Shown here piece by piece: positions 1-64,000 of a stretch of DNA of 64,000 nt. Source of the stretch: Mycobacterium interjectum (lineage in GTDB: Bacteria; Actinomycetota; Actinomycetes; Mycobacteriales; Mycobacteriaceae). The DNA is taken from positions 62,001-126,000 of the forward strand of contig LQPB01000032.1 in NCBI GenBank assembly GCA_002102225.1. The letters run 5' to 3'. The translations under genes were made by a program, and so were the position numbers. Position 1 is the first letter of the stretch, and the number at the start of each line of letters is the position of its first letter. The notes under the pieces were generated by a model. It was given only the letters and a program-made list of their open reading frames with translations. It made no database searches and was not told the DNA's origin.

Positions 1-378
1 CGAGATACGGCGAGGCGGTCACCGCGTCGGCGGCCAGCGGCGAGTCGCCGGCCCATGCCGCGGCGTAGGCCGCCATGGTGGTGCCGATGTCGCCTCGCTT
101 GGCGTCGGCCAGCACCAGCACCCCGGCCGAACGCAGCGCGGCGATGGTGCGTTCCAGCACCGCGTATCCGGCGGCGCCGTACGTCTCGAAGAACGCCACC
201 TGCGGCTTGACGACGGCGAACCCGGCGAACGCCTCGACGCAGATGTCGCAGAAGGCGGCCAGCCCGTCGGCGGTGGCCGGCAGGTCCCACGCCCGCAGCA
301 GCTCGGGGTGCGGGTCGATGCCCAGGCACAGCGGCCCCCGGCTCAGCTTCGCCGCGGCCAGCCGGGCGCCGAAACCGG

Positions 379-382
<4 letters not shown>
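1..382 (-). CDS. pyrF: Orotidine 5'-phosphate decarboxylase, 3' end outside window
   Basis: Decarboxylates OMP to UMP, the last step of de novo pyrimidine synthesis, in the cytosol. The first 127 codons are present; the gene runs off the left edge. The translation starts [20 protein letters not shown] and contains [10 protein letters not shown] and the catalytic [13 protein letters not shown] motif of the mycobacterial (group 2) enzyme. The ATG at 382-380 overlaps the carB TGA (381-379) as ATGA, so translation is probably coupled to carB. It is the last recognised gene of the pyr operon. Family assignment is firm; the C-terminus cannot be checked here. Confidence 0.95.
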
Positions 383-3797
<3,415 letters not shown>

Positions 3798-3798
<1 letters not shown>

Positions 3799-4919
3799 TA
3801 GCGGCCCTCCCCTGCCATCAGCTCGATGAATTGGTCGAACAGGTATTCCGCGTCGTGCGGGCCGGCCGCGGCCTCCGGGTGGTACTGCACCGAAAACGCC
3901 CGCCCGTCAGCGAGTTTGACGCCCTCGACCGTCCCGTCGTTGGCGCAGGTGTGGCTGACGACGGCCGGGCCGAAGGGCGTGTCGAAGGACTGGCCGGCCT
4001 CGCCTTCCAGCGCGAAGCCGTGGTTCTGCGCGGTCACCGCGACCCGGCCGGTCGCGTGGTCGATGACCGGGATGTTGATGCCGCGGTGGCCGAAGACCAT
4101 CTTGTAGGTGGACAGTCCCAGCGCCCGGCCGAGGATCTGATTGCCGAAACAGATGCCGAACAACGGGATTCCGGCGCCCAGCACCTCGCGGGTGAGCGCG
4201 ACGACGTGGTCGGCGGTCGCGGGGTCACCGGGGCCGTTGGACAGGAACACCCCGTCGGGCTTGATGTCGGCGATCTGCTCGAAGGTCGCCGACGACGGCA
4301 GCACGTGGCTGCGGACGCCCCGGCGGGCGAAATTCCGCGGGGTGTTGGTCTTGATCCCGAGGTCAAGGGCGGCCACGGTAAAACGCTGCGGCCCTTCGGG
4401 TTCCACGACGTAGGTGCCCCCGGTGCTGACCTCGCCGGCCAGGTCGGCGCCCAGCATCGACTGCTGGCCCCGCACCCGCTCGACCAGCTCGTCCGGCTCG
4501 GCCAGCGACTCGCCGGAGAACACCCCGGCCTTCATCGAGCCGCGGCTGCGCAGGTGCCGCACCACCGCCCGGGTGTCGATCCCGGCGATCCCGACGATGC
4601 CCTGGCGGACCAGCTCGTCCTCCAGCGTGCCGGTGGCGCGCCAGTTGGAGGCGCGCGGCGACGGGTCGCGCACCGCGTACCCGGCGACCCAGATCTTGTC
4701 GCCGCGGCTCTCGGCGTCCTCGTCGTTCCAGCCGGTGTTGCCGATCTGCGGTGCGGTGGCGACCACGATCTGGCGGTGGTAGCTGGGGTCGGTCAGCGTC
4801 TCCTGATAGCCGGACATGCCGGTGGAAAAGACGGCCTCCCCGAGCGTTTGGCCGACCTTGCCGAACGGCGTTCCGGTGAAGACGCGGCCGTCCTCGAGTA
4901 CCAGTACGGCCTTACCCAT
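3798..4919 (-). CDS. carA: Carbamoyl-phosphate synthase small (glutaminase) subunit
   Basis: Hydrolyses glutamine and passes ammonia to CarB. The 373-residue protein has the N-terminal CPSase small-chain domain ([16 protein letters not shown]) and a C-terminal class I glutamine amidotransferase domain. The triad is visible as Cys257 in LFGICFGNQ and His347/Glu349 in QYHPEA. It starts with ATG at 4919 and overlaps the upstream Rv1382-like gene by 8 bases, then hands over to carB with a one-base overlap. Length and motifs are normal for the family. Confidence 0.98.
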
Positions 4920-5418
4920 CAGCGCCGTCCTCCTTCAGCCAGGCGTCGTACTCGTCGCGGTGGTCGGCCCGGAACCCGATGTCGATCTCGGGACCCGACG
5001 GCAGCCGCCAGCGGATCGCCAGGATGCCGACGCGGGCCACCACCTTGCCGGCCATGCCGCGCTCCATGCGGATGGCCGTGATCGATTCCCGGGGGATCCA
5101 AATCGGTTTGGCCCGAACGCGTTCCAGCAGGATCCCCTCGGGGTAGTGCGTCAGCACCGCCTTGCTGCGGTAGCCCAGGTCGCCGGCCGTGATGCGCTCG
5201 TTCCACGCCGGCGCCATGGTGCAGCCGCAGTACAACCCGCGGGTGGTGATGCTGGCGGTGCCCACCTTGTCGGGCACGTCGGGCAGGTCGCCGATCAGCT
5301 CCGTCTGCCGCCGCGCGCGGCGCTGCCAGCCGCGCATCATCAGCTGGATGAGCACGGCGATCACCACCACCAGCACGGCCGCGAAGATCAGCGACCCCAC
5401 CAGCGTGCCTGAATTCAT
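4912..5418 (-). CDS. Membrane-anchored protein of the pyr operon (Rv1382-like)
   Basis: A 168-residue protein of unknown function with one N-terminal membrane segment (about residues 8-27, [20 protein letters not shown]), then a basic stretch and a roughly 130-residue cytoplasmic part containing [22 protein letters not shown]. An Rv1382-like gene holds the same place between pyrC and carA in M. tuberculosis. The ATG at 5418 overlaps the pyrC TGA as ATGA, which settles the start, and the 3' end overlaps carA by 8 bases. Position suggests co-expression with pyrimidine genes; no direct role in the pathway is shown by the sequence. Confidence 0.9.
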
Positions 5419-6707
5419 GCCGGGCTCTTCCCGTCCCGGGCGGTGACCCGCCCGCGCAGCAGGGTGGCGGTCACGGTGGCGGGCAGGGTCATCGACTCGT
5501 AGGGCGTGTTGTTCGACCGGCTGGCCAGGTCCGGCCCGGCGACCGTCCACGTCGCGTCCGGATCCACCACGGTCAGGTTCGCCGGCTCCCCCACCTCCAG
5601 CGGGCGGCCGTGATCGGGCAGCCCGACGATTCGGGCCGGATTCTCACTCATCACCCGCGCCACGTCGCGCCAGGTCAGCAGCCCGGGCGCCACCATCGTC
5701 TGCACCACCACCGACAGCGCGGTCTGCAACCCCAGCATGCCGGGGCGCGCCGCCGAGAACTCGACGCACTTTTCGTGCTCGGCGTGCGGGGCATGGTCGG
5801 TGGCCACGCAGTCGATTACCCCGTCGGCCAGCGCCTGACGCAGCGCAACCGCGTCGGCGGCCTCCCGCAGCGGCGGGTTCACCCGGTTCACCCCGGCGTA
5901 GCTGACCAGCCGGGTGTCGTCGAGCAGCAGGTGGTGCGGGGTGACCTCCGCGGTGATCGAAATGCCTTGCTCCTTGGCCCATTTCAGGATCTCGACGGTG
6001 CCCGCGGTGGAGGCGTGGCAGATGTGCACCCGGGCGCCGGCGTCGCGGGCCAGCAGCGCGTCGCGGGCCACGATCGATTCCTCGGCGGCCCGCGGCCACC
6101 CCGCGAGCCCCAGCCGGGCGGCCGTCGGTCCCTCGTGGGCGACGGCGCCGACGGTCAGCCGCGGCTCCTCGGCGTGCTGGGCGATCAGCACCCCCAGGCC
6201 GGTGGCGTACTCCAGCGCGCGGCGCATGATCAGCGGGTCGTGCACGCACACCCCGTCGTCGGAGAACATCTTCACCTGCGCGGCGCCGGCGGCCATCATG
6301 CCCATCTCGGTCAGCTCGGCCCCGGCCAGCCCGACCGTGACGGCGCCGACGGGGTGCACGTCGACCAGGCCGACCTGTTGCCCGCGGTGCCACACGTGGT
6401 CGGTGACCACCGGGCTGTCGGCGACCGGGGTGGTGTTGGCCATCGCGAACACCGCCGTGTAGCCACCCAAAGCCGCCGCCGCCGAACCGGTTTCGATGTC
6501 CTCCGCGTACTCGCGGCCGGGCTCGCGCAGATGGGTGTGCAGATCGACGAACCCGGGCAGCAGGACTTGCCCGGTGGCGTCGATGACATCGGCGGTGTCC
6601 GGGATGGCAAGGCCCGGGCCCATTTCCGTGATCTGGCCGTCGTCGACCAGGACATCGACCCGGTCGCCCTCGCCGTAGGGACGCACGCCTCGGATCAGCA
6701 CGCTCAT
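5415..6707 (-). CDS. pyrC: Dihydroorotase
   Basis: Cyclises carbamoyl aspartate to dihydroorotate, the third pyrimidine step. The 430-residue amidohydrolase-fold protein has the metal-binding [10 protein letters not shown] motif (His57, His59), further His residues in VHICHAST and the TDHAPH motif with the catalytic Asp. This is the class I bacterial type. The start ATG at 6707 overlaps the pyrB stop as ATGA, and its stop overlaps the next start in the same way, indicating translational coupling through the operon. Confidence 0.98.
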
Positions 6708-7675
6708 GCCGCCCCCTCTTTACCGGCCGACTCAGCCCCAACCAGAACATGGAACAGCACCGCCATCCGGACGTGCACTCCGTTCGAAACCTGTTGCAGC
6801 ACCGCGGATTGCGACGAGTCGGCTACCGACGACGAGATCTCCATGCCGCGCACCATCGGCCCCGGATGCAGCACCACGGCGTGACCGGGCAGCATCGCCT
6901 GGCGCCGCTCGGACAGCCCGTAGCGCACCGAGTATTCGCGCACCGACGGGAAGAACCCGCCGTTCATCCGCTCGGCCTGCACCCGCAGCATCAGCACCGC
7001 GTCCGCCGCGGGCAGCTCGGCGTCGAAGTCGTAGGAGACGGTGGCCGGCCAGCCGTCGACCCCGACCGGCAACAGCGTCGGCGGCGCGACCAGCACCACC
7101 TCGGCGCCCAGGGTGGCCAGCAGCATGACGTTGGACCGGGCGACCCGGCTGTGCAGGATGTCGCCGACGATCACCACGCGCCGGCCCTCGATGCCGCCGA
7201 GGCGCTGGCGCATGGTCAGCGCGTCGAGCAGGGCCTGCGTCGGGTGCTCGTGGGTGCCGTCGCCGGCGTTGATCACCGACGGCGCGGAGTCATTGCCCGC
7301 CGTGGCAGGCGGCGTGGTCCATTCGGCGAGCAGGTGCGCGGCCCCGGACGCCGGGTGCCGGATGATCAGCGCGTCGGCGCCGGCGGCCCGCAACGTGAGC
7401 GCGGTGTCGCGCAGCGACTCGCCCTTGCCCACCGACGATCCGGCCGCGCTGACGTTGATCACGTCGGCGCTCATCCACTTGCCCGCCACCTCGAAGGACA
7501 CCCGGGTGCGGGTCGAGTTCTCGTAGAACATCGTGACGACGGTGCGCCCGCGCAGCGTCGGCAGCTTCTTGATGTCGCGGCCCACCAGCGCCTGGGCGAA
7601 CCGGTCGGCGTCGTCGAGGATGGCGGTGGCCTCGTCGCGGCTCAGGTCGCCGGCGGCCAACAGGTGGCGCGTCAT
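6704..7675 (-). CDS. pyrB: Aspartate carbamoyltransferase catalytic chain
   Basis: Joins carbamoyl phosphate and aspartate to give carbamoyl aspartate. The 323-residue protein has the carbamoyl-phosphate loop STRTR (residues 54-58, in [13 protein letters not shown]), HPTQALLDA and the aspartate-binding region near LMLRVQAER. No regulatory chain (pyrI) is present, as usual for actinobacteria. The start at 7675 overlaps the pyrR stop by 4 bases (ATGA). Confidence 0.98.
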
Positions 7676-8235
7676 CGCGAGATCACCACCCCGTCGCGGT
7701 CGTCGTGCTCGCTCAGCAGCACGTGCACGCTCTCGGTGCGCGAGGTCGGCACGTTCTTGCCGACGTAGTCGGCGCGCAGCGGCAGTTCGCGGTGGCCCCG
7801 GTCGACGAGCACCGCCAGCTGCACCGCGCGGGGCCGGCCGACGTCGCGCAGCGCGTCCAGCGCGGAGCGCACCGAGCGGCCGGAGTACAGCACGTCGTCG
7901 ACGAGGATCACCAGGGCGTCGTCGATGCCGCCGGCCGGGATCGCGGTGGCCTCCAGCGGCCGTGGCGGCTTTTGCATCAGGTCGTCGCGGTACAGGGTGA
8001 TGTCGAGGGCCCCGTGCCCGACGTCGACCCCGCTGTACTCGCCGATGTTGGCGGCCAGGCGCTGGGCGAGGATGACGCCGCGGGTCGGGATTCCCAACAG
8101 CACCACCCGGGGCGCGTCGGGAGCATCCAGCGCGGTCTTTTCGATGATCTGATGCGCGATACGGGAAATGGTGCGGCCCACGTCGGCCGCCGACATCAAT
8201 TCGCGGCCGGTGCCCGTGTCATTCGCGGCACACAT
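7672..8235 (-). CDS. pyrR: PyrR: pyr mRNA-binding regulator / uracil phosphoribosyltransferase
   Basis: First gene of the pyr operon. The 187-residue protein belongs to the type I PRTase fold and carries the PRPP loop in [20 protein letters not shown]. The family binds a hairpin in pyr leader RNA in response to UMP/UTP, and members can also convert uracil to UMP. ATG 8235 ([14 protein letters not shown]) is chosen because AGGAGG (8253-8248 on this strand) lies 12 bases upstream and a PyrR-type hairpin overlaps that site. Mycobacterial PyrR is known to act by translational repression. Confidence 0.95.
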
Positions 8236-8247
8236 GCGAAGACTTGA

Positions 8248-8283
8248 CCTCCTTCTCCGCCTCTCTGGACGGATCGTTAAAGG
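8248..8283 (-). promoter_or_regulatory. PyrR-binding hairpin overlapping the pyrR Shine-Dalgarno
   Basis: Read on the minus strand, the leader contains CCTT (8283 side), then GTCCAGAGAGGCGGAGAAGG. The core TCCAGAGAGGC matches the conserved loop bound by PyrR in Bacillus pyr attenuators, and the flanking CCTT and AAGG form the lower stem. The 3' arm AAGG overlaps the AGGAGG ribosome binding site (8253-8248). PyrR binding in the presence of UMP should therefore block translation of pyrR and, through coupling, the whole operon. Confidence 0.85.
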
Positions 8284-8299
8284 ATGTCGACTGCCCGGC

Positions 8300-8305
8300 A
8301 GCGTA
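8300..8305 (-). promoter_or_regulatory. -10 box of the pyr operon promoter
   Basis: TACGCT on the minus strand fits TANNNT. A start about 7 bases downstream would give a leader of roughly 57 bases that contains the whole PyrR hairpin. No clear -35 hexamer is visible. The divergent methyltransferase -10 box lies only 11 bases away. Confidence 0.55.
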
Positions 8306-8316
8306 GCACTGCGGAC

Positions 8317-8322
8317 TAGCCT
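8317..8322 (+). promoter_or_regulatory. -10 box, likely leaderless methyltransferase promoter
   Basis: TAGCCT ends 7 bases before the ATG at 8330, so transcription would begin at or next to the start codon. No ribosome binding site precedes this ATG, which is consistent with leaderless translation. Confidence 0.5.
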
Positions 8323-8329
8323 GGGCGAA

Positions 8330-8998
8330 ATGACAGGCTCGAGTTCCCCCGGCTTTCCCTCCGGATTGCAGCGCATGGACTTCGACGCGCTTTACCGCGG
8401 CGAGAGCCCCGGCGAAGGCATCCCGGCGATGGCCACGCCCCCGTGGGATACCAAGGCGCCCAAGGAGAATGTCATCGCGTGGCACACGGGCGGCTGGATC
8501 CACGGTGACGTCCTCGACATCGGCTGCGGCCTCGGCGACAACGCCATCTACCTGGCGAACAACGGCTACCACGTCACCGCGTTGGACATCTCACCCACCG
8601 CGCTGACCACCGCCGAGCGCCGGGCCGCTGACGCCGGAGTCCAGGTGAGGTTCGCGGTGGCCGACTCCACCACGCTCGCCGGTTACACCGACGCGTTCGA
8701 CACCATCGTCGACAGCGGCATGTTCCACTGCCTCGACGACGAGGGCAAGCGCAGCTACGCCGCCGCGGCGCACCGGGCGACCCGGCCGGGCGCCACGTTG
8801 CTCATCAGTTGCTTCTCCGACGCCCACCCCGCCGATACCGAGTGGCCGCGGCCGTCGGTGCCCGAGCGGACGCTGCGCGACGTCCTCGGCGGCGCGGGCT
8901 GGGACATCGAATCGCTGGAACCGGCCACGGTGCGCCGCGAGCTGGACGGGACCGAGACCGAAATGGCGTTCTGGTACGTCCGCGCGCGGCGCCGCTAG
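8330..8998 (+). CDS. Class I SAM-dependent methyltransferase (Rv1377c-like)
   Basis: A 222-residue protein with the SAM-binding glycine motif [11 protein letters not shown] (residues 61-71), an acidic end to strand 2 (VTALDIS) and [13 protein letters not shown] as motif IV. The short N-terminal extension with [14 protein letters not shown] is typical of the thiopurine-methyltransferase-like group in actinobacteria. The substrate cannot be deduced. It is divergent from pyrR, as Rv1377c is in M. tuberculosis. ATG 8330 is chosen because it matches the leaderless promoter and begins the conserved part. Confidence 0.85.
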
Positions 8999-9022
8999 CC
9001 GGATCTTGTCGGCCGCCACCGC

Positions 9023-9028
9023 TAGTAT
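9023..9028 (+). promoter_or_regulatory. -10 box of the first DUF222/HNH gene (leaderless)
   Basis: TAGTAT, followed by 7 bases (CGAAAGT) and the ATG at 9036. The same spacing occurs in the paralogue at 59-60.6 kb. The last base is also the first base of the SOS-like box. Confidence 0.6.
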
Positions 9029-9043
9029 CGAAAGTATGTTCGA
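9028..9043. promoter_or_regulatory. LexA SOS-like box, one mismatch
   Basis: TCGAAAGTATGTTCGA compared with the mycobacterial SOS consensus TCGAAC-N4-GTTCGA differs only at position 6 (A for C). It covers the predicted transcription start and the ATG, so bound LexA would block the leaderless promoter. Confidence 0.65.
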
Positions 9044-10271
9044 ATCTGGTGACCATGCCGACGAGGCCGCGCTGATCGCGCGGATCGCCGAGCTGGAGAC
9101 GGTCAAGTCGGCGGCCGCCGCGGAGCAGGCACGCGCGTCCGTGCGGTTGGAGGCGCTGCGCCGCGCCCACGAGTCCGACGCCGGGGTGCCGGCCGCCCAG
9201 CGCGGGCGCGGGCTGGCCGGCGAGATCGCGCTGGCGCGACGGGATTCCCCCGCCCGCGGCGGGCGGCACCTCGGATTCGCGAAGGCGTTGGTCAACGAGA
9301 TGCCGCACACGCTCGCTGCGCTCGAGGCCGGGCGGTTGTCGGAGTGGCGGGCCACCCTGATCGTGCGGGAGTCGGCGTGCCTGGACGTCGAGCACCGGCG
9401 TGCGCTGGACGCCGAGATGTGCGCCGACGCATCGCAGCTGGACGGGATGGGCGATGCGCGGATCGCGGCGGCCAGGGCGATCGCCTACCGGCTCGACGCC
9501 CGGGCGGTGGTCGATCGCGCGGCCAAGGCCGAGTCCGAGCGCACCGTGACGATTCGCCCGGCCCCCGACACCATGACGTGGGTGACGGCGCTCCTGCCGG
9601 TGGCCCGAGGCGTCGCGGTCTACGCGGCCCTCAAGCGCGCCGCCGACACCACGTTCGACGGCCGCACGCGCGGCCAGGTCATGGCCGACACGCTGCTCGA
9701 ACGCGTCACCGGGCGGCCCGCCGAGGTGGCCCAGCCGATCGCGGTCAACCTGGTGATTTCCGACGAGACGCTGCTGGGCCACGACGACACGGCGGCGGTG
9801 GTCGACGGCTACGGCCCGATACCGGCGGCCGTGGCCCGCCACCTGGTGCGCGACGCGGCCATCGACGCCCGGTCGCGGGCCACGCTGCGGCGGCTCTATC
9901 GGCATCCCGGTTCAGGGTCCCTGGTCGCCATGGAGTCGCGGTCGCGGTGCTTCCCCAAGGGGCTCGCCAGGTTCATCGGTCTGCGCGATCAGCGTTGTCG
10001 CACTCCCTACTGCGACGCCCCGATCCGCCACCACGACCACGCCCGGCCGCACCACCGCGGCGGTGCCACCAGCGCGGCGAACGGGCTCGGCATGTGCGAG
10101 CGCTGCAACTACGCGAAGGAGGCACCCGGCTGGCGCGTCGCCGCGAGCGTGGACGAAATGGGCAGGCACACGGCCGAATTCACGACGCCCACCGGCATGC
10201 GGTATCGCTCCGGCGCGCCGCCGCCGCCCGGGCGGCTCGACATATTCGTCGTCGAGCCCCGCGCCGCCTGA
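9036..10271 (+). CDS. DUF222 / HNH endonuclease-domain protein (13E12 family)
   Basis: A 411-residue protein with an N-terminal helical DUF222 region (about residues 10-300) and a C-terminal HNH nuclease motif: the zinc-type cysteines in CRTPYC and CERC flank HHDHARPHHRGG. This family is abundant in mycobacteria (REP13E12 proteins) and several members are DNA-damage induced. The role is unknown, probably DNA cleavage. ATG 9036 (MFESGDHADEAA) is preferred over an upstream start because the -10 box and SOS-like box align to it. A paralogue is encoded at 59108-60613; the two are related but not near-identical. Confidence 0.88.
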   Translation: MFESGDHADEAALIARIAELETVKSAAAAEQARASVRLEALRRAHESDAGVPAAQRGRGLAGEIALARRDSPARGGRHLGFAKALVNEMPHTLAALEAGRLSEWRATLIVRESACLDVEHRRALDAEMCADASQLDGMGDARIAAARAIAYRLDARAVVDRAAKAESERTVTIRPAPDTMTWVTALLPVARGVAVYAALKRAADTTFDGRTRGQVMADTLLERVTGRPAEVAQPIAVNLVISDETLLGHDDTAAVVDGYGPIPAAVARHLVRDAAIDARSRATLRRLYRHPGSGSLVAMESRSRCFPKGLARFIGLRDQRCRTPYCDAPIRHHDHARPHHRGGATSAANGLGMCERCNYAKEAPGWRVAASVDEMGRHTAEFTTPTGMRYRSGAPPPPGRLDIFVVEPRAA

Positions 10272-10292
10272 CTGGCGGGTGCGCGGAGGCCG

Positions 10293-10721
10293 CTACGTGC
10301 AGGGGTATTGCCCGTTGAGCACGCAATTGCTCGGCGGCGAGTAGGTACCGACCAGCGCGCCTCGGAAACCACCCGTGGCCGAACCGCCCGGCGCGATCAC
10401 GCGATTCCAGTTCGCGGGGGTGACAACGAAGTGCGTGCCGGACTGGGTGACGGTGCTGTTCCACGCGTGCAGCACGGATTGGCTCGCCGGCATGTCGAAT
10501 TCCAGCTTCCAATCGCTCATCGGCGCCATGCTGGCGTTGGTGACGGCGAAGCGGGCGATGAACCCGGTCTGCCACGTATGTTCCACCGACAACGTCGCCG
10601 AGGCCGCGGCCGCCTGCGCCGCGGGGGCGATGCCGAGTCCGAGGACGGCCACCAGCACTGCCAACACGGTCACGTGAAGCGCCGTGCGCCAGCGCCTCAC
10701 GTACTTGTCCAGTCCCGCCAT
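10293..10721 (-). CDS. Secreted stand-alone carbohydrate-binding module CBM2 (Rv1987-like)
   Basis: A 142-residue protein with a signal peptide (MAGLDKYVRRWRTALHVTVL, hydrophobic core, cut after AQAAA) followed by one family 2 cellulose/chitin-binding module. The module has spaced tryptophans (HTWQTGF, SDWKLEF, LHAWNS, ANWNRV), a cysteine near the C-terminus and the ending NGQYPCT. No catalytic domain is present. It closely resembles M. tuberculosis Rv1987 (from memory), annotated there as a possible chitinase. ATG 10721 begins the signal peptide, with TAGTGT about 8 bases upstream. Predicted to be exported and to bind polysaccharide. Confidence 0.88.
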   Translation of the reverse strand: MAGLDKYVRRWRTALHVTVLAVLVAVLGLGIAPAAQAAAASATLSVEHTWQTGFIARFAVTNASMAPMSDWKLEFDMPASQSVLHAWNSTVTQSGTHFVVTPANWNRVIAPGGSATGGFRGALVGTYSPPSNCVLNGQYPCT

Positions 10722-10846
10722 AGCAGCCAACACTAAGACCGAGCAGGCCATATCGGCCGCCGCATCGCGGGTAAGCTGCCGTACCTTTGCGCAACCGAAA
10801 CCGTCGTGAAATTTTGGCTGCCACGTCCGCGCGCGGCGGCGCACAC

Positions 10847-10852
10847 TAACCT
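10847..10852 (+). promoter_or_regulatory. -10 box, likely leaderless hydrolase promoter
   Basis: TAACCT followed by 6 bases and the GTG at 10859. No Shine-Dalgarno sequence precedes the start, which supports leaderless expression. Confidence 0.5.
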
Positions 10853-10858
10853 GAACGC

Positions 10859-12064
10859 GTGAATCTGGACGTCAATCAGGCCTCCATCCGCGAGGTGTGC
10901 GACGCGGGCCTGCTCGCGGGCGCCTTGACGGTGGTGTGGCAGGGCGGACAAGTGCTGCAGGTCAACGAGATCGGCTACCGCGATATCGACGCGGGCCTAC
11001 CGATGCGGCGGGACACGGTGTTCCGCATCGCGTCGATGACCAAGCCCGTCACGGTCGCGGCGGTGATGAGCCTGGTCGACGAGGGCAAGCTGGGGCTCAA
11101 GGACCCGGTCGTGCGCTGGGCGCCGGAACTGGCCGACGTGCGGGTGCTCGACGACCCGGTTGGTCCGCTGGATGCGACGCACCCGCTGGGCCGCGCCATC
11201 CTGATCGAGGACCTGCTCACCCACACCAGCGGCCTGGCCTACGGCTTCTCGGTGTCCGGGCCGATCGCCAAGGCCTACGTGCGGCTGCCCTTCAACCAGG
11301 GCCCCGACGCCTGGCTGGCCGAGCTGGCCAAGCTGCCGCTGGTGCATCAGCCCGGTGACCGGTTGACCTACAGCCATTCCATCGACCTGCTGGGTGTCAT
11401 CGCTTCCCGCATCGAGGGCAAGCCGTTCCACGAGGTCCTCGACGAACGGGTGCTGGGCCCGGTGGGCATGCCCGACACCGGTTTCTTCGTCTCCCCGGAG
11501 GCGCGCCGCCGCGCGGCGACCATGTACCGCCTCGACGGGCAGGGCCGGCTGCACCATGACGCGATGGGTCCGCCGCACATCACGCCGCCGTCCTTCTGCA
11601 ACGCCGGCGGCGGGTTGTGGTCGACCGCCGACGACTACCTGCGGTTCGTGCGGATGCTGCTCGGCGACGGGACCATCGACGGCGTGCGGGTGCTCTCCCC
11701 CGAGTCCGCCCGGCTGATGCGCACCGACCGGCTCACCGACGAGCAGAAGCGGCACCACTTCCTGGGGGCGCCGTACTGGGTCGGCCGCGGCTTCGGGCTG
11801 AACCTGTCGGTGGTGACCGACCCGGCCAAGAGCGCGCCGCTGTTCGGGCCCGGCGGGCTCGGCACGTTCAGCTGGCCCGGCGCGTACGGCACGTGGTGGC
11901 AGGCCGACCCGACCGCCGACCTGGTGCTGCTGTATCTGGTCCAGAACCTGCCAGATATGTCCGCGGACGTGGCCGCGGCCGTCGCCGGCAACACCTCGCT
12001 GTCGAAACTCCAATCGGCGCAACCGAAGTTCGTGCGGCGCACCTATCAGGCGCTCGGCCTCTAG
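10859..12064 (+). CDS. Serine beta-lactamase-fold hydrolase/esterase
   Basis: A 401-residue class C beta-lactamase-like protein with the active-site Ser-x-x-Lys at Ser59-Met-Thr-Lys62 (RIASMTKPVT) and the second motif Tyr-Ser-His in LTYSHSID in place of YxN. No signal peptide is seen. Mycobacteria encode many such proteins (LipD/LipL type), which act mostly as esterases or transacylases rather than true beta-lactamases; the substrate is unknown. The acetyltransferase starts 4 bases after its stop, so the two are probably co-transcribed. Confidence 0.88.
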   Translation: MNLDVNQASIREVCDAGLLAGALTVVWQGGQVLQVNEIGYRDIDAGLPMRRDTVFRIASMTKPVTVAAVMSLVDEGKLGLKDPVVRWAPELADVRVLDDPVGPLDATHPLGRAILIEDLLTHTSGLAYGFSVSGPIAKAYVRLPFNQGPDAWLAELAKLPLVHQPGDRLTYSHSIDLLGVIASRIEGKPFHEVLDERVLGPVGMPDTGFFVSPEARRRAATMYRLDGQGRLHHDAMGPPHITPPSFCNAGGGLWSTADDYLRFVRMLLGDGTIDGVRVLSPESARLMRTDRLTDEQKRHHFLGAPYWVGRGFGLNLSVVTDPAKSAPLFGPGGLGTFSWPGAYGTWWQADPTADLVLLYLVQNLPDMSADVAAAVAGNTSLSKLQSAQPKFVRRTYQALGL

Positions 12065-12068
12065 CGCG

Positions 12069-12608
12069 ATGGTCGCCTACCCGCCCGACCGCATGACCGG
12101 CCCGAAGTTGGTGCTGCGCCCCCCGGTGCTCGACGACGCGGGCGCGCTGTATCAGCGGGTCGCCCGGGATCCCGAGGTCACCAAGTACCTGCTGTGGGCG
12201 CCGCATCCCGACGTGGCGGCGACGCGGCGGGTGATCACCGAAAAACTCAACGTGGGCGGCGACGAGCGGACCTGGGCCATCACGCTGCGCAACAGCGGCG
12301 AGGTCATCGGGCTGACCAGCTGCCGGCGGCCCGTGCCGCACGCGGTCGAGATCGGTTACTGCCTCGGCCGGCGGTGGTGGGGCAAGGGCTACATGTCCGA
12401 GGTGCTCGACCTGCTGCTCGCGGCGCTGCAGGCGGATCGGCAGGTGTATCGCGTGTGGGCGACGTGCAGTCCCGACAACGAACGCTCGGCGCGGCTGCTG
12501 GAGCGCGCCGGTTTCGGGCTGGAGGGGCGGCTGGCCCGGCACGCCGTGTACCCCACCCTGGGTCCCGAGCCCCGGGACGCCCTCATGTACGCGAAGATCC
12601 TGCGCTGA
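12069..12608 (+). CDS. GNAT N-acetyltransferase, RimJ/RimL type
   Basis: A 179-residue acetyltransferase with the RimJ/L layout: LVLRPPVLDDAGALYQRVARD at the start, the acetyl-CoA site around GYCLGRRWWGKGYMSEVLD, and CSPDNERSARLLERAGFGLEG near the C-terminus. It transfers an acetyl group from acetyl-CoA; the acceptor is unknown. It follows the hydrolase closely and is convergent with the MFS gene. Confidence 0.88.
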   Translation: MVAYPPDRMTGPKLVLRPPVLDDAGALYQRVARDPEVTKYLLWAPHPDVAATRRVITEKLNVGGDERTWAITLRNSGEVIGLTSCRRPVPHAVEIGYCLGRRWWGKGYMSEVLDLLLAALQADRQVYRVWATCSPDNERSARLLERAGFGLEGRLARHAVYPTLGPEPRDALMYAKILR

Positions 12609-12659
12609 CCGCGCCCAAATCCGCACTCTGAACGCACTTTCGAAGCCGTCAGCGCACAC
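12601..12659. repeat. Partial copy of an intergenic palindromic element
   Basis: TGCGCTGAC (12601-12609) and its inverted copy GTCAGCGCA (12648-12656) flank about 38 bases. The right half (12641-12659) matches the element at 38354-38373 except for a single-base gap. It lies between two convergent genes and contains both stop codons, so it may also limit read-through. Confidence 0.6.
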
Positions 12660-13896
12660 CCACCCTGTCCTCGGACCGCGGGGGCGGCGCGGGTTCCAGG
12701 CCGGGGGGCACCAAACGGGTCGGCACCAACGGCACCGCGGCCAAGGGAAACACCGCGCAAAGCGCCCAGGCCGCCGGATATTGGGCCGCCATGATCAGCG
12801 CGCCGAAGACCGGCGGCCCGGAGGCGGCGACGAGCCGCTGGGTGGTGTTCTGCACGCCCAGCGCGCGTCCGCTCCAGTAGGGCCCGGCCAACTCGGTGAT
12901 CGCCGTGGCCTCCAACCCGTTGTCGAGCACCGCGAGCACCGATACGGCGACCATCAGCAACACGTCGTAACCCGAGGCGTTGCCGTCGGTCAGGGCGAGC
13001 AGGAACAGCGCCGCCGCGGCAGCGATGGCGATGGTGCGGACCGGGCGCATCCGCGAGCCGACCCGATCCGACCAGCGGCCGACCGCGATTCGGCCCAGCG
13101 CTCCGAGCAATTGGGAGAACGTGATCAAACCGCCCGCGGCCGCCACCGACCAGCCGTGGTGATCCATCAGCCACACGAGCATGAACGTCGCGGTCACGGT
13201 CTGGGGCATCATCAACAGGCCGGCCACCGCGTGGATTCGCCACAGCACGAACGAGCCCCGATACGGGCTGGCCAGTTCGGCGTGGGCGGCCTCCCAGCGG
13301 GGTTTGCGGGGCGGATCAACGATTCCGATCGCGCTGGCGACCGCGGCCACCGTGCATATCACCGCGAGGAACATCAGCCCGCGGTGCGGGCCGCGTTCGG
13401 AGAGCTCCGGAATCATCAACGCGCCCAGGGCGATTCCCAACGGTTGTGAGGTCTGGCGGACGCCCATCGCCAGGCCGCGTTGGTGCGGCGGGAACCACGC
13501 GGACACCAACCGGCCGCCCGCCGCATTGCAACCCGCTGCGGCCATCCCGCCCATGAAGAGAAAGACGCCGACCATGAGCAGCGAATGCGCCGACGCCGCA
13601 GCGTAAGCCGCGGCCGCGGTGAGCAGGGAGCACGCCGTGAGCACAATCCGCTCGCCGACGCGGTCCAGCACATAGCCCCACAGAATCAGCGTGACGACCA
13701 TGCCCCAACTGGGCATCGATACCAGCAGGCCGGCCTCGGCCAGCGGAATGCCGCGGCGGGCCTGCAGCGAAGGGATAAGGAAAGCAACGCCATTGATGAA
13801 GAGAAAAGAGCTTGCCGTCACCCCCAACGAGATGGCCATGATCGACCATCGCGCCCCCGCGCCGAGTTCGAACGTGGTGTCCGTTTGCTTCAGCAT
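12649..13896 (-). CDS. Major facilitator superfamily transporter
   Basis: A 415-residue protein with about 12 predicted membrane helices. The loop between helices 2 and 3 (GYVLDRVGERIVL) carries the family signature and a related one (GRWSDRVGSRMRPV) recurs in the second half. Start MLKQTDTTFELGAGARWSIM. The substrate is unknown; helix 4 and 5 features (NAAGGRLVSAWFPPHQRGLAMG) resemble the organic-anion/oxalate-formate group. It stands alone, divergent from the COG4705 locus, and convergent with the acetyltransferase gene. Confidence 0.88.
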   Translation of the reverse strand: MLKQTDTTFELGAGARWSIMAISLGVTASSFLFINGVAFLIPSLQARRGIPLAEAGLLVSMPSWGMVVTLILWGYVLDRVGERIVLTACSLLTAAAAYAAASAHSLLMVGVFLFMGGMAAAGCNAAGGRLVSAWFPPHQRGLAMGVRQTSQPLGIALGALMIPELSERGPHRGLMFLAVICTVAAVASAIGIVDPPRKPRWEAAHAELASPYRGSFVLWRIHAVAGLLMMPQTVTATFMLVWLMDHHGWSVAAAGGLITFSQLLGALGRIAVGRWSDRVGSRMRPVRTIAIAAAAALFLLALTDGNASGYDVLLMVAVSVLAVLDNGLEATAITELAGPYWSGRALGVQNTTQRLVAASGPPVFGALIMAAQYPAAWALCAVFPLAAVPLVPTRLVPPGLEPAPPPRSEDRVGVR

Positions 13897-14082
13897 CCCC
13901 CCATGGTGACATCGTCAAAGCCCTGTAACTTATTGAATACTCAGGTAATTGCGATCCAGCTATCAAATCGAGTCATCGGCGTGATGTCGCTCGAATCCGA
14001 AATATGCTGACCGCCCGGGACTCTGGTGGCGAAACCGGTCCGCTCGCCGCACAGCTGAAACTTGGCCGCTACCCAGCAATGA
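13897..14082. other. Divergent intergenic region, relatively AT-rich
   Basis: About 190 bases between the MFS gene and the regulator box. Its left part is richer in A and T than its surroundings (for example ttattgaatactcagg) and must hold the MFS promoter. No gene or strong hairpin was found. Confidence 0.5.
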
Positions 14083-14101
14083 TCTCAGCGATCTCTCAGC
14101 G
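14083..14101 (+). promoter_or_regulatory. Predicted response-regulator site 1 (direct repeat)
   Basis: TCTCAGCG at 14083-14090 and again at 14094-14101, an 11-bp period that places both half-sites on the same DNA face, as in OmpR/PhoB-family operators. A -10-like TAGACA (14111-14116) follows after 9 bases and no -35 hexamer is present, as at activator-dependent promoters. Two further promoters in this locus repeat the layout exactly. Confidence 0.75.
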
Positions 14102-14115
14102 GGGCTCCCGTAGAC

Positions 14116-14934
14116 ATGAACAACAACCACACCGGAAGATCACTAACTGTGAATGACGTTGCGAAACATGCGCTGACCAAGGTACCGGCGGTCACGCTGG
14201 GCTTTTGGGTCATCAAGATCCTGGCGACGACGCTGGGCGAGACCGGCGGCGACACCGTCACGATGACGCTGAATTGGGGTTACCTGGCCGGCGTGGCACT
14301 TTTCGGCGTCGCGCTGATAGCGCTGGTCGCCGCGCAAATCCTCGCCCAGCGTTTCCACGCGAGTCTGTACTGGGCGACGATCGTCGCCTCGACGACGTTC
14401 GGCACGACGCTCGCCGATTTCGCCGACCGACAACTGGGCATCGGCTACACCGGGGGTTCGCTGCTGCTGCTGGCCTGCCTGGCGGCCACGTTGGGACTGT
14501 GGCGTTGGTCGCAGGGAACGGTGTCGGTGAACACCGTCTCGACGCCGAAGGTGGAGGCGTTCTACTGGGCGACGATCACGTTTTCGCAGACGCTGGGCAC
14601 CGCCCTTGGCGACTGGCTCGCCGACACCCGCGGAATCGGCTACGAACGCGGCGCGCTCGTGTTCGCCGCCGCCCTCGCCGCCGTCGTAGCCCTGTATTTC
14701 TGGACCTCGGTGTCGCGGGTCACCCTGTTCTGGGTCGCGTTCATCCTGACCCGGCCGCTCGGCGCGACGGTGGGCGATTTGCTGGACAAGCCCGTCGCCG
14801 ACGGCGGGCTAGCGCTGAGCCGCCCACTGGCTTCGGCGGTCATCGCGGCGGTCATCATCGCGTTGCTCGTCGTCCTGCCGCAGCGCCCCGGACGTCATCC
14901 CGGTCACGCGGAAGCCGCGACCGACGTAGCGTGA
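14116..14934 (+). CDS. COG4705 membrane protein, first copy
   Basis: A 272-residue integral membrane protein with about 8 helices built from four repeats of an aromatic-Trp / Gly-Asp signature: FWVIKILATTLGETGGD, YWATIVASTTFGTTLADF, YWATITFSQTLGTALGDWL and FWVAFILTRPLGATVGDLL. This matches the uncharacterised COG4705 family; function unknown. ATG 14116 falls inside the predicted -10 box, so GTG 14149 (VNDVAKHALTKVPAV), preceded by GGAAG, may be the real start. The response-regulator gene follows after 4 bases. A second family member lies just downstream of the regulator. Confidence 0.82.
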   Translation: MNNNHTGRSLTVNDVAKHALTKVPAVTLGFWVIKILATTLGETGGDTVTMTLNWGYLAGVALFGVALIALVAAQILAQRFHASLYWATIVASTTFGTTLADFADRQLGIGYTGGSLLLLACLAATLGLWRWSQGTVSVNTVSTPKVEAFYWATITFSQTLGTALGDWLADTRGIGYERGALVFAAALAAVVALYFWTSVSRVTLFWVAFILTRPLGATVGDLLDKPVADGGLALSRPLASAVIAAVIIALLVVLPQRPGRHPGHAEAATDVA

Positions 14935-14938
14935 CGAC

Positions 14939-15607
14939 ATGCGAGTCCTGATCGTCGAGGACGAGCCCCGCTTGTCGGCGACGTTGGCCATGGGGCTGAA
15001 GGCCGAGGGCTTCGTCGTCGTGGCCGTAAGCACTGGCGTCGAGGGGCTACACGAGGCGATGACGAGCAGATTTGACGTGGTGGTTCTCGACATCATGCTC
15101 CCCGGCCACAGCGGCTATGAGGTGCTGCGCCGGATGCGGACCCAGAACGTGTGGACGCCGGTGCTCATGCTGACCGCCAAGGACGGCGAGTACGACGAGA
15201 CGGATGCTTTCGACCTCGGGGCAGATGACTATCTGACCAAACCGTTTTCGTTTCGGGTGCTGGTGGCACGCCTGCGGGCGCTGGTGCGTCGCGGCGCGCC
15301 GGAGCGGCCGACGGTGTTGACCGCCGGGTCGCTGTTACTGGACCCGGCCCGGCACACGGTCCACCGCGGCTCGACCCCGATCGCCCTGACTCCGCGCGAG
15401 TATGGGCTGCTGGAGTTCCTCATGCGCAACACCGACGTGGTCGTGACGAAGGCCGAGATCTTGCGCAATGTCTGGGACGCGCATCACGACGGCCCCGACA
15501 ACGTTGTCGAGGTCTACGTGGGCTACGTGCGCCGCAAGATCGACGTTCCGTTCGGCACCAACACCATCGAGACGGTCCGGGGTGTCGGTTACCGATTGCT
15601 GGGCTGA
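14939..15607 (+). CDS. OmpR/PhoB-family response regulator
   Basis: A 222-residue regulator. Receiver domain: acidic pocket VEDEP (residues 6-10), phosphoacceptor Asp51 (VVLDIMLPG), Thr79 and Lys101 (LTKPFS). C-terminal winged helix from about residue 127 with LTPREYGLLEFLMRN and NVVEVYVGYVRRKID. It is probably co-transcribed with the COG4705 gene just upstream (4-base gap) and is predicted to bind the TCTCAGCG direct repeats. The likely partner kinase is encoded convergently at 16937-18358. The signal is unknown. Confidence 0.93.
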   Translation: MRVLIVEDEPRLSATLAMGLKAEGFVVVAVSTGVEGLHEAMTSRFDVVVLDIMLPGHSGYEVLRRMRTQNVWTPVLMLTAKDGEYDETDAFDLGADDYLTKPFSFRVLVARLRALVRRGAPERPTVLTAGSLLLDPARHTVHRGSTPIALTPREYGLLEFLMRNTDVVVTKAEILRNVWDAHHDGPDNVVEVYVGYVRRKIDVPFGTNTIETVRGVGYRLLG

Positions 15608-15633
15608 AGCCGGGCCCGCGTCCCCGGAGCGCT

Positions 15634-15652
15634 TCTCAGCGCCATCTCAGCG
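15634..15652 (+). promoter_or_regulatory. Predicted response-regulator site 2 (direct repeat)
   Basis: TCTCAGCG at 15634-15641 and 15645-15652, period 11. After 9 bases comes the -10 box TACGGT (15662-15667), and 7 bases later the GTG start at 15675. The geometry is identical to sites 1 and 3. Confidence 0.78.
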
Positions 15653-15661
15653 TTGGGCTTG

Positions 15662-15667
15662 TACGGT
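15662..15667 (+). promoter_or_regulatory. -10 box for the second COG4705 gene, leaderless
   Basis: TACGGT, ending 7 bases before GTG 15675. The missing -35 element is replaced by the regulator repeats immediately upstream. Confidence 0.65.
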
Positions 15668-15674
15668 CTGCCGC

Positions 15675-16925
15675 GTGACTGAGACAAGGCGATATGAGTC
15701 GCGTGAAACCCGGCTGGCGCTGAACAAAGTGCCCGCGGTGACAGTGTGGTTCTGGATCATCAAAATCCTGTGCACCACGGTCGGTGAGAGCTTCGCGGAC
15801 TGGATCAACGTCACGATGGGCGTGGGCCTGCATCGCACCGCGCTGATCTTCACGGCGGTGCTTGCCGCGGTCTTGGCGTGGCAGTTGCGCCTGAACCGCT
15901 ATGTGGCGTTCGTGTACTGGCTCAGCGTGGTCGTCTTCAGCGTCACCGGGACTCTCTACACCGACATCCTCACCGATGATCTGCGTGTTCCCCTCGCGCT
16001 GAGCACGAGCGTGTTCGCCCTCGCATTGGCGGTCGTCTTCGGTGTGTGGTTCACGCGGGAACGCACCCTGTCGATCCACAGCATTGTCACCCCGCGCAGG
16101 GAATTGTTTTATTGGCTTGCGGTGCTGGTCACTTTCGCGCTTGGTACCGCCGCCGGCGATTACACGCTGCAGGTGACTGGCTGGGGGCCAGGGGTCTCGG
16201 TGCTGCTGCCCGCCGGCATGATCCTGGCCATCGCGATCGGCTGGCGGATGGGCGCCAACGCCGTGCTGTCCTTCTGGCTTGCCTACATTTTGACCCGGCC
16301 GCTAGGCGCGAATCTCGGTGACTGGCTCGCGTCCCCGCGTGCCCGTCATGGGCTGGGACTCGGGACCGCCGCCACCAGTGCGATCTTCCTGATCGCAATC
16401 GTGGCCACCGTCGCCTACCTCACCGTCACTCGCGCCGACGTCATGGAAAGAGGCGGGCGAGGCCGCGCGCACGTCGCCACCGGGAATCCGGCGCGCGAAC
16501 GGGTCATGGTCGGCTACTACGTCGCCGTGGCCGCGACCGCGGCGGCGCTTCTTGTCTGGTCGGCCGCCCGGCCCCATGCCGTCATGGGCGGCGAGGAGGA
16601 ATCCGACACGACGGGAACCCCGCTGGCCGTCGCCCCGGGCCAGCTCGCCGCGCACTTCCCACCGGCCGAGATCGCGAAGTTCCACGCCATCGCTCAGTCG
16701 ACGCTGGACAAGGTGCGGGCGGGCGATCAAAACGGCGCTAAGGCACGAATCACCGACCTCGAACACGCCTGGGACGACGACGAATCCACCCTGCGGCCGA
16801 TGGACCAAAGCGCCTGGAAGGTCATCGACGGTCAAATCGACTCCGCCCTCAAGGCCGTGCGCACGCGTCATCCCGACCCGGCGGCAGAAACCCAGTCGCT
16901 GAACGCCATGCTGGCCGACCTTTAG
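15675..16925 (+). CDS. COG4705 membrane protein with C-terminal extracytoplasmic domain
   Basis: A 416-residue paralogue of the product of the gene at 14116. Residues about 15-245 carry the same four signatures: FWIIKILCTTVGESFADW, YWLSVVVFSVTGTLYTD, YWLAVLVTFALGTAAGD and FWLAYILTRPLGANLGDWL. It continues with a ninth membrane segment (VMVGYYVAVAATAAALLVW) and a soluble, mostly helical C-terminal domain of about 120 residues containing HAWDDDESTLRPMD and WKVIDGQIDSALKAVRTRHPD, which the first copy lacks. GTG 15675 is set by the leaderless promoter. Function unknown; it may sense or act in the envelope together with the two-component pair. Confidence 0.82.
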   Translation: MTETRRYESRETRLALNKVPAVTVWFWIIKILCTTVGESFADWINVTMGVGLHRTALIFTAVLAAVLAWQLRLNRYVAFVYWLSVVVFSVTGTLYTDILTDDLRVPLALSTSVFALALAVVFGVWFTRERTLSIHSIVTPRRELFYWLAVLVTFALGTAAGDYTLQVTGWGPGVSVLLPAGMILAIAIGWRMGANAVLSFWLAYILTRPLGANLGDWLASPRARHGLGLGTAATSAIFLIAIVATVAYLTVTRADVMERGGRGRAHVATGNPARERVMVGYYVAVAATAAALLVWSAARPHAVMGGEEESDTTGTPLAVAPGQLAAHFPPAEIAKFHAIAQSTLDKVRAGDQNGAKARITDLEHAWDDDESTLRPMDQSAWKVIDGQIDSALKAVRTRHPDPAAETQSLNAMLADL

Positions 16926-16936
16926 CGGCGGCCCCG

Positions 16937-18358
16937 TTAGCGGTTCGCGTGCAAGGGGAATGTCACGGTCATCGTGGTTCCGCCGCCGGGCCGGTCGCCG
17001 ATGGTGATCGTGCCGCCGTGGGCGCCCACAATCTCGGCGACGATCGCCAAGCCGAGGCCGGCGCCGCCGCCGCTGCGGGAGCGGTCGGAATCCAGGCGCA
17101 CGAAGCGTTCAAACACCCGGGTCCGTTCGGCCGGCGGGATGCCGGGGCCGTCGTCGCTGACGGTGAGTGTGGCCGCGGCATTGCGGCTGCCGACCTCGAT
17201 GGCGACGCACGAGTTCGCATGGCGGACAGCGTTATCCACGAGGTTGCGGATCATCCGGGAGATGGCCGCGGGGTCACCGGTCAGACGCGCCGGACGGATG
17301 TCGGTGTGGACCGCGCATCCCGCTTCACGCCGCGCGCGGGCGGCCTCGACCCCGGCGAGATCATCGAGGGACATCTCTTCGGTGTGCCGCAACAGATTTT
17401 GCTCGTCGGCGCGGGCGAGCAGGAACAGGTCCTCGATCAGCGTGCGCATGCGGTGCGCCTCGGGGAGCAAGGTGTCGATCGTCAACTCCGCGTTGAGCAG
17501 TTCGGGGTGGGCCTCGCCGACCTCCAACCCGGAGATGATGGTCGCCAGCGGGCTGCGCAGTTCATGAGAGGCGTCGCCAAGGAACCGTTGCTGCGCGCGA
17601 TGGCCGGCTTCGAGGCGCGACAGCATCTCGTTCATGGTTACCGCCAGGGCGGCGATCTCGTCGCGGCTGCTGGGTACCGGAACCCGTTCGGCCAGATCCG
17701 AAGTGGAGATTTCGGCCACCCTGCTGCGGATCGCGTCCACCGACTGCAGGGACCGGCGGACGAGCCAGTAGCTCGCGGCGCCCGCCACCGCGATGATGAT
17801 CGGGGCGCCGCAGGCCAACAGCAGCGCGACCGCCCACGCGGTCGCCTCGACCGCCTCGCTGCCCCCTCCGACAATCACCGTGTAATCACCGGACGGGGTT
17901 GCGACCCGCTGACCGCTGACGCGCATGTCGTCGTGGGGCATCACGTCATCCGGCAGGCCGCGGCGCAACCGGTAGCCGAACTGTGTCACCGGGACCATCG
18001 GTGTCTTCGGCGCGGATCCAGACCGCACCACCACCGTGCCGTCGGGCGCGATGACCTGAATCGCGACCACGCGCTGGTCGGTCGTCAGGAGGGCGCTGTC
18101 CACGTCGTTGACCGAATCTGTCCGCACGGCCTCCGCGATGGTGCGAACCCGACCCGCGGTCGCGTCGTCGACGCCCCCCAACAGCGTCCGGTACAGCAGC
18201 GCGTCCAGCCCCGCGCCGGCAAGGGTCAGCGCCAACAGCACCACGACCGCGGACACCGCGGCCGAGCGAGCGGAGATGCCCAAGCTTCGCCGAAACGGCC
18301 ACACGGCGGACCAGCGCACCCCCCGATTCTTGCAAGGCCCCGGCCGGGCGGGAAACAC
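16937..18358 (-). CDS. Sensor histidine kinase
   Basis: Membrane sensor kinase of up to 473 residues. One N-terminal membrane helix (about 32-50), an extracytoplasmic sensor region of about 120 residues, a second helix (about 173-199), HAMP, then the H-box GDASHELRSPLATI (His265), N-box MIRNLVDNAVRHA, DDGPGIP and GLGLAI. Domain order matches the family that pairs with OmpR-type regulators. The start is uncertain: GTG 18319 (VRWSAVWPFRR) would leave room for a promoter, whereas GTG 18358 nearly abuts the repeats. It is convergent with the second COG4705 gene and probably phosphorylates the adjacent regulator. Confidence 0.9.
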   Translation of the reverse strand: MFPARPGPCKNRGVRWSAVWPFRRSLGISARSAAVSAVVVLLALTLAGAGLDALLYRTLLGGVDDATAGRVRTIAEAVRTDSVNDVDSALLTTDQRVVAIQVIAPDGTVVVRSGSAPKTPMVPVTQFGYRLRRGLPDDVMPHDDMRVSGQRVATPSGDYTVIVGGGSEAVEATAWAVALLLACGAPIIIAVAGAASYWLVRRSLQSVDAIRSRVAEISTSDLAERVPVPSSRDEIAALAVTMNEMLSRLEAGHRAQQRFLGDASHELRSPLATIISGLEVGEAHPELLNAELTIDTLLPEAHRMRTLIEDLFLLARADEQNLLRHTEEMSLDDLAGVEAARARREAGCAVHTDIRPARLTGDPAAISRMIRNLVDNAVRHANSCVAIEVGSRNAAATLTVSDDGPGIPPAERTRVFERFVRLDSDRSRSGGGAGLGLAIVAEIVGAHGGTITIGDRPGGGTTMTVTFPLHANR

Positions 18359-18363
18359 CGCAG

Positions 18364-18393
18364 CTCAGCGGGCTTCTCAGCGGCTTCTCAGCG
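18364..18393 (+). promoter_or_regulatory. Predicted response-regulator site 3 (triple repeat)
   Basis: CTCAGCG at 18364-18370, 18376-18382 and 18387-18393. The last two read TCTCAGCG with the 11-bp period of sites 1 and 2. The -10 box TAGGCT (18403-18408) again follows after 9 bases. The site also lies in the divergent region before the kinase gene and could influence it. Confidence 0.78.
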
Positions 18394-18402
18394 ACCCGCT
18401 CG

Positions 18403-18408
18403 TAGGCT
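18403..18408 (+). promoter_or_regulatory. -10 box of the small-gene operon
   Basis: TAGGCT, ending 9 bases before ATG 18418, giving an almost leaderless message. Spacing to the regulator repeats equals that at the two COG4705 promoters. Confidence 0.6.
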
Positions 18409-18417
18409 GGCGCTGCA

Positions 18418-18732
18418 ATGAACGTCGAGGAATTGCGCCGAATACTCGCCGACCTTCCGGGCGAAATGCCCATCGCCGTTGAGGATTCCACGATGGGCTG
18501 GATGGGCAACGCAGCGCTCTATCTGGCGCCCGCGCACATCGACCGACGGGTCTCCGGCAACTATCTCTACGCCAGTCACGCCGACGGCGCCGACAACTGT
18601 CACGCGCTGCTGATCAGCAGCCTTCACCAATGCGACGAGAGGGTCGTGGACATCGGACCCGGGCCGGCGCGGCCGACGGTGATCGATGCGGACGACGCGG
18701 ACGTCGCCCTAGAGAGAGGCGGTCATGCCTGA
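18418..18732 (+). CDS. Small uncharacterised protein, first gene of predicted regulon operon
   Basis: A 104-residue soluble protein starting MNVEELRRILADLPGEMPIA, with VEDSTMGWMGNAALYLAPAHID in the middle. No signal peptide or membrane segment, and I do not recognise a characterised family. The N-terminus resembles short actinobacterial proteins of unknown function that begin with an EELRxxLADLP helix. The promoter carries the response-regulator repeats, and the 3' end overlaps the next gene by 8 bases, so it is expected to be induced together with the secreted peptide and the COG4705 proteins. Confidence 0.75.
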   Translation: MNVEELRRILADLPGEMPIAVEDSTMGWMGNAALYLAPAHIDRRVSGNYLYASHADGADNCHALLISSLHQCDERVVDIGPGPARPTVIDADDADVALERGGHA

Positions 18733-18949
18733 TTTACCCAGATTCGCCACCACGATGGTGGTCGGCGTTGCCATTGTCCTTGGCGCAGGTCTCTTCGGGT
18801 TGACACCGGCCGTAGCCGACCCGAGCGCGTTCAGCACCCTCAGCTGCAGCTGCCAACAGGCGGCTCCGGCCGGCAGCCCCGCCCGAAAGGAAGCGATCGC
18901 GCGCGGGATCCGGCAGGGTCTGTCGGACTTGCCGGCCGTGGCCGGGTAG
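18725..18949 (+). CDS. Small exported protein
   Basis: A 74-residue protein with a signal peptide (MPDLPRFATTMVVGVAIVLG, cut near PAVADP) leaving a mature chain of about 42 residues. The mature part has a CSC pair (LSCSCQQAAPAG) and a helical end SPARKEAIARGIRQGLSDLP. Its start overlaps the preceding gene by 8 bases, so both belong to one operon under the regulator box. Function unknown; similar small secreted proteins occur in many mycobacteria. Confidence 0.78.
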   Translation: MPDLPRFATTMVVGVAIVLGAGLFGLTPAVADPSAFSTLSCSCQQAAPAGSPARKEAIARGIRQGLSDLPAVAG

Positions 18950-18953
18950 CTCC

Positions 18954-21785
18954 TCAGGCGCGTTCGGTGACCGGCTGCGCGGCGTCGCCGTTGAGCGCCG
19001 AAGCGTCGGCCGGCAGCTCGAAGGCCGGGAACGCCGAACCCACCGCGGCCGTCGCCGCGTTGCGCTGGGCCTCCATGCGTGCCAGGGCCGTGTCGGTGAA
19101 CACCGACAGCCCGAGGTCGGGGTTGTAGCCGTGGATCTCCTTGACGTCCAGCTGCGCGAGGAAGTACACGATCTCCTTGGAGACCACCTGGCCCGGGACC
19201 AGCACCGGGAACCCCGGTGGGTAGGGCACCACGAACGTGGTGGACACCAGGGTCCTGCCTTCGGCCAGCCGCCGCCCGGCCATGCCGATCAGGACGTGCT
19301 CGCGGTCCGACTCTTCGTATCCCGCGTAGAACGCCGAGCGCATGTCGCCGAACATGCACGCGTCCACGGGGCGGAAGGCGACGTCGAACTCGCTGAAATC
19401 GGGCAGGTGCGGCAGGTCCTCGGTGATCTCCTCCACCCGGCGCTGCTGCAGGGCGCGGTCCTCCTTGCCGCCGATGGTCTCGCTGCGCTCGAAGTCCGTC
19501 GCGATGCGCCGCAACACGTCGAGCAGGTAATGCACGCTCGACCAGGTGACGCCGATCGTGAAGATCAGCAGCACGCTGTTGATGGAGGTCTTGTTGATCT
19601 GGATGCCAAAGCGGTCCATCAGGATCTTCTCGCGGAAGTCGTAGCCGTTCATGCCGGTCTTGCCGACGAACAGGGTGACGCGCGTCGCGTCGAGCACGAA
19701 CTGGTCGGAACGCCACGCCTCGTTCCACTCGGCCAGCGCGCCCTGCCTGACCTGACGGTACGAACTGACCGACGACGCCCGGAACTCGTCGGGCACCAGG
19801 TCGGACTCGTCGAGGATGCGGAACCACTTGCCGATCAGCCGGTCCTTGCGGACCCGGTGCCGGAACACCAGCGCCATGTTGTAGGTGTTGCGGACCAGCT
19901 CGAAGCCTTCGATGTCGACCTGGCGGCGCGCCAGGTCCAGCGACGCCAGCAGCTGCTGGTTCGGCGACGTCGAGGTGTGGGTCAAAAACGCCTCGGCGAA
20001 CGCGTCGCGGGTCAGCGCCTTGAAATCCTGGTCGCGGACGTGGACCATCGACGCCTGCCGGAACGCCGACAGGGACTTGTGCGTGGAGTGCGTGGCGTAC
20101 ACCCGCACCCGCGCGCGGCCGGGGTCGGGAAGCAGCCGGCGCTCCACCCACTCGGAGCGATCCACCCCCTCCATCTCCGCGGCCCAATCACGGTACTGGG
20201 CAGCGTATTCCGGTGACGCCAGCATCTGTTCGAGGCGTTCGGCGGAGATCATCGCGGTCCGCTGCCGGGCCCACGGCACCGCGGTGGCGAACGCGTACCA
20301 CGCCTCGTCCCACAAGAAGCAGATGTCCGGCTTGATCGCCAGCACCTCCTCCATCACCCGGCGCGGGTTGTACACGACGCCGTCGAACGTGCAGTTGGTG
20401 AGCAGCAGCATCCGCACCCGATGCAGCTGACCGGCGGCCTCGAGGTCCAGCAACGCCTTCTTGATCGTGTGCAGCGACACGGCCCCGTAGATCGCGTACT
20501 CGGGCAGCGGGTAGGCGTCCAGGTACAGCGGGTAGGCCCCGGCGAGCACCAGGCCGTAGTGGTGCGATTTGTGGCAGTTGCGGTCGATCAGCACGATGTC
20601 GCCCGGGCGGGTCAGGGCCTGCACGACGATCTTGTTGGCGGTCGAGGTGCCGTTGGTGACGAAGTAGGTGTGATTGGCGTTCCACGTCACGGCCGCCTTG
20701 TCCATCGCCGCCTTGATGTTGCCGTGCGGGTCCAGCAGTGAATCCAATCCCCCCGACGTGGTGGACGTCTCGGCCATGAAGATGTTGCGGCCGTAGAACT
20801 CCCCCATGTCCTGCAGGGTCTTGGAGTTGAAGATGCTGGCCCCACGCGCGACCGGCAGCGCGTGGAACTGGCCGACCGGGGCGGCCGCGTAGGCGCACAG
20901 GGCGTCGAAAAACGGTGTGCTGAAACGGTTTCGCAGGCCCGCGAGCACGGTGCTGTTCAGGTCGGTGACGTCGTTGAGCCGGTAGAAGGTGCGGTCGTAG
21001 ACGTCGGGTTCGTCCTCGGTCTCCGCGGCGATCGACTCGTCGGTGAGCAGGTAGAGGTCGATGTGCGGCCGTAGCTCCCTGATCCATTCGGCGCATTCGA
21101 CCCAGTCCTGGGTGTCCCTGGCCACCACGTCGTCGCCGGCCGGACCGAGCAACGTGTTCATCAGCGGCACCCGGTCGCGGGACCGCAGCGGCAGGTCGTG
21201 GCGGATGATCGCGGCCTGAATCTCCCCGTTCAGCGCGACCGCGGTGATCGCGTCCTCGATGCTTCCCACGATGAGCAGCTCGTACTGCACGTCGTCGGAC
21301 GGCCGGCGCAGCGCCCGCAGGCACTCGGCCAGACTGTCCGGCGCCGTCGCCGGGGCGTCGTCGGCGAGCAGCACCGTGTAGAACTGCTGCTGCTTGGCCT
21401 GGGCGACCAGCTCCTGCTCTGCCAGCGGCGCGGAGGTGTCGAAAAGCCCTGCGCGGTCGCCGTATTCACCCAGCAGCCGCACGGCCAGCGACACCTCCTC
21501 GGCGAGCCGCACCGTCGACAGCGCGTCGAGGTGGACGCGGAACGTCGCCAGGTTCGCCGCACCGGGGTACAGCCAATACCGCTCGTAGGCCGCCAGCCGA
21601 TTCATCAGCCGCTGCACCCGGCACACGTCGTGCGTCTTGTCCAGGCCGGCGAGGTCCACTTCGGCCAGGTGACGGCACGCGTCGTCGAGCAGGTTCCAGG
21701 TGTCCAGGCGCGTGTGCGACGGGTTGGCCACCGCGGCCAGCGCGGACACACGAAGCCGGCGCGGACGGGCGCTGTCTCGATCCAT
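18954..21785 (-). CDS. Orn/Lys/Arg decarboxylase family protein (Rv2531c-like)
   Basis: A 943-residue PLP-dependent fold-type I decarboxylase with an N-terminal wing/receiver-like region (about 1-300), the PLP-binding core with Lys in VYATHSTHKSLSAFRQASM, and the C-terminal lobe (PYPPGFPVLVPGQ). It closely resembles Rv2531c, annotated as an amino-acid decarboxylase; the amino acid cannot be decided. ATG 21785 (MDRDSARPRRLRVSAL) is preferred because similarity to Rv2531c begins there, although ATG 21803 is also open. It lies 37 bases downstream of the 33-residue membrane peptide. Confidence 0.9.
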   Translation of the reverse strand: MDRDSARPRRLRVSALAAVANPSHTRLDTWNLLDDACRHLAEVDLAGLDKTHDVCRVQRLMNRLAAYERYWLYPGAANLATFRVHLDALSTVRLAEEVSLAVRLLGEYGDRAGLFDTSAPLAEQELVAQAKQQQFYTVLLADDAPATAPDSLAECLRALRRPSDDVQYELLIVGSIEDAITAVALNGEIQAAIIRHDLPLRSRDRVPLMNTLLGPAGDDVVARDTQDWVECAEWIRELRPHIDLYLLTDESIAAETEDEPDVYDRTFYRLNDVTDLNSTVLAGLRNRFSTPFFDALCAYAAAPVGQFHALPVARGASIFNSKTLQDMGEFYGRNIFMAETSTTSGGLDSLLDPHGNIKAAMDKAAVTWNANHTYFVTNGTSTANKIVVQALTRPGDIVLIDRNCHKSHHYGLVLAGAYPLYLDAYPLPEYAIYGAVSLHTIKKALLDLEAAGQLHRVRMLLLTNCTFDGVVYNPRRVMEEVLAIKPDICFLWDEAWYAFATAVPWARQRTAMISAERLEQMLASPEYAAQYRDWAAEMEGVDRSEWVERRLLPDPGRARVRVYATHSTHKSLSAFRQASMVHVRDQDFKALTRDAFAEAFLTHTSTSPNQQLLASLDLARRQVDIEGFELVRNTYNMALVFRHRVRKDRLIGKWFRILDESDLVPDEFRASSVSSYRQVRQGALAEWNEAWRSDQFVLDATRVTLFVGKTGMNGYDFREKILMDRFGIQINKTSINSVLLIFTIGVTWSSVHYLLDVLRRIATDFERSETIGGKEDRALQQRRVEEITEDLPHLPDFSEFDVAFRPVDACMFGDMRSAFYAGYEESDREHVLIGMAGRRLAEGRTLVSTTFVVPYPPGFPVLVPGQVVSKEIVYFLAQLDVKEIHGYNPDLGLSVFTDTALARMEAQRNAATAAVGSAFPAFELPADASALNGDAAQPVTERA

Positions 21786-21822
21786 CTGGCCATTGTGGCC
21801 CACTTCGCCGCGCGCGCGATCA

Positions 21823-21924
21823 TTATCGGCGGTCCGATTTGCCGTAGGCGACGGCCACGACGAGTCCCACCGCCGCGATCAAGACAAACAGTATGACCAC
21901 GGGGTCGACCAGTTCGAATATCAC
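21823..21924 (-). CDS. 33-residue single-span membrane peptide
   Basis: A short gene reading MIFELVDPVVILFVLIAAVG, then LVVAVAYGKSDRR and TAA. One membrane helix with an acidic N-terminal flank and a basic C-terminal tail, so the tail should face the cytoplasm. Its GTG start (21924-21922) overlaps the TGA of the GreA-like gene (21923-21921) as GTGA, the same coupling used by undoubted genes in this window. It is too short for routine gene calling. Function unknown; the size recalls KdpF-type small subunits but the sequence does not. Confidence 0.65.
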   Translation of the reverse strand: MIFELVDPVVILFVLIAAVGLVVAVAYGKSDRR

Positions 21925-22382
21925 GCGACCGACTCGGAAACGTAGGGAACCGCGCTGATCAACGTCACGACCGGGCTGGCGCCATCGGGAATGGAGTAGA
22001 CGCGCGACTCCCCCGGACGCGCACCGGCGATCGCGCGACCCAGCGGCGACAGCGTCGAGTACACCTTGATGTCGGCGTCTTTGGCGCCGTAGCGGCCCAG
22101 CAGGAAGGTTTCCGTCTCGCCGCTGTCCTCGTAGCGGATGGTCAGAACCTTGCCCGGCTCGGCGGTGTGCTCCGGGGCGTCCCGCACGATCGCGCGGGCC
22201 AGCAGATCCTCGATCTCCCGGATGCGGGCGCGTCGCGCCGAGTAACGCGCGATGCGGTTGGCATCGCAATCCATGAAGTCGTCCGGCACTTCGATGCTGC
22301 GGCGAGAGCGCAGCGCGGTCAGCTCGCTCATCAGCCGGCCGTACTCGCGTCCGGTCAGCCAGATTCCTTGCTTGTCAATCAT
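21921..22382 (-). CDS. GreA/GreB-family transcript cleavage factor-like protein
   Basis: A 153-residue protein with an N-terminal coiled-coil hairpin (about residues 8-75) and a C-terminal FKBP-like domain containing ETETFLLGRYGAKDADIKVYS, STLSPLGRAIAGARPGES and VYSIPDG, as in Gre factors. The coil tip has the acidic stretch VPDDFMDCDANR, where Gre factors place the residues that promote RNA cleavage by RNA polymerase. It is not the housekeeping mycobacterial GreA, so it is probably a paralogue with a specialised role. Followed by the coupled 33-residue peptide. Confidence 0.82.
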   Translation of the reverse strand: MIDKQGIWLTGREYGRLMSELTALRSRRSIEVPDDFMDCDANRIARYSARRARIREIEDLLARAIVRDAPEHTAEPGKVLTIRYEDSGETETFLLGRYGAKDADIKVYSTLSPLGRAIAGARPGESRVYSIPDGASPVVTLISAVPYVSESVA

Positions 22383-22408
22383 TTTCGGTGTTTCTCTTTC
22401 ATTGGGGT

Positions 22409-22451
22409 GTCGTCAGGGACGGGCCGCGGTCGGGCAACCGTCCCTGACGAC
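22409..22451. terminator. Perfect 14-bp inverted repeat between Rv1733c-like and greA-like genes
   Basis: GTCGTCAGGGACGG (22409-22422) and its exact inverted copy (22438-22451) enclose a 15-base loop. The hairpin starts 12 bases past the stop of the Rv1733c-like gene and ends 27 bases before the greA-like start, both on the minus strand. It has no U-tract, common for mycobacterial hairpin terminators. It could terminate the upstream gene or act in the greA-like leader. Confidence 0.7.
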
Positions 22452-22462
22452 TCGGTGCGCGG

Positions 22463-23062
22463 CTATTCCGCGGTGCTGCTAACCAGGCGGTCGAAGTCCC
22501 GCTGCCAGCCGGCGTGGCGGCTGCGGTCGAGGAGGATGCGCGCCAGGCCGAACAGCGCTACCGCCCCGGTGACGACGCCGAACCAGAAGGCCGCCCCGGC
22601 CGCGACCGCCTCGTCCAGGGCGGAAAACATCGGCTTGCTGACCGGCGAGCCCTGCTCGTCGACCCACACGTCAACGCGATCACCGGGTTTCACCGCCCGC
22701 GGCACGGCCACCATGCCGGTGTGTTCGGCCCCCGCGGCGACCCATCTTGCCGGCGCGGTGACGGTTGGGCTGGAGAGATTTCGGCGGCCGTCGCTTTCGC
22801 CCGTGATCGTCGCGACGACCTGGTGGCGGGTCTGCGCCTGCTCGGCGTAGACGCGGGCGCGGGATTCGTGGACCGCGGTCCCGACGGCGGCCGCGAGGGG
22901 CAGCGCGAGGATCGATACCGCGAACGCCAGCACCAACAACAGCGCTTCGACCCGGTCGGTGTTGCGCACCAACGGGTTCCGGCCGAACAGTCGCCCGAGC
23001 GGCCCTGGCATGCGCGCCGGAACGGCAAAGGTCTCCAGCTCGTCGGGGCGCGGAGTGGTCAT
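22463..23062 (-). CDS. Rv1733c-family membrane protein
   Basis: A 199-residue protein with two membrane helices (about residues 42-64 and 155-178) around a domain containing ARVYAEQAQTRHQVVATI, VTAPARWVAAG, GDRVDVWVDEQG. The block SRNPLVR/GRNPLVRNTDRVEA before helix 1 and the Gln-Thr-Arg-His motif identify the Rv1733c family, whose namesake is a DosR-regulated T-cell antigen. ATG 23062 is chosen for its GAGGTGA ribosome binding site 8 bases upstream. No DosR box was found. It is the last gene before the hairpin and lies about 130 bases after pucR. Confidence 0.82.
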   Translation of the reverse strand: MTTPRPDELETFAVPARMPGPLGRLFGRNPLVRNTDRVEALLLVLAFAVSILALPLAAAVGTAVHESRARVYAEQAQTRHQVVATITGESDGRRNLSSPTVTAPARWVAAGAEHTGMVAVPRAVKPGDRVDVWVDEQGSPVSKPMFSALDEAVAAGAAFWFGVVTGAVALFGLARILLDRSRHAGWQRDFDRLVSSTAE

Positions 23063-23190
23063 GGGATCGGTCACCTCAAAACCGGGACATTGGTGGACAA
23101 CTCCATGGTGCGGCACAAGGCGGCCGCGGGCGTTGCCCCAGCCGGACAACACCGCCGCCCCGCGTTGTCGCGTTCCGACAGTGCGCCCGG

Positions 23191-24714
23191 TCAGCGGTCG
23201 GTGGCCGCCAACTCGATCGTCATCGCCAGCCGCTTCTTGGGATCGTCCAGCGACAGCGTGGTGATCTCGGCCATCTTGCGCAGCCGGTATCGCACGGTGT
23301 TCTCGTGCACCCCCAGCCGCTCCCCGGCGCGCACCGGGTCCCCCTGGGCTTCGAGCCAGGCCCGCAGCGTGGCGACATAGTCCGTCGAGTTCTCCCGGTC
23401 GTGGCGGCGCAGTTCGGCGACCGGGCCACGGTCCGGCAGCCGGCCGGCCCGAGCGGCGGTGCGCAGCCGCTGCAGCAGGATGTCGTCCCACGCCTCGTCG
23501 TACGCCGGCGGTGCGCCGCCGCGTGCGGCCAACTCGTGCAGCGCCAGGCACTCGTCGGCCTCGCGCCGCGCGGCGATGAGGTCGGTCGCCTCGGCCGGCC
23601 CGCTGACGCCCGCCGCGACGTCCACCGCCTCGGGCAGGGCCGCCTTGAGGTCGGCTACCCAGCGCCGCGCGGGCGCCGCGCCCTCGCCGGGCAGCAGCGT
23701 GTAGACGGTGTTTCCGGCCAGTGCGCTGCGACCGGGCCGCGACCAACCGAATCCCGTGGTCGCGCGATCGAACGCCAACAGCAGCGCGGCGTCCCGCTCA
23801 CCGCCGACGGACGCCTGCAGCGCGACGACCCGCAGCGGGCCGCGCGGCAGGCCCAGCCTGGTGGCGAGCGTCGCGGCATCGATGGTGCCCTCCAACAATT
23901 CAATGACCAGCTCGGATTCGATCTGGCGCTCCAGGTCCGCGCTGGCCCGGGAGCGCAGCAAATGCAGGGCCACCGTCCGGGCGCCGTCGGTCAGCGCGGC
24001 GCGCTCGGCGCCATCCAACGGGGCCACGCACGCCACCCAGACCGAACCCAGCAGCTCCTGCCCGGAACGCACCGCCACCACCATGCGCCCGGTCAGGCCG
24101 TATTCGGCGTCCGGTGCGACATACACCGGGTCGTCGGAGGCGGCCAGGTGCGCGAACACGCCTCGCGCCTCGAACAGCGCGCGCAGCCGCTCGGGGGCCT
24201 GACGGCCCAGGATGGTCTCCGCCCGCGCGGGGTCGGCGTGCTGCTGCAGCCGCGAGTACGCCAGCACCCGCAGCAGCCGGTCCTCGATCGTCACCGCGCC
24301 GCCGGTCGACTCGGCCAGGCTGTCGGCCAGCGCGAACATATCCGTTGGGCCGCGGCCGGATTCGGTCTCGCGGCCCTCCAGCACCAGCCCGTAGACGACC
24401 GCGGCGACCTCGCTCCACGACACCGACCCGTCGAGCACCATCACCGCTTTCGGCTCGGCGCCGCCGTCGGGCGCCGTCGGCTCCGCGCCGTCGCGCGTCA
24501 GCACCACCACCGCGCGGGCCGCCGCCGCCCACCCGAGCGCTTCCTGCGGCGAGCCGGCGCCGATCGCCAGCAACACGTCGCCCACCAGGGGACGCTCGGC
24601 GGTCGGTTCGTGAATCACCACGCTGCGCAGTTCGGTCGACCTGGGCAGTGCGGACCAGCGCAGCCGGACCCCGTAGCCCCCCAGCACATTCACCAGGCGG
24701 TCCAAAGTGATCAC
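23191..24714 (-). CDS. PucR-family transcriptional regulator
   Basis: A 507-residue regulator with an N-terminal PucR domain, a GGDEF-like central region, and a C-terminal helix-turn-helix of the PucR_2/HTH_30 type (GERLGVHENTVRYRLRKMAEI, then DDPKKRLAMTIEL). Family members often control purine or amino-acid catabolism genes in response to metabolites; the target here is unknown. GTG 24714 starts 14 bases after the end of the Rv2532c-like gene, on the same strand, and the Rv1733c-like gene follows. Confidence 0.88.
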   Translation of the reverse strand: MITLDRLVNVLGGYGVRLRWSALPRSTELRSVVIHEPTAERPLVGDVLLAIGAGSPQEALGWAAAARAVVVLTRDGAEPTAPDGGAEPKAVMVLDGSVSWSEVAAVVYGLVLEGRETESGRGPTDMFALADSLAESTGGAVTIEDRLLRVLAYSRLQQHADPARAETILGRQAPERLRALFEARGVFAHLAASDDPVYVAPDAEYGLTGRMVVAVRSGQELLGSVWVACVAPLDGAERAALTDGARTVALHLLRSRASADLERQIESELVIELLEGTIDAATLATRLGLPRGPLRVVALQASVGGERDAALLLAFDRATTGFGWSRPGRSALAGNTVYTLLPGEGAAPARRWVADLKAALPEAVDVAAGVSGPAEATDLIAARREADECLALHELAARGGAPPAYDEAWDDILLQRLRTAARAGRLPDRGPVAELRRHDRENSTDYVATLRAWLEAQGDPVRAGERLGVHENTVRYRLRKMAEITTLSLDDPKKRLAMTIELAATDR

Positions 24715-24728
24715 GCGCCGCTCCCGGG

Positions 24729-25115
24729 TCAGCCGTCCAGTTCGTCGTCGCTATCCACGATGCGCCGATTCGCCCGGCCGTCCATCCACCGCAGCACCGG
24801 AAGCTCCCGGCTGCGCGCCGGCAACTCGGTGACGTCGCTCAAAGACCGCACCACGGCCTGCGTCAGGCCCATGATGGCAGCCATCACCGGCAGCAGCGGC
24901 TGCAGCGGCCGGGCCGCCGAGCGGACCGTGCTGATGCGGCGGGCCACCACAAGGCGCTCGATCGAGTGATACAGCCAGGCACCCACGCCCAGCGCGTAGA
25001 TCGCCAGCGCGGAGGCGACCACGGTCCACCCGTACGCGGCGCACACGACGGCGCCCAGCACCACCGTCGCGGCCAGGAAGGCGGCGACGGCCACGCGCAG
25101 CTCCAGCCGCGTCAC
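24729..25115 (-). CDS. Small membrane protein downstream of nusB (Rv2532c-like)
   Basis: A 128-residue protein with two N-terminal membrane helices (about 9-28 and 33-50, [17 protein letters not shown] and [17 protein letters not shown]) and a charged cytoplasmic tail ending [11 protein letters not shown]. It corresponds in position and sequence to the hypothetical Rv2532c. GTG 25115 overlaps the nusB stop as GTGA, fixing the start. Function unknown. Confidence 0.85.
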
Positions 25116-25576
25116 GGTTCTTTCCGGACCGCCCGGGCCGCCGCCCTGATCTGCGGCGTCACCAGCATGACCTGGCCCAGCACCCCGTTGACGAAGCCGG
25201 GCGAGTCGTCGGTGGACAGCTCCTTGGCCAGCTGCACGGCCTCGTCGACGGCGACCGGCTCCGGCACGTCGTCGGCGTAGAGCAGCTCCCACACCGCGAC
25301 GCGCAGGATCGCCCGGTCCACCGCGGGCAGCCGGTCCAGCGTCCAGCCCTGCAGGTGCGAGGTGATCAGGTCGTCGATGTGGGCGCTGTGTTCGCTGACC
25401 CCGCGGGCCGCCGCGGCCGTGTAGGGGTACAGCGGCGCCACGTCCGGGTTGGCGTCGGCCAGCGCGGTGCGGACGTCGACGACCTCCGCCGGGCTCAACC
25501 CGCGCGCCTCGGCCTCGAACAGCAGGTCGACGGCGCGCTTGCGCGCCTGATGACGTCCCTTGGGAGGCCGGCTCAC
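25112..25576 (-). CDS. nusB: Transcription antitermination factor NusB
   Basis: A 154-residue all-helical NusB that binds boxA RNA with NusE (ribosomal S10) to form the rRNA antitermination complex. Recognisable parts are [21 protein letters not shown] near the N-terminus, [18 protein letters not shown], and [29 protein letters not shown] 25576 overlaps the efp TGA as GTGA, so it is coupled to efp. Confidence 0.97.
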
Positions 25577-26136
25577 GCGTTGACGCGGCCTAGGTAGCTG
25601 CCGTCGCGCGTGTCCACCTTCAGCTTGTCCCCGGTGTTGATGAACAGCGGCACCTGGATCTCCGCGCCGGTCTCCACCGTGGCGGGCTTGGTGCCCGCGC
25701 TGGACCGGTCGCCCTGCAGCCCGGGCTCGGTGTGGGTGACCTCCATCTCGACGGACACCGGCAGCTCGATGTACAGGGGCGCCCCGTTGTGGAAGGCCAC
25801 CTGCACCGGCAGGCTCTCCAGCAGGAACCGCGCGGCGTCGCCGACCAGGGACTCGGGCAGGTGGTGCTGTTCGTAGTCCTGGCTGTCCATGAAGACGAAG
25901 TCCGAGCCGTCGCGGTACAGGTAGGTGGTGTCGCGACGGTCGACCGTGGCGGTCTCGACCTTCACGCCCGCGTTGTACGTCTTGTCGACCACCTTGCCGG
26001 AGACGACGTTCTTCAGCTTGGTGCGCACGAAGGCCGGCCCCTTGCCGGGTTTGACGTGCTGGAACTCGACGATCTGCCACAGCTGGCCGTCGATCACCAG
26101 CACCAGTCCGTTCTTGAAGTCGGCAGTACTTGGCAC
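25573..26136 (-). CDS. efp: Elongation factor P
   Basis: Relieves ribosome stalling on polyproline stretches. The 187-residue protein has the three beta-barrel domains, with the conserved Lys32 at the tip of the domain I loop (VKPGKGPAF) and the C-terminal signature [24 protein letters not shown]. Starts with GTG 26136, preceded by AGGAGA 10 bases upstream. It follows pepQ on the same strand after about 100 bases, as in M. tuberculosis. Confidence 0.98.
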
Positions 26137-26237
26137 GGTCGGTAAATCTCCTACGGGGGCCGGATATTCGGGGGCGTGGACTCGCGCGTGCGTCGCTGCG
26201 ACGGCGCGGCCACCCGGTGCAGCTTACCCGCGGCCCC

Positions 26238-27335
26238 CTAACCGAGGATGGCCAGTTCCTTCGGGAACCGGGTCAGCAGCTCGGGCGCCTTGTCGCCCAC
26301 CACCAGGGTGTCCTCGATCCGGACGCCGCCGCGGCCGGGCAGGTAGACGCCGGGCTCGACGGTGACCACCGACCCCGCCAGCAGCGTGCCGCTGGACGTC
26401 GCCCCGATCCCCGGGGCTTCGTGGATCTGCAGGCCCACGCCGTGCCCCAGGCCGTGGCCGAACAGCTCGCCGTACCCGGCGTCGGCGATCAGCCGCCGCG
26501 CGGCGCCGTCCACCTCGCGCAGGTCGGCGCCCGGCTTCAGCGCCTCCCGGCCGGCGCGCTGCGCCTCGGCGACCAGCTGGTAGATCTCCAGCTGCCAATC
26601 GGCGGCCTTGCCCAGCACGAAGGTGCGGGTCATGTCGGAGTGGTAGCCGGCGACCAGGGCGCCGAAGTCGATCTTGACGAAGTCGCCGTCGGCCAGCGCC
26701 GCGTCGGTCGGGCGGTGGTGCGGAATGGCCGAATTCGGCCCGGCGGCCACGATGGTCTCGAACGAGATCGCGTCCGCGCCGTGGTCGAGCATCAGCGACT
26801 CCAGGTCCCGGCTCACCTCGCGCTCGGTCCGCCCGGGCCGCAGCCCGCCGCGGGCCACCAGCTCGGCCAGCGCGGCGTCGGCCGCCTCGCAGGCCAGGCG
26901 CAGCAGCGCCACCTCGCCGGCGTCCTTGACCTCGCGCAGCGCCTCGACGGTCCCGGCGGCCCGCACCAGCTCGGTGGACCCGTTGCGCTCCTCGATCTCG
27001 GCGGTCAGCGCGTCGAAGCCGTCGACGGTGACGACGTTGCTCTCGAAGCCCAGCTTGCCGACCGCGGCGTCGGCGGCCCGGCCCGCCAGGTAGCGCCCGA
27101 CGGCCCGCTCGATGGCGACCTCGAGGTCGGGCGCCTGCTCGGCGGCCTGGGTGCGGTACCGGCCGTCGGTGGCCAGCACGGGCCCCCGATCGTCGGCGAA
27201 AACGAGCAACGCGCCGTTCGAGCCGGTGAATCCCGACAGGTACCGCACGTTGATCAGGTCGGTGACCAGCATCGCGTCCAGCCCGCTGGCCCCGATTTGC
27301 GCTCTCAGATTGTCTCGACGCTGGGAATGTGTCAC
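26238..27335 (-). CDS. pepQ: Xaa-Pro aminopeptidase/dipeptidase (M24B)
   Basis: A 365-residue metallopeptidase that cleaves X-Pro bonds. N-terminal creatinase-like domain (1-130) and a pita-bread catalytic domain with metal ligands visible in [20 protein letters not shown] (two Asp), [14 protein letters not shown] (His), and [18 protein letters not shown] (two Glu). Placement directly before efp matches Rv2535c. Proline peptides and EF-P share a proline theme, though this is only suggestive. Confidence 0.94.
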
Positions 27336-27368
27336 GACCCTTGACGGTACTCGCTACGCTTTTCCTTC

Positions 27369-28063
27369 ATGAGGAACTGGATGCTGCGCGGATTGGTGTT
27401 CGCCGCGGCCATGGTGGTACTTCGATTGCTCCAAGGTGCGCTCATCAACGCGTGGCAGACACAGGCCGGTCTGATCAGCATCGTGCTGCTGATCTTGTTC
27501 GTGATCGGCGTGGCCATTTGGGGGGTGCTCGACGGCCGGGCCGACGCGAAGGCCCAGCCGGATCCGGACCGCCGCCAGGACCTGGCGATGGTCTGGCTGC
27601 TGGCCGGCCTGTTCGCGGGCATCGTCAGCGGCGCGGTCTCCTGGCTCATCGCGCTGTTCTACCAGGGCCTGTACACCGGGGGCCTGATCAACGAGGTGAC
27701 GACGTTCGCGGCGTTCACCGCGCTGCTCGTCTTCGTGCCCGGGATCATCGGGGTGGCCGTGGGTCGCTGGCGCATCGACCGGCAGTTCGAGAAGGAGCCG
27801 GAGAAGCGCCATGGCGCCGCCGCCGAGCGGGAAGGGGACACCGACGTCTTCTCGGCCGTTCGCGGCGATGAGGCGCCCACCGGCGAGATACCCGCGCAGA
27901 CGGCCGCCGGGGCCCAGGCCGAGGAGCGCACCGGGTCGGTCGCGACCGCCGAGCGCGAGGCGCCCACCGAAACGATCCCGACGTCCGGCGACGACGCCAA
28001 GACCGAGGTGATCCGGACGGACGACGCCCGGCATGCCAAGCCGGGCGAGGAGCCGGAGAAGGG

Positions 28064-28067
<4 letters not shown>
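27369..28067 (+). CDS. Transmembrane protein with acidic C-terminal tail (Rv2536-like)
   Basis: A 232-residue protein with four predicted membrane helices: about 5-25, 34-54 ([19 protein letters not shown]), 72-98 and 108-132. A long hydrophilic tail from about residue 135 contains repeated short acidic and Thr-rich stretches ([20 protein letters not shown]). Matches Rv2536 by position and layout. Divergent from pepQ and convergent with aroQ, whose stop codon overlaps its own by 3 bases. Function unknown; the tail may be phosphorylated or bind partners. Confidence 0.87.
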
Positions 28068-30111
<2,044 letters not shown>

Positions 30112-30112
<1 letters not shown>

Positions 30113-31326
30113 CACGCGGTACCGCGCGCGGCCGGCGCTTCCCGGTCGGCCACCGCGCGCTGGTAGGACTCGATGTTGCGGCGGGTCTCGGTCAGGGAGT
30201 CGCCGCCGAACTTCTCCAGCGCCGCGCGGGCCAGCACCAGCGCCACCATGGTCTCGACGACGACCCCGGCGGCCGGCACCGCGCACACGTCCGAGCGCTG
30301 ATGGATGGCGACGGCCTCGTCGCCGGTCGCCATGTCGACGGTGGCCAGCGCCCGCGGGACGGTGGAAATGGGTTTCATCGCGGCCCGCACCCGCAGCGGC
30401 TGCCCGTTGGTCATGCCGCCTTCCAGCCCGCCGGCCCGGTTGGTGGAACGGATGACGCCGTCGGGTCCCGGGTACATCTCGTCGTGCGCGCGGCTGCCGC
30501 GGCGCCGCGCGGTCTCAAAACCGTCGCCGATCTCGACGCCCTTGATGGCCTGGATGCCCATGACGGCGGCGGCCAGCTGGCTGTCGAGGCGGTTGTCGCC
30601 GCTGGTGAACGAGCCCAGCCCCACCGGCAGGCCCAGCGCCACCACCTCGACGACGCCGCCGAGGGTGTCGCCGTCCTTCTTGGCGGCCTCGATCTCGGCG
30701 ATCATGGCCGCTTCGGCGGCCTTGTCGAACGCGCGCACCGGGCTGTCGTCGATGGCGGCCAGGTCCGCGGGTGCAGGCGGGGGGCCGTCGTACGGCGCCG
30801 ACGGGCCGATGGAGACGACGTGCGAGAGCACCTCGACGCCGAGCGCCTGGCGCAGGAACGACCGCGCGATGGTCCCGGCCGCGACGCGGGCGGCCGTCTC
30901 CCGGGCGCTGGCCCGCTCCAGCACCGGCCGGGCGTCGTCGAAGCCGTACTTGAGCATCCCCGCGTAGTCGGCGTGACCGGGCCGCGGCCGGGTCAGGGGT
31001 TCGTTGCGGGCCGAGCTTTCCAGGTTCGCCAGCTCGCTTGGGTCGACGGGGTCGGTGGCCATCACCGTTTCCCACTTCGGCCACTCGGTGTTGCCGATCT
31101 CGACGGCGATGGGCCCACCCAGCGTGACGCCGTGGCGTATCCCGGACAGGATGGTCACCGCGTCGCGCTCGAACTTCATCCGCGCGCCGCGGCCGTAGCC
31201 GAGGCGGCGCCGGGCCAGCTGGTCGGCGATGTCGGTGGAGGTGACCTCGACGCCGGCGACCATGCCCTCGACCACGGCGACCAGCGCGCGGCCATGCGAT
31301 TCTCCGGCGGTGATCCAGCGCAACAC
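30112..31326 (-). CDS. aroC: Chorismate synthase
   Basis: Converts EPSP to chorismate using reduced FMN, the last common step of aromatic synthesis. The 404-residue protein starts [21 protein letters not shown], and has [35 protein letters not shown] and [22 protein letters not shown] 31326 is the start that matches the conserved N-terminus. Called aroF in older M. tuberculosis annotation. Confidence 0.98.
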
Positions 31327-31346
31327 CCGGCTATTCTCCCACGGCC

Positions 31347-31760
31347 TCAGCCCAGGACGGCCAGGCCCACGGCCCCGGCGGTGGCCAGGCACATCGCCGG
31401 GCCGTGGGGCAGCGTGCGCGCGCCACGCACCGCCCCGACCAGCGCCGTCAGCAGCGGCGCGCCGAGTGCGGCCAGGAACCACACCGGCGCGCCGAAGCAA
31501 CCGGCGAGCCCGCCCAGCCCGATCGCCAGCTTGACGTCACCGGCTCCCATCGCCGCTGGCACCGGCAGGTGCACCAGCAGGTACGTCCCGCTCAGCGCGG
31601 CCGCCCCGGCGATCGCGGGTGGCCCGTGACCCGTCGCGGCGGCGCCCAGCAGGATGACCGCCGCCCCCGGCAGCGTCAGCACGTTGGGCAGCCGGCGTTG
31701 CCGGACGTCGTAGCAGCTCAGCGCGCACATCCACAGCAACACCACCGCCCCGGCCGCCAT
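31347..31760 (-). CDS. A24 prepilin peptidase-like membrane protein (Rv2551c-like)
   Basis: A 137-residue integral membrane aspartic protease of the type IV prepilin peptidase family, catalytic half only. The two active-site Asp are in [11 protein letters not shown] (about residue 15) and MGAGDVKLA (about residue 67). Five to six helices are predicted. Such peptidases trim Flp/Tad-type pilins in the membrane, and mycobacteria carry a tad-like locus elsewhere. It lies between aroE and aroC on the same strand, 20 bases from aroC, so it is expressed with shikimate genes. Confidence 0.87.
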
Positions 31761-31771
31761 GTCGCGGCACG

Positions 31772-32545
31772 TTAACCCAGTGCGGCCTCCATCGCCGCTC
31801 GCGGGGCGGGCAGCCCGGTGAACTGCTCGACCTGGGAAAAGGCCTGGTGCAGCAGCATCCGCAGGCCGTTGATCACCCGGCCGCCGGCGGCGGCCACCGC
31901 GGCGGCCAGCGGCGTGGGCCAGGGGTCGTAGACGGCGTCCAGCAGCACCGGGATCGGGGCCAGCGTGGCGGCATACCGCGCGGCCACGTCCGCGGGAAGG
32001 GTGCTGACCAGCACCTGTGCGGCCGCGACCGCGCCGGCGAGCTCGTCGCTGTCCAGGCCGCGAAACCGGGTCTCGACGCCGAGCCGGTTGCCGAGATCCA
32101 CCAGCCGGGCGGCCTTGTCCGGGTCGCGCGCCACGACCGTGATGCCGGTGACGCCCAGGCCGGCCAGGCCCACCACGGCCGCCGGGGCGGTGCCGCCGGA
32201 TCCACAGACCAGCGCCCGTCCAGAGGCCGACCCGAGGGCCCCCGTGACGCCGTCGACGTCGGTGTTGTCGGCCCGCCAGCCCGTCGGCGTGCGCACCAGG
32301 GTGTTGGCCGACCCGACGAGCTCCGCGCGCTCGGTGCGCTCGTCGGCGAATCGCAGCGCGGCGAACTTGCCCGGCATCGTGACCGACACCCCGACCCACT
32401 CCGGCCCGAAGCCGCCGACCACGCCGGCCAGCTCCTCGGCCCCGCAGTCGATGCGCTCGTAGGTCCAGTCGTCCAGGCCCAGCGCGCGGTAGGCGGCCAG
32501 GTGCAAATCCGGGGACTTCGAGTGGGCGATGGGGCGCCCGAGCAC
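31772..32545 (-). CDS. aroE: Shikimate dehydrogenase
   Basis: NADPH-dependent reduction of 3-dehydroshikimate to shikimate. A 257-residue protein with the substrate-binding LGRPIAHSKSPDLH, catalytic Lys in VSVTMPGKFAA, NTLVR, and a nucleotide-binding Rossmann loop VCGSGGTAPAAV. GTG 32545 is chosen because a perfect AGGAGG (32557-32552 on this strand) lies 6 bases upstream, overlapping the mltG stop codon. Confidence 0.96.
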   Translation of the reverse strand: MLGRPIAHSKSPDLHLAAYRALGLDDWTYERIDCGAEELAGVVGGFGPEWVGVSVTMPGKFAALRFADERTERAELVGSANTLVRTPTGWRADNTDVDGVTGALGSASGRALVCGSGGTAPAAVVGLAGLGVTGITVVARDPDKAARLVDLGNRLGVETRFRGLDSDELAGAVAAAQVLVSTLPADVAARYAATLAPIPVLLDAVYDPWPTPLAAAVAAAGGRVINGLRMLLHQAFSQVEQFTGLPAPRAAMEAALG

Positions 32546-32555
32546 CCCCGCCCTC

Positions 32556-33809
32556 CTAGCGGGCCGAGTCGAGGACACCGTTGCGCTTAGCCAGCTCGAT
32601 ATTGGCCAAATGCTGCTGATAATCCTTCGTGAACAGCGTCGTGCCCTGGGCATCGATGGTGACGAAGTACAGCCAGTCCCCCGGCTCGGGATGCTCGGCC
32701 GCGCGCAGCGCGTCGACGCCGGGCGAGCAGATCGCCGTGGCCGGCAGGCCCTGGGACACGTAGGTGTTCCACGGAGTCCGCTGGCCGCGGTCGGCGTCGG
32801 TGGTCGCGACCTCGCGGCGATCCAGCGGATAGTTCACGGTCGAGTCGAACTCCAGCGTGTGGTGGGCGTGCAGCCGGTTGTAGATGACCTGTGCCACCTT
32901 CGGGAAGTCCTGGGTGTTGGATTCCTGCTGCACCAGCGAGGCGACCACCAGGATGTCGTACGGCGACAGGCCCATGGCCTGCGCGGAGTCCACCAGACCC
33001 GACTTCGCGTACTCCACGGCGCCCGCGCTGATCAGGGTCGTCAGGATGCTCTCGGCCGACGCCGAGGGATCGACGTTGAAGGTCCCCGGCGCGATCAGGC
33101 CCTCGATGCGGCGATGGTCCTTGCCCAGCTCGGTGACCGGCTCGACCGCCCACGGCGGCACCGCCAGGGTCGTCGGCGCGCTGTTGGAGGCCGCCGCGCG
33201 CAGGTCGTCCACCGAGACGCAGCGCTTGTTGCCGTCGAGGTCCACGCAGGTGGCGCGGGAGATCAGCGCGAAGATGCCGGGGTTGACCACGTTGGTCTTC
33301 ATGTCCGTGGTGTCGTCGAGCTGACGGCCCTCGGGGATGACGAGCCGCCCCACCCGGCTGCTCGGGTCGGCCAGCCGCGCGACCGCGTTGGCCGCCGGGA
33401 TTTCGGTGCGCATCCGGTAGAAGCCGGGCTGGATCGAGTTGATCGCGGCGTTGCCGTGCGCGGCGTTGACGAACGCACGCACCGTGGCGACCACGCCCTG
33501 GGTGTGCAGCGTCTCCCCGACCATCGTCGTCGAGTCGCCGGATTGGATCTGAATGACGATGTCGCGCTTGCCGTCTCCGGTGTAGTCGTCGCCGGAGCCG
33601 AACACCGTGTTCCACAGCCTGGTCCCGACGAAGACGGCGACGACCGCGATGACGACGAGCACCACCAGGGTGACCCGGCCGGCGACGCGGCGCCGGTTCT
33701 TGCGCTGTTCGTTACGCCGGCGCGCGCCACGGTCGACGCGGCTCATCCGGCGCCGGGGCGGCCCGACCTCGCTGGGCTCGGCGCGTTCGCGCCGCGCGCT
33801 GTCAACCAT
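32556..33809 (-). CDS. mltG: Endolytic murein transglycosylase MltG
   Basis: A 417-residue single-span membrane protein (helix about 45-63, [20 protein letters not shown]) with a YceG catalytic region outside the membrane. The conserved Glu is in [19 protein letters not shown], followed by [15 protein letters not shown]. It cuts nascent glycan strands and is thought to set glycan length. The N-terminus is basic and cytoplasmic. It overlaps ruvX by 8 bases and matches Rv2553c in position. Confidence 0.95.
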
Positions 33810-34293
33810 GGCCGGCTCCCCGGCGCTGGTCGAGCCAGCTCTGCAGGATCGCCACCGCCGCCGCCTGGTCGATCACCGACCGCTGCTGCTTGGCCCGCAC
33901 GCCCGCGGCCCGCAGCGACCTCTGGGCGCTCACGGTGGTCAACCGCTCGTCGGCCAGCCGCACCGGGACGGGCGCGATCCGCCGCCCCAACGCCTCGGCG
34001 AGCTCGATCGCGTCCCGGGCCGACGGCCCGGTCCGGTCGGCCAGCGTCCGCGGCAATCCGACGATCACCTCGACGGCCTCCAGCTCGGCGGCGAGCTCGG
34101 CCAGCCGGCGCAGGTGCCGCCCGGAGCGGTCGCGGCGCACGGTTTCCACCGGGGTCGCCAGGATGCCGTCGGGATCGCTGGCGGCCACGCCGATGCGCAC
34201 GCTGCCGACGTCGACGCCCAGCCGCCGCCCCCGCCCGCGGTCCTGATCAGGATCGCCGGGCCGGTCGGGGAGGCGGTGCTGTGTCAAGACCAC
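33802..34293 (-). CDS. ruvX: Putative pre-16S rRNA nuclease / Holliday junction resolvase (YqgF)
   Basis: A 163-residue RNase H-fold protein with [16 protein letters not shown] (first catalytic Asp), [15 protein letters not shown], and [13 protein letters not shown] with further acidic residues. The family processes 16S rRNA 5' ends and was proposed as a resolvase. GTG 34293 immediately follows the alaS TGA, so it relies on read-through from alaS. Confidence 0.94.
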
Positions 34294-37008
34294 TCAACCG
34301 ACCCGCGCTATCGCCCTGCGCACTGCAGCAAGCGCGGCGTCAATGCCCGCCGGATTTTTTCCGGAACCCTGCGCCAGGTCGGCCTTGCCGCCGCCGCGGC
34401 CGTCGACTTCCGCGGCCAGCTCCTTGACCAGGTCGTTGGCGCTGATCCCGAGATCCTGGGCGGCTGAATTGGCGGCAACCACGTAGGGCACCGTCCCGCC
34501 GTCGCCCTCGGCTATCAGCGCCACCACCGCCGGGTCCTGGCCCAGCTTGCCGCGAATGTCGCCCACCAGGGAACGCAGGTCGGCCGCGGTCATCCCGCTC
34601 GATATCCGCTGCGCCACCACACGCACGTTACCGATCCGCTCCGCGCCGGCCGCGGCGTCGGTCGCGGCGGCGCGGGCGCTCGCCAGGCGGGCGCGTTCGA
34701 GTTCCTTCTCGGCGGCCTTGAGGCGGTCGACCAGGTTGGCCACCCGGGCCGGCACCTCGTCGGACGGCACCTTCAGCGACGACGCCAGCCCGGCCATCAG
34801 CGCGCGCTCCTTGGCCAGGTGCCGGAACGACTCCAGCCCGACGTAGGCCTCCACCCGGCGCACCCCCGAGCCGATCGACGACTCGCCCAGGATGGTCACC
34901 GGGCCGATCTGCGCCGAGTTGTGCACGTGGGTGCCGCCGCACAGCTCGAGGGAGAACGGGCCGCCGATCTCCACCACCCGCACCTCGTCGGGGTAGGCCT
35001 CGCCGAAGAGCGCCATCGCCCCCATCGCCTTGGCCTTCTCCAACTTCTCGGTGAAGGTGTGCACCTCGAAGTCGGCCTGCACGGCCTCGTTGGTGACCTC
35101 TTGGATTTGTGAGCTCTGGGTGTCCGTTAACGGCCCCTGCCAGTTGAAGTCGAACCGCAAATAACCCGGCCTGTTCAGCGATCCGGCCTGAACGGCGTTG
35201 GGCCCCAGCACTTGTCGCAGCGCGGCGTGCACCATGTGGGTGCCCGAATGCCCCTGGGTGGCGCCCCGGCGCCAGCCCGGGTCCACCGCCGCGACGACGG
35301 TGTCGCCCTCCACGAATTCCCCGGACTCCACGTTGACCCGGTGCACCCACAGCGTTTTGGCGATCTTCTGCACGTCGGTGACGGCCGCGCGGGCGCTTTC
35401 GTTGGCGCCGGTTCCGCTGATGCTGCCCTCGTCGGCGATCTGGCCACCCGATTCGGCGTAGAGCGGGGTGCGGTCCAGCACCAGTTCGACCCGGGCCGCG
35501 CCCCCGTCCCCCTGCAGACCGTGTGCGACCACCGGCACCCGCTTGCCGTCGGCGAAGATCCCCAAAATCCTTGCCTCGGAAGTCAACTCGTCGAACCCGG
35601 TGAACTCGGTGGGCCCGGCGTCGACCAGCTCGCGGTAGGCGCTCAGGTCGGCGTGCGCGTGCTTGCGCGCGGCGGCGTCGGCCTTGGCGCGCTGGCGCTG
35701 CTGGAGCATCAGCTCGTGAAAGCCCGCCTGGTCGACCTGCAAACCGGCCTCGGAGGCCATCTCCAGCGTGAGCTCGATCGGGAACCCGTAGGTGTCGTGC
35801 AGGGTGAACGCGTCGGAGCCCGAAACCTGTCTGGCGCCCGATGATTTCGTCGCGCTGACCACCTCGTCGAACAGCCGCGAGCCCGACGACAGCGTCCGGT
35901 TGAAGGCCGTCTCCTCGGCCACGGCGATCCGCCGGATCCGGTCGAAGTCGGTGACGAGTTCGGGATACGACGGGCCCATCGAGTCCCGCACGGTGGCCAT
36001 CAGGTCGCCGACGATCGGGTCCTCGATGCCCAGCAGCTTGGCCGACCGGATCACCCGGCGCAGCAGCCGGCGCAGCACGTAGCCGCGCCCGTCGTTGCCG
36101 GGGCTCACGCCGTCGCCGATCAGGATCGCCGCGGTGCGGCTGTGGTCGGCGATAATGCGGTATCGGACGTTGTTGGCGTGGTTGCCTTCCGCGTCCTCGG
36201 GGTCATAGCCGCGCGGCGCGCGCGTCGCGACCAGATCGATGATCGGCCGCAGCAGGTCGGTCTCGTAGACGTTGTGCACGCCCTGCAGGACCAGCGCGAT
36301 CCGCTCGACGCCCATGCCGGTGTCGATGTTCTTGCGCGGCAACGGCCCGAGGATGGCGTAGTCCTCCTTGGTGGAGCCCTCGCCGCGCTCGTTCTGCATG
36401 AACACCAGGTTCCAGACCTCGAGGTAGCGGTCCTCGTTGGCGACGGGACCGCCCTCGGGGCCGAACTCGGGCCCGCGGTCGTAGTAGATCTCCGAGGACG
36501 GCCCGCACGGCCCGGGAATGCCCATCGACCAGTAATTGTCGGCCATGCCGCGGCGCTGGATCCGCTCGGCGGGCAGCCCGGCGATCTCCTGCCAGAGCGC
36601 CACGGCCTCGTCGTCGTCGTGAAACACGGTGGCCCACAGCCGATTCGGGTCCAGGCCGTAGCCGCCGTCGGCGATGGGATCGGTCAGCAGCGACCAGGCC
36701 AGCTCGATGGCGCGGCGCTTGAAGTAGTCGCCGAAGGAGAAGTTGCCGGCCATCTGGAAGAAGGTGTTGTGCCGGGTGGTGATGCCCACCTCGTCGATGT
36801 CGGGGGTGCGGATGCACTTCTGGATGCTGGTGGCCGTCGCGTACGGCGGAGTGCGCGCGCCCAGGAAGAACGGCACGAACTGAACCATGCCGGCGTTGAC
36901 GAACAGCAGGTTGGGGTCGTCGAGGATCACCGATGCGCTCGGCACCTCGGTGTGGCCCGCCTTCACGAAATGATCGAGGAATCGCTTCCTGATCTCGTGT
37001 GTCTGCAC
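34294..37008 (-). CDS. alaS: Alanyl-tRNA synthetase
   Basis: Charges tRNA-Ala. The 904-residue class II synthetase has catalytic motifs near the N-terminus ([33 protein letters not shown]), the tRNA-recognition region, an editing domain with zinc ligands in [14 protein letters not shown] and [10 protein letters not shown], and a C-terminal DHHA1 domain ([12 protein letters not shown]). Full length. First gene of the minus-strand block alaS-ruvX-mltG-aroE, starting 62 bases after the yjbQ-like gene. Confidence 0.98.
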
Positions 37009-37070
37009 TTCTGGTCCGCTTCTTCCTGTTGCGTCGACTTGCCCTGATCGGGGATTCCCAGCCTAGACAG

Positions 37071-37472
37071 CTAGCCCTCCAGGAAGCTCAACCGCACCGA
37101 CCGCCGCGGGTTGTCCCGGTTGAGGTCGACCAGCACGATGCTTTGCCAGGTGCCCAGCTGGGGGTCGCCGCTGGCGACCGGCACCGTCACCGACGGCGCG
37201 ACGATCGCCGGCAGCACATGGTCGGCCCCGTGGCCGGCCGAGCCGTGCGCGTGCCGGTAGCGGTCGTCGCGCGGCAACAGCCGTTCCAGCGTGTCCACCA
37301 GGTCGTCGTCGGAGCCGGCGCCGGTCTCGATGATCGCGACCCCGGCCGTCGCGTGCGGGACGAACACGTTGCACAGGCCGTCGCCGTAGCTGAAGCAGAA
37401 CCGGCGCACCGCGTCGGTCAGGTCGACGATGCGGCGGCGCGCGGTGTCCACCTCCAGCACATCGGTATGCAC
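37071..37472 (-). CDS. YjbQ / UPF0047 family protein (Rv2556c-like)
   Basis: A 133-residue protein with the family signature NVFVPHATAGVAIIET and the metal-binding histidines in HGSAGHGADHVLPAIV, ending with GTWQSIVLVDLNRDNPRRSV. Some members have thiamin phosphate synthase activity in vitro, but the physiological role is unsettled. ATG 37472. It lies on the same strand as alaS and just upstream of it, as in M. tuberculosis. Confidence 0.88.
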   Translation of the reverse strand: MHTDVLEVDTARRRIVDLTDAVRRFCFSYGDGLCNVFVPHATAGVAIIETGAGSDDDLVDTLERLLPRDDRYRHAHGSAGHGADHVLPAIVAPSVTVPVASGDPQLGTWQSIVLVDLNRDNPRRSVRLSFLEG

Positions 37473-37557
37473 CCGATCCAGCCTACGGCCAGGTCAGCCG
37501 CACCGGCCAATCGTTTGTGAGGGCGCCCACACCCGCGACGGCCATTGCGGCGGATCA

Positions 37558-37601
37558 CCTCCTAGGAGGAAGGTATTCGGTGGGGCCGGTGGCTCCACCG
37601 G
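37558..37601 (+). promoter_or_regulatory. Palindrome and hairpin in the Rv2557-like leader region
   Basis: CCTCCTAGGAGG (37558-37569) is a perfect 12-bp palindrome joining an anti-Shine-Dalgarno to a Shine-Dalgarno. CCGGTGG-CT-CCACCGG (37586-37601) is a second perfect inverted repeat 16 bases later. Both lie upstream of the start at 37641, which has its own GGGAGG site. They could form a structured leader; which strand is transcribed here is not established. Confidence 0.5.
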
Positions 37602-37640
37602 GCCCGGTGAGATACAAGCCCCGACACGGGAGGCTCGACC

Positions 37641-38264
37641 ATGTACGCACGTTCCACCACCATCCAGGCCCAACCCCTTTCGCTCGACATCGGCATCGCC
37701 CACGTTCGCGACGTCGTCATGCCGGCGCTGCAGGAGATGAACGGCTACGTCGGGTTGTCGTTGCTGGTGGACCGCCAGTCCGGCAGATGCATCGCCACCA
37801 GCGCCTGGCAGACCATCGAGACGATGCGCGCCAGCGCCGAGCGGGTGGCGCCGGTACGGGATCGGGCCGCGTTGATGTTCGACGGCAGCGCCAAGGTCGA
37901 AGAGTGGGACATCACCTTGCTGCACCGCGACCACCGCTCGCAGGAGGGGGCGTGCGTGCGGGCGACCTGGCTCAAGGTGGTGCCGGACCAGCTGAGCCGT
38001 TCGCTGGACTTCTACCGGATGGCGGTGCTCCCGGAGCTGGAGAGCCTCGATGGCTTCTGCAGCGCCAGCCTGATGGTCGACCACCCCGCGTGCCGCCGGG
38101 CGGTGTCCTGCTCGACGTTCGACAGCATGGACGCGATGGCCCGCAACCGCGACCGCGCCACCGAGTTGCGCAGCAGGCGCGTCCGCGACCTGGGCGCCGA
38201 GGTGGTGGACGTGGCCGAGTTCGAGCTGGCGATCGCCCACCTGCGGGTGCCCGAGCTGGTCTGA
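37641..38264 (+). CDS. Rv2557/Rv2558-like stress protein, two-domain ABM-like fold
   Basis: A 207-residue protein made of two similar halves (about 1-100 and 101-207), each of the dimeric alpha-beta barrel type seen in antibiotic-biosynthesis monooxygenase-like proteins: [21 protein letters not shown] in the first and [21 protein letters not shown] in the second. M. tuberculosis has a tandem pair, Rv2557 and Rv2558, linked to starvation; only one copy is present here. ATG 37641 follows GGGAGG by 7 bases. The biochemical role is unknown. Confidence 0.85.
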
Positions 38265-38281
38265 TCGCCGAGGCAGTTTTC

Positions 38282-38378
38282 GCGTGTGCAACCACGGCTT
38301 TCGGTGTGCGTTCATGCCGGGAATTCCGCGAAATCCGCGCCCTCGATGCACACCGAAAGCCGTCAGCGCACACTGTGT
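38282..38378. repeat. Intergenic palindromic element between convergent genes
   Basis: ACGGCTTTCGGTGTGC (38294-38309) has a perfect 16-base inverted copy at 38348-38363 across a 38-base spacer. Outside each arm, after four unpaired bases, GTGTGC and its complement GCACAC repeat the symmetry. The right arm recurs near 12641-12659. It sits between the stops of two convergent genes, so it may be a small dispersed element or a bidirectional terminator. Confidence 0.8.
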
Positions 38379-38393
38379 GACCGCGGCGACTCG

Positions 38394-38732
38394 CTAGGGC
38401 AACGCGTCCCCCGGGAACCCGAGGCAGGGGTGCACCTGGTAGGTGAACACCCCGGCCGCCACGCCCGGGTCCTCGTCCATGATCGCGGCGGTCTCCTCGA
38501 CCGTCGCGGCGAACACCCCGATGCCGCACACGTCGGAGGAGTCGGTGACCGGCAGCACCACCGCCAGCACCCCGTCGTCGCGCAGGCCGAAGTTGCGCCG
38601 GCCGTGCTCCCAGATGACCCCCGGTGACGACTCGTCGCCGAACCTCGGGCCGCGCTTGAGGATCGCGACGCTGTAGGGCTTCGCGGTGGGCAGCAGCCGG
38701 CCCATCTCCTCGTCGGTAAACGTCTTCATCAT
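38394..38732 (-). CDS. YCII-related domain protein
   Basis: A 112-residue protein of the YciI-like dimeric alpha-beta barrel group: [12 protein letters not shown] at the first strand, [24 protein letters not shown], then [28 protein letters not shown]. Members may act as small enzymes or binding proteins; no substrate is known. ATG 38732 overlaps the rarA stop as ATGA, indicating co-expression with rarA. Confidence 0.82.
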
Positions 38733-40078
38733 GACCGTCCCCTCTTGCGGATGATCGCGCGCAGCCGGTCCAGCCGGCCGGCCAGCTCGCGTTCGACGCC
38801 GCGGCCGGTGGGCCGATAGTAGTCCACGCCCACCAACTCATCCGGCGGATATTGTTGCGCCACAACGCCGTCGGGATCGTCGTGGGCGTACCGGTAGCCC
38901 TGGGCGTTGCCCAGCCCCGCGGCACCGGAGTAATGCCCGTCGCGCAGGTGGGGCGGCACCAGCCCGGCTTTGCCCGCCCTGATGTCGTCCATGGCCGCCG
39001 CCAGCGCGGTGGTGACCGCGTTCGACTTCGCCGCGGTGGCCAGGTGGATGGTGGCGTGCGCCAGCGTCAGCTGGGCCTCGGGCATGCCGATCAGCTGCAC
39101 GGTCTGGGCGGCGGCGACCGCGGTCGGCAGCGCGGTGGGGTCGGCCAGGCCGATGTCCTCGCTGGCCAGGATCATCAGCCGGCGCGCGACGAACCGCGGG
39201 TCCTCCCCGGCGATGAGCATGCGGGCCAGATAGTGCAGCGCCGCGTCGACGTCGGAGCCGCGCACCGACTTGATGAAGGCGCTGATGACGTCGTAGTGCT
39301 GGTCGCCGTCGCGGTCGTAGCGCACCGCGGCCTTGTCCAGGGACTGCTCGATGGTCTCGACGCTGACGGCGTCGCCGGCCTCGGCCGCGACCTCCAGCGC
39401 GGTCAGGGCCCGGCGGGCGTCGCCCGCGCCCAGCTGCACCAGCAGGTCGACGGCCTCGGGCGCGACGGCGACCTTCCCGCCCAGTCCGCGCGGGTCGTCG
39501 ACGGCGCGCTGGACGACGGCGCGGACGTCGTCGGGCGTCAGCGGTCGCAACTGCAGGATCAGCGACCGCGACAGCAGCGGCGCCACCACGGAGAACGACG
39601 GGTTTTCGGTGGTCGCGGCCACCAGCAGCACCACCCGGTTCTCCACCGCGGACAGCAGCGCGTCCTGCTGGGTCTTGGAGAACCGGTGCACCTCGTCGAT
39701 GAACAGGACGGTCTGCTCGCCGGACAGCAGCGCCCGGCGCGCGACGTCGATGACGGCCCGGACCTCCTTTACCCCGGCCGACAGCGCCGAGAGCGCCTCG
39801 AACCGGCGGCCGGTGGCCTGCGAGATCAGCGCGGCCAGCGTCGTCTTCCCGCTGCCCGGCGGGCCGTACAGGATGACCGACGCCATGCCCGAGCCCTCCA
39901 CCAGGCGGCGCAGCGGCGATCCGGGCGTCAGCAGGTGGTCCTGGCCCACCACCTCGTCCAGCGACGCCGGCCGCATCCGCACGGCCAGAGGCGCACCGGC
40001 CGACACGCCCAGGCCGTGGTCGGTTGTCTGCGGTGCGCCGGGGAGGTCAAACAGACCGTCGGCCACGGTTTTAGGCAT
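38729..40078 (-). CDS. rarA: Replication-associated recombination protein RarA (MgsA)
   Basis: A 449-residue AAA+ ATPase acting at stalled replication forks. Walker A is [14 protein letters not shown], Walker B is [18 protein letters not shown], sensor 1 is ATTENPSF, followed by the MgsA C-terminal tetramerisation region ([17 protein letters not shown]). Matches Rv2559c. Divergent from the Rv2560-like gene and overlapping the YCII-like gene by 3 bases (38729-38731). Confidence 0.94.
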
Positions 40079-40184
40079 ACCACGTCACGCCGACGGCGCG
40101 CCCCGGGCACTTATTTGCTAAGTTCCGGTTTGCCGAGTTTTGGATGCGCGTGCCCACAGGTTGAATCCAACAGCTAGGACGGAC

Positions 40185-41039
40185 ATGAGCCAGCCTCCCG
40201 AATACCCAGGCCAGAACGTCCCCAGCCAGGGCCCTCCCGGTTACCCGCCGCAGCCGGGCTACGGCGCACCGCCCGGTCCGCAGGGCCCGCAGTTCAGCGT
40301 CAGCGACGCGTTCAGCTGGGCGTGGGGCAAGTTCACCCAGAACGCCATGCCGCTGGTGGTGTCGGCCCTGATCTACGGGTTGGTGTTCGGCGCCGCCTAC
40401 GCCCTGATCCCGATCGGCGGCAGCATGGGCTCGACCACCACCACGACCAACTCCGACGGCTACGCCACCACCACGGCGAACATCAGCGCCGCCGGTCTGG
40501 CCGTCATGATCGTCGGCTACATCCTCGTCTACGCGATCGGCATCTTCGCCCAGGCCGGTTTCCTGACCGGATGTCTCGACCTCGCCGACGGGCGGCCCGT
40601 CAGCATCGGCTCGTTCTTCAAGCCGCGCAACCTCGGCATGGTGATCCTCGCCGGGATCATCGTCGGGATCCTGACCTCGATCGCCTCGGCCTGCTTCGTC
40701 CTGCCCGGCCTGATCGTGGGCCTCTTCGCGCAGTTCACCATCCCGTTCGTCATCGATCGGTCGCAGAACGCCATCGACGCGTTGAAGTCGAGCTTCTCGA
40801 CCGTCTCGTCGAACTTCGCCAACGCCCTGTTGGCGTGGCTCGTGCAGGCGGCCGCGGTCGTCGTCGGTACGGTGCTGTGCGGCGTGGGGCTGCTGGTCGG
40901 CGGGCCCGTCGCCGCGCTGGTCCTGACCTACAGCTACCGCAAGCTTTCCGGCGGCCAGGTCGTCCCGCTGGAGCAGCCGGGCGGCGGCTACCCGGCCGGA
41001 CCGCCACCCGGTCCGCCGCCGGGCCCCCAGTTCGGGTAG
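40185..41039 (+). CDS. Proline/glycine-rich multi-pass membrane protein (Rv2560-like)
   Basis: A 284-residue protein: Pro/Gly/Gln-rich N-terminal tail (1-40), about five membrane helices between residues 55 and 255 (for example LVVSALIYGLVFGAAYALIP and MVILAGIIVGILTSIASACF), and a second Pro-rich tail (PGGGYPAGPPPGPPP). This architecture matches Rv2560 and the wider actinobacterial family with Pro-rich tails. Function unknown. ATG 40185 is chosen because the Pro-rich tail begins there. Confidence 0.85.
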   Translation: MSQPPEYPGQNVPSQGPPGYPPQPGYGAPPGPQGPQFSVSDAFSWAWGKFTQNAMPLVVSALIYGLVFGAAYALIPIGGSMGSTTTTTNSDGYATTTANISAAGLAVMIVGYILVYAIGIFAQAGFLTGCLDLADGRPVSIGSFFKPRNLGMVILAGIIVGILTSIASACFVLPGLIVGLFAQFTIPFVIDRSQNAIDALKSSFSTVSSNFANALLAWLVQAAAVVVGTVLCGVGLLVGGPVAALVLTYSYRKLSGGQVVPLEQPGGGYPAGPPPGPPPGPQFG

Positions 41040-41098
41040 GCGCGGCCGCCGAATCTCGCTGCGCTGCAGCCTTGTGGCGCTTGTGATGAGATCAGCGG

Positions 41099-44000
41099 GT
41101 GAGCATCAAAGTTGCGCTGGAGCACCGCACCAGCTACACCTTTGACCGCCTGGTCCGGGTATACCCGCACGTGGTGCGGCTGCGCCCGGCGCCCCACTCC
41201 CGCACGGCCATCGAGGCGTATTCGTTGCGGGTCGAGCCGGGCGACCACTTCATCAACTGGCAGCAGGACGCGGTGGGCAACTTCCTTGCCCGGCTGGTGT
41301 TTCCGAATCCGATGAGCCGGCTGACCATCACCGTCGGGCTGATCGCCGACCTCAAGGTGACCAACCCCTTCGACTTCTTCATCGAGGACTGGGCCGAGAG
41401 TTGGCCCGCCGGCGGGTGGACCTATCCCAAGGCGCTGGCCGACGACCTCAAGCCCTACCTCCGGCCCGTCGACGAGGACGGCCCGGATTCTGAAGGCTCG
41501 GGCCCCGGCGAGCTGGTGCGGGCGTGGCTGCAGAACTTCACTGTGCGCGCCGGCACCCGCACCATCGACTTCCTGGTCGCGCTCAACCGCGCCGTCAACG
41601 CCGACGTCGCCTACAGCCTGCGGATGGAACCCGGTGTGCAGACACCGGATTTCACGCTGCGCAACGGGGTGGGCTCGTGCCGGGACTCGGCGTGGCTGCT
41701 GGTCTCGATCCTGCGCCAGCTGGGGCTGGCCGCCCGGTTCGTGTCCGGCTATTTGGTGCAGCTGGCGTCCGACGTCGAGGCGCTCGACGGCCCGTCCGGG
41801 CCGGCCGCCGACTTCACCGATCTGCACGCGTGGACCGAGGTGTACATCCCCGGCGCGGGCTGGATCGGGCTGGACCCGACGTCGGGGCTGTTCGCCGGCG
41901 AGGGTCACATCCCACTGGCGGCCACGCCCCACCCGGCGAGCGCGGCGCCCATCAGCGGCGGCACCGAACCGTGCGAATCGACGTTGGAATTCTCCAACAC
42001 CGTCACCCGCGTGCACGAGGACCCGCGCGTCACCCTGCCCTACCCCGACGAGGCCTGGTGGACGATCTGCGACGTCGGGCGGCGCGTCGACGAGCGGCTG
42101 GCCGCCGCCGACGTCCGGCTGACCATGGGCGGGGAGCCGACGTTCGTCTCGGTGGACAATCAGGTGGACGAGGAGTGGACGACCGCCGCCGACGGCCCGC
42201 ACAAGCGCCAGCGCGCCTCGGATCTGGCCGCCCGGCTGAAGCGGGCGTGGGCCCCGCAGGGGCTGATCCAGCGCGGGCAGGGCCGGTGGTACCCGGGGGA
42301 ACCGTTGCCGCGCTGGCAGATTGCCCTCTACTGGCGCACCGACGGGCGGCCGCTGTGGACCGACGGCGCGCTGCTGGCCGACCCCTGGGACGGGTCGCCC
42401 GGGCTGCAGCAGGGTGACGCCGCCCACGACGTGCTGGCCGGGGTCGCCGACGGCTTCGGGCTGCCGAGCTCCCAGGTCCGGCCGGCCTACGAGGACCCGC
42501 TGGCCCGGCTGGCCGCCAAGGTGCGCAAGCCCCACGGCGACCCGGTCGAATCGGGCGACGACCTCGGCACGGACACCCCCGACGGGCGCGCCGCACTGCT
42601 GGCGCGCCTCGACGAATCCACCACGGCCCCGGCGGCTTTCGTGTTGCCGCTGCACCGCCGCGACGACGACCTGGGCTGGGCCAGCGCGAACTGGCGGCTG
42701 CGCCGCGGCCGGATCGTGTTGCTGGAAGGCGATTCCCCGGCGGGCCTGCGGCTGCCGCTGGATTCGATCAGCTGGCGGACGCCACGGCCGCGGTTCGACG
42801 CCGATCCCCTGGCCGCGCCGGGCGAGCTCGCGGTGGACGCCGCGAGCGACGCCGTCGTCGTCGATCCCGGCTCGGCGCCGCCGACCGCGATGGTCGCCGA
42901 GGTCCGCCGCGGGCTGCTGTACGTCTTCCTGCCGCCCACCGAGGCGCTGGAACACTTCGTGGACCTCGTCGCCCGGGTCGAGGCCGCCGCGGCCAAGGCG
43001 GACTGCCCGGTGGTGATCGAGGGCTACGGCCCGCCGCCGGACCCGCGGCTGAGGTCGGTGACCATCACCCCCGACCCGGGCGTCATCGAGGTCAACGTGC
43101 CGCCCACCGCCAGCTTCGCCGAACAGACCCAGCTGCTGGAGAGCCTCTACGAACAGGCCCGCCTGGCCCGGCTGTCCACCGAGTCGTTCGACGTCGACGG
43201 CACCCACGGCGGCACCGGCGGGGGCAACCACATCACCCTCGGCGGCGTGACGCCCGCCGATTCGCCGCTGCTGCGCCGCCCCGACCTGCTGGTCTCGCTG
43301 CTGACCTACTGGCAGCGCCACCCGGCGCTGTCCTACCTGTTCGCCGGGCGATTCGTCGGCACCACCTCGCAGGCCCCGCGGGTCGACGAGGGGCGCGCCG
43401 AGGCGCTCTACGAGCTGGAGATCGCGTTCGCCGAGATCGCGCGGCTGTGCGCCGGCGGGGCCGCCAAGCCGTGGGTGACCGACCGCGCGCTGCGCCACCT
43501 GCTCACCGACATCACCGGCAACACCCACCGCGCCGAGTTCTGCATCGACAAGCTGTACAGCCCCGACGGCCCCCGCGGCAGGCTCGGCCTGCTGGAGCTG
43601 CGCGGCTTCGAGATGCCGCCGCACCTGCGCATGGCGATGGTGCAGTCGCTGCTGGTGCGCTCGCTGGTGGCGTGGTTCTGGGACGAACCGCTGCGCGCCC
43701 CGCTGATCCGGCACGGCGCCAACCTGCATGGGCGATACCTGTTGCCGCACTTCCTGATTCATGACATCGCCGACGTCGCCGCCGACCTGCGCGCGCACGG
43801 CATCCCCTTCGAGACCAGCTGGCTGGACCCGTTCACCGAGTTCCGCTTCCCGCGCATCGGCACCGCGGTCTTCGACGGCGTGGAGATCGAGCTGCGCGGG
43901 GCGATCGAACCGTGGAACACCCTCGGGGAGGAGTCCACCGCCACCGGCACCGCGCGCTACGTCGATTCCTCGGTCGAACGCATCCAGGTTCGCATCATCG

Positions 44001-44422
44001 GCGCCGACCGCCACCGCTACCTGGTGACGGCCAACGGCTACCCGGTGCCGTTGCTGGCCACCGACAACCCCGACATCCACGTCGGTGGCGTGCGGTTCAA
44101 GGCCTGGCAGCCGCCCAGCGCGCTGCACCCGACCATCAGCACCGACGTGCCCCTGCAGTTCGAGCTGGTCGACCTCACCACCGGGACGTCGCGCGGCGGC
44201 TGCACCTATCACGTCGCCCACCCCGGCGGCCGCGCCTACGACGAGCCGCCGGTCAACGCCGTCGAGGCCGAGTCGCGCCGCGCCCGCCGCTTCGAGGCGA
44301 CCGGCTTCACCCCGGGCAAGCTCGATCTGGCCGCCATCAGGGAGCGCCAGGCCAGGATCCTCACCGACATCGGCGCGCCGGGCATCCTCGACCTGCGCCG
44401 CGTCCGTACCGTGCAGCAGTAA
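41099..44422 (+). CDS. Transglutaminase-like / DUF2126 protein (Rv2566-like)
   Basis: A 1107-residue cytoplasmic protein. Residues 1-130 form a transglutaminase N-terminal domain; residues about 185-262 form a transglutaminase-like core with catalytic Cys194 (GSCRDSAW), His243 (DLHAWTEV) and Asp259 (WIGLDPTSG). From about residue 330 to the end is DUF2126, with GTGGGNHITLGG and ELRGFEMPPHLRM. The enzyme probably cleaves or forms amide bonds, but the substrate is unknown. GTG 41099; its TAA shares one base with the next ATG (TAATG), so it is coupled to the ATP-grasp gene. Confidence 0.9.
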   Translation: MSIKVALEHRTSYTFDRLVRVYPHVVRLRPAPHSRTAIEAYSLRVEPGDHFINWQQDAVGNFLARLVFPNPMSRLTITVGLIADLKVTNPFDFFIEDWAESWPAGGWTYPKALADDLKPYLRPVDEDGPDSEGSGPGELVRAWLQNFTVRAGTRTIDFLVALNRAVNADVAYSLRMEPGVQTPDFTLRNGVGSCRDSAWLLVSILRQLGLAARFVSGYLVQLASDVEALDGPSGPAADFTDLHAWTEVYIPGAGWIGLDPTSGLFAGEGHIPLAATPHPASAAPISGGTEPCESTLEFSNTVTRVHEDPRVTLPYPDEAWWTICDVGRRVDERLAAADVRLTMGGEPTFVSVDNQVDEEWTTAADGPHKRQRASDLAARLKRAWAPQGLIQRGQGRWYPGEPLPRWQIALYWRTDGRPLWTDGALLADPWDGSPGLQQGDAAHDVLAGVADGFGLPSSQVRPAYEDPLARLAAKVRKPHGDPVESGDDLGTDTPDGRAALLARLDESTTAPAAFVLPLHRRDDDLGWASANWRLRRGRIVLLEGDSPAGLRLPLDSISWRTPRPRFDADPLAAPGELAVDAASDAVVVDPGSAPPTAMVAEVRRGLLYVFLPPTEALEHFVDLVARVEAAAAKADCPVVIEGYGPPPDPRLRSVTITPDPGVIEVNVPPTASFAEQTQLLESLYEQARLARLSTESFDVDGTHGGTGGGNHITLGGVTPADSPLLRRPDLLVSLLTYWQRHPALSYLFAGRFVGTTSQAPRVDEGRAEALYELEIAFAEIARLCAGGAAKPWVTDRALRHLLTDITGNTHRAEFCIDKLYSPDGPRGRLGLLELRGFEMPPHLRMAMVQSLLVRSLVAWFWDEPLRAPLIRHGANLHGRYLLPHFLIHDIADVAADLRAHGIPFETSWLDPFTEFRFPRIGTAVFDGVEIELRGAIEPWNTLGEESTATGTARYVDSSVERIQVRIIGADRHRYLVTANGYPVPLLATDNPDIHVGGVRFKAWQPPSALHPTISTDVPLQFELVDLTTGTSRGGCTYHVAHPGGRAYDEPPVNAVEAESRRARRFEATGFTPGKLDLAAIRERQARILTDIGAPGILDLRRVRTVQQ

Positions 44423-47058
44423 TGGCGCTTCCGAACACGGCACTGGACACCGGCGGCCACTACGACGCGGACCGGCTGCTGGCCGGGTACCGGGCCGCGC
44501 GGGCCCAGGAGGCGCTGTTCGACCTGCGGCACGGCCCGGGCATCGGCTACGACGAGCTGCTCGACCGCGAGGGCAACGTGCGGCCGGCGTGGTCGGAGCT
44601 GGCCGACGCCGTCGCCGACCGCGGCCGGGCCGGGCTCAACCGGCTGCGCTCGGTGGTGGAAAGCCTGGTCGACAACGACGGCATCACCTACACCGAGGTC
44701 GACGCGGGCCGCGACGGCGCTCACGCGCTGGAGCCCCGGCCCTGGCGTCTGGACGCGCTGCCGATCGTGGTCTCCGCGGCCGATTGGGAAGCCCTGGAGG
44801 CCGGGCTGGTGCAGCGCTCGCGGCTGCTCGACGCCGTGCTGGCCGATCTGTACGGCCCGCGCACCCTGCTCACCGAGGGCGCCCTGCCGCCGCAGCTGGT
44901 CTTCGGGCACCCGGGTTACGTGCGGCCCGCCAACGGCATCGAGGTTCCCGGACACCACCAGCTGTTCATGCACGGCTGCGACGTCAGCCGGCTGCCCGGC
45001 GGCGGCTTTCAGGTCAACGCCGACTGGACGCAGGCGCCGTCGGGCGCCGGGTACGCGCTGGCCGACCGCCGCGTGGTGGCGCACTCGATTCCGGACCTCT
45101 ACGAACGGATCGCGCCGCGGCCCACGACGCCGTTCGCGCAGGCGCTGCGGCTGGCGCTCATCGACGCCGCGCCCGACGTCGCGCAGGACCCCGTCGTCGT
45201 GGTGCTCAGCCCGGGCATCTATTCGGAGACCGCCTTCGACCAGGCGTACCTGGCCACCCTGCTGGGCTTCCCGCTGGTGGAGAGCGCGGACCTGGTGGTG
45301 CGCGACGGCAAGTTGTGGATGCGCTCACTGGGCACGCTGAAACGCGTCGACGTCGTCCTGCGCCGGGTCGACGCGCAGTACGCCGATCCGCTGGATCTGC
45401 GCGCCGATTCCCGCCTCGGCGTCGTCGGCCTGGTGGAGGCGGTGCACCGCGGGACGGTGACGGTGGTCAACACGCTGGGCAGCGGCATCCTGGAAAGCCC
45501 GGGGCTGCTGCGGTTCCTGCCCGAGCTGGCCGAGCGGTTGCTCGGCGAGGAGCCGCTGCTGCACACCGCGCCGGTGTACTGGGGCGGCGTCGCGGCCGAA
45601 CGCTCGCACCTGCTGGCCAACCTGTCGTCGCTGTTGATCAAGTCCACCGTCGGGGGCAACACCCTGGTCGGGCCGACGCTTTCGTCGGCGCAACTGGCCG
45701 AGCTGGCCGCGCGCATCGAGGACATGCCGTGGCAGTGGGTCGGCCAGGAGCTGCCGCAGTTCTCGTCGGCGCCCACCGACCATGCCGGCGTGTTGTCCTC
45801 GGCCGGTGTCGGGATGCGGTTGTTCACCGTGGCCCAGCGCGGCGGCTACGCCCCGATGATCGGCGGCGCCGGTTACGTGCTGGCCCCCGGGCCCTCGGCG
45901 TACACGCTGAAAACCGTTGCGGCAAAGGATGTCTGGGTGCGGCCGACGGAGCGGGCGCGCGCCGAGACCGTGACCCTGCCGTCGGCGCCCGAACCGGCGA
46001 AGACCGCCGCCGGGACGTGGGGGGTCAGCTCGCCGCGCGTGCTGTCCGACCTGTTCTGGATGGGCCGCTACGGCGAGCGCGCCGAGCAGATGGCCCGGCT
46101 GCTCATCGTCGCCCGCGATCGCTTCCACGTCTACCGGCACCACCAGGACATCGAGGAGAGCGAATGCGTGCCGGTGCTGATGGCCGCCCTGGGCCGAATC
46201 ACCGGCAACGACACCGGGTTTGGCGGCGACGGGGCCGAGATGATCGCCGTCGCGCCCTCCACGCTGTGGTCGCTGACCGTGGACACCGACCGGGCCGGAT
46301 CGCTGGTGCAGTCGGTGGAGGGGCTGGCGCTGGCCGCCCGCGCGGTGCGCGACCAGTTGTCCAACGACACCTGGACGGTGTTGGCCGGGGTGGAGCGCGC
46401 GCTGGCGCTGCGGCCGGAGCCGCCGGACTCGCTGGCCGAGGCCGACGCCCTGCTGGCCTCGGCGCAGGCGCAGACGCTGGCCGGGATGCTGACGCTGTCG
46501 GGGGTGGCCGGCGAGTCGATGGTGCGCGACGTCGGCTGGACGATGATGGACATCGGCAAGCGCATCGAGCGCGGCCTGTGGCTGACCGCGCTGTTGCGGG
46601 CCACGGTGACCGACGTCCGCGGGGCCCCCGCCGAGCAGACGATCATCGAGGCGACGCTGGTGGCGTGCGAATCGTCGGTGAGCTACCGGCGCCGCACCGT
46701 CGGCAAGGTCAGCGTCGCCGCGGTGGCCGAGCTGATGCTGTACGACACCAGCAACCCGCGCTCGCTGCTGTATCAGCTGGAGCGACTGCGGACCGACCTC
46801 AAGGACCTGCCGAGCTCGTCGGGGTCATCGCGCCCCGAGCGGCTGATCGAGGAGATCGGCACCCTGTTGCGCCGGTCGCACCCCGAACAGCTGGAAGCCG
46901 TCAGCGACGGGCGCCGAAAGGTGCTGGCCGAACTGCTGGACGCCATCCACTCCGAGCTGCGCGAGTTGGCCGAGGTCATCACCGAAACGCAGTTGCGGTT
47001 GCCGGGCGGGATCCAGCCGCTGTGGGGCCCCGACGAGCGCCGGGTCATGCCTGCCTAG
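44422..47058 (+). CDS. Circularly permuted ATP-grasp + alpha-E fusion (Rv2567-like)
   Basis: An 878-residue protein. The N-terminal half (about 60-480) is a circularly permuted ATP-grasp ligase, with PGHHQLFMHGCDVSRLPGGGF, ADRRVVAHSIPDLYERI, and SPGIYSETAFDQAYLA. The C-terminal part (about 520-860) is an alpha-E (DUF403) domain starting LSDLFWMGRYGERAEQMARLL. ATP-grasp enzymes of this type are predicted amide ligases. Coupled to the upstream transglutaminase gene by TAATG. Product unknown. Confidence 0.9.
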   Translation: MALPNTALDTGGHYDADRLLAGYRAARAQEALFDLRHGPGIGYDELLDREGNVRPAWSELADAVADRGRAGLNRLRSVVESLVDNDGITYTEVDAGRDGAHALEPRPWRLDALPIVVSAADWEALEAGLVQRSRLLDAVLADLYGPRTLLTEGALPPQLVFGHPGYVRPANGIEVPGHHQLFMHGCDVSRLPGGGFQVNADWTQAPSGAGYALADRRVVAHSIPDLYERIAPRPTTPFAQALRLALIDAAPDVAQDPVVVVLSPGIYSETAFDQAYLATLLGFPLVESADLVVRDGKLWMRSLGTLKRVDVVLRRVDAQYADPLDLRADSRLGVVGLVEAVHRGTVTVVNTLGSGILESPGLLRFLPELAERLLGEEPLLHTAPVYWGGVAAERSHLLANLSSLLIKSTVGGNTLVGPTLSSAQLAELAARIEDMPWQWVGQELPQFSSAPTDHAGVLSSAGVGMRLFTVAQRGGYAPMIGGAGYVLAPGPSAYTLKTVAAKDVWVRPTERARAETVTLPSAPEPAKTAAGTWGVSSPRVLSDLFWMGRYGERAEQMARLLIVARDRFHVYRHHQDIEESECVPVLMAALGRITGNDTGFGGDGAEMIAVAPSTLWSLTVDTDRAGSLVQSVEGLALAARAVRDQLSNDTWTVLAGVERALALRPEPPDSLAEADALLASAQAQTLAGMLTLSGVAGESMVRDVGWTMMDIGKRIERGLWLTALLRATVTDVRGAPAEQTIIEATLVACESSVSYRRRTVGKVSVAAVAELMLYDTSNPRSLLYQLERLRTDLKDLPSSSGSSRPERLIEEIGTLLRRSHPEQLEAVSDGRRKVLAELLDAIHSELRELAEVITETQLRLPGGIQPLWGPDERRVMPA

Positions 47059-47065
47059 CCAGCCA

Positions 47066-48121
47066 CTAGCCCGCGACGGCCGCGGGCCCGCTCATCGCCG
47101 AGGTCACCTCGGCGATCACGTCGTGGATGAACTGCATCTTGTCCAGCACGGCCACCGGCAGCACGAACGGGTACAGGTCGTCATGCCCCATCGAGCGGTT
47201 CACCATGTTCAGCGACCACGACACCGGCAGCCACATCTCGATGATGGTGGGAAAGGCGCTGGGGCCCAACGGCGTACGGTCGAAGGTCGCCGACGCCGGC
47301 GCGAACCCGCACCACGCCGAGGTGTCCAGGGTGTCGCGGATGTGCAGGTAGTGGGCGAACGTCTCGGCCCAATCCTCGGCGGCGTGCATGGTCGCGTACG
47401 AGGACACGAAGCTTTCCTGCCAACCGTCGGGCGCGCCCTCGTTGTAGTGCCGGTCCAGCGCCGCTTGGTAGTCCGCGTCGGGATCGCCGAACAGCTCGGT
47501 GAACCGCGCCACGTACTCGCTCGACGGGGTGATCAGCCGGTAGAAGTAGTAGTGCCCGACCTCGTGGCGAAAGTGCCCGAGCAGCGTCCGGTAGGGCTCC
47601 TCCATCTCGACCCGCAGCTGCTCGCGGTGCACGTCGTCGCCCTCGGCCAGATCGATTGTGATGACGCCGTTCTCGTGCCCGGTGAGCACCTTCTCGTGCG
47701 CGCTGGACAGCAGGCGAAAGCCCAGCCCGTAATCCGGGTCACGGTCACGCCCGATGATCGGCAACTTCATTTCGTGCAGCTCGGCGATCAGCCGCCGCTT
47801 GGCCGCCTCGGCGCGGGCGAACGCGGCCAGGCCGTCGGTGTCGGCGTCGTTGGGGCGCTCCAGCGTGAGCGCGCACGACGCGCACAGGCCGCCGGCAAGG
47901 TGGGTGGGGACGAGCCAATTGCATTCGGCGAGATGGCGATTGGCGCACAGCTCGTATTCGGCGGCGCTGACGAAGCCGGCGCGGTCGGCCTCGTCGCCGG
48001 TGGTGATCACCAGCAGGGCCATCTGCTCGAGTGAGAAACCCAGCGCGCTGCCGCACGCCAGGCACGCCGAGTTCTCGAACGTCAGACGCTGGCCGCAGTT
48101 GGGGCAGTGGAAGTCACGCAT
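47066..48121 (-). CDS. Zinc-ribbon / putative zinc metallopeptidase protein (Rv2568c-like)
   Basis: A 351-residue protein with an N-terminal zinc ribbon (CPNCGQ then CLACG) and a later Cys pair (LCASC). A metal site HEVGHYYFYRL near residue 200, with downstream acidic and aromatic residues (AEDWAETFAHYLHI), resembles HExxH peptidases although the motif reads HEVGH. ATG 48121 overlaps the following transglutaminase gene's stop by 8 bases. Its partners are the Rv2566-like, Rv2567-like and Rv2569c-like proteins. Proteolytic activity is inferred only. Confidence 0.85.
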   Translation of the reverse strand: MRDFHCPNCGQRLTFENSACLACGSALGFSLEQMALLVITTGDEADRAGFVSAAEYELCANRHLAECNWLVPTHLAGGLCASCALTLERPNDADTDGLAAFARAEAAKRRLIAELHEMKLPIIGRDRDPDYGLGFRLLSSAHEKVLTGHENGVITIDLAEGDDVHREQLRVEMEEPYRTLLGHFRHEVGHYYFYRLITPSSEYVARFTELFGDPDADYQAALDRHYNEGAPDGWQESFVSSYATMHAAEDWAETFAHYLHIRDTLDTSAWCGFAPASATFDRTPLGPSAFPTIIEMWLPVSWSLNMVNRSMGHDDLYPFVLPVAVLDKMQFIHDVIAEVTSAMSGPAAVAG

Positions 48122-49058
48122 GCAAGGGGTCGCCTTCAATAGGGTCCGTGTAGGGCACCACGTCCACGGCGACGTCGATCACGCTGCGCTCGGAGTTGGT
48201 GTAGATGATGCCGCGCAGCGGCGGGACGTCGGCATAGTCGCGCCCGCGGCCCACGATGATGTACCGCTCGTCGACCAGCTGGTCGTTCGTCGGATCGAGC
48301 CCCAGCCACTCGAACTGACCCGGCTGCTGAGGGGTCCACACCGCCGCCCAGGCGTGCGTCGCGTCGATACCGATCATCCGATCCTTCCCCGGGGGCGGGT
48401 CGGTGGCCAGATATCCGGACACATAGCTGGCCGCCAAACCGTTGGCTCGCAGGCAGGCGATCGCCAACCTCGCAAAGTCCTGGCATACCCCTTCCCGGGC
48501 CGCCAGAACCTCGTTGACCCCGGTGGAAATCGTCGTCGACCCCGAGCGGTAGGTGAAGTCCGCGAAAATCCGCGACGTGAGATCGCGCAGCACCTCCACC
48601 AGGGGGCGCTCGGGCAAGAAGCTGGGGGCCGCGTAGTCGCGCACCCCGTCCGTGATCTCCGGCGGGTTGAGGTCGAGGGCGAACTCGGTCGCCAGCGCTC
48701 CCCTGCGTCCGGCCGGCCGGGCGGCCTCCCACGGCTGCACCGCCGGCCCGCTGCTGTAGCGCTCCGGGGGCGGCGGATACACGTCGACGATGGAGTCGCT
48801 GGTGATCGTCAGGGCCTGGTGCGGCTGGGTGACGTGGAAGTAGGAGCTGATGTTGCCGTAGCTGTCGACGCTGGTGGAGCTGTCGGCGGGGGTCGGGTCG
48901 ATGGTCAGCACGTGGGCGACGCACCGCTGGCGTTGCGAGTCCCGCGGCGTGAGGAAGCCGCGACCATAAGAGCTGGTCACGACGTCGGAATAGCGGTACT
49001 CGGTGCGATGGGTGACCCGGTGCCGGCGGGCATCACCTCCCGGCAAGGCTTCTGACAC
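48114..49058 (-). CDS. Transglutaminase-like protein (Rv2569c-like)
   Basis: A 314-residue protein: N-terminal transglutaminase-associated beta domain (HRTEYRYSDVVTSSYGRGFL) and a core with catalytic Cys in REGVCQDFARLAI, His in ATHAWAAVW and Asp in WLGLDPTND. GTG 49058 is the start giving 314 residues, the length I recall for Rv2569c; no ATG lies in frame close by, and TTG 49043 is also possible. It starts 72 bases from the divergent YjbR-like gene. Confidence 0.85.
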   Translation of the reverse strand: MSEALPGGDARRHRVTHRTEYRYSDVVTSSYGRGFLTPRDSQRQRCVAHVLTIDPTPADSSTSVDSYGNISSYFHVTQPHQALTITSDSIVDVYPPPPERYSSGPAVQPWEAARPAGRRGALATEFALDLNPPEITDGVRDYAAPSFLPERPLVEVLRDLTSRIFADFTYRSGSTTISTGVNEVLAAREGVCQDFARLAIACLRANGLAASYVSGYLATDPPPGKDRMIGIDATHAWAAVWTPQQPGQFEWLGLDPTNDQLVDERYIIVGRGRDYADVPPLRGIIYTNSERSVIDVAVDVVPYTDPIEGDPLHA

Positions 49059-49130
49059 AAGGCTGATCCCACCACACCTCGTTTGCCGTTCGCGAGCCAA
49101 GCGCGCCATCTCGGGAGCACAATCGAAAGC

Positions 49131-49520
49131 GTGGCCACGTGGAACGACGTCGCCCGCATCGTTGGTGAGCTGGCACTTACCTCCGAGCCGTCACCGCACG
49201 AGTGGCGGGTCGGCAAGAAGTTGCTGGCGTGGGAGCGGCCACTGCGCCCGTCGGATCGCAAGACGCTGGCGGACAGCGGCGTCGAGCCGCCCGAGGGCGA
49301 CATCCTCGGCGTGCGGGTCTCCGATGAGGGCGTCAAGTTCGCGTTGATCGCCGACGAGCCCGGGGTCTACTTCACCACGCCGCATTTCGACGGCTATCCG
49401 GCGGTGCTGATCCGGCTGGGCGAGATCGGGGTGCGCGATCTCGTGGAGGTGATCACCGAGGCGTGGCTGACGCAGGCGCCGAAGAAACTCGTCCAGGAGT
49501 ACCTGGCCGATTCGCTATGA
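49131..49520 (+). CDS. MmcQ/YjbR-family DNA-binding-like protein (Rv2570-like)
   Basis: A 129-residue protein with the YjbR fold: WRVGKKLLAWERPL, ILGVRVSDEGVKFALIADEPGVYFTTPHFDGYPAVLIRL, and VITEAWLTQAPKKLVQEYL. Family members have a double-wing fold; the function is unknown. GTG 49131 follows CACAAT by 7 bases, a possible leaderless promoter. Convergent with the FUSC gene, overlapping its end by 6 bases. Confidence 0.85.
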   Translation: MATWNDVARIVGELALTSEPSPHEWRVGKKLLAWERPLRPSDRKTLADSGVEPPEGDILGVRVSDEGVKFALIADEPGVYFTTPHFDGYPAVLIRLGEIGVRDLVEVITEAWLTQAPKKLVQEYLADSL

Positions 49521-50543
49521 GCGCAGGTCGATAACCCGCTGCAGGTCGTCGACGCAGGCCTGGACGACGTCGGCGAGCACCACCTGGGTGCGTCCGTGGG
49601 CGAGGGCATGCAGCTCCGAAGCGTGGTAGCGCGCGGACGCGGTGTAGGCGCACGCCCCGGCCGGGTCGGAGTCGGCGAGGGCCGTCGCGGCCGCGAGCAC
49701 CACCAGCACCCTGTGCACCGGCTGCGGGAGCCGGGCGCGGCAGCCGTCGGCGCCGGGGGCGACGGCCCGGGCCAGCTCCAGCACCGAGCCGGCGAGCAGC
49801 GCCACGTGCACCCCCTGGTGGTCGGCGGCGCGCACGGCGTCGCGCAGCCCCCAGCGGCGCGGCGCGATCCGCACGACGTGGCGGGCCGTCGTGCGCGCCT
49901 CGAGGAGGTTCCCGAGCTGCTGGTGCACTCGGTCGACGGCCGACAGCGGCCAGTCGGGCGGGGCCTCGCGGCGCCCGGCGGCGAAGTCCGCGGCGCGCGA
50001 CAACACACCGTGCAGCACGCCCAGCACGCCGACGCGCGCGCTGCGCAACACCTGCAGCGGGTCGGCGGGGAACAGCAGGACGGCGAAGACGATCGCCACG
50101 GCGCCGCCGAGCAGCGCGTCGTAGATGCGTTCGAACCCGACGTTGCTGCGGTACAGGGCCAGCACCAGGATCGCCGAAATGGCGGTCTGATTGGCGAACA
50201 TCATGCCCTGGCCGATGTAGCCGTGACCGATGAACACCGCGACGAACAGCGCGATCAGCGCGGCGGCGCCGATCGCCACCGCCCCGGGGCCGAGCAGCGC
50301 CTGCACCAGGGTGCCGACCCCGATGCCCAGGGTCACGCCCACCATCATCTGGATCGCGCGCTGCGCGCGCAGCACGTTGCTGACCGACAGCGACACCGCG
50401 GCGGCGATGGGCGCGAAGAACGGCTGCGGGTGGCCGAGCAGGTCGTGCGTGAGGTACCAGGACAGGCCCGCGGCGACCGACGTCTGCAGGAGGGTGAACC
50501 AGACGGCGCGGAGCCGCTTGATGCCCGCGCGCGCCGCGTTCAC
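49515..50543 (-). CDS. FUSC-family aromatic acid exporter-like permease (Rv2571c-like)
   Basis: A 342-residue membrane protein with six to seven helices in the N-terminal half (for example VGTLVQALLGPGAVAIGAAA and AISAILVLALYRSNVGFE) and a helical cytoplasmic C-terminal half. The fusaric acid resistance (FUSC) family signature is in SVSNVLRAQRAIQMMVGVTLGIG. Likely an efflux permease for aromatic acids or amino-acid derivatives; the substrate is unknown. Starts just after the F420-type enzyme gene on the same strand. Confidence 0.85.
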   Translation of the reverse strand: MNAARAGIKRLRAVWFTLLQTSVAAGLSWYLTHDLLGHPQPFFAPIAAAVSLSVSNVLRAQRAIQMMVGVTLGIGVGTLVQALLGPGAVAIGAAALIALFVAVFIGHGYIGQGMMFANQTAISAILVLALYRSNVGFERIYDALLGGAVAIVFAVLLFPADPLQVLRSARVGVLGVLHGVLSRAADFAAGRREAPPDWPLSAVDRVHQQLGNLLEARTTARHVVRIAPRRWGLRDAVRAADHQGVHVALLAGSVLELARAVAPGADGCRARLPQPVHRVLVVLAAATALADSDPAGACAYTASARYHASELHALAHGRTQVVLADVVQACVDDLQRVIDLRS

Positions 50544-50548
50544 TGGGG

Positions 50549-50980
50549 TCAGGCCGGCTGCAACTCGAACAGCGGAATGACCCTGCTGGTCTTGGACTGG
50601 TACTCGGCGAACCCGGGTGATGCGGCGGCGACCTTCTCGAAGAGCACGTCGCGCTCGGCGGACGGCAGCTCGCGGGCGGTCACGTCGAACGCGTCCGTCC
50701 CGACCTCCACGTGCGCCGCCGGGTTGGCCCGCAGGTTGTGCACCCAGGCCGGGCTGACCGGGGCGCCGGCGAACGAGCCGATGATGATCAGCCTGCCGTC
50801 GATGCGGAAGTAGGCCAGCGGGTTGACCCGGGGCTGGCCCGACTTGGCGCCGGTGGTGGTGAGCAGCAACAGGTTGGCGCCCTCGAACTGGCCGCCGACC
50901 TTGCCGTCGTTGGCCCGGAATTCGTCGATGATGCTCGTGTTGAACGCGTTGATGGTGCCGGCGTCTGGAGTTTCAGTCAT
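50549..50980 (-). CDS. Deazaflavin (F420)-dependent nitroreductase-family protein
   Basis: A 143-residue split-barrel protein of the Ddn family: [23 protein letters not shown] and [27 protein letters not shown] are the family hallmarks that bind F420. Members reduce quinones or nitro compounds. ATG 50980 overlaps the aspS stop as ATGA, so it is translated with aspS. A physiological substrate cannot be assigned. Confidence 0.9.
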
Positions 50981-52752
50981 GCCCGCTCAACCTTTTCGGG
51001 CTTGGCATCTATTCCGGACTCCTTGCGCTGCTGGGCGGTGATGGGCGCCGGGGCATCGGTGAGCGGGTCGACGCCGCCGCCGGTCTTGGGGAAGGCGATC
51101 ACCTCGCGGATGGAGTCCACGCCGGACAGCAGCGCGTTGATCCGGTCCCAGCCGAACGCGATGCCGCCGTGCGGCGGCGCGCCAAACATGAACGCCTCCA
51201 ACAGGAATCCGAACTTTTCCTCCGCCTCGGCCTTGTCCAGGCCCATCACCGCGAACACCCGCTCCTGGATGTCGCGGCGGTGGATACGGATCGAGCCGCC
51301 GCCAATCTCGTTGCCATTGCAGACGATGTCGTACGCGTCGGCCAGCACGCTGCCGGGTTCCTTGTCGACCGCGTCCTCGAATTCCGGCTTGGGCGAGGTG
51401 AACGCGTGATGCACGGCCGTCCACGCCCCGGTGCCCACCGCCACGTCCCCGGCCGCGGTCGCGTCCTCGGCGGGCTCAAACAACGGCGGGTCGACGACCC
51501 ACACGAACGCCCACGCCTCCGGGTCGATCAGGCCCAGCCGCTTGGCGATCTCGCCGCGCGCGGCGCCCAGCAGCGCCCGGGACGACTTCGCCGGGCCCGC
51601 CGAGAAGAAGATGCAGTCCCCCGGGTTGGCGCCGACGTGGCCGGCCAGCCCGTCGCGCTCGGCGTCGGACAGGTTCTTGGCCACCGGGCCAGCCAGCTCG
51701 CCGTCGTCGCCGACCAGCACGTAGGCCAGCCCGCGGTGCCCGCGCTGCTTGGCCCACTCCTGCCAGCCGTCCAGGGTGCGCCGCGGCTGGGAGGCCCCGC
51801 CGGGCATCACGACCGCGCCGACGTAGGGCTCCTGGAAGACGCGAAAGGTGGTGTCGGAGAAGAACTCCGTGCACTCGACGAGCTCGAGGGCGAACCGCAT
51901 GTCGGGCTTGTCGGAGCCGAACCGGCGCATGGCGTCGGCGTAGCTGATCCGCGGGATCGGGGTCGGGAGCGCGTAGCCGATCAGTTCCCACAGCGCGGTG
52001 AGGATCTCCTCGGAGACGGCGATGATGTCCTCGGCGTCGACGAAGCTCATCTCCATGTCGAGCTGGGTGAACTCGGGCTGGCGGTCGGCGCGGAAATCCT
52101 CGTCGCGGTAGCACCGCGCGATCTGGTAGTAGCGCTCCATCCCGGCCACCATCAGCAGCTGCTTGAACAGCTGCGGGCTCTGCGGCAGGGCGTAGAACGA
52201 GCCCGGGTGCAGGCGGGACGGCACCAGGAAGTCGCGCGCCCCCTCCGGGGTCGAGCGGGTGATCGTCGGCGTCTCGATCTCGACGAAGTCGTGCCGCGCC
52301 AGCACCGCGCGCGCGGCGGCATTGACCTTGGAGCGCAATCGAATTGCCGCGGCCGGCCCGTCGCGCCGCAGGTCGAGGTAGCGGTACTTCAGCCGCAGCT
52401 CCTCGCCGGCGGGCTCGTCCAGCTGGAACGGCAGCGGCGCGCTCTCCCCCAGCACGCTCAGCGAGGTCGCGTTGACCTCGATGTCCCCGGTCGCGATCTC
52501 CGGGTTGGCGTTGCCCTCGGGGCGGACCTCGACGACGCCGGTGACCGCGACGCAGAACTCGGCTCGCAGCCGGTGGGCCTGGGCCAATACGTCGGATGCG
52601 CGGAACACCACCTGGGCGACCCCGGTGGCGTCGCGCAGGTCGATGAAGATGACCCCGCCGTGGTCGCGGCGGCGGGCCACCCAACCGGCCAACGTCACCT
52701 GCTGGCCGGCGTCGCTGCTTCTCAGCGAACCGGCGGCGTGGCTGCGCAGCAC
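50977..52752 (-). CDS. aspS: Aspartyl-tRNA synthetase (probably non-discriminating)
   Basis: A 591-residue bacterial-type AspRS: N-terminal OB anticodon-binding domain ([18 protein letters not shown]), class II motif 2 region [23 protein letters not shown], the GAD insert, and motif 3 GIAFGWDRI. Mycobacteria lack asparaginyl-tRNA synthetase, so AspRS also charges tRNA-Asn for GatCAB amidation (known for the family in M. tuberculosis). Followed by the overlapping F420-type enzyme gene. Confidence 0.97.
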
Positions 52753-52781
52753 AAATACTCCCTTTCCCGCGGTCGGAACGA

Positions 52782-53702
52782 GTGCCCAGTCTAGAGGGAG
52801 GTAATTTCGGTCCTATCGTCACCAACATCGCACTCGTCGGTCCCGGCGCCGTGGGCACGACGGTCGCCGCGCTGCTGCACAAGGCCGGTCATCCGGTACT
52901 GCTGTGCGGTCACACCCCCCGCGACAGCATCGAATTGCGGCCGGACGGCGCCGATCCGATCGTCGTGCCCGGCCCGGTGCACACCGATCCCACTGAGGTG
53001 AGCGGCCCCGTCGACGTCCTGGTGCTGGCGGTCAAGGCCACCCAGAACGACGACGCGGCGGGCTGGCTGGCCCGCCTGTGCGGCGAGCACACCGTCGTCG
53101 TCGTGTTGCAAAACGGGGTCGAGCAGGTCGACCAGGTGCGGCCGCACTGCCCGTCGTCGCCGGTGGTCCCCGGGATCGTCTGGTACGGCGCCGAGACCCA
53201 GCCGCAAGGCTGGGTGCGGTTGCGCACCGAGGCGCGGCTGGTGCTGCCGTCGGGCCCCTCGGCGGAAAGCGTCGCCGAGCTGCTGCGCGGCGCCGGCTGC
53301 CAGGTGGACTGCGACCCCGACTTCCTCACCGCCGCCTGGCGCAAGCTGCTGACCAACGCGCTGGCCGGGTTCATGGCCCTGTCGCGGCGGCGCTCCGGCA
53401 TGTTCCGCCGCGACGACGTCGCCGAGCTGTCGCGGCGCTACGTCGCGGAATGCCTGGCCGTCGCGCGCGCCGAGGGCGCCCGGCTGCCCGACGACGTGGT
53501 CGATGAGTTGGGCGGGCTGTTCCGGCAGGCCCCCGAGGACATGGGCACCTCGATCCTGGCCGACGCGGAGAACCACCGGCGCATGGAATGGGACATCCGT
53601 AACGGCGTGATCATCCGCAAGGCCCGCGCCCACGGCCTGGCGACGCCGATCAGCGACGTGCTGGTGCCGCTTCTGGCCGCGGCGAGCGACGGGCCGGGCT
53701 AG
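52782..53702 (+). CDS. Ketopantoate reductase-like protein (Rv2573-like)
   Basis: A 306-residue protein with an N-terminal NADP Rossmann motif [19 protein letters not shown] and the ApbA/PanE C-terminal helical domain with [17 protein letters not shown]. It may reduce ketopantoate to pantoate, but related proteins have other 2-keto substrates. The start is odd: GTG 52782 is the only standard start nearby, while AGGGAGGT (52795-52802) points to a later start, and the codon where the M. tuberculosis protein begins, as I recall it, is ATC (52815). Confidence 0.85.
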
Positions 53703-53711
53703 ATTCAAGCC

Positions 53712-54209
53712 ATGTTCCCCTGCGAGCGCGTCGACCTGAGCTTCGTCGACACCGCACCCTTCCGCTTTTCCAACAGCGTCGACCTCGCCGTCACCCCCGA
53801 GCAGCTTTTCGACGTGCTGGCCGACGCCGAGTCGTGGCCGCGGTGGGCGTCGGTGATCACCAAGGTCACCTGGACCAGCCCCGAGCCGCGCGGCGTGGGC
53901 ACCACCCGCACCGTCGACATGCGCGGCGGCATCGTCGGCAACGAGGAGTTCCTCGCGTGGGAGCCGTTCACCCGCATGGCATTCCGGTTCAACGAGTGCT
54001 CCACGCAGGCCGTGGCCGCGTTCGCCGAGGACTACCGGGTCGAGGTGATCCCGGGCGGGTGCCGGCTGACCTGGATCATGGCGCAGAAGCCGGCCGGCCC
54101 GGCGTGGTTGGCGATGTTCGTGGCCCGGCCGCTGCTGAACCTGGGCCTGCGCCGGTTCCTGCGCAACCTGCGCAGCTACACGGACGCCCTTGCGACCCGG
54201 CAGCCTTAG
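53712..54209 (+). CDS. SRPBCC-superfamily (START/Bet v 1-like) protein (Rv2574-like)
   Basis: A 165-residue ligand-binding fold protein: NSVDLAVTPEQLFDVLADAESWPRWASVI at the first strand and helices, then a long C-terminal helix (LNLGLRRFLRNLRSYTDALA). Typical of small mycobacterial SRPBCC proteins thought to bind lipids or hydrophobic molecules. It follows the Rv2573-like gene after 9 bases and precedes the metallopeptidase by 9 bases, so these form an operon. Confidence 0.87.
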   Translation: MFPCERVDLSFVDTAPFRFSNSVDLAVTPEQLFDVLADAESWPRWASVITKVTWTSPEPRGVGTTRTVDMRGGIVGNEEFLAWEPFTRMAFRFNECSTQAVAAFAEDYRVEVIPGGCRLTWIMAQKPAGPAWLAMFVARPLLNLGLRRFLRNLRSYTDALATRQP

Positions 54210-54218
54210 GAGCGCGCG

Positions 54219-55094
54219 ATGACCTTCAACGAGGGCATGCAGATCGACACCAGCACCGCGTCGTCGTCCGGCGGCGGCGGCCTGGGGATGGCCCTCGGGG
54301 GCGGCGGAATCGGGCTGCTGATCCTCATCGGCGCGTTGTTTTTCGGCATCGATCCGGGCCGGGTGATGAACCAGCAGATGAACACCGGCGGCTATTCGGC
54401 GCCCGGTTTTGATCTGAGCCAGTGCAAGACCGGGGCCGACGCCAACAAGTACGTGCAGTGCCGCGTCATCGCGACCGGCAACTCCGTCGATGCGGTGTGG
54501 CATCAGCTGATGCCGAACTACACCCGCCCGCACGTGCGCCTGTTCACCGGTTCGGTCAACACCGGGTGTGGGCCCGCCACCACCGCGGTGGGCCCGTTCT
54601 ACTGCCCGGTGGACCAGACCGCGTACTTCGACACCGACTTCTTCAAGGAGCTGGTCGACCGATTCGGTTCCAGCGGTGGGCCTTTCGCGCAGGAGTACGT
54701 GGTCGCGCACGAGTACGGCCACCACGTGCAGCAGCTGCAGGGCATCCTGGGCCGCTCCCAGCAGGGGGCGCAGGGCGCCGGCGGCAACGGCGTGCGCACC
54801 GAGCTACAGGCCGACTGTTACGCCGGCATCTGGGCCCACTACGCGTCGACGGTGAAGCAGGAGAGCACCGGCGTGCCCTACCTGCAACCGCTGAGCGACC
54901 AGGACATCGCCGACGCGCTGTCGGCGGCGGCGTCGGTGGGCGATGACCGGATTCAAAAGGAGTCGACGGGACGGGTCAACCCCGAGTCGTGGACGCACGG
55001 CTCGTCGGCGGAACGGCAGAAGTGGTTTACCATCGGGTACCAGACCGGCGACCCGAACAAATGCGACACCTTCGCCGCGACGAACCTGGGTTAA
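54219..55094 (+). CDS. Membrane-anchored neutral zinc metallopeptidase (Rv2575-like)
   Basis: A 291-residue protein with one membrane helix (about residues 29-46, GIGLLILIGALFFGIDPG) and an outward-facing YpfJ-type peptidase domain. The zinc motif is HEYGHHVQ in VVAHEYGHHVQQLQGI, with a further conserved ELQADCYAGIWAHY. Substrate unknown. ATG 54219 follows GGAGCG by about 6 bases. Convergent with the Rv2576c-like gene; the stop codons overlap by 4 bases. Confidence 0.9.
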   Translation: MTFNEGMQIDTSTASSSGGGGLGMALGGGGIGLLILIGALFFGIDPGRVMNQQMNTGGYSAPGFDLSQCKTGADANKYVQCRVIATGNSVDAVWHQLMPNYTRPHVRLFTGSVNTGCGPATTAVGPFYCPVDQTAYFDTDFFKELVDRFGSSGGPFAQEYVVAHEYGHHVQQLQGILGRSQQGAQGAGGNGVRTELQADCYAGIWAHYASTVKQESTGVPYLQPLSDQDIADALSAAASVGDDRIQKESTGRVNPESWTHGSSAERQKWFTIGYQTGDPNKCDTFAATNLG

Positions 55095-55522
55095 CCCTTG
55101 GCCGCGCAGGTGACGGTGGTCGTCGCGTCCTGGTGCGCGACCACTTGGCCGTCGACGGCGATCTCGCAGTGGAACGACGCGGGACCGTTGCCCGAATCCG
55201 GCCAGTGCAGCATGCCGCTGGCGGTGATGCTCGCCCACTGGGTCGGGTTCGCCAAGGTGGCCGTGTAGGTGACCGGCGCTCCGCCGCTCAGGGGCGCCTG
55301 CACACTGGTCATGAACTTCGACGGGTCCGCGGTGTAGGCGGCCTGGCTGGGCGGATCGGAACTCACGTAGCTGACCGTGGCGGTCAGGTTGTTGGGGCTC
55401 GTCACGGTGTAGGTCACCTGGTGGCCCTCGGCGTGTGCAGTCCCGGGGGTGACGGCCACTGCGGCGGCCGCGGCAAACGTTGCCGACGCGACCGCGCTGA
55501 TGACTTTTCGCACGTTCGTCAT
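55091..55522 (-). CDS. Secreted MmpS-like small protein (Rv2576c-like)
   Basis: A 143-residue exported protein. The signal peptide is VRKVISAVASATFAAAAAVA, cut after TAHA. The mature beta-rich domain has VTYTVTSPNNLTATVSYVSSD and a Cys pair (FHCEIAVDG and TTVTCAAKG) probably forming a disulfide, a pattern reminiscent of the periplasmic domain of MmpS proteins but without their membrane anchor. Function unknown. ATG 55522 is the start that gives a normal signal peptide. Confidence 0.82.
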   Translation of the reverse strand: MTNVRKVISAVASATFAAAAAVAVTPGTAHAEGHQVTYTVTSPNNLTATVSYVSSDPPSQAAYTADPSKFMTSVQAPLSGGAPVTYTATLANPTQWASITASGMLHWPDSGNGPASFHCEIAVDGQVVAHQDATTTVTCAAKG

Positions 55523-55572
55523 ATCGAAAACGCTACCGGATTCGTTACGCAGGTGATCGGGGCGAGAATCAC

Positions 55573-55578
55573 TACGAT
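55573..55578 (+). promoter_or_regulatory. -10 box, leaderless patatin promoter
   Basis: TACGAT followed by 6 bases and ATG 55585, with no Shine-Dalgarno sequence, so the patatin message is probably leaderless. Confidence 0.5.
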
Positions 55579-55584
55579 GCATTG

Positions 55585-56430
55585 ATGCCCACAGCATTCG
55601 TGTTGTCCGGCGGAGCGAGCCTCGGCGCGATCCACGTGGGCATGCTGCTTGCCCTGGCCGACGAGGGAGAACACCCCGATCTGATCGTCGGCACGTCCGT
55701 CGGCGCGGTCAACGGGGGCTGGATCGCGTCGCGGCCTGATCTCCCCGGGATTCGCGGGCTGGGCGATCTGTGGACGTCGTTATCACGAAGGGCCATTTTC
55801 CCCGCTCACCCGATCTCCGGGGCGATGGGCATGCTTGGCCGCCGGTCGCACCTGGTCCCCAACATCGAGTTGCGGCGCCTGCTCGCCGACAAATTGGAGT
55901 TCGCCCGGCTCGAGGATGCGCCGGTCCCGCTGCACGTGGTGGCTACCGACGTGATCTCCGGCACCGACGTCCTGCTGTCCTCGGGCAACGCCGTCGACGC
56001 GATCACCGCCAGTGCCGCGATCCCGGGCGTGTTCCCTCCCGTGCAGATCAACGGGCGCGACCTGATGGACGGTGGCGTCGTGAACAACACGCCGGTGTCG
56101 CACGCCGTTGCGCTCGGGGCGGACCGAGTCTGGGTGTTGCCGACCGGCTACTCGTGCGACCTGCCCGCAGCGCCGAAGACGGCAGTCAACATGGCGTTAC
56201 ACGCCATGACCCTCGCCGTGAATCACCGCCTGGCCGTTGACGTAGAGCGCTTTGAGCGAGCGGTCGACCTGCGCGTCATCCGCCCGTTGTGCCCGATCGC
56301 CACCTCGGGGGCTGACTTCTCGCACGCGGCAACACTTATCGAGCGCTCGCACGCGGCCACCCGCGAATGGCTGGCGGCGCACCCCCCGTCCACCGGCCAG
56401 GCCGAATTGCTCGAGCCGCACCGCCACTAA
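55585..56430 (+). CDS. Patatin-like phospholipase
   Basis: A 281-residue lipid acyl hydrolase. Oxyanion-hole loop GGASLGA (residues 9-15), nucleophile Ser38 in GTSVGA, and catalytic Asp162 in LMDGGVVNN form the Ser-Asp dyad. Such enzymes release fatty acids from membrane lipids. No signal peptide, so it is cytosolic or membrane-associated. I recall no such gene at this position in H37Rv, so it may be a lineage-specific insertion between the Rv2576c-like and Rv2577-like genes. Confidence 0.9.
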   Translation: MPTAFVLSGGASLGAIHVGMLLALADEGEHPDLIVGTSVGAVNGGWIASRPDLPGIRGLGDLWTSLSRRAIFPAHPISGAMGMLGRRSHLVPNIELRRLLADKLEFARLEDAPVPLHVVATDVISGTDVLLSSGNAVDAITASAAIPGVFPPVQINGRDLMDGGVVNNTPVSHAVALGADRVWVLPTGYSCDLPAAPKTAVNMALHAMTLAVNHRLAVDVERFERAVDLRVIRPLCPIATSGADFSHAATLIERSHAATREWLAAHPPSTGQAELLEPHRH

Positions 56431-56448
56431 GGGCATCCCGTTCGGCGG

Positions 56449-58044
56449 GTGTTCATCCCACTCCGGTATGAAGCATGGGTGGTCGACGATCCGGGGATTA
56501 GCCGCCGTCGGCTGCTGACCAGGACCGCGGCCTCGGCCGCCCTCGGGGCGGGCATCGGGGGTGGCGCGACCCTGCTCTGGTCGCATCCCGAGGCGCCGGC
56601 GACGTGGTATCGGCCGGACCGCACCGGCGCGCCGCCGGTGACCGGTCTGCATCTGCAGTTCGGCAAGAACGCCGCCACCGAGGTGGTGGTCTCCTGGCAC
56701 ACCACCGAGGCCGTCCGCAATCCGCGCGTCATGCTGGGCACCCCCGACTCCGGGTTCGGGCGCACCGTCCAGGCCGAAACCCGCACCTATCGGGATGCCA
56801 AGTCGGGCATCGAGGTTCGCGTCAACCACGCCCGCCTGACGGGGCTGGCGCCCGATTCCGACTACCTGTACGCCGCGGTGCACGACGGCGCCGAGGCCGA
56901 AAGCGGGACGGTGCGGACGGCGCCGTCGGGGCGAAAGCCGCTGCGCTTCACCAGCTTCGGTGACCAGTCCACGCCGGCGCTGACCAGGCTGCCCGACGGC
57001 AGGTACGCCACCGACAACATCGGATCGCCCGCGGCCGCCGATACCACGCTGGCGATCGAGCGGCTCGGGCCCCTGTTCAACCTCGTCAACGGCGACCTGT
57101 GCTACGCCAACCTCGCGGGGGACCGCATCCGCACCTGGTCGAACTGGTTCGAGAACAACACGCGCTCGGCGCGGTACCGGCCCTGGATGCCGGCCGCGGG
57201 CAACCACGAGAACGAATCGGGCAACGGGCCAATCGGTTACGGCGCCTACCAGACCTACTTCGCAGTGCCGGATTCGGGGTCGAGCCCGCAGACCCGCGGG
57301 CTGTGGTACTCGTTCACCGCCGGCTCGGTCCGGGTGATCAGCCTCAACAACGACGACATCGCCTTCCAGGACGGCGGCAATGTCTACGTGCACGGCTACT
57401 CGGGCGGGGAGCAGAAGCGTTGGCTGGCCGGCGAACTCGCCGCCGCACGGCGCGACCCGGACGTCGACTGGATCGTCGTCTGCATGCATCAGACGGCGAT
57501 CTCCACCGCCGACCAGGCCAACGGCGCCGATCTGGGGATCCGCGAGGAATGGCTGCCGCTGTTCGACCAGTATCAGGTCGATCTGGTGGTGTGCGGTCAC
57601 GAGCACCACTACGAGCGGTCGCATCCGCTGCGCGGAACGCTGGGCACCGACACCCGCACCCCGATGCCCGTCGACTCCCGCGGCGACGTCATCGACTCGA
57701 CGCGCGGCACCGTACACCTCGTCATCGGCGGCGGCGGCACCTCGGCGCCCACCAACGGGTTCTTCTTTCCCGAGCCGCGGTGCCGCGTGCTGACCGGCGT
57801 CGGGGCGTTCGACCCCGGGCTGGGCCGTAAGGCGCCGATCTACGTCCTGGAGGACGCGCCCTGGTCGGCGTTTCGCGACCGCGACAACCCTTACGGCTTC
57901 GCGTCTTTCGACGTGGACCCGGGCCAACCCGGCGGCAACACCACGATCACGGCCACGCATTACGCGCTGAGCGGTCCCTCCGGCCAGGTCACCGCGGTGG
58001 ACCGGTTCACGCTGACCAAGCCGCGCGGCGACCGGCCCGCCTAA
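56449..58044 (+). CDS. Tat-exported purple acid phosphatase-like metallophosphoesterase (Rv2577-like)
   Basis: A 531-residue protein with a twin-arginine signal (ISRRRLLTRTAASAALGAGI), an N-terminal fibronectin-like domain (about 60-165), and a metallophosphoesterase domain. Metal ligands appear in SFGDQS, VNGDLCYAN, AAGNHENES, CMHQTAIST and CGHEHHYERS. Expected to hydrolyse phosphate esters outside the membrane with two metal ions. GTG 56449 gives an extended region before the Tat motif; a later start cannot be excluded. Confidence 0.9.
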   Translation: MFIPLRYEAWVVDDPGISRRRLLTRTAASAALGAGIGGGATLLWSHPEAPATWYRPDRTGAPPVTGLHLQFGKNAATEVVVSWHTTEAVRNPRVMLGTPDSGFGRTVQAETRTYRDAKSGIEVRVNHARLTGLAPDSDYLYAAVHDGAEAESGTVRTAPSGRKPLRFTSFGDQSTPALTRLPDGRYATDNIGSPAAADTTLAIERLGPLFNLVNGDLCYANLAGDRIRTWSNWFENNTRSARYRPWMPAAGNHENESGNGPIGYGAYQTYFAVPDSGSSPQTRGLWYSFTAGSVRVISLNNDDIAFQDGGNVYVHGYSGGEQKRWLAGELAAARRDPDVDWIVVCMHQTAISTADQANGADLGIREEWLPLFDQYQVDLVVCGHEHHYERSHPLRGTLGTDTRTPMPVDSRGDVIDSTRGTVHLVIGGGGTSAPTNGFFFPEPRCRVLTGVGAFDPGLGRKAPIYVLEDAPWSAFRDRDNPYGFASFDVDPGQPGGNTTITATHYALSGPSGQVTAVDRFTLTKPRGDRPA

Positions 58045-58045
58045 C

Positions 58046-59065
58046 TCAAAACAGCGTCGCCTGCTGGGGTTCCGGCCCGGCCGTGGGCTGTGGGACCGGG
58101 CGGGGATGGCCGCCCAGCCGATGCTTGGCGATCAGCGGCGCGGCCCGTTCGCGCAGCGCGTCGCGGTAGCTCGGCGGCAGGTAGGCCCCGCGGCGGTACA
58201 GCTCGCGATAGCGCCCGACCAGTTCGGGATGCGAGCGGGCCAGCCACGCCATGAACCAGCCCCGGGTCGAACCGCGCAGGTGCAGGCCGAACACCGTCAC
58301 CCCGGTGGCGCCGGCCCCCGCGATCTGGCCCAGCAGCCGATCGAGGTGCTCGGCGGAATCGGTGAGATGCGGCAGCACCGGGGCGACCATCACGTGGCAG
58401 TCCAGGCCGGCGTCGCGGATCGCGGTGATGAGGCCCAGCCGCGCCTGGGGTGTCGGCGTGCCCGGTTCGACGTCGCGGTGCAGGTCCGGGTCGCCCACCG
58501 CCAGCGACACCGCGACCGACACCGGAACCTGTTGGGCCGCATCGGTTATCAGAGGAAGGTCGCGCCGCAGCAGCGTGCCCTTGGTGAGGATGGACAGCGG
58601 CGTGCCGGACCCGGCGAGCGCGCCGATGATGCCCGGCATCAGCGCGTAGCGACCCTCGGCGCGCTGGTAGGGATCGGTGTTGGTGCCCAGCGCGACGGTC
58701 TCGCGCCGCCACGACGGCCGGCGCAACTCGCGGCGCAGCACCTCGACGACGTTGGTCTTGACCACCACCTGGGTGTCGAAGTCGGTGCCGCAATCGAAGT
58801 CGAGGTACTCGTGGGTGGGCCGGGCGAAACAGTAGCGGCAGGCGTGCGAGCAGCCGCGGTAGCCGTTGACGGTGTAGCGGAACGGCAGGGCCGACGCGTT
58901 GGGCACCTTGTTCAGCGCCGACTTACACAGCACCTCATGGAAGGTGATCCCCTCGAATTGGGGTGCGCGCACGCTGCGCAGCAGGCCGATCCGCTGCAAC
59001 CCCGGCAGCGCCCCGTCGTCGACGGGATCCCCGTTGACCGCGACGGCCTGGTTGGACCAGCGCAT
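58046..59065 (-). CDS. Radical SAM protein, SPL-like (Rv2578c-like)
   Basis: A 339-residue radical SAM enzyme. The iron-sulfur Cys triad is in GCSHACRYCFARPTH, followed by the VVVKTNVVEVLRRELRRPSW and GTNTDPYQRAEG motifs shared with the spore-photoproduct-lyase-related Rv2578c group. ATG 59065 (MRWSNQAVAVNGDPVDDG) is set by the conserved N-terminus; a longer frame begins at 59101. A perfect LexA-type box ends 9 bases upstream, so it is probably induced by DNA damage. The substrate is unknown; repair of DNA lesions is an inference. Confidence 0.88.
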   Translation of the reverse strand: MRWSNQAVAVNGDPVDDGALPGLQRIGLLRSVRAPQFEGITFHEVLCKSALNKVPNASALPFRYTVNGYRGCSHACRYCFARPTHEYLDFDCGTDFDTQVVVKTNVVEVLRRELRRPSWRRETVALGTNTDPYQRAEGRYALMPGIIGALAGSGTPLSILTKGTLLRRDLPLITDAAQQVPVSVAVSLAVGDPDLHRDVEPGTPTPQARLGLITAIRDAGLDCHVMVAPVLPHLTDSAEHLDRLLGQIAGAGATGVTVFGLHLRGSTRGWFMAWLARSHPELVGRYRELYRRGAYLPPSYRDALRERAAPLIAKHRLGGHPRPVPQPTAGPEPQQATLF

Positions 59066-59073
59066 GACCCTAT

Positions 59074-59089
59074 TCGAACAATAGTTCGA
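59074..59089. promoter_or_regulatory. LexA SOS box upstream of the radical SAM gene
   Basis: TCGAACAATAGTTCGA has both half-sites TCGAAC and GTTCGA with the four-base spacer of the mycobacterial consensus TCGAAC-N4-GTTCGA. It overlaps a possible -10 box (TATTGT, 59083-59078) 12 bases upstream of the start codon. I recall Rv2578c as a LexA target in M. tuberculosis, but that needs checking. Confidence 0.88.
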
Positions 59090-59107
59090 TTGGGTTGTCA
59101 AGCGCCG

Positions 59108-60613
59108 CTAAAACGGCGGCGGATCGTCGTCGTCGGGGGGTGGGGCGGGGCCGCCGTAGGTCCAGTAGTCCGCCGGCGGGGTGGTGCGTGCTTCGCGCGC
59201 CTCCCGGTTGTGTCGGCGTTCGGCGGCGACGCGGTAGGCGCGATCTTGGGCGCGGGTGCGACGGCGTTTGGGCATCATCGCGGTCCGCTCACCGCAGTAA
59301 TCCGACGGGGGGTCGACCTCGGCGGCGGCGAACCCGTTCACCGCCCGACACAAACTCGGAAACAGCAGGGCGCTGCCCGGCGTGGTCACATGGGTCTGCC
59401 CGGACGGGGAGGTCAGGATCAACGTCCCGTCGGCAAGCTGTTGTTCGGCCCAGCCCATGAATGTCTTGACCAAGTGGTGGGTTCTGCAGTAGCACTTGAG
59501 GTTTGACGCATGGGTCGGCCCGCCCTGACCGTAGGGGATGGTGTGGTCGAGGTCGCATTGCACCGCGGGGCAATCACAGCCGGGCCAGCGACAGGTCAGA
59601 TCCCGGCAGCGCACGAAATCGGCCAGCGCTGTGGAGGGCAGGTAGTCGTTTTCGGGTGGGGCATCGCCGGGGTGGATCAGCGGCACCAGCTTGGCCGAGG
59701 CGGCCAGTTCCTGGAGGAGTTCGGGTGGGATGAGCCCATCGGCGCCCACCTCGGACCCCGGCGCCATACCCCCCTCGAGGGTGGCCTGCTCGGCGATCAC
59801 ATGGATCACCACCGGGCTGGCCGCGGGCCGTTTGCCGGCCGCGCAATCGGCGCGCCCGCACCGGCAGCCCAGCCGATCCGCCCCGGCCGCCAGCGCCCCC
59901 AGCGCGTCGGCGCGGCGCTGCTCACGGGTGCGCGGATCGCGCGCGCACACCGTGGCCGCCAGCGCATCCAGCCGCTTTTCCAACGCGTGCGCATCGGGGG
60001 CGAACAGGCTGCCGTGGATTTCCGAGAGCCCGTCCTGGACCCGTTCGCCGATCCAGATCTCGCGATCACGCCGCGCCTCCTGGCGCCGGCGCACCGCGTC
60101 GACGTCGGCTTTGGCCACGATCTTGTCCACCTGCCCGGCCAGCCGGCCCCGACTCATCGACGGCCAGCGCGCCACGTTGGCCGCCAGCTGCGCGTCCACG
60201 CCCGCCAACACCTCATCGTCGGTGATCAGATCGGTGCGGAACACGATCGTCTGAAACGTCCGGTAGTCGATGTCACCCGCCCGGAACACCTCGGCGACCC
60301 CGGGCAGGCGCTCACACATCGCCCGGGCATAGCGCAGCCGGCTGGCCGCCAGGCCCTGGCTTACCCGCAGCGCGGCCGCGACCTCGGCGGTCACCGCCGC
60401 CATGGTGTCGATCGCCCAGTCCTCGCTCTCCGAACACCGCGACAACCGATACCTGAACAACTCGTGGATCGCGGCCAGTTGCGCGGCCGCGTCCCGGTTC
60501 TCCGCCCGCCAAGCCGCGCAGATGCGCTCTATCAGCGCGGCCGACTCGGCCGTCTTGGACGGATGGCATCGCTCGATCATCTCGTCGAACCGAGCCCGGA
60601 CATCTTCGAACAT
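59108..60613 (-). CDS. DUF222 / HNH endonuclease-domain protein, second copy
   Basis: A 501-residue member of the 13E12 family. DUF222 occupies about residues 30-330 and the HNH motif is in CRDLTCRWPGCD, VQCDLDHTIPYGQGG and NLKCYCRTHH, with zinc-type cysteines. A basic C-terminal tail (KRRRTRAQDRAYRVAAERRH) follows, ending in a Pro/Asp-rich stretch. ATG 60613 lies inside a perfect LexA box, and CATACT sits 7 bases upstream of it, giving a leaderless SOS-controlled promoter. It occupies the place where M. tuberculosis, as I recall, has dhaA (Rv2579). Confidence 0.9.
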   Translation of the reverse strand: MFEDVRARFDEMIERCHPSKTAESAALIERICAAWRAENRDAAAQLAAIHELFRYRLSRCSESEDWAIDTMAAVTAEVAAALRVSQGLAASRLRYARAMCERLPGVAEVFRAGDIDYRTFQTIVFRTDLITDDEVLAGVDAQLAANVARWPSMSRGRLAGQVDKIVAKADVDAVRRRQEARRDREIWIGERVQDGLSEIHGSLFAPDAHALEKRLDALAATVCARDPRTREQRRADALGALAAGADRLGCRCGRADCAAGKRPAASPVVIHVIAEQATLEGGMAPGSEVGADGLIPPELLQELAASAKLVPLIHPGDAPPENDYLPSTALADFVRCRDLTCRWPGCDCPAVQCDLDHTIPYGQGGPTHASNLKCYCRTHHLVKTFMGWAEQQLADGTLILTSPSGQTHVTTPGSALLFPSLCRAVNGFAAAEVDPPSDYCGERTAMMPKRRRTRAQDRAYRVAAERRHNREAREARTTPPADYWTYGGPAPPPDDDDPPPF

Positions 60614-60621
60614 GTGTTCGA
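60606..60621. promoter_or_regulatory. LexA SOS box over the start codon of the second DUF222/HNH gene
   Basis: TCGAACATGTGTTCGA on the plus strand, a perfect match to TCGAAC-N4-GTTCGA. The start codon (60613-60611, minus strand) is inside the box. The predicted leaderless -10 box CATACT (60626-60621, minus strand) overlaps its edge. Confidence 0.9.
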
Positions 60622-60649
60622 GTATGCCACGGGGGTGTGACAGAAAAGC

Positions 60650-61912
60650 TCAGCCGCCCAGCCGCGCCAGGACGTCGGCGACGACGGAATCCACCGGCAC
60701 GGACACCTGATCGCCCGTCCCCAGATCCTTGACCCCGACGGTCCCGGACTCGAGGTCCCGGTCACCGGCCACCAGCGCGACCCGCGCGCCCGAACGGTCG
60801 GCCGCGCGCATCGCGCCCTTGAGCCCGCGGTCGCCATAGGCCATGTCGACGCGGACACCGCCGGCGCGCAGCCGCGCCGCGAGCACCGCCAGCGTGAGCT
60901 TGGCGGGCTCGCTCAGCGGCACCGCGAACACGTCGCAGCGCGTGGTCTCCCCCACGCTCTTCCCCTCGGCGCGCAGGGCCAGCAGGGTCCGGTCCACGCC
61001 GAGCCCAAATCCGATGCCCGACAGGTCTTGTCCGCCGAGCTCGCGCATCAGGCCGTCGTAGCGACCGCCGCCGCCGATCCCGGACTGCGCGCCCAGGCCG
61101 TCGTGCACGAACTCGAACGTGGTCTTGGTGTAGTAATCCAGCCCGCGCACCATCCGCGGGTTGATGACGTACGGCACCCCGAGCGCGTCCAGGTGCGCCA
61201 GCACCGTGTCAAAGTGCTGCTTGGCGCCGTCGGACAGGTGGTCCAGCAGGACCGGCGCGTCGGCCGTCATCGCGCGCACCGCGGGCCGCTTGTCGTCGAG
61301 CACGCGCAGCGGATTGAGCTGCGCGCGCCGCCGCGTCTCCTCGTCGAGGTCAAGGCCGAACAGGAACTCCTGCAACAGCTCCCGGTATTGCGGGCGGCAG
61401 CTGTCGTCGCCCAGCGAGGTGATCTCCAGCCGGAAGCCGTCCAGGCCCAGCGCGCGGAAGCCGGCGTCGGCGACGGCGATCACCTCGGCGTCCAGCGCGG
61501 GATCGTCCACGCCGATCGCCTCCACCCCGACCTGCTGCAGCTGGCGGTACCGGCCGGCCTGCGGGCGTTCGTAGCGGAAGAAGGGTCCCGCGTAACAGAG
61601 TTTCACCGGCAGCGCGCCGCGGTCGAGGCCGTGCTCGATCACCGCCCGCACCACGCCGGCGGTGCCCTCCGGGCGCAGCGTCACCGAGCGGTCACCGCGG
61701 TCGGCGAACGTGTACATCTCCTTGGAAACGACGTCGGTGGATTCGCCTACGCCGCGGGCGAATAGGGCGGTGTCTTCGAAGATGGGCAGCTCGACGTCGC
61801 CGTAGCCGGCCCGCCGGGCCGCGGTCAACAGCCCGTCGCGCACCGCGACGAACTGCGCCGAGTCGGGCGGGAGGTAGTCCGGCACCCCCTTGGGAGCGGA
61901 GAACTCCGTCAC
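60650..61912 (-). CDS. hisS: Histidyl-tRNA synthetase
   Basis: Charges tRNA-His. A 420-residue class II synthetase: N-terminal [13 protein letters not shown], motif 2 [24 protein letters not shown], the histidine A region [25 protein letters not shown], and a C-terminal anticodon-binding domain ([21 protein letters not shown]). ATG 61912 overlaps the preceding hydrolase gene by 4 bases. Confidence 0.97.
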
Positions 61913-62571
61913 CGGCTCAGGCCCTCGAGGAACGGGTTGAAACGACGCTCGGCCCCGATCGTGGTGGCGTTGCCGTGCCCCGGCAGCACCACGGTGTCGT
62001 CGTCGAGCACCAACAGCTTGTCCATGAGCGACGTCAGCAGGTCGCGGCCGCTGCCGCCGAACAGGTCGGTGCGGCCCACCGAGCGCTCGAACAGCGTGTC
62101 ACCGGTGAACACGACATCTTTGTCAGACGAGACCCGGAACACCACCGATCCGCGGGTGTGGCCGGGCGTGTGATCGACGTTGACGGTCACGCTGCCCAGG
62201 TCCAACTTGTCGCCGTCGCGGTCCAGCTCCACCACCTGCTTGGGCTCGCGGAAGAAGGCACCCGCCACCACCTGCGCCAGCCGCGGTCCGAGGCCGAAGA
62301 TGGGGTCGGTCAGCATGAAGCGGTCCTCGGGGTGGATGTAGGTGGGGCAGCCGAAGGTGTCGGAAACCTTCTGGGCGGACCACATGTGGTCGATGTGGCC
62401 GTGGGTCAGCAGCACCGCGGCCGGGGTCAGCCGATTCTCGTCGAGGATTCGCCGCAGCGCGGCCATCGCACGCTGGCCGGGATCGACGATGACGGCGTCG
62501 GTTCCGGGGCGTTCGGCCAGCACATAGCAGTTGCACGCCAACATGCCGGCGGGGAATCCGGTGATCAACAC
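61909..62571 (-). CDS. Metallo-beta-lactamase-fold hydrolase, glyoxalase II type (Rv2581c-like)
   Basis: A 220-residue protein with the metal motif [10 protein letters not shown], the ligands HTPGHTRGS and [15 protein letters not shown], and C-terminal [12 protein letters not shown]. Glyoxalase II-like members hydrolyse thioesters such as S-lactoyl-thiols; the physiological thiol in mycobacteria would be mycothiol, which is inference. GTG 62571. Coupled to hisS. Confidence 0.92.
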
Positions 62572-62676
62572 GGTTCCCAGTTTCCCACGGGGCCCGGTTG
62601 GCGCCGGTCAGGGCGCCCACATTAGCCTGGGCTGGCTAGCCCGGGCCCTATCGACCGACATGGAGGCATACCGGCC

Positions 62677-63576
62677 GTGCCGACCAACGAACAGCGACGT
62701 GCCAGCGCCAAGCGCAAACTCGAACGGCAGCTGGAGCGGCGCCAGAAGCAAGCCAAGAGGCGCCGCGTCATGGTGATCGCCGGCGGCTCGATCGCGGCGG
62801 TGGCGGTGATCGCGGCGGTGGTGATCGCGATCGTCAACACCAAGCACGAGCACAAGAGCAACACCGCGACGCCGACGAGCAGCCCCGCCGCCAGCAGCCC
62901 CGCGGACACCACCACGCCCGCCGGGCCGACGCCGCCCGTTCCACCGCTGCCGGCGTTCAAGCCGTCGGCCAATCTCGGCGCCAACTGCCAATACCCGGCG
63001 TCGTCGGACCCGGCCGCCAAACAGGTCAAGCCGCCGCGCACCGGCAAGGTCCCGACCGACCCGGCCCAGGTGAGCGCCAGCATGGCGACCAGCCAGGGCA
63101 ACATCGGCCTGATGCTGGCCAACAACGAATCGCCTTGCACCGTCAACAGTTTCGCCAGCCTGATCGGCCAGAAGTACTTCGACAACACCAAATGCCACCG
63201 GTTGACCACCTCGGACAGCCTGGGCGTCCTGCAGTGTGGCGACCCCAAGGGCGACGGCACCGGCGGCCCCGGCTATCAATTCGCCAACGAATACCCGACC
63301 GACCAGTACCCGCCCAACGACCCCAAGCTGCAGCAGCCGGTGCTCTATCCGCGCGGCACCCTGGCGATGGCCAACGCCGGGCCCGGCACCAACGGCAGCC
63401 AGTTCTTCATGGTCTACAAGGACTCGCAGCTGCCGCCCCAGTACACGGTCTTCGGCACCATCCAGGCCGACGGGCTGGCGGTCCTGGACAAGATCGCCAA
63501 GGCCGGCGTCGCCGGCGGCGGCGAGGACGGGCCCCCGGCCAGCGAAGTCACCATCAAGTCGCTGCTGCTCGACTAA
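62677..63576 (+). CDS. ppiB: Membrane-anchored cyclophilin-type peptidyl-prolyl isomerase (Rv2582-like)
   Basis: A 299-residue protein: basic coiled N-terminus (QRRASAKRKLERQLERRQKQ), one membrane helix (about 31-54), a Thr/Ser/Pro-rich linker (TPTSSPAASSPADTTTPAGP), and an outward-facing cyclophilin domain (about 130-299) with NSFASLIGQKYFDNTKCHRL and TLAMANAGPGTNGSQFFMVYKDS. The domain catalyses cis-trans proline isomerisation. GTG 62677 lies about 10 bases after GGAGG. Confidence 0.93.
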   Translation: MPTNEQRRASAKRKLERQLERRQKQAKRRRVMVIAGGSIAAVAVIAAVVIAIVNTKHEHKSNTATPTSSPAASSPADTTTPAGPTPPVPPLPAFKPSANLGANCQYPASSDPAAKQVKPPRTGKVPTDPAQVSASMATSQGNIGLMLANNESPCTVNSFASLIGQKYFDNTKCHRLTTSDSLGVLQCGDPKGDGTGGPGYQFANEYPTDQYPPNDPKLQQPVLYPRGTLAMANAGPGTNGSQFFMVYKDSQLPPQYTVFGTIQADGLAVLDKIAKAGVAGGGEDGPPASEVTIKSLLLD

Positions 63577-63642
63577 ACCCGGGGCAGCGCAACACCATCG
63601 CGCAGATTGGTGAGAATCACCAGACTCGCACCCTCCACGGTT

Positions 63643-63648
63643 TAGGGT
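63643..63648 (+). promoter_or_regulatory. -10 box, leaderless kinase promoter
   Basis: TAGGGT followed by 7 bases and GTG 63656; no Shine-Dalgarno sequence is present. Confidence 0.5.
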
Positions 63649-63655
63649 TCGTGGG

Positions 63656-64000
63656 GTGAGTATTGATCCGGAGACTTTCGGTCATTACCAAATAGTGGAG
63701 TTGCTGGGCCGCGGTGGCATGGGGCGCGTCTACCGCGCCTACGACGCGTCCACCGATCGGGTGGTGGCCCTCAAAGTGCTCCCGCCACATCTGGCCGAAG
63801 ATCAGGACTTTCAGCACCGCTTCCGCCGGGAGGCGCGCATCGCGGCCGGCCTCAACGACCCGCACATCGTGCCCATCCACGGTTACGGCGAGATCGACGG
63901 CCAGCTGTACGTCGACATGCGGCTGATCGAGGGCCGCGACCTGTCGCAGTACATCGACGAAAGCGGCGGACGGCTGTCCCCCGAGCGCACGGTCGCGGTG
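63656..64000 (+). CDS. Ser/Thr protein kinase, PknB type, 3' end outside window
   Basis: The first 115 residues of a Hanks-type kinase: glycine loop LLGRGGMGRVYRAYD (about residues 14-28), catalytic Lys in VVALKVLPPH, helix C Glu in RFRREARIAAGL, and the hinge DMRLIEGRDLSQYI. The catalytic loop lies beyond the edge. GTG 63656 is supported by the leaderless -10 box. M. tuberculosis has relA after ppiB as I recall, so this kinase is probably a lineage difference. Which pkn it is cannot be decided from this part. Confidence 0.92.
   Translation, partial: MSIDPETFGHYQIVELLGRGGMGRVYRAYDASTDRVVALKVLPPHLAEDQDFQHRFRREARIAAGLNDPHIVPIHGYGEIDGQLYVDMRLIEGRDLSQYIDESGGRLSPERTVAV

What the first reader, a model, noticed from the sequence alone, without database searches (positions are those of the whole stretch)
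14083..18408. Three promoters share an identical response-regulator operator: a candidate new COG4705 regulon
Direct repeats TCTCAGCG with an 11-bp period occur at 14083-14101, 15634-15652 and 18375-18393. Each is followed by exactly 9 bases and a -10 box (TAGACA, TACGGT, TAGGCT), with no -35 hexamer. They precede the first COG4705 gene with its response regulator, the second COG4705 gene, and the two-gene small-protein operon. This is the expected signature of OmpR/PhoB-type activator sites, with the regulator controlling its own operon. I know of no description of this operator.
Basis: partly seen in the sequence, partly recalled or inferred. Interest (0 to 1): 0.88.

Follow-up and report, generated by a model that had tools for sequence, protein, structure and literature searches.

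The report
New two-component switch and its operators
Three promoters in this mycobacterial genome carry the same 19-base direct repeat, which is likely the docking site of a response regulator encoded between them that would switch on itself, two membrane proteins of unknown function and two small proteins; the repeat shares its core with sites at a sigB and an MprA-like promoter elsewhere in the genome.

Summary
Comparison across species supports a regulon. All 20 genus genomes (own included) with a regulator at least 84% identical have an exact site within 5 kb of it. Of 30 second-DUF347 genes, one per genome, 20 keep the operator, all 20 with TANNNT nine bases on; controls 4 of 545. At the first DUF347 gene the operator is absent in 23 of 23 loci lacking the regulator. 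Two corrections. The half-site is not of an unknown type: TCTCAG-N5-TCTCAG also lies upstream of sigB, an MprA-like regulator and an HtrA-type protease, so this is an MprA-box-like operator marked by a 3' CG. The first gene most likely starts at GTG 14149; ATG 14116 overlaps the -10. Regulator and PhoP share five of six base-contacting residues; the sixth (Ser to Val) lies by the one base that differs. Binding, activation and signal are untested.

The parts
14083..14101 (+). Operator 1, TCTCAGCG-ATC-TCTCAGCG, upstream of the first DUF347 gene and the response regulator
   Evidence: exact match; score 14-16 of 16 in 21 of 31 regulator-bearing mycobacterial loci and 0 of 23 loci without the regulator
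14111..14116 (+). Candidate -10 element TAGACA, nine bases after operator 1 (off-consensus at its last base)
   Evidence: sequence; register N9 enriched over 83 collapsed sites
14132..14138 (+). Likely Shine-Dalgarno stretch CCGGAAG of the first DUF347 gene
   Evidence: a GGAAG-like stretch recurs shortly before the start codon in the 18 relatives shown
14149..14934 (+). First DUF347 (COG4705) gene, revised start GTG 14149 (ATG 14116 overlaps the -10; an in-frame ATG at that place exists in only 4 of 18 relatives)
   Evidence: PF03988 E 1.4e-60 on the longer ORF; starts in 18 relatives; eight-helix model, mean pLDDT 91.1
14939..15607 (+). OmpR/PhoB-type response regulator, the predicted binder of all three operators
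   Evidence: PF00072 and PF00486; recognition helix; co-occurrence
15634..15652 (+). Operator 2, TCTCAGCG-CCA-TCTCAGCG, upstream of the second DUF347 gene
   Evidence: exact match; 20 of 30 homologous upstream regions, one per genome, score 13 or more of 16
15662..15667 (+). -10 element TACGGT, nine bases after operator 2
   Evidence: TANNNT at this spacing in 20 of 20 conserved D2 operators
15675..16925 (+). Second DUF347 (COG4705) gene with a C-terminal extension; predicted leaderless GTG start
   Evidence: PF03988 E 2.8e-52; the -10 ends 7 bases before the GTG
16937..18358 (-). Sensor histidine kinase (HAMP, HisKA, HATPase_c), likely partner of the regulator; maximal ORF, the true start may be further in
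   Evidence: next to the regulator in most loci that carry it
18363..18370 (+). Additional imperfect half-site GCTCAGCG, 12 bp upstream of operator 3
   Evidence: sequence; several relatives have three half-sites in an 11-bp register here
18375..18393 (+). Operator 3, TCTCAGCG-GCT-TCTCAGCG, upstream of the small-protein operon and in the divergent gap with the kinase
   Evidence: exact match; 15-16 of 16 at this place in many related loci
18403..18408 (+). -10 element TAGGCT, nine bases after operator 3
   Evidence: sequence; N9 register
18418..18732 (+). Small protein 1 (104 aa), no family above cut-off; first gene of the third operon
   Evidence: 88 homologues, the ones bearing a species name being Mycobacterium
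18725..18949 (+). Small protein 2 (74 aa) with a signal-peptide-like N-terminus (by eye) and a Cys-Ser-Cys motif, overlapping small protein 1
   Evidence: sequence; no family

Best explanation
The three 19-bp direct repeats are most likely operators of the response regulator encoded between them (14939-15607), which is predicted to bind as a head-to-tail dimer and activate three promoters: its own operon with the first DUF347 gene, the second DUF347 gene, and the two-gene small-protein operon. Shown by sequence: the identical repeats, the 11-bp period, the 9-bp distance to the -10, their conservation with the regulator and their absence at the first gene where it is missing. Inferred: when the neighbouring sensor kinase (16937-18358) is stimulated it phosphorylates the regulator. 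Two regulator molecules then sit in tandem just upstream of the -10, where a -35 would lie, and recruit RNA polymerase, as PhoB and PhoP types do. The regulator amplifies itself through operator 1. The outputs are two DUF347 membrane proteins that may be transporters, plus a small protein without signals and a secreted-looking one. The operator is a variant of the MprA-type box that shares the TCTCAG core and is set apart by a 3' CG. The signal is unknown.
For: Uniqueness of the three sites in the genome. In 198 genus genomes exact sites and the regulator co-occur (29 both, 5 site only, 46 regulator only, 118 neither; Fisher p 5.8e-10); 34 of 47 exact sites lie within 5 kb of a regulator gene; 20 of 20 genomes, own included, with a regulator of 84% identity or more have an exact site within 5 kb. 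D1 loci: regulator present 21 with and 10 without operator; absent 0 with and 23 without. Thirteen of those 23 genomes were searched whole: 13 of 13 have no regulator above 50% identity. D2 search not guided by the motif: 30 upstream regions, one per genome; 20 score 13 or more of 16, all 20 with TANNNT at N9; 6 more have a weaker copy (11-12) with TANNNT at N9; control windows 4 of 545. The two D2 genomes that do not appear among one search's regulator matches (G106, G139) both lack it. Over 83 collapsed sites TANNNT at N9 is 0.47, at any other offset from 0 to 29 at most 0.07. Recognition helix: N188, V189, E191, V192, Y193, Y196 align with PhoP N212, V213, E215, S216, Y217, Y220. Ser216 shares a water with the third base of TCACAGC (PMC4832192 section 8), the one base that differs here. 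Val holds that position in 83 of 83 regulator copies of 60% identity or more (80 loci).
Against: 46 of 75 regulator-bearing genomes lack an exact site (all with a best regulator of 79% identity or less), and 24 genomes have a site within one mismatch but no regulator; 61 of 131 such sites lie more than 5 kb from any regulator gene. Ten regulator-bearing D1 loci (nine in one group with M. colombiense, plus L093) lack the D1 operator. Eight of 28 D2 upstream regions in regulator-bearing genomes score under 13, two of them with nothing at that place. Counting independent changes on the D1 tree leaves 5 supported pairs: 3-4 go the expected way and 0 the other, sign test p 0.125, so that test alone is not significant. 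The same genome holds MprA-type boxes with the same TCTCAG core, so cross-binding is possible. Position favours activation but does not show it. The D1 -10 is off-consensus. No expression or binding data were available.
Confidence: 0.8

Rival explanations
1. The resident MprA-like regulator is the main binder, and these operators are extra members of the MprA cell-envelope stress regulon.
For: TCTCAG-N5-TCTCAG has six perfect matches in the genome and none in the backward control: the three here, and three upstream of sigB, an MprA-like regulator and an HtrA-type protease. The two recognition helices are alike and both have Val at the PhoP Ser216 position.
Against: MprA-type sites persist in the regulator-less genomes while the CG type does not: 13 regulator-less genomes hold 39 non-CG sites and 1 CG site, 11 regulator-bearing genomes hold 35 and 18, and 15 of those 18 lie near the regulator gene. 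None of the three MprA-type sites of this genome has TA at N9.
Confidence: 0.07
2. Both regulators act: the adjacent regulator is primary, and the MprA-like protein binds the same repeats with lower affinity, coupling the regulon to envelope stress.
For: Shared TCTCAG core and period and similar helices.
Against: The D1 operator is gone where only the adjacent regulator is missing, so an MprA-like protein alone does not maintain it.
Confidence: 0.2
3. The resident PhoP orthologue binds these repeats.
For: Same 11-bp period and six of seven bases of the PhoP half-site TCACAGC (PMC4832192); a PhoP orthologue with the unchanged helix is in the genome (L156).
Against: The base that differs is contacted through a water in the PhoP complex and differs in both half-sites; the operators follow the adjacent regulator instead. 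Whether PhoP is present in each of those genomes was not checked one by one.
Confidence: 0.03
4. The adjacent regulator binds the repeats but represses, or does both depending on phosphorylation.
For: The downstream half-site ends nine bases before the -10, close enough to block polymerase; regulator and first gene share the promoter.
Against: Constant spacing to the -10 across promoters and species fits polymerase recruitment better than blocking, which would tolerate variable positions.
Confidence: 0.1

Closest known systems
MprA box of mycobacteria (MprAB two-component system)
   Same: Direct repeats with the core TCTCAG at 11-bp period, seen here upstream of sigB, an MprA-like regulator and an HtrA-type protease. 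MprAB is reported to regulate sigB, sigE, acr2 and pepD directly (PMC3062566, passage). The published 19-bp, 8-3-8 architecture in M. tuberculosis is recalled, not read.
   Different: A 3' CG in both half-sites, a fixed nine-base distance to the -10, different targets, and loss when the adjacent regulator is lost while MprA-type sites stay. In Corynebacterium glutamicum a different MprA consensus, TKTTAAGAAM, is reported (PMC12113857, passages), so TCTCAG is not a motif of all MprA proteins.
M. tuberculosis PhoP operator (TCACAGC-N4-TCACAGC)
   Same: Direct repeat of the same period, six of seven bases, and five of six base-contacting residues (PMC4832192).
   Different: T instead of A at the third base and Val instead of Ser at the residue beside it; the regulator is 42% identical to the PhoP orthologue of this genome, which is a separate gene.
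TcrXY of M. tuberculosis
   Same: Two-component system of a mycobacterium, autoregulated, with small-protein targets (PMC10883919, abstract start and passages); that TcrX is of the OmpR family is recalled.
   Different: TCTCAG and CAGC do not occur in that paper's main text, and its authors found no binding consensus for the downstream regulon.
DUF347 / COG4705 membrane proteins
   Same: Both membrane proteins are full members of PF03988. One paper suggests a metal-export role in Frankia, from induction by lead (PMC4531530, passages).
   Different: No convincing solved relative was found for the eight-helix model. Of the 43 papers (30 listed) I opened only this one, and its passages do not mention a two-component system.

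Membership tests
OmpR/PhoB-family response regulator | Receiver domain followed by a winged-helix Trans_reg_C domain | tested here: met
   PF00072 E 4.8e-28 and PF00486 E 1.2e-24, both over cut-off
OmpR/PhoB-type operator | Tandem direct repeats about 11 bp apart placed just upstream of the -10 | tested here: met
   three sites and their relatives; the general rule is recalled, the PhoP case read in passages
OmpR/PhoB-type operator | Physical binding by the regulator | not testable with these tools
   needs a gel shift or footprint
MprA orthologue | Regulator gene next to its kinase and an HtrA-type protease gene | tested here: not met
   the HtrA-type gene lies behind a different regulator (L236, L237), whose product is 40% identical to this one (L151)
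MprA box | TCTCAG half-sites at 11-bp period | tested here: met
   six perfect sites in the genome, three of them here; that this is the MprA box rests on the neighbouring genes and recall
MprA box | Bound by MprA in this genome | not testable with these tools
   no binding data; CG-type sites are nearly absent where only MprA-type sites remain
PhoP orthologue | Closest PhoP-type protein of the genome, Ser at the 216 position | tested here: not met
   a separate gene (L156) carries the PhoP helix; this regulator has Val
Heavy-metal response regulator (TIGR01387) | Score above the curated cut-off of 279.2 bits | tested here: not met
   211.2 bits; the MprA-like protein scores 215.1, so the near match is uninformative
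DUF347 (PF03988) | Four repeats over the gathering score | tested here: met
   201.8 and 175.2 bits against 28.2, four stretches each
Known transporter fold for DUF347 | Clear structural match to a solved transporter | tested here: inconclusive

The most novel reading that the evidence does not exclude
A previously undescribed mycobacterial two-component system whose regulator belongs to the PhoP/MprA recognition-helix class and has its own operator dialect. It keeps the MprA core TCTCAG but is insulated from MprA by a 3' CG and a fixed class-II spacing. One helix residue (Ser or Val) would set the third operator base (A or T) across PhoP, MprA and this regulator. The module is patchily distributed in the genus, and when its regulator is lost its operators erode while the MprA sites stay. 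It would control a family of eight-helix membrane proteins of no known fold.
Probability: 0.45. Interest if true: 0.7.

Novelty: new variant of a known kind. Interest (0 to 1): 0.58.

Why it matters
It gives the COG4705/DUF347 membrane proteins, which have no established function, a regulator, a sensor, partner genes and a testable promoter, so the signal can be searched for with a simple reporter. It also offers a natural experiment on how paralogous response regulators in one cell keep their operators apart. PhoP, the MprA-like protein and this regulator have closely similar recognition helices and half-sites that differ in a few residues and bases, and genomes without the regulator show the operator missing or decayed.

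Tried and rejected
Chance or a mere repeat: rejected, since the exact pattern is expected 0.006 times in the genome and tracks the regulator across species.

Metal response by profile name: TIGR01387 and TIGR01386 are the top NCBIfam matches of regulator and kinase, both under cut-off. The MprA-like protein scores just as high on TIGR01387, so I draw nothing from it.

Function of DUF347 from structure: the model is confident (mean pLDDT 91.1) but neither Foldseek nor VIA-align gave a convincing relative. Small protein 1 folded poorly (mean pLDDT 48.3). The D2 tail and the small proteins gave only sub-threshold Pfam hits or none even at E 5.

Proteobacterial and other non-mycobacterial DUF347 relatives: 23 of the 79 loci; none has the operator at the D1 homologue (best score 11), so the operator is not carried along with DUF347.

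Sites far from the regulator: 61 of 131 matches within one mismatch lie more than 5 kb from any regulator gene, and several exact ones have no -10 at N9 (L213-L216, L219). I treat these as mostly chance or separate. Two exact ones without the regulator close by do look like promoters (L212, L217) and are unexplained.

Biased count set aside: a first count of D2 upstream regions gave 21 of 24 (20 with TANNNT at N9, controls 10 of 480), but some of those stretches had been fetched because one search showed a site there. I therefore searched D2 without the motif and use that count.

Literature: eight word searches on this question gave no paper in the listings whose title or abstract start describes this operator or a DUF347 regulon; COG4705 had 0 occurrences in the 30 papers listed. 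The library lacks most subscription journals. The original MprA-box paper (He and Zahrt 2005) is known to me only from recall and a reference list. The PhoP consensus paper and He et al. 2006 were not held. A ninth search was for the mycobacterial -10 motif. No paper was read whole: section 8 of PMC4832192 was read, the others in passages.

Rows dropped: two of 56 mycobacterial loci were left out before the count (L103 for under 3 kb of downstream sequence, L074 by name as a 4-kb contig with little upstream sequence). In one search sites were collapsed from 112 to 83 at 80% identity. In one search the tree held 54 loci and the window. In some searches, 39 matches in 31 genomes gave 30 loci, one each for 30 genomes (own included); G157 had none. 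Searches used 24 genomes: the 13 and 11 of the other 19 genomes with a regulator of 84% or more. The 83 regulator copies may hold the same genome twice under different loci.
Full report
What is in the window. The exact 19-bp repeat TCTCAGCG-N3-TCTCAGCG stands at 14083, 15634 and 18375, all on the + strand. None of 100 shuffles of the window contains a copy, and the expected number in the whole genome is about 0.006. The 5.90-Mb genome has exactly these three perfect copies, none with one mismatch and three with two. Each is followed by nine bases and TAGACA, TACGGT or TAGGCT. Downstream genes are a DUF347 gene with an OmpR/PhoB-type response regulator, a second DUF347 gene, and two small genes. 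A histidine-kinase gene runs the other way from the third site.

Refined anatomy. The reported ATG of the first DUF347 gene (14116) overlaps the -10 hexamer. In 18 related promoters an in-frame ATG at that place exists in only 4, while a GGAAG-like stretch recurs and a GTG or ATG lies 36-41 bases after the -10 start in 15. I therefore place the start at GTG 14149. The second DUF347 gene most likely begins leaderless at GTG 15675, with the -10 ending seven bases before it. In about half of the relatives of the first promoter a second hexamer (such as TACCGT or TACCCT) lies at N4, so the true -10 there is not certain. The missing -35 carries no weight, because in M. tuberculosis TANNNT promoters were found without any conserved -35 (PMC3898074, passages).

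Conservation and the regulator. In 198 genus genomes a site within one mismatch occurs in 71 (131 sites, against 9 for the backward pattern by my count of the rows). The regulator (E at most 1e-70) occurs in 75. Exact sites occur in 34 genomes: 29 with and 5 without the regulator; of genomes without an exact site 46 have the regulator and 118 do not (p 5.8e-10). All 20 genomes (own included) with a regulator of at least 84% identity have an exact site within 5 kb. Against: the 46 regulator-bearing genomes without an exact copy all have regulators of 79% identity or less, and 24 genomes have a near copy without the regulator.

Among 54 mycobacterial loci of the first DUF347 gene (54 of 56 counted), the operator is present in 21 of 31 loci with the regulator and in 0 of 23 without it. 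Thirteen of those 23 genomes were searched whole, and none holds a regulator above 50% identity. Nine of the ten regulator-bearing loci without a D1 operator form one group with M. colombiense; four of them (L058, L061, L076, L077) have a weaker copy (14 of 16) between D1 and the regulator. On the D1 tree the labels change 9-10 times, but only five pairs rest on well-supported branches. In 3-4 of them the operator follows the regulator and in none the reverse, p 0.125. The association is consistent but not proven by that test alone.

The second DUF347 gene gives the deepest conservation. A search with its protein alone, not with the motif, found it in 31 of 198 genomes. Of 30 upstream regions, one per genome, 20 score 13 or more of 16, and all 20 have TANNNT exactly nine bases on; six more have a weaker copy (11-12) with TANNNT at the same distance, and four have nothing at that place. 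Control windows of the same loci reach 13 in 4 of 545. Two of the four empty ones (L265 in G106, L270 in G139) come from genomes that are not among the regulator matches, though these assemblies are 91% and 93% complete; the other two (L249, L268) have the regulator. Identity of these D2 proteins to the window's is 58-70% apart from the window's own. Across 83 collapsed strong sites of all kinds, TANNNT is at N9 in 47% and at no other offset from 0 to 29 above 7%.

How it likely works. The regulator's recognition helix matches that of PhoP at five of the six residues that contact bases. The exception is Ser216, replaced by Val192. In the PhoP-DNA complex Ser216 shares a water with the third base of TCACAGC (PMC4832192, section 8); that base is T here, the only difference in the seven-base half-site. 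Val is found in all 83 regulator copies examined. PhoP binds as a tandem dimer with a strict 4-bp spacer and also binds three- and four-repeat DNA with higher affinity, and the third operator often has a third half-site in relatives. I infer tandem binding upstream of the -10 and class-II-type activation. This is not shown.

Closest known operator. In the same genome TCTCAG-N5-TCTCAG has six perfect matches and the backward control none. The other three lie upstream of SigB (NF005920 over cut-off), of a response regulator with a kinase-like frame behind it (by eye), and of an HtrA-type protease gene about 2.2 kb further on (HtrA families match under their cut-offs, the frame being cut by the locus end). 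I identify this regulator as MprA from the neighbourhood and from recall; MprAB is reported to control sigB and pepD directly (PMC3062566, passage). In Corynebacterium glutamicum a different MprA consensus is reported (PMC12113857). In 13 regulator-less genomes nearly only MprA-type copies remain (39 non-CG, 1 CG), while 11 regulator-bearing genomes have 18 CG and 35 non-CG copies, 15 of the 18 near the regulator. The new operator is thus an MprA-like box with a 3' CG. The MprA-like helix also has Val at the Ser216 position, so three regulators agree with the proposed residue-base pair. What reads the CG is unexplained: the base-contacting residues do not obviously account for it.

The outputs. 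Both DUF347 proteins have four repeats; the first is modelled as eight helices with high confidence, with no convincing solved relative. Invariant residues include Glu31, Asp90, Glu136, Asp155 and Arg202 of the first protein, which fits a transporter but does not show it. A Frankia study reports DUF347 genes among those induced by lead and proposes metal export (PMC4531530, passages). The signal here is unknown.

Verdict. The regulon reading is well supported by comparison across species, and the claim of an operator without precedent is corrected to a new variant of the MprA/PhoP class.

Noticed in passing
window 12649-13896 (-) and 18954-21803 (-): An MFS transporter and an Orn/Lys/Arg-type decarboxylase flank the module and keep their places in many relatives, with or without the regulator-kinase block between them.
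   Followed up: partly
L083 (Streptomyces sp. AcH 505 contig) versus L079, L080, L081, L085: A contig filed under Streptomyces has the same gene order and near-identical match pattern as Afipia/Bradyrhizobiaceae contigs; likely contamination of that assembly.
   Followed up: no
L079-L116, non-mycobacterial loci: DUF347 proteins up to about 80% identical to the mycobacterial one occur in Alphaproteobacteria, sometimes with a distant response regulator and kinase close by; suggests gene transfer and perhaps a wider link of DUF347 to two-component systems.
   Followed up: partly
L203 (G035:C26), regulator copy: One of six regulator copies in this genome has an internal stop codon in the recognition helix; this species has several paralogous regulator-kinase-DUF347 blocks.
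   Followed up: no
L041, L050, L055: Three regulator-less genomes keep decayed operators: mutated half-sites, a changed 10-bp spacing in one, and the same T-to-C change in the small-protein operator of all three, as if from one loss event.
   Followed up: partly
L207, L208, L221, L222 and others: A second class of sites has CANNNT instead of TANNNT at the nine-base position, often after a CTG; these may be weaker promoters or ones of another sigma factor.
   Followed up: no
L245-L273, D2 promoters of distant relatives: The downstream half-site drifts to CTTCAGCG or GTTCAGCG while the upstream one mostly stays TCTCAGCG, as if the two half-sites were under unequal constraint.
   Followed up: no
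window 18725-18949: The second small protein carries a signal-peptide-like start and a Cys-Ser-Cys motif; function unknown.
   Followed up: no
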